Shown here one piece after another: positions 1 to 34,833 of a stretch of DNA of 34,833 bases. A program made the position numbers and the translations under genes. Within the stretch, counting starts at the first letter, position 1. Each line of letters starts with the position of its first letter. The DNA lies in the NCBI GenBank assembly GCA_947385105.1, contig CANDJR010000003.1, positions 1 through 34,833 of the forward strand. The letters are read 5' to 3'. The notes beneath the pieces were generated by a model. That model ran no database searches. It was not told the DNA's origin and saw nothing but the letters and a program-made list of their open reading frames with translations. Source of the stretch: an uncultured Eubacterium sp. GTDB taxonomy: Bacteria; Bacillota; Clostridia; Lachnospirales; Lachnospiraceae.

Positions 1-467
1 ACCAAATTTTAAAAACTTTGGTAGAAAACCAGATTCAGGTACATGTATTTGGTACTAGCTGGAAAACTTGCAGATTGGTTGAGCATCCCAATTTTATATG
101 GCATAATCAAGATTTGACAACAGATGAATGCCTGTCTGTATGGCAGGAATCGAAAATAGCTCTCAATATTATGTCTGGTCATAAGAACGCTGTAACAGAA
201 CGTATCGTAAATAGTATGCTGCAGCAAGCCGCAGTATGTACGGAACGAAATGCTTATCTGGATGACCAGTTTCAAGACGGCACAGATATTATATATTATG
301 ACCTTAATCAGTTAAACAGACTGCCGAAGCGTTTATCTGCTTTGCTGGCAAATGCAGAGCAACTAAAACAAATTGCAGAAAATGGCTATCAAAAAGCATT
401 CGAGCATCATACATGGGATTGCCGCGTACAAACATTTTTAGAGCTTACTGATCAGGACGCACAATGA
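1..467 (+). CDS. CgeB-like glycosyltransferase, C-terminal part (5' end outside window)
   Basis: This is the C-terminal ~155 residues of a family-1-type (GT-B) glycosyltransferase of the CgeB/Glyco_trans_1_2 kind. The reading frame is open to the left edge, so the true start lies outside the window; the TTG at 18 is not a convincing start. It aligns with the last part of the complete paralogues at 2669 and 31204. Shared elements are VHVFGTSW (HIYGEGW and HLYGEGW in the others), IALNIMSGHKNAVTERIVNSML (IVLNIMPWFKSGVHDRVYTAML at 2669) and the closing HTWDCR segment. It probably transfers a sugar from a nucleotide donor; donor and acceptor cannot be told. The stop codon overlaps an ATG in the ATGA arrangement, which suggests coupling to the DUF4422 gene downstream. 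Confidence 0.85.
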   Translation, partial: QILKTLVENQIQVHVFGTSWKTCRLVEHPNFIWHNQDLTTDECLSVWQESKIALNIMSGHKNAVTERIVNSMLQQAAVCTERNAYLDDQFQDGTDIIYYDLNQLNRLPKRLSALLANAEQLKQIAENGYQKAFEHHTWDCRVQTFLELTDQDAQ

Positions 468-517
468 AGCAAGTAAGGAACCATAAACATATCAATCATA
501 TAAAAGGAAAACAGTAT

Positions 518-1669
518 ATGAGAGTAAAAATTTTTACAATGACACATAAAAAATTCGTACAACCAGAAGATGAGATTTACATTCCGCTGCATGTAGGACG
601 TGCATCCTCATCTGATCTAGGGTATCTGGGAGATGATACTGGTGAATCGATTTCCAGGTGGAATCAATACTATGGAGAGCTGACAGGCGTGTATTGGGTA
701 TGGAAAAATATTACCGATGCAGACGTGATTGGAATATGCCATTACAGACGATTTTTCCTAGATGAAAACAGACATTTGATGAATCAGGAACAATATGAAA
801 CGATTTTAAACGATTACGACATCATTGTTTCGAATCGTGCTTATGCAGATACAACCTATTTGGACTATTACAAAGAAGCACACCATGTAGAAGATTTACT
901 TGTGACAGGACAAGTGCTCAAAGAAAAATATCCAGACTATGCCGAGGCATTTGATGCAGCGTTAGCAGGCAAAATCTATTATTACAGTAATCTTATGGTT
1001 ACTTCACGCAAGCTGTTTGAAGACTATGCGGCATGGCTGTTTGACATCTTGTTTGAAGTAGAAAAAAGGATCGATGTATCTTCTTATGATTTATATAATC
1101 AACGTGTATTTGGATTTTTGTCAGAACAATTGTTAAAAGTGTGGATCGACAAAAATAACTATAAAGTATATGAAGGAAAAGTAGGGATTACGGCAGAAAA
1201 GGCGGAAACAGTTGAATTTAAGCTGGCTATGACACAGTTGGTAAAATTAGGCGATATTGCTCAGGCAAGGCAGATGTTTTATGATTATTTACAGCTGCGC
1301 CCAGACGTAAGATTAGGATTATCTGATATTAAAGGCGAAATACCTATCATTGAACAATTGCTGTATATTGCAGAGCAGGAACAAGAAAGAAATATTTCTG
1401 GCCTATTATCCTATTCCAATAAGCTGGAAGAATGGCTGTCCCACTTTCAGCGCTTACAGGAATGCTTTGTGCACTTTTCGAAAGGAGAAATTATACAAGA
1501 GGACATAGATTATATTTTAGAAAAAAAAGTCTCTTGGGTAATGGGAAAAATCATGCTGTTAAATGTAGATACAACATTAATTCCAGATCCTTCCACAGCA
1601 TTACAAGCTTTATATAATTTATATCAAGTAGCAGGCAAGACAGATGATTGTGCAGGGCTTATCCAATAA
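518..1669 (+). CDS. DUF4422-domain glycosyltransferase with long C-terminal helical extension
   Basis: The protein starts with a DUF4422 domain, found in capsular and exopolysaccharide glycosyltransferases. Visible signatures are THKKF near the N-terminus, PLHVGR, LGYLGDDTGE, ELTGVYWVWKN and GICHYRRFF, followed by LFDILFEVE and NQRVFGFLSEQLL. I chose the ATG at 518, with GGA 9 nt upstream and the domain starting immediately after it. An ATG at 464 overlapping the previous stop, with CAGGA 6 nt upstream, would add 18 poorly conserved residues and cannot be excluded. The domain fills about the first 230 residues. The remaining ~150 are predicted to be mostly helical, have no family I recognise, and are absent from the paralogue at 32854. 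The substrate is unknown; the context suggests glycan assembly near the flagellar locus. Confidence 0.85.
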   Translation: MRVKIFTMTHKKFVQPEDEIYIPLHVGRASSSDLGYLGDDTGESISRWNQYYGELTGVYWVWKNITDADVIGICHYRRFFLDENRHLMNQEQYETILNDYDIIVSNRAYADTTYLDYYKEAHHVEDLLVTGQVLKEKYPDYAEAFDAALAGKIYYYSNLMVTSRKLFEDYAAWLFDILFEVEKRIDVSSYDLYNQRVFGFLSEQLLKVWIDKNNYKVYEGKVGITAEKAETVEFKLAMTQLVKLGDIAQARQMFYDYLQLRPDVRLGLSDIKGEIPIIEQLLYIAEQEQERNISGLLSYSNKLEEWLSHFQRLQECFVHFSKGEIIQEDIDYILEKKVSWVMGKIMLLNVDTTLIPDPSTALQALYNLYQVAGKTDDCAGLIQ

Positions 1670-1789
1670 ATCAGTAGGAGCATATTCGCAGAAGCATATT
1701 AAAGAAACGAATTTTTATGCCGATATATAGTAATAGCAAATGCTTTAAAATAACAGAAAGGACGATCCGGAAGATCGGGTAGGTAAATC

Positions 1790-2155
1790 ATGGAAGATAC
1801 TAGAGCAGAACAAAAAGAAGCGCTGGAGACATTAGCAGAATTTAATGTGCGCTTATTAAAAAATATGAAGATAGTCCAGAAAGAATTATCAGGAGAGCGC
1901 TTAGATGATACCAACGCTTTTTTGCAGGATATCGTAAATGCTATGAATTGGGAAATTCAGGTTGTAAATGGTACAATGGAGCTTTTAAATGAAGGCGGAG
2001 AATATATTAATAAAGAAAAATTTAACGCAGTCATTGTAACACTCAGCGAAGCTATCAACACAAAAGATGATGCGAAGATAGCAGATGCCTTTCATGCAGT
2101 GATTGATCAATTTGAAAAATTAGGGGAGCGTGTCAATCAGATTGTTGCATCATAA
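1790..2155 (+). CDS. small acidic helical protein of unknown function
   Basis: This is a 121-residue acidic protein with no signal peptide or membrane segment, preceded by GGTAGG 6 nt before the ATG. It reads as an all-helical bundle, with heptad-like hydrophobic spacing in the first 40 residues (ALETLAEFNVRLLKNMKIV) and again in the last 40. I do not recognise the family. Its size and helical character resemble flagellar export chaperones or small adaptor proteins, but no diagnostic motif is visible, so this is only an impression. It is the last gene before a structured terminator-like element at 2190-2284 and may belong to the same transcript as the glycosyltransferases upstream, 120 nt away. 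Confidence 0.7.
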   Translation: MEDTRAEQKEALETLAEFNVRLLKNMKIVQKELSGERLDDTNAFLQDIVNAMNWEIQVVNGTMELLNEGGEYINKEKFNAVIVTLSEAINTKDDAKIADAFHAVIDQFEKLGERVNQIVAS

Positions 2156-2189
2156 AAAACAAGGACATCTTCCTGTAAATAAGAAACAG

Positions 2190-2284
2190 CCTGCCTGTAT
2201 TTTCGAAAGAGTTCTTTCTCTATTTTAGATAGTCTGTATCTAAAGCAAAGAAAATTTGAAAAGATACAAGGCAGGTTCTTTTTA
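2190..2284 (+). terminator. multi-branched terminator-like structure
   Basis: An outer stem pairs CCTGCCTGTAT (2190-2200) with ATACAAGGCAGG (2264-2275), with one bulged base, and is followed by TTCTTTTTA. Inside it sit two further hairpins: GAAAG/CTTTC at 2205-2218 and a perfect 8-bp TTTAGATA/TATCTAAA stem at 2224-2244. The T-rich tail directly after the outer stem supports termination of the upstream operon. The three-way-junction shape is more elaborate than a simple intrinsic terminator. Confidence 0.65.
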
Positions 2285-2668
2285 TGCACGTTTCATCTTA
2301 TAGCTATATCTCTTTTACAAAAATTGCATATCTAAAGTCTGATAAAAATCCATATAGAAAGCATAAGTAACGACTCGCACCAAACCCTATTTCATTTTAA
2401 CGGCAACTGGCATAGGTGTAATAGCTAACAATGCAGTTACTGTGCGCACAAAAGGTGTGAACAGTAACATAAGCATAGTAAGGAATAGACTGATTCAAAC
2501 AAATTACTTGAAAAAGTACATATATCTGCTATAATCGAACATAAAGAAATGAGTGGAGTATGGATAAAAATACATTATAAAACTGTACTTCAGCAGTGAT
2601 AAAAGAGTGAATAGCTGGCAGAAAATTAGCAGAATCAAAGCAGTAAGCCAGCAGGAAGAAACAGGTAT
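2285..2668 (+). other. intergenic stretch with promoter and a tiny ORF
   Basis: No convincing gene is seen. There is a reading frame without a start codon (about 2367-2530) and a 6-codon ORF (ATG at 2560, stop at 2580) preceded by GAGTGGAG just downstream of the promoter at 2508-2535. The tiny ORF could be a leader peptide or chance. Confidence 0.4.
2508..2535 (+). promoter_or_regulatory. housekeeping (SigA-type) promoter with extended -10
   Basis: TTGAAA (2508-2513) and TATAAT (2530-2535) are 16 nt apart, and TGC precedes the -10 box, giving an extended -10 element. It lies ~135 nt upstream of the first gene of the glycosyltransferase run that starts at 2669. Confidence 0.7.
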
Positions 2669-3829
2669 ATGCGAATGAAATTTATCATATTTGAATCAGA
2701 GACAGACTCATTAAATACATTTGCACACTTGCTTGCACAAGGTATCTCAAAAGCAGGATATGAAGTGCTCTTAACGAATATGCAAAATGAAGCCAAGGCT
2801 CGTGAAGATGTTTTAAGCTTTGCAAAACCAGGGTGCACAGCCGCATTATTTTTAAACCATACGGGATTGAATCTTTTAACCGAAAAGCGGGAAAGCATAT
2901 GGAACAGCCTTCAAGTCGATTGTTATGACTTTATTGTAGATCATCCCATGTATTATCATGCAGCCCTCATATTCCCAATTCGTCAGTTAACGTTTCTTTG
3001 TGTAGATCAATATCATCAGAAATTTATTCAGCGTTTTTATCCTAAGGTAAAAAGTGTATTCTTTCCACATGCTGGATTAAAGGCGGATCTCCCAATGATT
3101 CCGTTTGAAGAACGCTCTATGGATCTGATATTTACAGGCGCGTATTTAATTGATCATGATGTAGAATTCCATACCCAGGGGCTAAGCAGCGGCTTAAAAC
3201 AAATTTGGATGGAGTGCTTTCAAATGTTGAAATCACATCCGCACCTTACGTTAGAACAAACGATTGAAACCTGTTTTCAAACAAAAGGGATTCAGCTGCC
3301 AAACGATGATTTGCGCGATACAGTGCGCTTATTCCGGGATATGGACGGGATGCTGCGCAGTTATGCAAGAGCTAAAGTTGTGAAAACATTAGCAGATCAC
3401 GATGTGAAAATGCACATCTATGGAGAAGGATGGCAGTATTTAGACTGTAAACAGGAAAATCTTATCATACATGACAGAATTCCTTTTGATGATACGATAC
3501 CTTTGATGGCAGACGCCAGGATTGTATTAAATATCATGCCTTGGTTTAAATCAGGTGTACACGACCGCGTATATACAGCAATGTTAAATCAAAGTGTGTG
3601 TCTGACAGACAGCAGTGAATATATGGATCAAATACTAGAAGACGGGAAAAACGCTATTTTATTTTCACTGGATCGTCTGGATGAACTGCCGGATAAGCTG
3701 CATGATTATATGCAGCGTCCAGAATTGTTAAAAGATATTGCAATGCAAGGATTTTTTACGGTAAAGGATGCACATACTTGGCAGCACAGAGCTTTCGAAT
3801 TTATTGAACTTGTAAAAAACAGGCAGTAA
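2669..3829 (+). CDS. CgeB-like glycosyltransferase (subtype A)
   Basis: A 386-residue GT-B-fold glycosyltransferase of the CgeB/Glyco_trans_1_2 family. The N-terminal half carries a FIVDHPMYYH segment. The C-terminal half has the donor-site-like pieces HIYGEGW, ARIVLNIMPWFKSGVHDR and the acidic loop after SSEYMDQILEDGKNAILF. It closes with DAHTWQHRA, as do the paralogues at 1 and 31204. An ATG two codons on (2675) is also possible: AGGT lies 8 nt before it, while AGGAAG lies 10 nt before 2669. It is the first gene of a five-gene run (to 8391) with short gaps. Likely role: sugar transfer onto a surface or flagellar glycan (inference). No membrane segment is seen, so it should act in the cytoplasm. 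Confidence 0.85.
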   Translation: MRMKFIIFESETDSLNTFAHLLAQGISKAGYEVLLTNMQNEAKAREDVLSFAKPGCTAALFLNHTGLNLLTEKRESIWNSLQVDCYDFIVDHPMYYHAALIFPIRQLTFLCVDQYHQKFIQRFYPKVKSVFFPHAGLKADLPMIPFEERSMDLIFTGAYLIDHDVEFHTQGLSSGLKQIWMECFQMLKSHPHLTLEQTIETCFQTKGIQLPNDDLRDTVRLFRDMDGMLRSYARAKVVKTLADHDVKMHIYGEGWQYLDCKQENLIIHDRIPFDDTIPLMADARIVLNIMPWFKSGVHDRVYTAMLNQSVCLTDSSEYMDQILEDGKNAILFSLDRLDELPDKLHDYMQRPELLKDIAMQGFFTVKDAHTWQHRAFEFIELVKNRQ

Positions 3830-3862
3830 TAAAGATATTGCTTGGAAAGGAGGAGTACTAGA

Positions 3863-5065
3863 ATGAGAGTGCTTTTTTATCGTTATGGCAGCATTTGTGA
3901 ACCGTTTATACTTTCCGCTTTTGCAGAATTAGGGATAGAAGTGACACAGTGTTCGCCAGAGATGACAGATAAACATTTAATGCCAAGTAAAATTGTCCAA
4001 ATTGTGAATGAGGCTTTACTGGCAAAGCATTATGATCTGGTATTTTCGATTAACTTTTTTCCAGCAGTATCAGATGTATGCAATATATTTCATATTCCAT
4101 ATGCCGGGTGGACGGTTGATGCGCCTGTTATGGAATTGTATAGCCAATCAGTGACAAATACCTGCAATTATCTTTTTCTTTTTGATAAATGTCAGTATGA
4201 GGAAATTGCTCCTTTGAATCCAGGACACATATTTTATTTGCCGCTTGCATCTGATCCAAATTTTATGCAGGACGTCATTCAAAAAAATGATGCTCAAGTA
4301 GAAGCAGGTTTAGGAATTTCTTTTATTGGTTCATTGTATACCGAAAAATGCGCATTTGATAAGTTAGACCATCCTCCGTTGTATTTGCAGGGTTTTTTAG
4401 ACGGACTCATAGATGTACAGCAAAAAATTAATGGTACGGATATGATCAAAGAATTGTTAACACAGCCAATGATAGATTTGTTTAAAGCGCATATGCCAAA
4501 TTTTTATGCGCCGCTTGATGCGCCGTATCTTACGGATGCTGCTATTATCTCACAGTATTATATCGGAAATAAAATATCTTCTTTAGAGCGCGTACGGATT
4601 ATGAAACGGTTGTCATCTGCTTTTTCGCTTGATATCTATACAGGCAGTGATACAACGGATATCCCAGGTATTCATAATCGGGGACTGGCAAAGACCTTAT
4701 CGGAAATGCCGCTTATCTTTCATAAAAGCGCCATTAACTTAAACATTACATCAAAACCAATCCGTTCTGGAATTCCTTTGCGGATTTGGGATATCTTAGC
4801 ATGCAGAGGATTTGTTCTTACAAACTTTCAGTTAGAGATTCCAGACTATTTTACGATTGGAGAATCTATTGCAGTGTATGAAAATGAAGAAGATTTGATG
4901 GAACAATGCAGATATTATCTTGCACACCAAACACGAGCAAAAGAAATTGCGGAAAATGGATTTCTGCTGGTATCTAAGCATCATACGTATCGCCATCGTA
5001 TGGAGCAGCTTTTACAAACAGTTTTAAAAGCAAGACAGCAGAGCCATAGAAAGGAAGTGTTATGA
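3863..5065 (+). CDS. CgeB-like glycosyltransferase with DUF3880-type N-terminus (subtype B)
   Basis: A 400-residue glycosyltransferase whose C-terminal half carries the signature NLNITSKPIRSGIPLRIWDI followed by GFVLTNFQ, shared with the genes at 6128 and 20943. The N-terminal half has the DUF3880-like pieces VFSINFFPAVSDVC, WTVDAPV and NYLFLFDK. The start is set at 3863 because AAAGGAGG ends 9 nt upstream; a TTG at 3842 in the same frame would place the Shine-Dalgarno inside the gene. It begins 33 nt after the previous stop, and its own stop overlaps the start of the next gene (ATGA at 5062). The sugar and acceptor are unknown. Confidence 0.85.
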   Translation: MRVLFYRYGSICEPFILSAFAELGIEVTQCSPEMTDKHLMPSKIVQIVNEALLAKHYDLVFSINFFPAVSDVCNIFHIPYAGWTVDAPVMELYSQSVTNTCNYLFLFDKCQYEEIAPLNPGHIFYLPLASDPNFMQDVIQKNDAQVEAGLGISFIGSLYTEKCAFDKLDHPPLYLQGFLDGLIDVQQKINGTDMIKELLTQPMIDLFKAHMPNFYAPLDAPYLTDAAIISQYYIGNKISSLERVRIMKRLSSAFSLDIYTGSDTTDIPGIHNRGLAKTLSEMPLIFHKSAINLNITSKPIRSGIPLRIWDILACRGFVLTNFQLEIPDYFTIGESIAVYENEEDLMEQCRYYLAHQTRAKEIAENGFLLVSKHHTYRHRMEQLLQTVLKARQQSHRKEVL

Positions 5066-6114
5066 AAAAAATAAGTGTAATCATTCCCTGTTATAATGCA
5101 GCAGCTTATATACAGCAATGTATACTTTCAATTGTAAATCAGACAATCGGTGTTGAAAGCTTGGAAATTATTGCGGTCAATGATGCTTCGACCGATGAGA
5201 CATTAGATTGTTTGCTTGCTTTTGAGAAACAGTATCCGCAATCGATCATGGTTGTAAACTGTGAACAAAATGGAAAGCAAGGCACTGCACGCAACATTGG
5301 ATTAAATTATGCTAGTGCGGAATATGTCAGTTTTGTAGATGCGGACGATTGGCTGGAACTGTCTGCTTATGAAAAAATGTACCGAAAGGCAGTTAAGTTT
5401 CATTGTGATGCAGTCGCTGCAGGATACAAAACAGAGAAAACACGCGATGCTTCAAAAATGGGCCGCAATGGAACTAAGGATCAGTATTATATTGTAGAAA
5501 ATGATAATGACAGGGGCGCATTTGTAGGCATTCCATTTGGTATAGGCTTTGCTGGAAACTTATACCGAAAATCCATGCTCATTGAGAATGAAATTTATTT
5601 CCCACAAGGATATTACTATGAAGATGATTATTGGTATGTCCTATCTATGCATTATATCAACAGTGCATATATCATTGGGGAAGATTTTTATCATTATTAT
5701 CAGCATACAGATTCTACGATTCATAAACGTAATTCTGCGCACCAGCTTGATCGCGCATATGTCGAGGAATTGAAATTGCAGGAATTGATAAAGCGAGGTA
5801 TCTTCCAAAGATTTCCGACTTTATACGAACATGAATTTATCCGCAGGTATTATATGGATATGTTATATGTCTTATTTATGCAGTTTGACAATTGTGATTA
5901 TCAGATTGTACGGGCTCTGCATGACAATGCATACAAACTATTCCCGAACTATCGGCAAAATCCTTTTGTGATCCGTATTTTAAATGGAAAAGGCGGCTCG
6001 TATATGAAAGAAGTATATGAGGCCTTGGATAAAGAAATGACGCCTGCGCTGATAGATTACTTAAAACAAATGTGCGAGGCAGACACCGGGGATTGGCAGA
6101 AGATTAGAATTTAG
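5062..6114 (+). CDS. GT2 family glycosyltransferase
   Basis: A 350-residue inverting GT-A glycosyltransferase. The N-terminal domain shows SVIIPCYNAA, the nucleotide-binding NDAST (D41) and the metal-binding DADD (D93-D96) after RNIGLNYASAEYVSF. YYYEDDYWYV in the middle probably supplies the acceptor-side acidic residues. The start codon overlaps the upstream stop in an ATGA junction, with GGAAG 6 nt before it, so translation is probably coupled. No transmembrane segment is seen. In this operon it likely extends the glycan that the CgeB-like enzymes also act on (inference). Confidence 0.9.
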   Translation: MKKISVIIPCYNAAAYIQQCILSIVNQTIGVESLEIIAVNDASTDETLDCLLAFEKQYPQSIMVVNCEQNGKQGTARNIGLNYASAEYVSFVDADDWLELSAYEKMYRKAVKFHCDAVAAGYKTEKTRDASKMGRNGTKDQYYIVENDNDRGAFVGIPFGIGFAGNLYRKSMLIENEIYFPQGYYYEDDYWYVLSMHYINSAYIIGEDFYHYYQHTDSTIHKRNSAHQLDRAYVEELKLQELIKRGIFQRFPTLYEHEFIRRYYMDMLYVLFMQFDNCDYQIVRALHDNAYKLFPNYRQNPFVIRILNGKGGSYMKEVYEALDKEMTPALIDYLKQMCEADTGDWQKIRI

Positions 6115-6127
6115 GAAGGAGATTCGC

Positions 6128-7309
6128 ATGAATATTATTTTTTTGGACTGGCCTTGTTTTTGTAAGGAAGACTCTGTGTCCGCTTTCAAAGCGCTTGGAC
6201 ATCAGATCTATTTTTTTTCACATCCAGAATATGATGCAAGAAAATCTCCGGCCTTTGATGCGGCCTTTGACGAATTTTGCAGCAAAAAGCACTATGATAT
6301 GGTATTTTCATACAACTTCTATCCGCTCGTATCAGAAGGATGCAAACGTAACCAGCTAAAATATATCTCTATTGTATATGACGCTCCCCATGTTTCCCTT
6401 TATTCTTACACAATTGTATATCCATGTAACTATGTTTTTTTGTTTGATCAGGCTCAATACGAAGAATTGTCAGGCATGGGGATTACAACGGTACATTATC
6501 TGCCGTTAGCCGGCAATGCGGATCGTATCAAGACGCTTCTTGCCCGCCCGCATTCGCCAAATCGCTATACATCAGATATTTCTTTTGTAGGTTCTCTTTA
6601 TAATGAAGACCATAACCTGTTCGATCGCTTAACTGGGCTAAGCGATTATACAAAAGGCTATTTAGAGGCAATTATGGAGGCACAGCTGCAAATTTATGGA
6701 TACTATTTTATCGAGGAAATACTGCCGAAAAAGGTGCTTGCAGAGATGAAAGCATCCGTACCATACCATGCCGGATTTACAGGCATTCAGACGGATGAAT
6801 ATATTTATGGAAATTATTTTATTGGCAGAAAGCTTACAGAAATGGATCGTATTCGTACATTAACCTCAGTAGCAGAGCAGCATCCACTTCGCCTTTATAC
6901 GTTAAATCAAGCGTTTTCTGCGCCTGGAATAGAAAACATGGGTACCGTAGATTATGACTATGAAATGCCGTATGTATTTCATTATAGTAAAATCAATTTA
7001 AATATTACATTAAAGAGTATTAAATCGGGTATTCCGCTGCGTGCAATTGATATTATGAGTGCGGGTGGTTTCTTGCTTACAAATTTCCAGTCAGATTTGC
7101 TGCAGCATTTTACGCCGGAAGAAGATTTTGTCTATTATGATGATTTGCAGGATTTGAATGAAAAAATCCAATATTACCTTACACATGAAAAGGAACGCAG
7201 ACAAATTGCCAAAAACGGACAGGAAAAAATACGGCGTTACCATAGTTTTGAACAGCATTTCAGTGAGATTTTACAGCTCGCATTTCCTGAGTTTAAAGAT
7301 TTACAGTAA
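6128..7309 (+). CDS. CgeB-like glycosyltransferase with DUF3880-type N-terminus (subtype B)
   Basis: A 393-residue paralogue of the genes at 3863 and 20943. Shared pieces are MVFSYNFYPLVSEGC, SIVYDAPHVSLYS, NYVFLFDQ, the block ISFVGSLYNEDHN, and NLNITLKSIKSGIPLRAIDI with GGFLLTNFQ. It starts 13 nt after the GT2 gene with GGAAGGAG just upstream of the ATG, so it belongs to the same operon. The IKSGIPLR segment is likely part of the donor pocket, by analogy with Glyco_trans_1_2 proteins; the specific sugar cannot be told. The 122 nt after its stop are strikingly A-rich and hold no gene. Confidence 0.85.
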   Translation: MNIIFLDWPCFCKEDSVSAFKALGHQIYFFSHPEYDARKSPAFDAAFDEFCSKKHYDMVFSYNFYPLVSEGCKRNQLKYISIVYDAPHVSLYSYTIVYPCNYVFLFDQAQYEELSGMGITTVHYLPLAGNADRIKTLLARPHSPNRYTSDISFVGSLYNEDHNLFDRLTGLSDYTKGYLEAIMEAQLQIYGYYFIEEILPKKVLAEMKASVPYHAGFTGIQTDEYIYGNYFIGRKLTEMDRIRTLTSVAEQHPLRLYTLNQAFSAPGIENMGTVDYDYEMPYVFHYSKINLNITLKSIKSGIPLRAIDIMSAGGFLLTNFQSDLLQHFTPEEDFVYYDDLQDLNEKIQYYLTHEKERRQIAKNGQEKIRRYHSFEQHFSEILQLAFPEFKDLQ

Positions 7310-7431
7310 GAGAAGAAAAGTAAAGTAAAGAGACGTATAGCGAACAAATAAAAAGCGAATAAACAGAAAATAAACAAACAACAGGAAAAAATAGAGAAAG
7401 ATGAGAAAAGCATGAGAAAGGAAAATTTAAT

Positions 7432-8391
7432 ATGACTACGAAAGTTTCCGTGATTGTACCTGTATACAATGCAGAACAAACGCTTGCTGCGTGTCTTAGC
7501 AACCTCGTACATCAGACCTTGCAGGAAATGGAATTGATTTTAGTAAATGATGCCTCCACAGACAGCAGCATGGATATTTTACTTGACTGTGAACGCCAGT
7601 TTTCGGATAAGGTGATTGTTGTTAATCTGGATCAAAATTCAGGGCCAGGAGGAGCTAGAAATGCCGGACTGGCATATGCTTCAGGCGCTTATATTGGCTT
7701 TGTAGACAGTGATGATATTGCAGATATCCATATGTATGAAAAATTGTATTCATTGGCTGTACAGGGCGATTACGATATGGTAGACGGTGCATATTATAAT
7801 GGAAATACAGATACTCTGATTTTGCAGACGGCTGATCATTGTACAGGAATCTTAGATGAAACAAAACGTTCTGAATTAATTGCAGGAGGCGGATATTTAT
7901 GGAGCCGTATTTTTCGCAAAGATTTATTTGATGATTTGCAGTTTAGGGAACATACAGTGTTGGAAGATATGGAAACACTCATGCTGCTTTTTATGCGGAC
8001 AAAAAAACTAGGTACAACAAAAGATGTTGTCTACCAATATAATGCATCAAAAGCTTCGGCGTCTAAGCTATCTGATCCTGTACGCTATCAAAAAGCAATT
8101 ATGGATGCAATGCATGCGGTTGCATCCAGTTTAATCCCTATGCAGCAGTATCCGGGAATACAGACAGCAGTAGAATATTCACTGTTACATTTATACTTAT
8201 GTGGTGTTGTGAATGCAATCCATCCTGGCAATGCGCTAAAAAAATCAATCAAGAATTATTACATCAGTGAATTGCGAAATATCCGTTTTCAAACGGTCCA
8301 GTTATCCTATGACCAAAATCCATATGTTAAGCAGAAATTTTCAAAAGATGATTTAGAGATTTTGAAAAAGGCGGATGCGTCAATCATATAA
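7432..8391 (+). CDS. GT2 family glycosyltransferase
   Basis: A 319-residue GT-A glycosyltransferase, last gene of the plus-strand island. It shows VSVIVPVYNAEQ, NDAST (D40), GGARNAGLAYA and the metal-binding DSDD (D92-D95), then VLEDMETLML as the likely catalytic-base region. It is related to the GT2 gene at 5062 but shorter. AAAGG lies upstream of the ATG. The stop is followed within a few bases by a strong terminator that separates it from the convergent flagellin gene. Its position next to flagellin makes a flagellin-modifying role plausible but unproven. Confidence 0.9.
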   Translation: MTTKVSVIVPVYNAEQTLAACLSNLVHQTLQEMELILVNDASTDSSMDILLDCERQFSDKVIVVNLDQNSGPGGARNAGLAYASGAYIGFVDSDDIADIHMYEKLYSLAVQGDYDMVDGAYYNGNTDTLILQTADHCTGILDETKRSELIAGGGYLWSRIFRKDLFDDLQFREHTVLEDMETLMLLFMRTKKLGTTKDVVYQYNASKASASKLSDPVRYQKAIMDAMHAVASSLIPMQQYPGIQTAVEYSLLHLYLCGVVNAIHPGNALKKSIKNYYISELRNIRFQTVQLSYDQNPYVKQKFSKDDLEILKKADASII

Positions 8392-8422
8392 AAAAAGAAC
8401 TGCTGGAAAGCAGTTCTTTTTT
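8391..8422. terminator. bidirectional intrinsic terminator
   Basis: GAACTGCT and AGCAGTTC form an 8-bp perfect stem with loop GGAA, flanked by an A-run on the left and a T-run on the right. It can therefore terminate the GT2 gene on the plus strand and flagellin on the minus strand. Confidence 0.9.
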
Positions 8423-8450
8423 ATTATGGTAAGTATTCTCTTATACTCAA

Positions 8451-9263
8451 TTACTGAATTAAGGACAATACACCCTGATTTGACTGGTTAGCCTGAGCAA
8501 GCATTGACTGACCTGCCTGAGCAAGAATGTTGTTCTTGCTGTACTCAACCATTTCTTCAGCCATATCAGTATCACGCAGACGAGATTCAGCTGCCTGAGT
8601 ATTTTCAGAAATGTTATCCAAGTTAGCAATTGTATGCTCTAATCTGTTCTGTAATGCACCAAGAGTAGAACGCATCTCAGATACAGAGTTGATAGCTTTC
8701 TGAATAGCATCCATTGCAGAACCAGCTGCAGAGTAAGATGAAACTTTCAAACCAGAAACACCTAATGTAGAAGCGTTCATATTTGTGATGGAGATAGAAA
8801 TATACTGGCCAGAAAGAGAACCAACCTGTAATTTCTTACCTGTGAAAGTACCATCTAACAAGTTCATTGTATTGAACTGTGTTGTAGAACGAATTCTATC
8901 GATTTCAGATGTTAACTGATCAATTTCTGACTGAATAGCATCTCTATCAAGTGTAGTATTTGTATCATTAGCAGCCTGAGTAGCTAATTCATTCATACGC
9001 TGTAAGATAGAATGAGTTTCATTTAACGCACCTTCAGCTACCTGAATTAAAGATACACCGTCCTGAGCATTTGTAGAAGCTTTGTTCAAGCCTCTGATCT
9101 GGCTTCTCATCTTTTCAGAAATTGTTAAACCTGCTGCGTCGTCGCCTGCACGGTTAATTCTGTAACCAGAAGATAATTTCTCTGCTGATTTAGCCTGCAA
9201 ATCAGTTGTGATACCTAACTGACGATTGGAATTCATTGCTGTAAGATTGTGTTGTACTACCAT
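8451..9263 (-). CDS. fliC: flagellin
   Basis: Flagellin, the filament subunit exported by the flagellar type III system. The 270-residue protein has the conserved N-terminal D0/D1 region (QHNLTAMNSNRQ; LSSGYRINRAGDDAAGL; ILQRMNELATQAAND at about 86-100) and the conserved C-terminal region (SRLRDTDMAEEM, NNILAQAGQSMLAQANQ). The middle domain is nearly absent, leaving only ~40 variable residues rich in Ser and Thr, so this is a short flagellin. The start is at 9263 because AAGGAGG precedes it; an upstream in-frame ATG at 9305 lies inside the leader hairpin. A SigD promoter and a structured leader with CsrA-like sites lie upstream. The Ser/Thr residues of the middle domain are candidate glycosylation sites (inference). 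Confidence 0.97.
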   Translation of the reverse strand: MVVQHNLTAMNSNRQLGITTDLQAKSAEKLSSGYRINRAGDDAAGLTISEKMRSQIRGLNKASTNAQDGVSLIQVAEGALNETHSILQRMNELATQAANDTNTTLDRDAIQSEIDQLTSEIDRIRSTTQFNTMNLLDGTFTGKKLQVGSLSGQYISISITNMNASTLGVSGLKVSSYSAAGSAMDAIQKAINSVSEMRSTLGALQNRLEHTIANLDNISENTQAAESRLRDTDMAEEMVEYSKNNILAQAGQSMLAQANQSNQGVLSLIQ

Positions 9264-9270
9264 AATTATT

Positions 9271-9361
9271 TCCTCCTTGAATTTAATGCAGCGTCCTTGC
9301 TGCATATGCTATTTTTTTTAGTTTCTTGCGTCTATTAGATTAGCCGTACGCTCCAATCTAA
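9271..9361 (-). promoter_or_regulatory. flagellin 5' leader with CsrA-type binding sites
   Basis: On the transcript, a perfect 7-bp stem ATGCAGC/GCTGCAT (9286-9305) presents AAGGAC in a 6-nt loop, the classic CsrA GGA-in-loop site. A second GGA lies in the Shine-Dalgarno CAAGGAGGA (9271-9279). A further hairpin, TTAGATT/AATCTAA (9335-9361), holds a GGA at its bulge. Two sites, one at the Shine-Dalgarno and one in a hairpin just upstream, is the layout known for the Bacillus subtilis hag leader. CsrA binding here is inferred. Confidence 0.75.
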
Positions 9362-9403
9362 TATCTGCTATCAAGTAACAATTGTTATCTTGTACTTATT
9401 ATA

Positions 9404-9431
9404 TATATCGGATATATCAAAAAATACTTTA
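9404..9431 (-). promoter_or_regulatory. SigD (sigma-28) promoter of flagellin
   Basis: Read on the minus strand, TAAA (9431-9428) and CCGATATA (9411-9404) are 16 nt apart, matching the sigma-28 flagellar consensus. The leader from here to the start codon is about 140 nt. Confidence 0.85.
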
Positions 9432-9467
9432 TATAGAAAATGAATTTTTTCTTTTGCTTTTTTTCTT

Positions 9468-9947
9468 CTATTTCTTATCATCCATAAAGTGAGAATCCAT
9501 ATAATTTGTCTTTGTCATAGTACGATAATACTGATTTACAATTTTGTGACTGGCTTTTACCTCTCGTACTTGCTTCTTAATGGATGAAAATTTCTGCTGA
9601 GCCAATTTATAGTTGCGTTGTTCCTCTGCCTGAATATTGTTGCTTTCTGCGGTAATTTGACGGATTTGTTCCTGCAGCTTTTGTATTTCCTCGCGGTAAT
9701 GCTCTTTATTTGCTTTCAGCATTTCCTGAATACGCTCATAGATATCTTCAAATCCCTGATCCAGCAATTCTAGCTTTTCTACAAGTGCGCCTTTTTCCTC
9801 AATATTTCTGTCAAATTCCTCCGGCGTCAAATTTTCATCTAACAGCATGACACGCTGTTCTTCATTTTTTATACGGATCTGAAGCAGTATATCTAACTTT
9901 TTATTCAGACTTTGTGAAAGAATTTGAAGATAGTTTTTTTCTGGCAT
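9468..9947 (-). CDS. coiled-coil protein, candidate FliT/FlgN-like flagellar chaperone
   Basis: A 159-residue protein without signal peptide or membrane segment. It is strongly charged and helical, with a long coiled coil in the middle (roughly residues 65-125, EIQKLQEQIRQITAESNNIQ). It directly follows fliS (28-nt gap) and precedes flagellin, the usual place of fliT or an unnamed flagellar chaperone in Bacillota. AGGT precedes the ATG by a suitable distance. I do not see a decisive FliT motif, so the role in escorting FliD or flagellin is inferred from position and shape. Confidence 0.7.
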   Translation of the reverse strand: MPEKNYLQILSQSLNKKLDILLQIRIKNEEQRVMLLDENLTPEEFDRNIEEKGALVEKLELLDQGFEDIYERIQEMLKANKEHYREEIQKLQEQIRQITAESNNIQAEEQRNYKLAQQKFSSIKKQVREVKASHKIVNQYYRTMTKTNYMDSHFMDDKK

Positions 9948-9975
9948 GCGTTACCTGCTCTTTCTAAATTAAATT

Positions 9976-10353
9976 TTATGACTGTGCGGATTTTTGCATT
10001 ACTTCTTTCCATGTATCACGCATCGTACGCAAATGCTTTAATACTTCTTCTAAAATAGATGGATCCTTTTTTAGGTTCGCCTGCGTCAATCTTTCCCGTA
10101 TATATTCATATACATTATTAAAATCCTTTGCAACCGGATACTTATAATTTAAAGTTGCCTGGAATTCTTCAATAATTTTTTCTACCTTTACAATATTGAT
10201 ATGCGCCTTTTCTATATTATTGTCGTCAATAGCAGCAATTGCTAAATTGCAAAATTTAATTGCGCCGTCATAGAGCATAAGGGTAAGTTCACCTTTTGAA
10301 GCTGTCATAATTTTACTATTTGCATATGCTGCATATCTATTATTAGCTAACAT
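9976..10353 (-). CDS. fliS: flagellin export chaperone FliS
   Basis: FliS binds the C-terminal D0 region of flagellin in the cytoplasm, prevents early polymerisation and delivers it to the export gate. The 125-residue length is typical. The N-terminus has NRYAAYANSKIMTASKGELTLMLYDGAIKF, with the family's Y-x-x-x-x-I-x-T-A-S pattern and the LYDGAI helix; the rest is a four-helix bundle with VYEYIRERL and a final TWKEVM. GGAGGATT precedes the ATG. It follows fliD, as in most Bacillota. Confidence 0.96.
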   Translation of the reverse strand: MLANNRYAAYANSKIMTASKGELTLMLYDGAIKFCNLAIAAIDDNNIEKAHINIVKVEKIIEEFQATLNYKYPVAKDFNNVYEYIRERLTQANLKKDPSILEEVLKHLRTMRDTWKEVMQKSAQS

Positions 10354-10390
10354 CCTAATCCTCCGTGATTTTCAGATATTATGATTAAGT

Positions 10391-10415
10391 ACAGCCTGGC
10401 AAAAAGCCAGACTGT
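10391..10415. other. hairpin between fliD and fliS
   Basis: ACAG-C-CTGGC pairs with GCCAG-A-CTGT around an A5 loop (U5 on the operon transcript). On the operon strand no T-run follows, so it is more likely an RNA-stability or processing element than a terminator. On the opposite strand CTTTTT follows, so it could stop antisense transcription. Confidence 0.55.
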
Positions 10416-10443
10416 CTTTTTAAGGAACGTTTTCTTGCTGTCT

Positions 10444-12927
10444 TTATGAACCAAACAAACCTGCTAAAGAGGACTGCTGACTTTGAAGCTTTGATAAAGC
10501 AACTTCCATTGCGGAAAATTTCTTATAATAATTATCTTCAATGGTCTGCATTTTTTCTTCCCAAGCACGAATTGTTTTTGTGTAATCACTATAGCTTTGT
10601 GCCATTTCTTTATCATTGTATACTGTATTAATAGAACTTAAACGGGTACTTCTCATTTTCTTGTCAAGCTTGCCGTATAATTCATTCGTAATACCTTTGA
10701 AAATATCAATGACTTTATCCGGATCGCTGTTTAACATATTCATCAGGGTATTCGTCTTTGAAGAAGTTGTATCGTCATCTTCATCTCCATCAATATGCAG
10801 CTGGTTTCTGGATGCTGTAGTTGAATTAAAATAGCCCGATGTCTTAATGCCTAAAGATGCCAGGCTGTATTTTTTACCATCAACGGTAACAGACGTCAGC
10901 ATGGATGTCGTCATGGTGTTGATTAGGCTTCCTAATGTGCCGTCACGACGCAGCAGGGAATCTTTAATTTTGCTTTCCCACTGCTCAATTTCCTTTTCTG
11001 ACATCGATTCTTTTTCTTCTGCTGTCAAAGGTTCATAGCCTTTTGCAGATTCTGCATTATACAAAGAAGACATCTCAGCAATAAGGCTGTTGTATTCTGA
11101 AATAAAATCTTTAATTTTATCATAAATGCCCTGTGTATCCGTAGACGTTGTAATTGTAACTTCTTCTCCCTTTGTCTCTGCCTGTGCCTGAATCGATAAT
11201 CCATTAATATTAAAGGAATTGTTGGACGAAGTATACGTTACGCCATTCAGTTCAATTTCAGCATCTGTACCATAAACTCTTTTAGCATCTGAATTGCCGC
11301 CTGCTTGTTTATAACCAATAATATTGCCGGCATCATCTTTAACTGGGGTACTGTTTGCAGCAACGTTGCTGAAATAATCTACGCTCTGTGCTAACTTAGA
11401 TACATAAGCGTCTATTTCATCAGCAGTAGCCTCTACATCGATACCGCTTGGACCAAGTACAGCATGTTTATCTAAAACTTCGTTGGCCTTTTTGATATTT
11501 TCCTCTGCTGCTGCGATATCTGTTTTATTTTCTTCTAATTTAGCGTTATAGTCTGTTAAAGCATTTGTAAGATCTGCATCTGCTACATTTACAACATTTT
11601 TCTTACGGTAATCGCCAGATTCGATATCTGCGTCTGCTTCTTCATTATATTTTTTAATCGCAGTTTGATTTGCACCATAACTGCTGATATCTGCAAATTT
11701 CTTTTCTTCTGCTGTAGCAGTTTTCTCATCATACTTATCTCTAACCTGATACTCCTTTGAGACAGAACCAGAAATATTGAAAGAATATTTTGTCTCTGTG
11801 GTGTCGCCTTCCTGGACAGGATTATCAGATGTGACTTCTGACTTATTGCCATCTGAGTCTACTCTATATTTTGTCGTTGACAAAGAATACGTAGCTTTAC
11901 CATCATCTGAGCCATCAGTCGCTTTTTCACGCAGCTTACCATCATCGTCCATTACATAAGTTTTTGACTGCTTTGCTGCGGACATCTTTAACAGCTGGGA
12001 CATTGCAGATGCTGCTTCTGCGTCGCCTGCCTCCGCTTCAGCTCTTAATACAGACTCTCTTTTTTCTAAATATTTAATTGCATCTTCGTTAAACTTTTTG
12101 TCTAAAGTACTTTCTGTTTTTAATGTCTTATTTTCACTGGCAAGCTTTTTCGCTTCAATAATTTCATTGAGAGCTTTTGTTAAGTTCGCTTTAACGATAT
12201 CGCCGCCTGCCTGCGCAATTTCTGCTGCTGTCAGCCCAGTTGAATCAGTATACTTTGTCCATGCGTCGAGTTCCTCTGCTGAAATATATGATTCAGGGTT
12301 TACGCCGAGCGCAGTTAATGCCTGATTACCCTTTTCATCCATTGCAGATAAGCGGAAATCAGACTCAGAACCTGTATTTTTGGAAGAAATATAGATTCGT
12401 TTATTTGTAGCATCATAAGAAGCAGTAACGCCAGTTCCTGAATCATTTAACTCTTTGAGAAAATCATTCACAGTAGCGTCTCCAGACAGTTCAATATCTT
12501 TTGTCTTCCCATTACCAGAGATACGAATCGTTCCGCCTGAAAAAGAAGGATCTAAATCAGAAATTTTTGTTTTACCGTTAGCAGCATTTATTTTAGAACC
12601 AGTTAAATATCCTGCCTTTGCCAACTGGTTGATTTTTAACGACTGTGTGCCGTTCATTGCTTTACTGTCACCAGATACCGTTGCTTTTGAGGTATCGGAA
12701 ATGGTTACTTTCTTTAAATTATATCCACTGGAAAAACGGAAATTATCCAAGGATTTATACATATTATATATTTTTGTATTTAATGATTTCCAAGTATCCT
12801 GTGTCCAGGAAAGTTTGGTCTGATCCTTTTTATACTTATCACCCTTTACTCGATATGCAGACATCAATGCGGCAATAATAGATTCTGTATCAAGCCCTGA
12901 GTTCATACCTGTGATTCGAATTGGCAT
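10444..12927 (-). CDS. fliD: flagellar filament cap protein FliD (HAP2), large form
   Basis: FliD caps the growing filament and promotes flagellin folding at the tip. The N-terminus MPIRITGMNSGLDTESIIAALM is diagnostic, and FliD_C-type sequence appears near the end (DTQGIYDKIKDFISEYNSLIAEM, then a C-terminal coiled coil ending in SSLAGLFGS). At 827 residues it is much longer than common FliD proteins (about 450-550). The extra length is a repetitive, Lys/Glu/Asp/Ala-rich stretch at about residues 210-500, likely an exposed domain insertion. GGGGG precedes the ATG, 11 nt after flaG. It is translated from the flaG-led transcript. Confidence 0.95.
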   Translation of the reverse strand: MPIRITGMNSGLDTESIIAALMSAYRVKGDKYKKDQTKLSWTQDTWKSLNTKIYNMYKSLDNFRFSSGYNLKKVTISDTSKATVSGDSKAMNGTQSLKINQLAKAGYLTGSKINAANGKTKISDLDPSFSGGTIRISGNGKTKDIELSGDATVNDFLKELNDSGTGVTASYDATNKRIYISSKNTGSESDFRLSAMDEKGNQALTALGVNPESYISAEELDAWTKYTDSTGLTAAEIAQAGGDIVKANLTKALNEIIEAKKLASENKTLKTESTLDKKFNEDAIKYLEKRESVLRAEAEAGDAEAASAMSQLLKMSAAKQSKTYVMDDDGKLREKATDGSDDGKATYSLSTTKYRVDSDGNKSEVTSDNPVQEGDTTETKYSFNISGSVSKEYQVRDKYDEKTATAEEKKFADISSYGANQTAIKKYNEEADADIESGDYRKKNVVNVADADLTNALTDYNAKLEENKTDIAAAEENIKKANEVLDKHAVLGPSGIDVEATADEIDAYVSKLAQSVDYFSNVAANSTPVKDDAGNIIGYKQAGGNSDAKRVYGTDAEIELNGVTYTSSNNSFNINGLSIQAQAETKGEEVTITTSTDTQGIYDKIKDFISEYNSLIAEMSSLYNAESAKGYEPLTAEEKESMSEKEIEQWESKIKDSLLRRDGTLGSLINTMTTSMLTSVTVDGKKYSLASLGIKTSGYFNSTTASRNQLHIDGDEDDDTTSSKTNTLMNMLNSDPDKVIDIFKGITNELYGKLDKKMRSTRLSSINTVYNDKEMAQSYSDYTKTIRAWEEKMQTIEDNYYKKFSAMEVALSKLQSQQSSLAGLFGS

Positions 12928-12938
12928 ATTTATTCCCC

Positions 12939-13382
12939 CTATCTTTTTTCATCTACCATGATTCCAGCCATTTCCCAGACCTTTTGTATCATATCCAAAG
13001 TCTGCTCCGGCGGATATTCTTTAATAATGTCCTTTGTTTCCTTATCTACAATTTTAATCATGACACGGTTGGTTCCTTCATGGATACCAAAGACTGCTTC
13101 TGTTTGCGCCATCAAATTCTTTTTTAATTTATCCACTGCCTGCTGGAGCTGTTTGCTTGTCTGCTGGCCGCTGCTGTTTTCACCAGAAAAACCGCTTTGT
13201 CCAGACGAATCGTCTTTGATTGGCTGAATCGGTTTCTCACCAGCATCTGTAGAACTGAGTGCGGGTTTGCGTGCTTCAGTATCGCTTACGGATGTAGATT
13301 CCTTTGACTTTGTTGGTTTTCCTGCACTTGACGAACTTCCCTGATAAGTCAATGCAGCTGATTTTAGTACTTCGATTGCCAT
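12939..13382 (-). CDS. flaG: FlaG family protein
   Basis: A 147-residue protein whose last ~65 residues are the FlaG domain: KLKKNLMAQTEAVFGIHEGTNRVMIKIVDKETKDIIKEYPPEQ followed by a final helix. The first ~80 residues are low-complexity Ser/Gly/Lys/Gln-rich and probably disordered. FlaG proteins affect filament length; the mechanism is not settled. GGAGGTGAT precedes the ATG. A SigD-like promoter lies ~50 nt upstream, so flaG, fliD, fliS and the next gene may be transcribed separately from csrA. It sits directly before fliD, its usual neighbour. Confidence 0.93.
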   Translation of the reverse strand: MAIEVLKSAALTYQGSSSSAGKPTKSKESTSVSDTEARKPALSSTDAGEKPIQPIKDDSSGQSGFSGENSSGQQTSKQLQQAVDKLKKNLMAQTEAVFGIHEGTNRVMIKIVDKETKDIIKEYPPEQTLDMIQKVWEMAGIMVDEKR

Positions 13383-13429
13383 GTCTTATCACCTCCATGT
13401 GAATATTGATTCTTTCGACTATTATCGTA

Positions 13430-13457
13430 TATATCGGTAAAAATGATTAAATTGTTA
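13430..13457 (-). promoter_or_regulatory. SigD (sigma-28) promoter upstream of flaG
   Basis: On the minus strand TAAC (13457-13454) and CCGATATA (13437-13430) are 16 nt apart. The -10 half is identical to that of the flagellin promoter; the -35 half has one mismatch to TAAA. It lies in the gap between csrA and flaG. Confidence 0.75.
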
Positions 13458-13461
13458 ATAA

Positions 13462-13677
13462 TTATAGTACACTTTTCAATACATCTAAATGCTGTGTATT
13501 AGCTGCCTCCTCATTTTCTTTTTGAATTTGCAGATAAACCTCTTTGCGGTAAATAGGTACTTCTTTGGGGGCGGAAACCCCAATTTTAACCTGATCGCCG
13601 CGGATCTCTAAAATCGTTACTTCAATGTTGTTGTTTAGTACTAATGCCTCACCCTTTTTTCTAGTCAATGCTAACAT
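13462..13677 (-). CDS. csrA: carbon storage regulator CsrA
   Basis: CsrA is a dimeric RNA-binding protein that blocks translation by covering GGA motifs near Shine-Dalgarno sites. The 71-residue protein has the family N-terminus MLALTRKKGEALVL, the IEVTILEI and QVKIGVSAP strands, and VPIYRKEVYLQI with the RNA-contacting Arg. Its start overlaps the fliW stop (TAATG), so the pair is translationally coupled at near-equal output, fitting FliW's role as its protein antagonist. Visible candidate targets in this window are the flagellin leader and the two surface-protein leaders. Confidence 0.97.
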   Translation of the reverse strand: MLALTRKKGEALVLNNNIEVTILEIRGDQVKIGVSAPKEVPIYRKEVYLQIQKENEEAANTQHLDVLKSVL

Positions 13678-14135
13678 TATGCCTCACCTGCTTTCCGATT
13701 GTTCAAAATATCGTATATCATATATTTGACTGGATAATCATCCTCTATAATCATCTGCGTACCTTTTAAATTGTCCATATTGATAACAAATGGGGCTTTT
13801 AGGTTTACAGACATTTTTTCAATTTCTGTTGGAACAGTAATGGTTACAAGTATAAAGGTACTTTCCACAGACATTGTTCCTAATAGGTTTAAGCATTCTT
13901 TATTAACCGTTGGTGAATATTCCGGGACAATATCCAAAGGATTCATAACAGGTAAAGCAAAGTTTGGATCATCCATAGACTGCAGCCACTTAATCCTGCC
14001 TTTTTCTTTTTTTTCCATATCATGGATTAATGCAAAATTTTGTAAATCTGGGTATCCGATAATACCCTCTTTGAATTTAATAATTTTATCATCTTTGATG
14101 TCAATTTCGCCAAATAATCTGGTCTTTGCCTTCAT
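13677..14135 (-). CDS. fliW: flagellar assembly factor FliW
   Basis: FliW binds CsrA and relieves its repression of flagellin; free cytoplasmic flagellin in turn captures FliW, giving feedback on filament assembly. The 152-residue protein has the typical core: FGEIDIKDDKIIKFKEGIIGYPD, FALIHD, LQSMDDPNFALPVMNPL and the closing NLKGTQMIIEDDYPVKYMI. GGAAGGAG precedes the ATG. It lies downstream of flgL across a 114-nt gap with a hairpin and shares one base with csrA. Confidence 0.97.
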   Translation of the reverse strand: MKAKTRLFGEIDIKDDKIIKFKEGIIGYPDLQNFALIHDMEKKEKGRIKWLQSMDDPNFALPVMNPLDIVPEYSPTVNKECLNLLGTMSVESTFILVTITVPTEIEKMSVNLKAPFVINMDNLKGTQMIIEDDYPVKYMIYDILNNRKAGEA

Positions 14136-14170
14136 TGCGTAATGCTCCTTCCCAGCACGTTTTAAAATAG

Positions 14171-14209
14171 AAGGACGCCAAAAACATATACATGTTATCT
14201 GACGTCCTT
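14171..14209 (-). terminator. hairpin between flgL and fliW, possible partial terminator
   Basis: AAGGACG (read on the minus strand, 14209-14203) pairs with CGTCCTT (14177-14171), and an inner AACAT/ATGTT hairpin fills the loop. The following bases are CTATTTTA, a weak T-tail. It may reduce read-through from flgL into fliW-csrA. Confidence 0.45.
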
Positions 14210-14249
14210 GTCTTGTTTACACTTTATATAAGATCATAGATGAATCTCA

Positions 14250-16094
14250 TTAGAGATAATTTAATAAGGTCATCTGACCAATCTTTGCTGCAGACTGTAA
14301 TGCTGACTGATATGCGACAGAAGCAGCGGAATAGTTAATAACCAAATCAGATAATTCCATATCCTCGTTTGATGACTTTAATTCTTTGAAAGTAGACTGT
14401 TGGACACTCATACGGTTTTTTGTTAAGGCAACACGTTCACCTCTGCCGCCGATATCTGTAATTTCCAAGTTCACTGTGCCCAAATATCCCTGGAATTTTG
14501 TAATATATGCGCTGTAAGTATCGTGCATATTTTGCGATGCATAATCAAGCTGCTTTTCAGCCGCGTCAAGCCACTTGTTCATTGAAGCGACTTCTTCATC
14601 CCCATATTCTCCGGATTCTATCTTTTTCTTAATTTCATCAACCGTATTTTGCGCATTAATTGCAAATTGTACGACTTCGATTAAATCATCCATATCTCTG
14701 CGGATATTGGAGTCAAATACATCCCTTGCTTCGGTGTTGATCTGCATTTGCTGGCCGCCTGCAATATTATAGTAAATTGCTTGTGTGTTCCAGTTCCAAT
14801 TCTCATCATAATTGTTAAATACGATATCTCCTTTATCCTCTGTATGCTTTGTGCAATTAAAGTAATTCTCTGGACGCAGTTCGCCAAGGTCAAACCCTTT
14901 TTTCTCATAATTCATTGTAAAAGAGGTTTTATTCTTATCTAAGGTCTGTGCAATATTATCATGGAACAATAATTCACCATTTTCTGCATCAAATACAATC
15001 TCATCTTCACCGATTTCATAGCCGCTGTCCTTCAGATCAGAGGTATGTTCTGCTACACGGTAACTAATTGGAGCAGAGTCTGCATTTGTTTGGAACGTTA
15101 GGTAAGATTCTTCATCCCCGTCTGCATTTTCTCTTGTTGCGATCTTAACCACTCCAACATAATTATTTTCCTCACCAGGTTTTGGTTCAAAAGCATTATT
15201 CAGATCTTCTTCATCTGGGTCAATTTCCATCTGATCGATTCGGTAAATTTTGTATGCATCCTCATTTACATCAAAGTATGCATAATACCCATCATTGTAC
15301 ACATTAATTTGCGTATCATCAAAGTAACCTTGATCATCGAGCATCAATTTGATACCCTGTACGCTAATGCTCCCATCACTTGAAAATTCCGTATTGATTT
15401 GATTCTTCTCGGAATCTGTGTAAGAGAGGGTAAGAGAATTATCTTTATTTGCGGAAATTTTATCATAAGCTAAACGAAGCCTGTTTAATTCCACTTCCTC
15501 GAAAAGTTCTGGCGGATTATCTTCTGATAAAATAGTATCATTGGATGTATCCTGAAAACTTCCAGAGTAATAACTTTTCTTATCAACTTGTTTATAAGAA
15601 TAATGTTCTGTAATATTGTAGCTGGCTTTGGATGCTTCAGCAGAATCCATAAACGACAGCGTCTGATTTGTCTTATATCCTGTAAAGACTGTACGTCCGG
15701 CATAATCAGCGTTTCCTTCATAGTAAACCTGAGCCTGCAGTTCCTGCAGTTCTTTTAAGATCGTTTGCCGATTGTCATTATTTAAGCTGTCTGTAGAACC
15801 ATATACTACTTGTTCATAAGCGTTCGTGATCAGATCTTTCATGTTTTTTAACGCTGTTTCTGTCACATCCATCCATGATTCGGTATCTGGGATATTGTTT
15901 TCATAATACTGCGTAACAGTACTTAAAGTACTGCGAAGACGTAATGCACGAATTGCAATAATTGGATTATCGGATGGCTTTGTAATCTTTTTTTGCGTAG
16001 CCATCTGGTTATTTGTAAAGTCTACTTGCGCACGATTCGCATTTATATTAGTTTTCGATCGTTTAACGATCATTGAATTCGTTACTCTCATCAT
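14250..16094 (-). CDS. flgL: flagellar hook-filament junction protein FlgL (HAP3), large form
   Basis: FlgL joins the hook-side junction protein FlgK to the flagellin filament. The N-terminus resembles flagellin (MMRVTNSMIVKRSKTNINANR, then QMATQKKITKPSDNPI), and the C-terminus carries ELSDLVINYSAASVAYQSALQSAAKIGQMTLLNYL. At 614 residues it is about twice the common length; the extra sequence is an acidic middle section (about residues 170-430, rich in Asp, Glu, Tyr), probably surface-exposed. AGGAGG precedes the first of two adjacent ATGs by 9 nt. It follows the second flgK by 14 nt in the same operon. Confidence 0.95.
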   Translation of the reverse strand: MMRVTNSMIVKRSKTNINANRAQVDFTNNQMATQKKITKPSDNPIIAIRALRLRSTLSTVTQYYENNIPDTESWMDVTETALKNMKDLITNAYEQVVYGSTDSLNNDNRQTILKELQELQAQVYYEGNADYAGRTVFTGYKTNQTLSFMDSAEASKASYNITEHYSYKQVDKKSYYSGSFQDTSNDTILSEDNPPELFEEVELNRLRLAYDKISANKDNSLTLSYTDSEKNQINTEFSSDGSISVQGIKLMLDDQGYFDDTQINVYNDGYYAYFDVNEDAYKIYRIDQMEIDPDEEDLNNAFEPKPGEENNYVGVVKIATRENADGDEESYLTFQTNADSAPISYRVAEHTSDLKDSGYEIGEDEIVFDAENGELLFHDNIAQTLDKNKTSFTMNYEKKGFDLGELRPENYFNCTKHTEDKGDIVFNNYDENWNWNTQAIYYNIAGGQQMQINTEARDVFDSNIRRDMDDLIEVVQFAINAQNTVDEIKKKIESGEYGDEEVASMNKWLDAAEKQLDYASQNMHDTYSAYITKFQGYLGTVNLEITDIGGRGERVALTKNRMSVQQSTFKELKSSNEDMELSDLVINYSAASVAYQSALQSAAKIGQMTLLNYL

Positions 16095-16108
16095 AGCTTT
16101 GTTCCTCC

Positions 16109-17923
16109 TTATACACCTGTCTGCGTAATGAGCCGATCATACATCTCATCCATTGTAGATATAATTCTGCAGGCCAGATTGTAAGCGTTTTGGAATCGGA
16201 TCAAATCCATTCCCTCTTCATCTTCATCTACACTGGAGACAGACATCCGGTAGGTATCGATTGTAATACCAATATCCGTATAATTAGAATACAAGATATC
16301 TGCTTCTTGTGTATCAATGGTAATATCAGTCGTAATATATTCTAAGAATTTTGTACCGCCTGCACCACGGTATACAACGGTCTTATCTTTTAAATTTAAC
16401 ATCTGATCTACCAGGCTTGCTTCACTTACATCACTAGCATCAATGTGCTCTTTAATCGTCGTTGCCAGGATATTCGGATCTTTCAAACTCTTTTCATTTA
16501 CAGAGACATTTCCAGCTGTCAAAAAGAAATAATTATCTCCATCGGACTTATAAGTATCCGGATCAGCAAATTGTACTTCGCTCCCATCCGGTTTGATGGC
16601 TGTAATAAAGGTACACATATCGTCACCATTTAAGTCTGTACCCTTAGACTGTATTTCATTCAGCTTACGACAGAAGGAACGTAAAAACTCATTCATCTGA
16701 GATAGATAATAAGGAATCCCACGGGAATCTACAGAGTCGCCAATACGGGCCGGGCTGTTTACTTTTCCAGATAAAGAGGATAAATCGTTGTCTGAGAGCT
16801 TAAATTCATACGTACAACTACCGTCCGTTGGATTCACTTTCATTTCAAAGCTTGAATAATTATAGCTTCGATTTCCTATCATAATCTGTCCAGAAGCAGG
16901 CATATTCATGCTTTCTATTGTCTTAATATTTGGATCTTTAATCGTTACGACAGATCCGTCAACTGCGGCAACAGTTCCTTGGAAATTTTCTTTATTGTTG
17001 CCATCACGAATATCAAAGACAGCCTTTAACTGGCCAGACATCGTATTACTATATGCGTTAAAGACATTGCCGGAATCTTTCCAGCGAATATCGTATAAAC
17101 CGTCAATATCATTTTGATTAAACTTTTCTTCACGGCTGTAACATTCCAGCTCATAAGACAGATCACCATCTACCAGAAGCTGGCCTTCGATACGGATGCG
17201 GAAACAGGTACCTCCCAGTTCCATATCCGGATAATTACTGTTTTTTACTTCAAATTCCTCTGTCTCAACAGGAACAAGCTGAGACAGCTGATCAATGAGT
17301 AAAGCCCGCTGGTCGCGCAGCTCATTCGCATGTCCGCCTTGTATTTCAATGACATTAATTTTATCATTAATGACAGCGATTTTTTGTGCATAAGAATTGA
17401 TCTGCGATACAATGGCAAGAACTTCCTGGTTACAGTCGGATTGGATATCCTTTAAGTTCGTGGACATATGGTTAAAATATTCCATAAAGCCCTGCGTATT
17501 GTTAATAAAATGATTACGCAGCTCCGGATCAGACGGAGAACCTTTCAACGATTCCAGCATATTAAACATGCTGTTAAATACAGTTGTAAATCCTTTTACA
17601 TTATCTGTATCATTAAATAAGTTCTGAATCTGATACATATAATACTGCTTTTTTTCATATTGTCCAGTATGGCTGTTATTCGTCCAATATTTAATATCAT
17701 AATATGTGTTGCGAAGCTGTGTAATGGATTCGGCACTTACGCCGCTGCCCAAAGTCCCATAATTAAAGTTACGCAGAGCAGCCATTGCTTCTAAGTTTGT
17801 AACCTGTTTACTGTAACCTTCGGTATTCGCATTTGATACGTTGTTTGCTACGGTATTAATAGAGGCAGAGTAGGCGTTTAATGCCGATGCCCCAATATTT
17901 AAGCCAAAAAAAGTAGAACTCAT
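16109..17923 (-). CDS. flgK: flagellar hook-associated protein FlgK (HAP1), second copy
   Basis: A 604-residue HAP1-type protein. The N-terminal rod/hook motif is clear (NIGASALNAYSASINTVANNVSNANTEGYSKQV), and the C-terminal hook-associated motif is EEGMDLIRFQNAYNLACRIISTMDEMYDRLI. The middle has the FlgK helical section with NELRDQRALLIDQLSQLVPVE. GAGGTG precedes the ATG. It begins 19 nt after the first flgK paralogue, from which it differs widely outside the termini. Two different HAP1 proteins in one operon is unusual; this copy ends in the canonical FlgK way and lies next to flgL, so it may be the one contacting FlgL (inference). Confidence 0.9.
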   Translation of the reverse strand: MSSTFFGLNIGASALNAYSASINTVANNVSNANTEGYSKQVTNLEAMAALRNFNYGTLGSGVSAESITQLRNTYYDIKYWTNNSHTGQYEKKQYYMYQIQNLFNDTDNVKGFTTVFNSMFNMLESLKGSPSDPELRNHFINNTQGFMEYFNHMSTNLKDIQSDCNQEVLAIVSQINSYAQKIAVINDKINVIEIQGGHANELRDQRALLIDQLSQLVPVETEEFEVKNSNYPDMELGGTCFRIRIEGQLLVDGDLSYELECYSREEKFNQNDIDGLYDIRWKDSGNVFNAYSNTMSGQLKAVFDIRDGNNKENFQGTVAAVDGSVVTIKDPNIKTIESMNMPASGQIMIGNRSYNYSSFEMKVNPTDGSCTYEFKLSDNDLSSLSGKVNSPARIGDSVDSRGIPYYLSQMNEFLRSFCRKLNEIQSKGTDLNGDDMCTFITAIKPDGSEVQFADPDTYKSDGDNYFFLTAGNVSVNEKSLKDPNILATTIKEHIDASDVSEASLVDQMLNLKDKTVVYRGAGGTKFLEYITTDITIDTQEADILYSNYTDIGITIDTYRMSVSSVDEDEEGMDLIRFQNAYNLACRIISTMDEMYDRLITQTGV

Positions 17924-17942
17924 ATTTTCACCTCACGTCTTC

Positions 17943-19904
17943 CTATAGCCCTGTTAACAGCATCTCTATCATATCACTGACTGTCTGGATATAACGGCTG
18001 GATGCATTATAAGCGTTTTGATATTTGATCATCTTTGTTAATTCTTCATCCGTTGATACGCCAATAACACCTGCACGCTGATTTTCTGTAGCATCTACAG
18101 TCCCTTGCAGACTTTCTGTCGTACTTTCATACACAGAGCCTAAGATTCCGATTTCTCCAATCATTTCTTTGTAATATTCGCTAAACGTATATTGTGTCGA
18201 ATAACGCGGATTAATAGTCAGTGACTGTTCATCCCATAAGGTTGCCAGTTTATTCGCCAGGCTATAATCGATTTCCTGTTTATTATTAATATATGGCAGA
18301 TTGGTAGCCTGTCGTTTTAAATTATAGTTAATATCTATTTCTGAAGTTGTATACTGTTTCGAAGCATCATAAGAGTAATTTTCATTTAATACATAAAAAT
18401 CTGTGCCGTTAATTGTCTGTAAAATATATTTCTCATTTCCCTTTTTGTTCCAAGGTGTATAAGGCACGCTGTATGACACTACGCCGTCCAATTCACCTGT
18501 TTCTGTATCAAAATCAGTATAAGTGCTTACCATCGTATTTTTGTCATCAAAAATATGGTAGGTTTTTCCATTTGCATAATATTCTTTTGAATCATCGACA
18601 TCTTCAAAATTATAAATATAATATTCACGAAACTTTTTTGTTTCCGGATCATATGCCTGCACAGTCTTAAAACGTTCGCAGCCGGATCTGGTAAACAACT
18701 CCTGCGGAGGTTTTTTTCCGTCAGCGCCTACGCAGCAATTTTCCTCATCCAAGACACGGACATTACTATAAGAAGAATATGTGCCGTCATCATTTTTCAC
18801 AATTAGCTGATCCATTTTTTTGGTCGGTGCAAGCAATTCATTAATTTGTGATACAATTCCATGGACGAGTTGATCAAATTCTGCCTGCGTATTCTGCATA
18901 ATTGACATACCGATCGTTTTATCATACTTGTCTGCATCTGCACCCAAAATATCGTTGAAATTAGAAATAGCATTTCCCCTTGCCTGGACAAGTGCTTTTA
19001 ATTCTCCAATATCAGTATCAAATTCCGTACATATTTCGCGCGAAAAATCTAAGACTTCTTCATAATATCCACTTTCTTCATTTGATAAATGAGGCCAGTA
19101 CGGCGTAATATATCCTGTGGATTTATCTGTCTTTTCTCCTATTTCATAGCAATACATACCATCTACTAACAATACGCCTTCGAATGTGAGAGATACGACG
19201 CCATTTGGCTGTTCAGAATAAAGAATATTCCCATATTTACTCAGCTGGTCAATCGCATAATCTCTGACGTCACGCTCATTCATTGCTGTTTCACGGCCGC
19301 CTGTTTCGATCGCTTGTATTTGCTTATTCATTTCGAAGATGGTTTTCGCATAGTTATTAATCGCAGCAATATCTTCAGAAATTTGTGAATTAATATTGTA
19401 TTGATAGTTTGAAAGCCCGCGCATAATTGCCTGTGCACGCTTTACAAACAAGCTGCCCTTTTGGATGACAAGGTTTTGATTTACCATATCCGATGGATCT
19501 TTGGATAATTCCTGGAAAGACTGCCAAAGACTTGTCTGGCCTGTCAAAATTTCCTGAAAAGCAGTACCTTCTAATTCCTGGAAATAATTCTGCACCTCGT
19601 CAATGGCCTCAAACATTGCAGAATAATAAGACTGTCTTCCATTTTCTGTCCGGAAAGCCTTATCTAAAAAGATATCTCTTGCATGCACTAATTCCCCAAT
19701 GGATGTGCCAAGTCCGGTTAATTTTTTATAATTGTTTTTGGAATAACCGATATTGTTATATGATGTATCACGAAAAACAACCTGCTGACGTACATACCCT
19801 GGGGTATTTACGTTGGCCAGGTTGTTTGCTACATTGTTGATCGCATCCTGAGAAGCTTTCAACCCCGTATTTCCTATCATTAAGGAACCCATTCCATTTG
19901 CCAT
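17943..19904 (-). CDS. flgK: flagellar hook-associated protein FlgK (HAP1), first copy
   Basis: A 653-residue HAP1-type protein with N-terminal SLMIGNTGLKASQDAINNVA followed by NLANVNTPGYVRQQV, the FlgK helical section (NERDVRDYAIDQLSKYGNILY, then GVVSLTFEGVLLVDG) and C-terminal LTKMIKYQNAYNASSRYIQTVSDMIEMLL. The start is set at 19904: AGGAG lies 10 nt upstream, whereas the in-frame GTG at 19913 would sit directly on the Shine-Dalgarno. It is 21 nt downstream of flgN, its export chaperone gene, and 19 nt upstream of the second flgK. The middle domain has a Cys pair (ENCCVG), which is rare in exported flagellar proteins. Confidence 0.92.
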   Translation of the reverse strand: MANGMGSLMIGNTGLKASQDAINNVANNLANVNTPGYVRQQVVFRDTSYNNIGYSKNNYKKLTGLGTSIGELVHARDIFLDKAFRTENGRQSYYSAMFEAIDEVQNYFQELEGTAFQEILTGQTSLWQSFQELSKDPSDMVNQNLVIQKGSLFVKRAQAIMRGLSNYQYNINSQISEDIAAINNYAKTIFEMNKQIQAIETGGRETAMNERDVRDYAIDQLSKYGNILYSEQPNGVVSLTFEGVLLVDGMYCYEIGEKTDKSTGYITPYWPHLSNEESGYYEEVLDFSREICTEFDTDIGELKALVQARGNAISNFNDILGADADKYDKTIGMSIMQNTQAEFDQLVHGIVSQINELLAPTKKMDQLIVKNDDGTYSSYSNVRVLDEENCCVGADGKKPPQELFTRSGCERFKTVQAYDPETKKFREYYIYNFEDVDDSKEYYANGKTYHIFDDKNTMVSTYTDFDTETGELDGVVSYSVPYTPWNKKGNEKYILQTINGTDFYVLNENYSYDASKQYTTSEIDINYNLKRQATNLPYINNKQEIDYSLANKLATLWDEQSLTINPRYSTQYTFSEYYKEMIGEIGILGSVYESTTESLQGTVDATENQRAGVIGVSTDEELTKMIKYQNAYNASSRYIQTVSDMIEMLLTGL

Positions 19905-19925
19905 AATTGCCACGCTCCTATCCCG

Positions 19926-20438
19926 TTATTGTTTCGCGTCAAATCCGCTGCTGCCAAGTATATCACCTGTATTGTAGGCACTCTTATTATAGTTCGCCGT
20001 CGTAGGCGCGGAACGCATACTTCGAAATAGAGTCAGGTCAAATTCAACCATATCCAGAGCCTGATTGAGCAATATCTGGTTTTGTTCGTTTAATTTACGA
20101 ACAGTTTCCAATGTCGTCTTTAACTGAGTTTTAAGATTTTCTAGTTGTTCTTGTTCCTTAGGCTGATTTCCTAACATACTGATAATCGTTCCCAGGGTGA
20201 AATCTTCCTCTGGCTGATTTAATACAACTGCCATATCGTGCATAACTTTTTTACGGCGGTTATCCAGATTTTGAATTTTACTGGTCACATTTTGTTCTAA
20301 ATCAACGATTTTTTCCAGTGTCGGAACATCGGCTTTAATGATGACCTGTTTTTTTTCTTTGGTTAACGCTTCTAAATTTTGATATGCTTCATGTTCACTT
20401 TTTAAAACCTGTATCAGGTCATCCATTAAACTTGCCAC
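19926..20438 (-). CDS. flgN: flagellar export chaperone FlgN
   Basis: FlgN keeps FlgK and FlgL export-ready in the cytoplasm. The 170-residue protein is helical, starts with LMDDLIQVLKSEHEAYQNL, has EKIVDLEQNVTSKIQNLDNRRKKVM, and a later NEQNQILLNQALDMVEFDLTLF segment typical of FlgN. The start is taken as GTG at 20438, with AGGA 7 nt upstream; the next ATG (20426) is too far from that site. It lies between flgM and flgK, its standard position. Confidence 0.9.
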   Translation of the reverse strand: MASLMDDLIQVLKSEHEAYQNLEALTKEKKQVIIKADVPTLEKIVDLEQNVTSKIQNLDNRRKKVMHDMAVVLNQPEEDFTLGTIISMLGNQPKEQEQLENLKTQLKTTLETVRKLNEQNQILLNQALDMVEFDLTLFRSMRSAPTTANYNKSAYNTGDILGSSGFDAKQ

Positions 20439-20480
20439 TGTTTATCCTCGCATTTCTATGATTGTTTTATGACTATTATG

Positions 20481-20765
20481 CTATTTATTTGTATGGGCAT
20501 AATAGCTAGCTAACAATTTGCTTGCAAAATCTCCAGTATCAACGTCATAGTTTCCAGATTGTATGCTTGATTTAAGCTCTGCTACTCTATCTTCCCTGAT
20601 ATCCGAAGCTGATGCGACTGCCTGTTTTGCGATTTGATAATCTTTTCCTGCCCTTGAAATCTGAACCTGATCACGCGCAGAGGTTATTTCTGCGGTATTT
20701 TTAGCTTTTGAAGGCTTTGTAGTGTTGTATAAATTCGCGATCTGATTATAAGCATCTATACGCAT
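20481..20765 (-). CDS. flgM: anti-sigma-28 factor FlgM
   Basis: FlgM holds SigD inactive until the hook is complete. The 94-residue protein starts MRIDAYNQIANLYNTT, has DQVQISRAGKDYQIAKQAV in the middle, and ends with the sigma-binding helices VAELKSSIQSGNYDVDTGDFASKLLASYY. The start is the ATG at 20765 with AAAGGAG 9 nt upstream; an in-frame ATG at 20774 overlaps that Shine-Dalgarno. A SigD promoter lies 70-96 nt upstream, giving the usual autogenous loop. Its first codons reappear in the leader of the surface protein at 22363. Confidence 0.95.
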   Translation of the reverse strand: MRIDAYNQIANLYNTTKPSKAKNTAEITSARDQVQISRAGKDYQIAKQAVASASDIREDRVAELKSSIQSGNYDVDTGDFASKLLASYYAHTNK

Positions 20766-20834
20766 AATAGGCATCTCCTTTCATCGTATCGTCCTTGATT
20801 CATTTTAGAACTCTTGTGATGTTCTATACATCTT

Positions 20835-20861
20835 TTATCGGATTTTTTTCGAAATTTGTTA
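20835..20861 (-). promoter_or_regulatory. SigD (sigma-28) promoter of flgM
   Basis: On the minus strand TAAC (20861-20858) and CCGATAA (20841-20835) are 16 nt apart, with the CCGATAA half perfect. It would drive flgM-flgN-flgK-flgK-flgL. Confidence 0.8.
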
Positions 20862-20911
20862 GTTGTTTTTCTAATTTTGTGTAAAAAGGACGTATTCCAT
20901 ACAGTACAAAA

Positions 20912-20933
20912 GGCAAACATATTGCTACTTGCC
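20912..20933 (-). terminator. weak terminator after the CgeB-like gene
   Basis: On the minus strand GGCAA and TTGCC form a 5-bp stem with a 12-nt loop, followed by TTTTG. It is short, so read-through into flgM is likely. Confidence 0.3.
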
Positions 20934-20942
20934 CAAACAATG

Positions 20943-22109
20943 TTATATCATGCTGGAAACATGTGTCAGTATCTGTTTTACTTGTGTCTGATAGGAAAAT
21001 AAAGCCTTTACTTTTTGATATCCTGACGCTGCAATTTGCTCCCGTTCTTTATCGTGAGATAAATAATAGCCGGCTTTTTGAATTAAATCAGTGAGGTTAT
21101 CATAAAATACAAAATCCCGTCCTGCTTCAAAAAATTCCGCTAATTCAGGCTGATAATTTGTCAGCAAAAATCCGCCGCAGCCCATAATATCCAATGCTCT
21201 TAGCGGAATACCAGAAGTAATCGAGCGCAAAGAAATATTTAAGTTAATTTTAGATTTATAAAAAACAAAAGGCATCTGATCTTGATAGGACACGGTTCCT
21301 TTATATGCGGCATTTGGACATAATTGTGCGTTTGAAGCAGAGTAAAGGCTTACAGGATAATGCCGTGCCAATGATGTTAAATAGGAAATGCGTTCATAGG
21401 AGGTGATTTTTGCCAAAATAAAATGTTGGAACACTGCACGCGCTGGAATCGGGCAGTTTGGATCAACATCAAGCTTAATATATTTTTGCAGTTTTTGGAC
21501 CAAATCTGTTGTTAATAAAGGTTCAGTCAGATTGCATCCCCAGATTTGTTTTTGCGAAGCCAGTATCCCATCTACATAGCCTTTTACATGTGCAGGCAAA
21601 AATTGTACATGGTTTAATTGGGTATGCTCATATAAAGTGCCTACAAATGAAATATCATCCTCATACTCTCTGTCAAAGGGAAATTCTGACAGATGCAGTA
21701 ACTTGCTAAGACGCGCTGTATTACATGCCAAAGGCAGATGATATGCGTGTTTTGCACCAAGCGCTGTAACAGTATGAAGCATATCTTTGTCAAATAGAAA
21801 GATAATATTTCTATTACTTTGGATCGTAGGGGAGTACAAAGTCCAATGTGGACAGTCGTATACCCAGGATACATAGTTGATTTGATACTGCTCTGCAAGC
21901 TGGGAGAGAAAGGGAATATAATTAAAACTGAATATAAAATGAAAGGAAGAGCTTTGTAATTTGGTTTCCAAAGATGCTGTCAGTTTTGGATCGCTTAAAT
22001 AATTCTGGATCACAGCCCTTATGATACAAACATTGTGTCCAAGTGCAGTTAATGTATGTGTAAAATCATGCATAGAGTTTTCACCCCATGAGAAGTATAA
22101 AATATTCAT
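20943..22109 (-). CDS. CgeB-like glycosyltransferase with DUF3880-type N-terminus (subtype B)
   Basis: A 388-residue paralogue of the plus-strand genes at 3863 and 6128. It shows FIFSFNYIPFLSQLA, VYDCPHWTLYSPT, NIIFLFDKD, ISFVGTLYEHTQ and NLNISLRSITSGIPLRALDI with GGFLLTNYQ. AAGGA precedes the ATG by 9 nt. It stands alone between the surface-protein gene and flgM, transcribed in the direction of the flagellar operon and possibly reading into it. This places a glycosyltransferase on the flgM side of the flagellar block as well as on the flagellin side, supporting a link between these enzymes and the flagellum (inference). Confidence 0.85.
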   Translation of the reverse strand: MNILYFSWGENSMHDFTHTLTALGHNVCIIRAVIQNYLSDPKLTASLETKLQSSSFHFIFSFNYIPFLSQLAEQYQINYVSWVYDCPHWTLYSPTIQSNRNIIFLFDKDMLHTVTALGAKHAYHLPLACNTARLSKLLHLSEFPFDREYEDDISFVGTLYEHTQLNHVQFLPAHVKGYVDGILASQKQIWGCNLTEPLLTTDLVQKLQKYIKLDVDPNCPIPARAVFQHFILAKITSYERISYLTSLARHYPVSLYSASNAQLCPNAAYKGTVSYQDQMPFVFYKSKINLNISLRSITSGIPLRALDIMGCGGFLLTNYQPELAEFFEAGRDFVFYDNLTDLIQKAGYYLSHDKEREQIAASGYQKVKALFSYQTQVKQILTHVSSMI

Positions 22110-22250
22110 GCTAATTATCCTTATCCGTTTCTTAATTTTTTGTAGGCTTATTTTCAGATAAAGCCGCCTGGACTGGCAGCTGTATTTTGCTTTGTAACAT
22201 ATATTTACTATAACATATTTATCAAAAATGTAAAATGGAATCTATGGCAA

Positions 22251-22285
22251 TAAAAAACGGTATAGCCCGATAGGGCTATACCGTT
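22251..22285 (-). terminator. strong intrinsic terminator of the left surface-protein gene
   Basis: A 13-bp perfect stem AACGGTATAGCCC/GGGCTATACCGTT with a 4-nt loop is followed, on the minus strand, by TTTTTTA. It lies ~80 nt after the stop codon of the gene at 22363. Confidence 0.9.
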
Positions 22286-22362
22286 TATATTGAACAATTA
22301 GGCTTTGCTCAAATTATAAAAAGACAAACATATCTTTTTCAAACATTACAAAACAATATATG

Positions 22363-23811
22363 TTATAAAGTAGCTGCTGGTGTAGAAACAGTCTTTGGAA
22401 CGTCAATTACACCCAATTTCTGGTAATTGCCAACCCAAGTTTTTGTCTTCTTATCGCCAGCTTTGCGGATGTAAACTTGCTGATCATCTGCAATGCCTTT
22501 CAAAGTAACAGTTTTTGTAGAAGCAATCTTTGTTGCCTTTGCATCAGCTGGTACACTAGTAGCATCTTTTGCTACTAATACAACTTCATAGGCAAGTTTA
22601 CCATTGTTTGTAATTTTAAGAACGTTGTTTTTACCTGCTTTAGCATATTCAACCTTCAAAACAGATGCTGTATCAGCTGTAGCTTCTTTTAAAACAGCTT
22701 CAGCGACACCTTTTCCGCCGTATTCTTTTGTTTCACCAGCTGGTGGAGTAGGTGCTGTATCTTTTGTATTGCCAGCAGTTAACAAACCAGCTTCAAAATC
22801 AGCAGGTTTTTCAATTGCTACGCGTGTCCATTTAGAAGCAGCTTTCTTACCTGCTGTTGCCTGTGCACGTACTTCAACAGTTGCAGTTTTTTCAGTGCTA
22901 GCATTAACAGATTCTAACAGAGCTTCAACAGTAATTACTTTCTTGTCAGCGTTCTTTACAGCTTGGTTTGCGTTATCTTTATCAAATTTCAAACCTGTAG
23001 CAGCAGCAACGCGGTATTCGCTTGCCTTAGGCAGAGTAACAGTTGATTTTGTATAATCAACAGCAACAGCTGGTCCTTTTGCACGAGCAGCAATATTTAA
23101 TTTTGCTTCTTTGCCTGGCAGCTTAGCAGCTTCATATACTTTTACAGACTGTTCGCCATATTTCAGAGCCTCATCGCTCTGTGTAGACAAGGTAGCGGAA
23201 GGAGCAGCAGCTGTTCCAGATGTGCCTCTTGGTCTGATATATAAAGTAGCGCCTTCATGCTGGTATTGTGTGAAATCTACTACTTTGCTATTTGCATAGA
23301 GATTTGCCCAAGTGCCATAGGTTGTTCTATATTCATATGCATCGCTGTCAACTGCTTTTGCAGCTGTTTTAGCAGCAGAAGCACTTGCACCTGTACCAAC
23401 CTTTAATTCAGCAGTTGAAGCATCGAATACAGCACTGGTAGCTTTATCTACTGCAGGAATTTTAACAACAGATACGCTGTCTTTTGCATTTGCTGTCAAT
23501 ACAAGATAATTATCTTTTGTATTGTTTAATTTAGACAAATCAATTGTCTGAGCGCCAGTTCCATCATAAATATCCCAAGTAGCTACAGTAACAGCTTTTG
23601 TTTTTGCATTTACTTTACCTACACCAACGAGAAGCTCGCCGTTTGAGCCGGTAGCTGTTAACTGCTGTTTTGTTGTATCAATACTTACAGCTGAAACGCC
23701 TGAATCTGCGAACGCTCCATCTGCTGCTTTTGCAATAACTGGAGCTGTAATCAAACATACTGCTGCAGCTGCTGCAAACACTGTCCCTTGTAATACTTTC
23801 TTCAATTGCAT
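22363..23811 (-). CDS. secreted surface protein, left paralogue (unknown family)
   Basis: A 482-residue exported protein. It has a Sec signal peptide (MQLKKVLQGTVFAAAAAVCL, cleavage near AKAADG). The mature part is rich in Ala, Lys, Thr and Val, has no Cys, and reads as a series of beta-rich repeats (for example IDLSKLNNTKDNYLVL and VDFTQYQHEGATLYIRPR). No LPXTG, SLH or choline-binding motif is seen, so how it attaches is unknown. Its paralogue at 26385 shares the signal peptide, LPGKEAK, NIAARAKGPAV, KKAASKWTR and the tail TKTWVG, LGVIDVPK. The frame is open further upstream to 24003, but the Shine-Dalgarno ACAAGGAGG and the signal peptide fix the start at 23811. A long, structured leader with SigD promoters precedes it. 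An S-layer-like or extracellular-matrix role is possible. Confidence 0.85.
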   Translation of the reverse strand: MQLKKVLQGTVFAAAAAVCLITAPVIAKAADGAFADSGVSAVSIDTTKQQLTATGSNGELLVGVGKVNAKTKAVTVATWDIYDGTGAQTIDLSKLNNTKDNYLVLTANAKDSVSVVKIPAVDKATSAVFDASTAELKVGTGASASAAKTAAKAVDSDAYEYRTTYGTWANLYANSKVVDFTQYQHEGATLYIRPRGTSGTAAAPSATLSTQSDEALKYGEQSVKVYEAAKLPGKEAKLNIAARAKGPAVAVDYTKSTVTLPKASEYRVAAATGLKFDKDNANQAVKNADKKVITVEALLESVNASTEKTATVEVRAQATAGKKAASKWTRVAIEKPADFEAGLLTAGNTKDTAPTPPAGETKEYGGKGVAEAVLKEATADTASVLKVEYAKAGKNNVLKITNNGKLAYEVVLVAKDATSVPADAKATKIASTKTVTLKGIADDQQVYIRKAGDKKTKTWVGNYQKLGVIDVPKTVSTPAATL

Positions 23812-24070
23812 AATTGAATACCTCCTTGTAATTTTGTATGAACATTTTACATCCCTGTTCCCACACTTGCGGGGATTCTCTGCCCGGGCTTCTGACACTT
23901 TACATGTAATAACAAATGAGCCTGCCCAAAGCATAATAGATATGGAATAGCAGGTAACCTTTTGTATGATCCATATCTTATAAAAGCGCAACAAAACCGA
24001 CAAATAAACTGTACAATTATACTGCGGCTTTTATTCTCATTAAATAAATACCTCCTTGTTTGTTGTGTTT
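23812..24070 (-). promoter_or_regulatory. structured 5' leader of the left surface-protein gene (leader copy L)
   Basis: Homologous to the right leader at 26126-26384, in inverted orientation. On the transcript: an AAAAG-(C)-CGCAG/TTGCGCTTTT stem (24032-23982 region), a 9-bp AGATATGGA/TCCATATCT stem (23978-23938), and a CCCGC/GTGGG hairpin (23873-23860). The last two stems of the right copy pair with different bases. ACAGGGATGT (23858-23849) matches the CsrA consensus core ACARGGAUGU, and ACAAGGAGGT (23829-23820) is the Shine-Dalgarno; their GGA cores are 29 nt apart. Confidence 0.75.
24017..24040 (-). CDS. leader mini-ORF MRIKAAV
   Basis: A 7-codon ORF (MRIKAAV, stop TAA) whose ATG shares a base with the stop of the preceding mini-ORF (TAATG) and has AAGGAGG upstream. 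The right leader has the counterpart MRVKVAAD at 26152. Its codons form the 5' side of the first leader stem, so ribosomes reading it would open that stem. Small size makes this a candidate, not a proven gene. Confidence 0.5.
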   Translation of the reverse strand: MRIKAAV

Positions 24071-24099
24071 GTGTATCTGCTATAAGCATCTATACGCAT
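24040..24099 (-). CDS. FlgM-like N-terminal mini-ORF (19 codons)
   Basis: This encodes MRIDAYSRYTNTTNKEVFI and stops. The first six residues are identical to FlgM (MRIDAYNQIANLYNTT), and the first 18 nt match flgM exactly. It follows a perfect SigD promoter by 20 nt. It looks like the captured 5' end of a flgM gene acting as a promoter-plus-leader module; its stop overlaps the next mini-ORF. No upstream Shine-Dalgarno is obvious. Confidence 0.5.
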   Translation of the reverse strand: MRIDAYSRYTNTTNKEVFI

Positions 24100-24119
24100 T
24101 TTTGCTTCTTCTGACTATT

Positions 24120-24146
24120 TTATCGGCTGCTTTATCAAATAGTTTA
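24120..24146 (-). promoter_or_regulatory. SigD (sigma-28) promoter P1 of the left surface-protein gene
   Basis: On the minus strand TAAA (24146-24143), 16 nt, then CCGATAA (24126-24120), with G before the -10: a perfect TAAA-N15-GCCGATAA match. The leader from here to the start codon is about 300 nt. Confidence 0.85.
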
Positions 24147-24247
24147 ACATTCTTTGCTATTATTTTACAGCTTTTAAATCAAATAGCTTACTTTAGACAT
24201 TTATGCAAAACTACAAAACACAATACCTCCATGTAATAAAGTAATAA

Positions 24248-24268
24248 TTACAAGCATTCGATGCGCAT
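24248..24268 (-). CDS. second FlgM-like mini-ORF (MRIECL)
   Basis: A 6-codon ORF (MRIECL, stop TAA) in the same position relative to promoter P2 as MRIDAY is to P1. The surrounding AAGCAAARAATGCGYAT sequence is shared between the two modules, indicating a tandem duplication. An ACATGGAGGT ribosome-site-like element follows ~20 nt later. Confidence 0.4.
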   Translation of the reverse strand: MRIECL

Positions 24269-24290
24269 TCTTTGCTTATACTTATTATAG

Positions 24291-24317
24291 ATATCGACCG
24301 TAATATAAAAAACTTTA
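24291..24317 (-). promoter_or_regulatory. SigD (sigma-28) promoter P2 of the left surface-protein gene
   Basis: On the minus strand TAAA (24317-24314), 16 nt, then TCGATAT (24297-24291): one mismatch to the consensus -10. It lies about 170 nt upstream of P1, giving a leader of about 470 nt. Confidence 0.7.
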
Positions 24318-24526
24318 GCTTTATTTTTGCGTTTTTATAAAATTTTCCAAAAAAATGTTAACTTCTTGTTATAATAAAAAAATATTTATATTATTATTAT
24401 AGTTTTAAAAATGTATAAGTGATTTATTTATGACTGCATAGATTAAAATCGTAACATATGATATTCTATAAATTGAACAAAGAAAAATACAATATTTTTC
24501 AAAAATTATTATGTATTTTTCTGATT

Positions 24527-24550
24527 TTAGCGACTATTTGGCGACTATTT
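24527..24550 (+). repeat. left inverted repeat flanking the recombinase gene
   Basis: TTAGCGACTATTT (24527-24539), followed after one base by a second GCGACTATTT (24541-24550). The 13-mer recurs in inverted orientation at 26012-26024 on the other side of the recombinase gene. It ends 10 nt from the recombinase stop codon. It could be a recombination core site or an arm-type binding site. Confidence 0.7.
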
Positions 24551-24560
24551 AAACCTTCTT

Positions 24561-25853
24561 CTATTCTTTATTCAGCATGCATTCTAAAATATTTGCTGTT
24601 TCTTGTTCGCTTTCTTCATAAGAATGGATGTAATACTTCATAGTTGTTATCATATCAGAGTGTCCCAATTTTTTGGATATTGTTTTTGTATCAACTTTAT
24701 TTGAACGAACTAATAAGGATGCATTGGTATGCCTTAATGCATGCAGACTTAGGATGGGCAGTTGTTCTTTTTCCGTTGCTTTCCGATTATATTCTTTAAT
24801 TAGTTTATGAAATTTGTTATAAGGGGTATTTATATGCATAATATTACCATCGGATTGGATGAATAACCAATTTTTACCTTTCCATTTGCTGTCGAGTCTT
24901 TTCTTATATAAATTCTGTTCCCGCTGATATTCTTCAAGCACCTGTATCACAGATTGAGGTAAAGTTACGGTTCGTATAGAACCTTTTGTTTTTGGTTCTT
25001 TTATTACAATTTTACCTTTTATGTAACATGCAGACTGCTTGATATGAATTTTACTATGCTCGAAATCAATATGATGCCATTCCAATGCTAAAATCTCCCC
25101 TTTACGAAGTCCGCCAAAGATCGCTATCTGAAAGAAAGCCCGGTACTGAATTTGCATGACATATGTATCTGCATCCTTTATTGCAGATATTGAATTTTCG
25201 GCTGATGGCTGTGGCTTAAATAATTCACACCTTTCATCCAGAAATTTCAAAAAACACCGGGTCTGTTCTACTGTAAAATACTTGATCTTTTCTCTTTGTC
25301 TGGATAGTTTTGGAATCTTTGCTTTATGGCAAGGATTACTGTCAATTAATTCCCAATGTACAGCAGTGGACAGGATGGAAGAAAGAATTATTTTGAATCG
25401 GCAAATACTGCCATAAGAATAACCACCTGGTTTTCCGTCATGCCTTGCTCCATCCTGTATGAGAGATATATAAAATTTTTCAATATCATATGGCCTGATT
25501 TTACTTAGCTTTATCTGGCCCAGGGATGGAATGATGATTTGTTCGATTACATGAAGATATGCATGAAATGTTGTTCTTTCCAACTGGATTTCTGCAAAAG
25601 CTGCAATCCATTCCTGTACAAATTTTTCAAGCGTTATTTTTTCACCCCGCATATAGTTTCCGCTTTTTACTTTTCCCTCAAATTCAAATACAAATTTATG
25701 CAGTGCCTTTTCCTGCTGTTTTTTCGTCATATACGGATCTGGTACATAAGTTGTAGTTTTCCTAATCTTCTTTCCATTGCTGTCATAACCGTTAGAAACT
25801 TCAATCTTGTAACTGATTCCTTTTTTGTTTTGCATTGTTCTTACGTATGCCAT
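24561..25853 (-). CDS. tyrosine recombinase/integrase (phage/Tn916 type)
   Basis: A 430-residue site-specific recombinase. The layout is that of phage and conjugative-transposon integrases: an N-terminal arm-binding region (about 1-65, YKIEVSNGYDSNGKKIRKTT), a core-binding helical domain (about 70-190, starting TLEKFVQEW) and the catalytic domain. Catalytic residues are all present: R250 (GGLRKGE), K288 (EPKTKG), H371-x-x-R374 (HALRH), H398 (LGHSD) and the nucleophile Y408 (KYYIH). GGAG precedes the ATG. There are no excisionase, relaxase or phage genes around it. It sits between two divergent surface-protein genes and is bracketed by 13-bp inverted repeats. It may be a domesticated invertase or the remnant of an element; the intact active site argues that it works. 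Confidence 0.93.
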   Translation of the reverse strand: MAYVRTMQNKKGISYKIEVSNGYDSNGKKIRKTTTYVPDPYMTKKQQEKALHKFVFEFEGKVKSGNYMRGEKITLEKFVQEWIAAFAEIQLERTTFHAYLHVIEQIIIPSLGQIKLSKIRPYDIEKFYISLIQDGARHDGKPGGYSYGSICRFKIILSSILSTAVHWELIDSNPCHKAKIPKLSRQREKIKYFTVEQTRCFLKFLDERCELFKPQPSAENSISAIKDADTYVMQIQYRAFFQIAIFGGLRKGEILALEWHHIDFEHSKIHIKQSACYIKGKIVIKEPKTKGSIRTVTLPQSVIQVLEEYQREQNLYKKRLDSKWKGKNWLFIQSDGNIMHINTPYNKFHKLIKEYNRKATEKEQLPILSLHALRHTNASLLVRSNKVDTKTISKKLGHSDMITTMKYYIHSYEESEQETANILECMLNKE

Positions 25854-26011
25854 TTTTTTCTCCTTTGTAAATAAATAATTGTTTATTTTAAGTCATTGCC
25901 TATGAAAAATCACTTTAATATGAAAGAATTGTGATTTCTTAAAAAATTATAATACATATCATGTAAATAGTCTGTTATAGCTAAAATAATGATTCATAAT
26001 ACTAATTTTAA

Positions 26012-26032
26012 AAATAGTCGCTAATTAGCCGC
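26012..26032 (-). repeat. right inverted repeat flanking the recombinase gene
   Basis: AAATAGTCGCTAA (26012-26024) is the exact reverse complement of the left 13-mer TTAGCGACTATTT. It is followed by TTAGCCGC, so a degenerate second copy (GCGGCTAATTA on the minus strand) sits next to it. It lies ~160 nt upstream of the recombinase start. Confidence 0.7.
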
Positions 26033-26050
26033 TTTATTTTACATATGTAT

Positions 26051-26094
26051 CAAAAAATCCATTTATATATACGATAGTATTTAACTAATATCGT
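26051..26094 (+). promoter_or_regulatory. weak SigD-like promoter and dyad upstream of the right surface-protein gene
   Basis: CAAA (26051-26054), 16 nt, then ACGATAG (26071-26077): 3 of 4 and 5 of 7 matches to TAAA/CCGATAT. ACGATA and TATCGT (26089-26094) form a dyad over and after the -10. It is clearly weaker than the two promoters of the left paralogue. Confidence 0.35.
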
Positions 26095-26125
26095 ACATTT
26101 TTCGTGTTTTTATCATATTGTGAGT

Positions 26126-26384
26126 TGAATCAAACAACAGGCATGTTTTTAATGAGAGTAAAAGTTGCAGCTGATTAGACGCCTTACCCGGCTGTGGTGC
26201 TGCACTTTTATAAGATATGGACGATACAAGAAATTACATGTTTCTCCATATCTTACGATGCTTTGGGCAGGCTTATTTGTTATATACATGTAAAGTGCCG
26301 GATGCCCGGGCAGCGAACCGCTTGTTGATACAGGCGGACAAGGATGTAAACTGTTGAAACAAAATTACAAGGAGGTATTCAATT
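26126..26384 (+). promoter_or_regulatory. structured 5' leader of the right surface-protein gene (leader copy R)
   Basis: Inverted counterpart of 23812-24070. On the transcript: AAAAG-(T)-TGCAGC/GCTGCACTTTT (26160-26209), a 10-bp AAGATATGGA/TCCATATCTT stem (26212-26254), and an 8-bp CCGCTTGT/ACAGGCGG hairpin with loop TGAT (26318-26337). Between them is a highly conserved stretch around TTTGGGCAGGCT and GCCCGGGCAG. ACAAGGATGT (26338-26347) is a perfect CsrA consensus core and ACAAGGAGGT (26367-26376) is the Shine-Dalgarno, again with 29 nt between GGA cores. The last ~37 nt before and across the ATG are nearly identical in both leaders. Confidence 0.75.
26152..26178 (+). CDS. leader mini-ORF MRVKVAAD
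   Basis: An 8-codon ORF (MRVKVAAD, stop TAG) homologous to MRIKAAV in the left leader and, like it, forming the 5' side of the first leader stem. Its ribosome site is weaker (CAGG instead of AAGGAGG). An in-frame ATG at 26143 could add three residues. Confidence 0.45.
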   Translation: MRVKVAAD

Positions 26385-27839
26385 ATGCAATTGAAAAAAT
26401 TATTACAAGGAACAGTATTTGCTGCTGCTTTAGCAGTATGTACAATGATTGGCGCTGTATACGCAGACGCTGCTACAGGTGAGTTTGCGGATGCTAAGGT
26501 GTCTGTATCAAAGGTTGAAAAAGCAGAGATGTCACTTACCGGCCAAGGAACAAAAGAAATACTTGTCGGCGTAGCAAAAGTAGCAAAAACTGGAAAAGTG
26601 ACAGTATCCAGCTGGGATGTATATGAAGGTACTAATGCAACCGTTGATTTATCTAAATTGAGCAATGTAAAGGATAATTACATTGCAATTAAGGGTGATA
26701 ATGCGGTAAACGACATTCCTGCTATTGTTAAAATTCCATCTGCAGACAAAGCCATTAGTGCAAAATATACGCCGGGTACTGAGAGTGGTGACAAAAAAGA
26801 TGTCGCAGTATTAAAGATTGGTACAGGAGCAAAAGCTTCAGATGCAAAATCAAATGCAGCTGAAGTAACGGCTGCAGGGAGCTTTGAGTACCGTACAGCA
26901 TACAGCAGTGCATGGAAAGATATTGCATCTGAAACTGCTGCTGATAAATTGAATTTAACAAAATATCAGAATCAAGGCGCTACGATATATGTAAGGGCAA
27001 TGGAAAAAACAGTTAAAGAAGCTCCTTCTGCGCAAGGCAAAGAAAAAGTTAGCTACGAAGGTACCGAATACGTAGCATATGAACTGGATGCAAAATTACC
27101 AGGCAAAGAAGCAAAAGTTAACATCCCTGCAAGGGCAAAAGGGCCAGCAGTTAGCGCTGATTATACAAAGGCAACCGTAAAGCTTCCAAAGAACAGTGAG
27201 TATCGTTTAGTTACTTCTACCATACCTGCAGCAAATACAGCAAATGCGACTGCAGCTACAAAAACTGTAGCAGAACTTTTAGGTGAATCCAATGCTACAG
27301 GTTGGCTGGAAGTTCGTACTGCACCACAAAAAGACAAGAAAGCTGCATCCAAGTGGACGCGTCTTAACTTGATTAAACCTGCAGAGTTAGCTGCTGCAAA
27401 TATAAAGGCAGGGGATGCGCCTAAGACAACTACAGCAACACCAGAAACAACAGCAAAAGGTGAGAAAGTAGAATATGGCGGAGACGGCGTTGCAAAGGCT
27501 GAAGTTAAGGAAGGTGCATCAGGCAGCGAAAAGAATATCATGGATATTTCCTATAAACCATCCGGAAAAGCTTATGTCCTTACTATGAAGAACAATGGTG
27601 ACAAAACATATGAAGTTACAATAACTGCTCAAAAGACAACAAAACCTGCAGATACTGCAAAAGCAACCAAAATTGCACCTGGTAAAACAGTTACTTTGAA
27701 GGGTATACAAGATAATAACTACGTTTTTATCCGTGTAGCTGGCGATAAGAGAACAAAGACTTGGGTTGGCGCATTTACCGGGTTAGGTGTTATCGATGTT
27801 CCTAAGGTAATTGTTGGTACAAAAGAAGCTACATCTTAA
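26385..27839 (+). CDS. secreted surface protein, right paralogue (unknown family)
   Basis: A 484-residue exported protein with a Sec signal peptide (MQLKKLLQGTVFAAALAVCT, cleavage near VYADAA) and a Cys-free mature part rich in Ala, Lys and Thr. It is a full-length paralogue of the gene at 22363: beta-rich units around VDLSKLSNVKDNYIAI and LNLTKYQNQGATIYVR, then LPGKEAKVNIPARAKGPAV, KKAASKWTR, VEYGGDGVAKAEV and the tail RTKTWVG, LGVIDVPK. Identity is high at both ends and lower in the middle. No wall-anchor motif is seen. It is a single-gene transcript ending at a strong terminator. The function is not known; abundant surface-layer or adhesive material is a guess from composition and the elaborate leader. 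Confidence 0.85.
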   Translation: MQLKKLLQGTVFAAALAVCTMIGAVYADAATGEFADAKVSVSKVEKAEMSLTGQGTKEILVGVAKVAKTGKVTVSSWDVYEGTNATVDLSKLSNVKDNYIAIKGDNAVNDIPAIVKIPSADKAISAKYTPGTESGDKKDVAVLKIGTGAKASDAKSNAAEVTAAGSFEYRTAYSSAWKDIASETAADKLNLTKYQNQGATIYVRAMEKTVKEAPSAQGKEKVSYEGTEYVAYELDAKLPGKEAKVNIPARAKGPAVSADYTKATVKLPKNSEYRLVTSTIPAANTANATAATKTVAELLGESNATGWLEVRTAPQKDKKAASKWTRLNLIKPAELAAANIKAGDAPKTTTATPETTAKGEKVEYGGDGVAKAEVKEGASGSEKNIMDISYKPSGKAYVLTMKNNGDKTYEVTITAQKTTKPADTAKATKIAPGKTVTLKGIQDNNYVFIRVAGDKRTKTWVGAFTGLGVIDVPKVIVGTKEATS

Positions 27840-27884
27840 CAGTAAAATACATCCACTATATGATGTCAAATGAGCTATTGATAG

Positions 27885-27914
27885 AAAAAAGGATTGCAAA
27901 CGCAATCCTTTTTT
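27885..27914 (+). terminator. strong intrinsic terminator after the right surface-protein gene
   Basis: A-run, GGATTGC (27891-27897), loop AAAC, GCAATCC (27902-27908), T-run: a perfect 7-bp stem extended by A-T pairs. Confidence 0.9.
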
Positions 27915-27951
27915 CCTTACTGATGTTTTGCATAGATACGATTCAAACAGG

Positions 27952-27980
27952 TTGATAAGCCCTAAGAACTATGCTATAAT
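27952..27980 (+). promoter_or_regulatory. housekeeping (SigA-type) promoter of the LRR lipoprotein gene
   Basis: TTGATA (27952-27957), 17-nt spacer, TATAAT (27975-27980) with TGC before the -10. It lies about 37 nt upstream of the start codon. Confidence 0.8.
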
Positions 27981-28016
27981 CTGCATATAATATATAGATA
28001 TAGGATGGAGATAATC

Positions 28017-29039
28017 ATGAAAAAGAGATTTTTAGTATATACACTGATGCTGCTATGCACCATCAGTATCAGCGGCTGCACTGGGAAAAAGAGTCAAACG
28101 CAAACAGAGCAGAGCGACAAGCAGCAAAGCGAACTTGAACATAAACAAAAAAATGAAACCCAGGTAGATATCCAGCAGCAGACACAAGTAAAAGACGAGA
28201 TTATTGAATTAGAGTATGATAAAAATGCTAAATCTTTGCTGGGTGGCGGGATTTTGTATGAGATAGAGCAAGATAGCGCAATTGTGACTGGTTATCAGGA
28301 CTTTGACCTGGAGGAATTTAATATACCAGACGTTGTACGTTATGAAGAAAAAGATTATCCGGTTACAAAGATTGCGGAAAATGCTTTTGAGTCCTGTGCA
28401 AATATTGTTAGTTTCTTAGCAGGGGAGCATTTGACGGAAATTGCAGAAAATGCTTTTTATTATTGTGATGCCCTAAAAACAGTTAATTTAGCGGATCATG
28501 TAAAAAGTATCGGGAAAAACGCATTTTTCGGCTGTATGGAATTAAATGAAGTCAAAGGAATGGGAGCATTAGAGAGTATTTCGGATCATGCGTTTAGTGG
28601 GTGCACTGCATTAGAGCAATTTATTCTGCCTGGTACTGTATCAAATCTTGGTATAGAGATATTTATGGACTGCGAAGCATTGCAGACATGTGAACTGGGA
28701 GAGGGAATTACTGTGATTGGCAGCGGAATGTTTTCGAACTGTACTGCACTAACAGGAGTCGTACTGCCAAATAGCCTTGTCGCTGTGAGTGAAGAAGCAT
28801 TTTGGGGATGCAGTACATTAGAAAAATTAGATTTGCCGGAAGGATTGACCATGATTGGGGAAAAAGCATTTTATGATACGGCGATTCAAAAGCTGAAGAT
28901 GCCAAAAAACATCGCAAGCATTAAGTTCGAAATGCTAGATGGCATGAGTGAATTAGTGGCAGTAGAAGTACCAAAAGAAAAGCAGGAAGCATATGAGGAA
29001 CAATTTTCTGACTTAGGGATAAAAATTAAAAGCTATTAA
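28017..29039 (+). CDS. BspA-type leucine-rich-repeat lipoprotein
   Basis: A 340-residue lipoprotein. The signal peptide ends in the lipobox SISGC with the lipidated Cys at residue 21, so the mature protein is anchored to the outer face of the membrane. A hydrophilic Gln/Lys/Glu-rich linker (about 22-65) is followed by a folded stretch and then 7-8 LRR_5 repeats (about 110-330) of the pattern I-x-x-x-A-F-x-x-C-x-x-L, for example KIAENAFESCANI and SIGKNAFFGCMEL. These repeats usually mediate binding to proteins or host surfaces; the ligand is unknown. The start is the ATG at 28017 with GGAG just upstream; an in-frame ATG at 28005 precedes that site. Confidence 0.92.
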   Translation: MKKRFLVYTLMLLCTISISGCTGKKSQTQTEQSDKQQSELEHKQKNETQVDIQQQTQVKDEIIELEYDKNAKSLLGGGILYEIEQDSAIVTGYQDFDLEEFNIPDVVRYEEKDYPVTKIAENAFESCANIVSFLAGEHLTEIAENAFYYCDALKTVNLADHVKSIGKNAFFGCMELNEVKGMGALESISDHAFSGCTALEQFILPGTVSNLGIEIFMDCEALQTCELGEGITVIGSGMFSNCTALTGVVLPNSLVAVSEEAFWGCSTLEKLDLPEGLTMIGEKAFYDTAIQKLKMPKNIASIKFEMLDGMSELVAVEVPKEKQEAYEEQFSDLGIKIKSY

Positions 29040-29080
29040 AATTTATAAAGATACAAAAAAACGGGGCTGTTACAGCCCCG

Positions 29081-30130
29081 TTAGTCTAGTTGTGTAAAAG
29101 CATTCCAAAATGTTTCCATACATTTACGAGAAGCAGTTGAAACACGAATCCATCCTTTTAAAATGCCCTTACTATAATCACGCACCCAGATATTTTGTTT
29201 CTTTAATTCAGAAATAAGCTCTGCAGAAGGCTTATTTGGATAAAACAATACATAATTTCCTTCCAGTGAAAGATAGCGGTATCCTGCCTCCTTTAGCTGC
29301 TTTGTTAGCCAAATCCTGCCCTCCTTTTCTCTTGCTCTTAATTCATCTATGAGAGAAGTGTCAGAAAGTACTTCCAGTGCAAATAAAATAGCAATTGAAT
29401 TAACATTAAATGTAGATTCAGCTTTTTCGATATAATCAATCAGCGCAGGGTGTCCGGAAACATAGCCGATGCGAAGCCCTGCCATTGAAAAAAGTTTTGA
29501 AAATGTACGCAGCACAAGAAGATTGTCATAATCTTGGATGAGAGGCATAAAAGTTGGTTCATAAAAATAATGATATGCCTCATCAATGACGACAATTGCA
29601 CCTACATCCTGCGCTTTTTGTATAATTGCCCGAATCTCTTGTTCCTTATAAGTAAAGCCAATCGGACTGTTTGGATTAAGAAGTATTACAATGCCAGTCT
29701 GTTCATTGATGGCAGCAAGGATCTCAGTGCTGTCTATTGTAAAATCAGGCTGGTAAGAAATGCAGACATGGTTCATGCCAAACATATTCGCATAGACACC
29801 GTACATTTCAAACGTAGGCAATACGGTCACAAGGTCTTTGCCTGCCTGCCCAAAACATTGGAAAATAAGACGCATCGCTTCGTCAGAACCTGCGGTTACA
29901 GACACATTTTCATATTGGTAATGGTTAAGCTGTGCAATCATTTCCATTAAGCGATCTTTTTCCGGATAGGTTGCAATGGCTTCTGGCGTTAGTTTTGCAA
30001 TGATTTTATCAAATATCTCTTGTGGCATTCCTTCTGGATTTTCATTCATATCCAGTCTTAGCACTTGTGCACGTTCATCATGAAATTTTACTCGGTATAA
30101 ATTTTTAATATATTCATTGACATAATACAT
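29081..30130 (-). CDS. class I/II PLP aminotransferase, HisC/CobD-like
   Basis: A 349-residue fold-type I PLP enzyme of the histidinol-phosphate aminotransferase group. Visible residues include LDMNENPEG near the N-terminus, TAGSDEAMRL, the NPNSPIG loop (usually NPNNPTG), DEAY (D183, Y186) contacting PLP, and the Schiff-base Lys K212 in TFSKLFSMAGLRIGY (R220 for phosphate). The start is set at 30130, 11 nt after AAGGA; the frame opens upstream. It lies 17 nt after the LicD gene, and no histidine-biosynthesis genes are nearby. It more likely makes or changes an amino-acid-derived substituent for the glycan (inference) than serves histidine synthesis. Confidence 0.88.
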   Translation of the reverse strand: MYYVNEYIKNLYRVKFHDERAQVLRLDMNENPEGMPQEIFDKIIAKLTPEAIATYPEKDRLMEMIAQLNHYQYENVSVTAGSDEAMRLIFQCFGQAGKDLVTVLPTFEMYGVYANMFGMNHVCISYQPDFTIDSTEILAAINEQTGIVILLNPNSPIGFTYKEQEIRAIIQKAQDVGAIVVIDEAYHYFYEPTFMPLIQDYDNLLVLRTFSKLFSMAGLRIGYVSGHPALIDYIEKAESTFNVNSIAILFALEVLSDTSLIDELRAREKEGRIWLTKQLKEAGYRYLSLEGNYVLFYPNKPSAELISELKKQNIWVRDYSKGILKGWIRVSTASRKCMETFWNAFTQLD

Positions 30131-30147
30131 AGTAATCTTTTTCCTTT

Positions 30148-31056
30148 CTACCATTCGCCTTTGCACTTGACTATTTTTTCCGGATATTCCATATAGTACC
30201 GGTAAGGGGTATCTGGGTCTAAAAAGATACCTTCATGCGTGGAACGGTTTTTGTGAAATGTTTGATAATCGCCATAATGTCTTTCTAGTATTTCATGGTA
30301 TCCGCACGGGACAGGTATTTCTAAATATTCAAATGGCAAGTACACAATATCTGCGTACCATTCTCTTTCCCGGCTTTTGGAACGATGGCAAATTTCTGAA
30401 GTAATAAAATTAACTTTATCTGAAGTACCGCAGTGTGAAAGGTTTAATGTCTCAAACTGCCGGAAACGTTCTCTGACTGGCAGATTTAATAAATCACATA
30501 AAATATCAGATTCGACATGGAATGGTACGCCTTCCTGCAAGTAATAGCGCATTCTTTTTGAATTAACAACTGTCTGCCAGACGTCGCTTTGTACAGAAAG
30601 AATATTAGAGCTGAACTTTTTTCCGTCTGGTACGTCGTCAAACGGATAAATATCCAAAAATATCCCTTGGTGAAAGTTCGGGTTCATATCCGCAAATTCA
30701 ATGGCAGTTGTACGGCTGTCCCGAAGCTTTGAAAATGCCCATACGATTAAATCGTTGTATGTATTTTGAAAAAAATAAGGTTCGCAAAACTCATAAGGAG
30801 CAATTTCCAGCAGTTTCATATAATCATCCCGAAACATACATAGGTCCATATCATCATCCCATGGGATAAAACCCTGATGGCGGACAGCACCTAACAGCGT
30901 ACCATATTCTGCAAAATAAGTAAGATGATGTTTTCTGCACACTTCATCAAATTTTTGTAAAAGTTCCAGTTCAGCGTGCCACACTTTTTTTCGTTTTTCC
31001 GTCACTAAGAAACCAGAACGGATTTCTTCTTTAAAAAATGAAGGTTTACATTCCAT
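30148..31056 (-). CDS. LicD family phosphotransferase
   Basis: A 302-residue protein of the LicD family, whose members transfer phosphocholine or similar phospho-substituents onto surface glycans. The nucleotidyltransferase-like core is clear: LTYFAEYGTLLGAVRHQGFI then PWDDDMDL (metal-binding Asp residues about 67-71), and a later GIFLDIYPFDDVPD. The start is set at 31056, where the protein becomes similar to its paralogue at 33624; AAAGG lies 12 nt upstream. It is transcribed with the aminotransferase gene and divergently from the glycosyltransferase at 31204. The substituent it transfers cannot be told. Confidence 0.9.
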   Translation of the reverse strand: MECKPSFFKEEIRSGFLVTEKRKKVWHAELELLQKFDEVCRKHHLTYFAEYGTLLGAVRHQGFIPWDDDMDLCMFRDDYMKLLEIAPYEFCEPYFFQNTYNDLIVWAFSKLRDSRTTAIEFADMNPNFHQGIFLDIYPFDDVPDGKKFSSNILSVQSDVWQTVVNSKRMRYYLQEGVPFHVESDILCDLLNLPVRERFRQFETLNLSHCGTSDKVNFITSEICHRSKSREREWYADIVYLPFEYLEIPVPCGYHEILERHYGDYQTFHKNRSTHEGIFLDPDTPYRYYMEYPEKIVKCKGEW

Positions 31057-31203
31057 AATTGTCGATAACCTTTCTTGCGAAACTGTATAGTTCATGTTAA
31101 AATAAAACCGGGTATTATTATATCATACCTTAAAAGTGAAGTAAAGTCTGCACATAAAAGCATTGTTTTGTGTAGGAAAGCTGCTTTCAAAAGGAGAATA
31201 TAT

Positions 31204-32391
31204 ATGGAAGGAAAACTAATTTTTTTTACAGGAGTATATGATACACTGGATATTTTCTCAGAAGCTTTGATCCGCACGTTTCGAAAGATAGGGTATGATA
31301 TATTAGAGATTACTATCAACGATTTAGCAGACGGTCTTTCAAAACTGGCACAGTTTGTTCATACGCCAGTTAAGGCTGCTGTTGTATTTAATAATCTGGC
31401 ATTTAATTTACAATTAAATAATGGGAAAAATATGTGGGAAGAACTCGGTATTCCCTGTATCAATATCTTAATGGATCATCCGTTTTGCTATCGTGACGCG
31501 TTGGAACAGGCACCGTCAAATGCAGTTGTATTATGCATTGACAAAAAACACATGGAATATTTGCGGCGTTTTTTTCCGCACATACCAATTGTTGGCTTTT
31601 TACCGCATGGGGGACTTTGTTTAGATCAAGAGCCAATGCCAATCGAGCAGCGGGAAATCGATCTTTTGTATGCAGGCGGATTGTCACGTAAATTTATAGA
31701 TAACGTGATGCCAGACTTTACACAATTTGCCTTTGATGCAAAAGAAGTTGCAAATACAGCTTATGAACGGCTGATTACAGATACAGAGGTAACGGCGGAA
31801 ATAGCAATAGAAGAAGCGCTGCTTGCAAAAGGAATCCGCCTTACGGATCAGGAACTGTCTTATGTGATTTCTCAGCTACATTATGTAGAATTGCTGGCTA
31901 CTTCTTATTATAGGGAAAAACTGATTCATACGATGTTAAAAGCAGGGCTGCGCGTCCATTTATATGGAGAAGGATGGGATATTTGCGAATTTGCCAATCA
32001 TCCGAATCTCGTCTGGAAGGGCAGGATATCTGCACAAGAAGTATTAGAAAAAATGCATCACAGTAAAATTGTCTTAAATACCATGACCTGGTTTAAAGAC
32101 GGGACGCATGACAGAGTGCTAAATGGAATGCTTGCCGGGGCTGTTGCAGTGACAGATGAATCGATTTACATGCTGGAAGAATTTCAAAGTTATCCGCAAG
32201 TAAATGCGGAATCTGCGGAATTGGTGTTATTTCACTTAAAGGAAATGGAACCATTAGCACAGACTGTGAAAGACTTGCTCAAACAGCCTGGTGTGCTGCA
32301 GCAGATTGCAGATAATGGGAGAAAGAAGGCGATTCGCAGCCATACGTGGGAGAACAGGGCAAACGAGCTGCAGGAGGGACTTTTAACATGA
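31204..32391 (+). CDS. CgeB-like glycosyltransferase (subtype A)
   Basis: A 395-residue paralogue of the gene at 2669 and of the cut-off gene at the left edge. It has LMDHPFCYRDAL, CIDKKHMEYLRRFFP, VHLYGEGWD, KIVLNTMTWFKDGTHDR and the closing SHTWENRA. The start is the ATG at 31204 with AAAGGAG upstream; the frame is open to 31075, but that part runs through the divergent promoter region. Its stop overlaps the next start (ATGA). With the two following genes it forms a small operon that ends at 33537. Confidence 0.87.
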   Translation: MEGKLIFFTGVYDTLDIFSEALIRTFRKIGYDILEITINDLADGLSKLAQFVHTPVKAAVVFNNLAFNLQLNNGKNMWEELGIPCINILMDHPFCYRDALEQAPSNAVVLCIDKKHMEYLRRFFPHIPIVGFLPHGGLCLDQEPMPIEQREIDLLYAGGLSRKFIDNVMPDFTQFAFDAKEVANTAYERLITDTEVTAEIAIEEALLAKGIRLTDQELSYVISQLHYVELLATSYYREKLIHTMLKAGLRVHLYGEGWDICEFANHPNLVWKGRISAQEVLEKMHHSKIVLNTMTWFKDGTHDRVLNGMLAGAVAVTDESIYMLEEFQSYPQVNAESAELVLFHLKEMEPLAQTVKDLLKQPGVLQQIADNGRKKAIRSHTWENRANELQEGLLT

Positions 32392-32849
32392 AGCTATTTG
32401 GGCAGGTAACGACAGATGCAGACGAGATGTTTGTTTATTTTGAAGTCATCCGTCAGCTTCATCCAAACTGTGTGTTAGACTATGGTATGCTGTTAAAACG
32501 GATGGGAGCAATTACAAGGCAAGCGGTGCATTGTACGATCCAAAAGGAAACTAGACTGGAAGGGGTGGATATTTGCCCGCAAATACAGCTGCCGATTTAT
32601 CATACGATTTATGATCAAATTTATCCAGCTGCGCAGCTGCCGCAAAAATCTTATGATTTAGCAATCTTCCTTGGTCAAGCAAATCCGGTGGATGGGACTG
32701 TACTAGATTATTTGTCAGCACATGCATCCGTCATATTGTTTGATGCAGATATTGCAGAAATTACGAATTATTTTACGAAACGGTTTTCCTGCCAGTCTTT
32801 ATCAGTGGATCATAGGATGTTTGGCTTGGCGCATTGTAAAGGAATGTAA
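32388..32849 (+). CDS. unknown protein, possible degenerate Rossmann fold
   Basis: A 153-residue protein overlapping the upstream stop (ATGA), with AGGAGGG just before it, so coupled to the glycosyltransferase. I do not recognise the family. Alternating strands and helices suggest a Rossmann-like fold: NCVLDYGMLLKRMG near residue 30 resembles methyltransferase motif I without its Gly-rich loop, and YDLAIFLG and ASVILFDADI look like later strands. Catalytic capacity is doubtful. It may assist the enzymes on either side. Confidence 0.7.
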   Translation: MKLFGQVTTDADEMFVYFEVIRQLHPNCVLDYGMLLKRMGAITRQAVHCTIQKETRLEGVDICPQIQLPIYHTIYDQIYPAAQLPQKSYDLAIFLGQANPVDGTVLDYLSAHASVILFDADIAEITNYFTKRFSCQSLSVDHRMFGLAHCKGM

Positions 32850-32853
32850 AAGT

Positions 32854-33537
32854 ATGGATATGAAAATATATGTAGCAGCACATCAAAAGTTTGAAATGCC
32901 GCAGGCAGACGATTGTTATGTTCCTCTGCAGGTAGGCAGGGAAGGACATGCAGACTTAGGTTACTTGTCAGATCACACTGGCGAGAATATTTCGTCAAAA
33001 AATGCAAATTATTGTGAATTGACTGGTATGTACTGGATATGGAAAAATACACGAAGTGATATTGTAGGATTGTGTCATTACAGGCGGTATCTGATGCATC
33101 ATGGAATCATTTTAACAAAAGATGATATTCAAAAACGAATGCAGCATTACGATATCATACTGCCTGACAGCGGTATGTCAAAATATAAAAATGCATACGC
33201 GCATTATTGCAGCAGACATCAGGAAAAGGATTTGCTGTGCTGCCAGGAAGTATTAAAAGAGCGCTGGCCAGAATATGAGACTGCTTTTTTATGGTCGTTA
33301 TCGTCCAATCTTATTTCAATGGGAAATATCCTTATTACCCGTAGGACAATCTTTGACGCTTACTGTACATGGCTGTTTGACATTTTATTTGAAGTGGAAA
33401 GACGTACGGATCTTAGCGGTTATGATACTTACCAAAGCCGTGTGTTTGGATTTTTATCAGAGCGGCTGCTGCGTGTATGGGTCATGATGCAGGAAAATAT
33501 CAAGGTATTGGAAGAAGCAGTACTTACCCTTACGTAA
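32854..33537 (+). CDS. DUF4422-domain glycosyltransferase, short form
   Basis: A 227-residue protein consisting of little more than the DUF4422 domain: MKIYVAAHQKFEMP, PLQVGREGHADLGYLSDHTGENIS, YCELTGMYWIWKN, GLCHYRRYL, then MGNILITRRTIF and SRVFGFLSERLLRVW. It matches the N-terminal part of the gene at 518 and lacks that protein's ~150-residue C-terminal extension. The start is the ATG at 32854 (GGAA ~11 nt upstream); 32860 is also possible. It is the last gene of the small operon from 31204. Confidence 0.85.
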   Translation: MDMKIYVAAHQKFEMPQADDCYVPLQVGREGHADLGYLSDHTGENISSKNANYCELTGMYWIWKNTRSDIVGLCHYRRYLMHHGIILTKDDIQKRMQHYDIILPDSGMSKYKNAYAHYCSRHQEKDLLCCQEVLKERWPEYETAFLWSLSSNLISMGNILITRRTIFDAYCTWLFDILFEVERRTDLSGYDTYQSRVFGFLSERLLRVWVMMQENIKVLEEAVLTLT

Positions 33538-33540
33538 AAT

Positions 33541-33620
33541 AAGGGGCTGTCGCATATCATTTTTTCAACCGTTCTTTTATACCATATCTTGTATATACTT
33601 TGCTAGTGCGATAGCCCCTT
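33541..33620. terminator. long-stem structure between convergent genes
   Basis: AAGGGGCTGTCGCA (33541-33554) pairs with TGCGATAGCCCCTT (33607-33620) over 14 bp with one G-T pair, around a ~52-nt loop. It fills the space between two convergent genes but has no clear T-run after it. It may protect 3' ends or act as a factor-dependent stop in both directions. Confidence 0.5.
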
Positions 33621-33623
33621 ATG

Positions 33624-34541
33624 CTAAAGTTCTTCGGTACGTGGCAAATCCATATGGTCAGGATGCTCCATATAAGTAAGGTATGGGGTATCAGGATCTA
33701 TAAAGATGCCATTGTGTACAGAACAGAATTTACGCATTACATGATAATCCCCATAGTGGCTTTTTAAAAGCTCGTCATAACCAACAGGTGCGGGAATCAT
33801 GAGCGATTCAAATGGCAGATAAACGACATCAGAAAACCACTCTCTTTTCCGATTGCTTTTTTTTGGTGCACAGATTGGACGCGTAATAAAATCTACCATT
33901 TTGGATTGTCCGAAATTGGCAAGATTAAAATCCTCAAATTGCCGAAACCGTTCTGTGATTGGCAGTTTTAGTAAATCAAATAAAATATCCGCACTCAGCA
34001 TAAACTTCGTGCCTTGGTTTAGACGATTTAACATAGATTCAGGTTCTACAATCGTAAGCCATATCTCGCGTTTCATTTCAACCAGCTTATGGGATGCAAC
34101 AGTGTCATCTGGGGCATCATCAATCGGATAAATATCAATAAAGATTCCCTGATGAAAGCTAGGTGGAAAATCCGGAAATTCGATTGCAGTCGTACGGCTG
34201 TCCCGAAGTTTGGAGAAAGCCCAAATTTGCTGGTCTGTATAGCTGTTTTGATAAAAATAAGGTTCGCAAAATACAGTTGGCGCGATTTTTTGGAACTTCG
34301 CATAATCATCTCGAAACATTACAATATCCATATCATCATCCCACGGGATGAAGCCCTGGTGGCGCACAGCACCAAGCAGCGTGCCGTAATCTGCAAAATA
34401 AGTAAGGCCGTATGCTTTACATACTTCATCAAATTTTTTTAACAGCTCAAGTTCTACATACCAGACTTTTTTTCTTTTTTCTGAAACAAAGAAATCGCAG
34501 CGTGTTTCTTCTTTTATAAATTCTTTATCAAAATCCATCAT
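33624..34541 (-). CDS. LicD family phosphotransferase, second copy
   Basis: A 305-residue paralogue of the gene at 30148, nearly the same length and highly similar throughout: YFADYGTLLGAVRHQGFI, PWDDDMDIVMFRDDYAKF, IFIDIYPIDDAPD, and the shared end GIFIDPDTPYLTYMEHP. The start is the ATG at 34541 (AAAGG 9 nt upstream); an in-frame TTG at 34559 overlaps that site. It converges on the DUF4422 gene. Upstream, on its 5' side, lies a repeat array that continues to the window edge. Two LicD proteins suggest two substituents or two acceptors (inference). Confidence 0.9.
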   Translation of the reverse strand: MMDFDKEFIKEETRCDFFVSEKRKKVWYVELELLKKFDEVCKAYGLTYFADYGTLLGAVRHQGFIPWDDDMDIVMFRDDYAKFQKIAPTVFCEPYFYQNSYTDQQIWAFSKLRDSRTTAIEFPDFPPSFHQGIFIDIYPIDDAPDDTVASHKLVEMKREIWLTIVEPESMLNRLNQGTKFMLSADILFDLLKLPITERFRQFEDFNLANFGQSKMVDFITRPICAPKKSNRKREWFSDVVYLPFESLMIPAPVGYDELLKSHYGDYHVMRKFCSVHNGIFIDPDTPYLTYMEHPDHMDLPRTEEL

Positions 34542-34664
34542 TAAAAGTAACCTTTCCAAGAACTATTTTTTCATAAATTATTTTATCATAAACTATTTTT
34601 TGAATCTTTATAAAACCATTCTAAGATTATTCAAGAAAACAAATATAAAACACTCCAAAGCAAG

Positions 34665-34833
34665 AAAGCAAACGAATTAACATTTTAAACAAATCAATCA
34701 AACATTACTTAAAGCAAACAAGAAAGCAAACGAATCAACTTAAGCAAATCAATCAAACATTACTTAAAGCAAAAGAATAAAGCAAACGAATCAACTTAAG
34801 CAAATCAATCAAACATTACTTAAAGCAAAAGAA
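34665..34833. repeat. tandem repeat, 56-58 bp unit, ~3 copies, open to the right edge
   Basis: Units begin with AAAGCAAACGAAT at 34665, 34723 and 34779; the second and third are identical over nearly all of 56 bp, the first diverges. The unit is A-rich with short dyads around CTTAAG and ACTTAAAG. It contains no ORF. It lies upstream of the licD gene at 33624 and continues past the window. Confidence 0.85.

Follow-up and report, generated by a model that had tools for sequence, protein, structure and literature searches.

A candidate promoter-inversion switch with its own phage-type tyrosine recombinase between paralogous secreted-protein genes of an uncultured Eubacterium

A tyrosine recombinase gene bracketed by short inverted repeats lies in the stretch of 34,833 nucleotides analysed here (the window, from an uncultured Eubacterium sp., a gut-type member of the Lachnospiraceae), which raises the question of what DNA this enzyme moves, and whether the repeats are crossover points of a self-inverting cassette or arm-type sites to which the recombinase binds. 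Both possibilities had been put forward in an earlier note made from the sequence alone. The repeats were found as described there: TTAGCGACTATTT at 24527-24539 (+) has an exact inverted copy at 26012-26024, and these 13-bp sequences bracket the gene at the distances given, 10 nt from the stop codon on the left and about 160 nt from the start codon on the right. The second unit reported at the left site (GCGACTATTT, 24541-24550, 11 bp start to start) and the degenerate second copy at the right site (GCGGCTAATT) were also recovered, giving two arms of 22 nt (24529-24550 and 26012-26033) that are 86% complementary and form an imperfect inverted repeat. A lone 13-bp inverted pair is at chance level in the window and unremarkable alone: two exact inverted 13-mers no more than 1.6 kb apart occur there, for a mean of about 1.1 in first-order Markov shuffles. 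The value of the repeat comes from its doublet structure and its conservation, not from the 13-mer match itself.

The gene between the repeats is an intact tyrosine recombinase, as the note had stated. The ORF encodes 430 aa with matches to PF00589 (3.8e-23) and PF14659, and residues R250, K285, H371, R374, H398 and Y408 are invariant among 16 relatives. In the genus, close orthologs were found only in two other species, each represented by one MAG: G307, an uncultured Eubacterium sp. (74% identical), and G299, an uncultured Lachnospiraceae (71% identical). The three recombinases form one fully supported clade, and both orthologs adjoin slp genes, the secreted-protein genes described below. 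The closest other integrase of the genus (42%, genome G304) has phage-type genes and an excisionase-like ORF as neighbours instead of slp genes, and was set aside. The first scan detected no viral relatives, and a profile scan gave one partial match (31%). The nearest solved structures are 3nkh and the 'Int protein' entries 6en0/6emz, which we take to be Tn1549 Int. The structure model of the recombinase is poor (pLDDT 40); its N-terminal residues 2-63 were modelled as strand-strand-strand-helix, with a pLDDT there of only about 50. Pfam gave no confident arm-binding domain, and PF14657 matched only one of the 16 relatives, weakly (E 0.43).

Arm-type sites are made of head-to-tail units one helical turn apart, and core sites of inverted half-sites around a short overlap. 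When the six arms of the three genomes were aligned, the unit AGCGACTATTT was present twice in each. The AGCGACTATTT doublet occurs twice per genome, once per strand, in the window genome, G299 and G307, and the same two inverted doublet pairs flank the orthologous recombinase in G307 and G299. It was absent from all six other genus members tested, none of which has the orthologous recombinase gene; no further match was found elsewhere in the family with up to two mismatches (397 sampled genomes), and viral contigs contained no exact match. An 11-bp-spaced direct repeat directly follows the int stop codon in 12 of 17 related integrases, a set that includes the window, G307 and G299 enzymes (p <= 0.013 per locus versus shuffles), and several of these 12 repeats contain a TAGTC or GACTA motif. 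The left repeat of the window occupies this typical post-stop position. The 11-bp head-to-tail doublets, their conservation in three species and the post-stop position shared with most related integrases argue that the reported repeats are probably arm-type binding sites rather than crossover points, and this part of the earlier proposal is therefore well supported.

The recombinase gene sits between two divergent paralogs, slpA and slpB, which are 53% identical and both encode proteins with signal peptides (Table 1). Neither protein matched a Pfam or NCBIfam family. The structure model of SlpB is all-beta (pLDDT 69.5), and comparison of the slp model with solved structures returned only a generic beta-sandwich (best Z 7.3), which is uninformative. 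Among the 98 relatives searched, the slp protein family was found in four genus members only. A second slp-like secreted family, with its own sigma-28-like promoter, was observed beside the slp genes in several genus members (L048 8910, L049 8022, L056 362).

Table 1. Coordinates of the features of the locus in the window
Feature	Position	Strand	Basis
slpA, secreted paralogous protein (signal peptide, all-beta domains), promoter-linked (ON) position	22363..23811	-	ORF; 53% identical to slpB
slpA 5' leader region, homologous to slpB leader	23812..24027	-	left/right alignment
Left putative crossover core TTTAATGAGAATAAAAG, holds leader ATG 24040-24038	24028..24044	-	start of inverted left/right similarity
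Predicted invertible segment, ~2.1 kb: promoter block, arm site, recombinase, arm site	24038..26155	.	inferred from inverted cores and layout conserved in 3 species
Ribosome-binding site AAGGAGG, promoter-side edge of core	24051..24057	-	kept in 3 species up to core
Sigma-28-like promoter TAAA-N15-GCCGATAA, toward slpA	24120..24146	-	exact match to consensus used
Second sigma-28-like promoter TAAA-N15-GTCGATAT	24291..24317	-	one mismatch; position conserved in G307 and G299
Left arm-type site, AGCGACTATTT GGCGACTATTT, two 11-bp units	24529..24550	+	doublet, conservation, arm alignment
Tyrosine recombinase, phage-integrase family	24561..25853	-	Pfam; PHROG_1 integrase over residues 4-424; orthologs in G307 and G299
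Right arm-type site, AGCGGCTAATT AGCGACTATTT	26012..26033	-	inverted match, conservation, arm alignment
Right putative crossover core TTTAATGAGAGTAAAAG, holds leader ATG 26152-26154	26148..26164	+	inverted left/right match; no ribosome-binding site in front
slpB 5' leader region, homologous to slpA leader	26165..26384	+	left/right alignment
slpB, secreted paralogous protein, no promoter block in assembly (OFF position)	26385..27839	+	ORF; promoter scan

Two sigma-28-like promoters and a ribosome-binding site form a promoter block between slpA and the left arm site, and this block is present on the slpA side only. The same sigma-28-like element, with one mismatch, also precedes the window's flagellin gene (9431-9405), and an exact sigma-28-like promoter is found at L046 13960-13986. 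Upstream of slpB no sigma-28-like match with one mismatch or fewer was found; slpB could have a weak promoter of its own within its leader. The promoter block is kept in the three species up to AACAAGGAGGTATT, after which the sequences diverge at the core. A match to the ribosome-binding-site and core pattern in G308 proved to belong to an unrelated protease-like gene and was discarded. The block itself is a tandem duplication of a sigma-28-like promoter, a conserved ATGCGYAT-ATGCTT stretch and GGAGGTATT (window 24050-24330, L046 13950-14265, L047 1836-2132); in G307, a TGAG resembling a relic core site follows its inner copy. Inverted repeats (AAGATATGGA...TCCATATCTT) are conserved in both slp leaders (23812-24020 and 26165-26384), as is the stretch GGGCAGGC/GCCCGGGC; these leaders are possibly structured 5' UTRs. 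No Rfam family matched the window at gathering scores, and no known riboswitch family was recognized in the conserved leader.

The similarity between the slpA and slpB sides begins abruptly, in inverted orientation, at TTTAATGAGA (24044 and 26148), and inward of TTTAATGAGA the two sides are unrelated. The sigma-28-like promoters lie between the two inverted cores (24044-24028, minus strand, and 26148-26164, plus strand). In the window the core belongs to a 43-nt inverted match that none of 60 shuffles equalled. The equivalent core of G299, GTATTCATTGAGA, is a 25-nt inverted match, and one of 60 shuffles was as good. The promoter-side core of G307 (ATTATTTTATGAGG) and its slp-side core are too short for significance alone; the best inverted match of that locus lies elsewhere and was reached by 19 of 60 shuffles. 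Each of the three species thus has a core sequence of its own at the matching functional position. The TTTAATGAGA cores are the putative crossover points.

These features together suggest that the locus is probably a promoter-inversion (phase-variation) switch that is self-contained: its segment, about 2.1 kb long, carries its own phage-type tyrosine recombinase. This reading rests on the linkage of the recombinase to the slp family in three species, the inverted arm doublets, the matching cores in inverted orientation, the presence of the promoter block on a single side, the opposite states of that block among relatives (in G307 it points away from the slp gene) and the lack of any convincing Xis-like ORF in the segment. 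The core-binding and catalytic domains of the recombinase would bind sites around TTTAATGAGA at both segment ends, and its N-terminal domain would, by analogy, bind the AGCGACTATTT doublets. Strand exchange at the inverted cores would then flip the segment 24038-26155 and connect the promoter and ribosome-binding site with slpB instead of slpA, the next flip restoring the first state; the junction predicted for the flipped form is AAGGAGGTATTTATTTAATGAGAGTAAAAGTTGCAG. Inversion in cells, and the change of expression that would result from it, are what we infer from this arrangement.

The relatives show what would be opposite states of such a switch. In G307 the promoter block points away from the adjacent slp gene. 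That gene begins at the core and lacks a good ribosome-binding site; a flip would place AAGGAGGTATTATTTT directly before the slp ATG, supplying promoter and ribosome-binding site at normal spacing. The block of G299 is directed toward an slp gene that is 63% identical to slpA, and the leader on the other side is bare. Whether the block faces the slp gene or points away from it thus differs between species; in no single strain or species were both orientations seen, each species being represented by one MAG. From GTTTATCTTATGAG rightwards two slp copies of G307 are identical, and to the left of it they are unrelated; this boundary, read from the sequence, is sharp and recombination-like. In G307 (L046 7622 and 12238) the second slp gene is convergent with the first, has the same core start and no good ribosome-binding site, and is a possible extra silent cassette. 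No slp remnant was detected after the promoter block of G307. At the start of contig C12 of G299 another copy of the G299 leader is linked to different DNA on its upstream side, which fits either a further core site or a rearrangement. Two ORFs with weak matches to Rpn recombination-promoting nucleases flank the G307 locus (L046 9413-10381 and 14655-15569).

Two observations do not sit easily with a promoter-inversion switch. First, the distance from core to arm is asymmetric, about 485 bp on the left and 115 bp on the right in the window; overall, some 450-500 bp separate the promoter-side core from its arm site, versus 75-115 bp on the other side, which is unusual for an integrase att site. 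Second, the arm-int-arm unit of G299 is reversed relative to the promoter block (L047 2286-3879) compared with the window (24529-26033) and G307, and core-to-core inversion leaves this reversal unexplained; its cause might be either an old rearrangement or a further inversion, at the arms.

The G299 reversal bears directly on an alternative in which crossover at or next to the AGCGACTATTT doublets flips the arm-int-arm unit only (24527-26033), leaving the promoter unmoved. The repeats are indeed inverted and bracket the gene, and the opposite orientation of this unit in G299 is what such a cassette would produce; however, G299 is a different species, and its reversal could be one ancient rearrangement. 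The doublets have the head-to-tail 11-bp layout of arm-type sites, not the inverted half-sites around an overlap of core sites, and post-stop doublets are common to most related integrases. As arm-to-arm inversion also accounts neither for the inverted cores nor for the one-sided promoter, we consider it unlikely. The self-inverting cassette of the earlier note therefore stands in part: the evidence points to inversion, but crossover is probably not at the 13-bp repeats and more likely at the TTTAATGAGA cores, about 485 and 115 bp further out.

A phage-type integrase may also simply be left from a small or decayed integrated mobile element, phage or ICE, inserted between the divergent slp genes and bounded by direct-repeat att cores, the 13-bp repeats being the arm sites of attL and attR. 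Membership of the phage-type integrase family agrees with such an origin, since relatives include the L052 integrase, which has phage-type genes and an excisionase-like ORF next to it, and an inverted placement of the arm sites at either end is also what attL and attR would show. The note had pointed out that direct repeats further out would mark an excisable element: these were looked for outside the arms in the three species, and the best were no better than those of shuffled sequences. The matching cores are inverted instead. No tRNA that could serve as target was found in the window, and int is the only convincing ORF of the segment, which contains no cargo and no convincing Xis-like ORF. 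The same neighbourhood is shared by three species at 71-74% protein identity, which implies long residence. With neither direct-repeat cores nor Xis nor cargo, an ordinary integrated element is disfavoured, and we regard it as quite improbable here.

The window assembly shows one orientation, with the promoter block toward slpA, which would also be seen if an old inversion system had become inactive with its promoter fixed in that direction, and the degenerate right arm unit (GCGGCTAATT) could be taken as decay. The recombinase is nevertheless intact, with all catalytic residues in the three species, and arms and cores were kept while the surrounding non-coding DNA diverged; we consider such a fossil very improbable.

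A promoter-inversion switch of this kind resembles the Hin/hix flagellar phase variation of Salmonella (PMC9368917; PMC11868660), in that the invertible segment carries both the recombinase gene and a promoter and flipping it chooses which of the alternative surface antigens is made. Hin belongs to the serine recombinases and uses a Fis enhancer, whereas the sole recombinase of the segment described here is of the tyrosine type (PF00589) and has arm-type doublets; in addition, both divergent genes would be fed directly from the present segment, whose core lies at the junction of ribosome-binding site and start codon. The predicted system would work like Hin but is outside the Hin family because its recombinase is of the tyrosine type.

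In the known tyrosine-recombinase invertible promoters closest to this locus, the enzymes are mostly simple recombinases encoded outside the DNA that flips. The locus shares with the UpaE element of UPEC (PMC6083910), Mycoplasma Vpma (PMC2268961) and gut invertons (PMC11892184) a tyrosine recombinase, short inverted core sites and an output in cell-surface genes; it differs from them in that a phage-type integrase with arm-type sites lies inside the segment. By its sequence organization the locus fits the broad class of tyrosine-recombinase invertible promoters, in which an arm-site integrase inside the segment would be unusual. Arm-binding tyrosine recombinases have been surveyed, and integrases that use arm sites are known for driving mobile elements (PMC8138268). 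The present enzyme shares with those of phages and ICEs its protein family and the 11-bp direct-repeat arm sites past the int stop codon, but there is here no mobile element, no direct-repeat att core and no Xis, and inversion is predicted rather than integration or excision. In literature searches limited to open papers, no case came up of an arm-site integrase encoded within the segment that it inverts; as evidence of novelty this is weak.

We hold as evenly balanced a more specific proposal: a phage-type arm-site integrase would have been domesticated as an invertase inside its own segment, where it moves a flagellar sigma-28 promoter and a ribosome-binding site between alternative secreted proteins by crossover at the junction of ribosome-binding site and start codon, and the silent copy at the same core in G307 would allow multi-gene shuffling. 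If true, an arm-site integrase located beside a genus-specific secreted-protein family and within the DNA that it inverts would clearly exemplify domestication into a phase switch. The segment contains no other genes from core to core, which makes the proposal testable in a plasmid assay. With sigma-28-like promoters on the moving segment, variation of the cell surface would be coupled to the flagellar programme.
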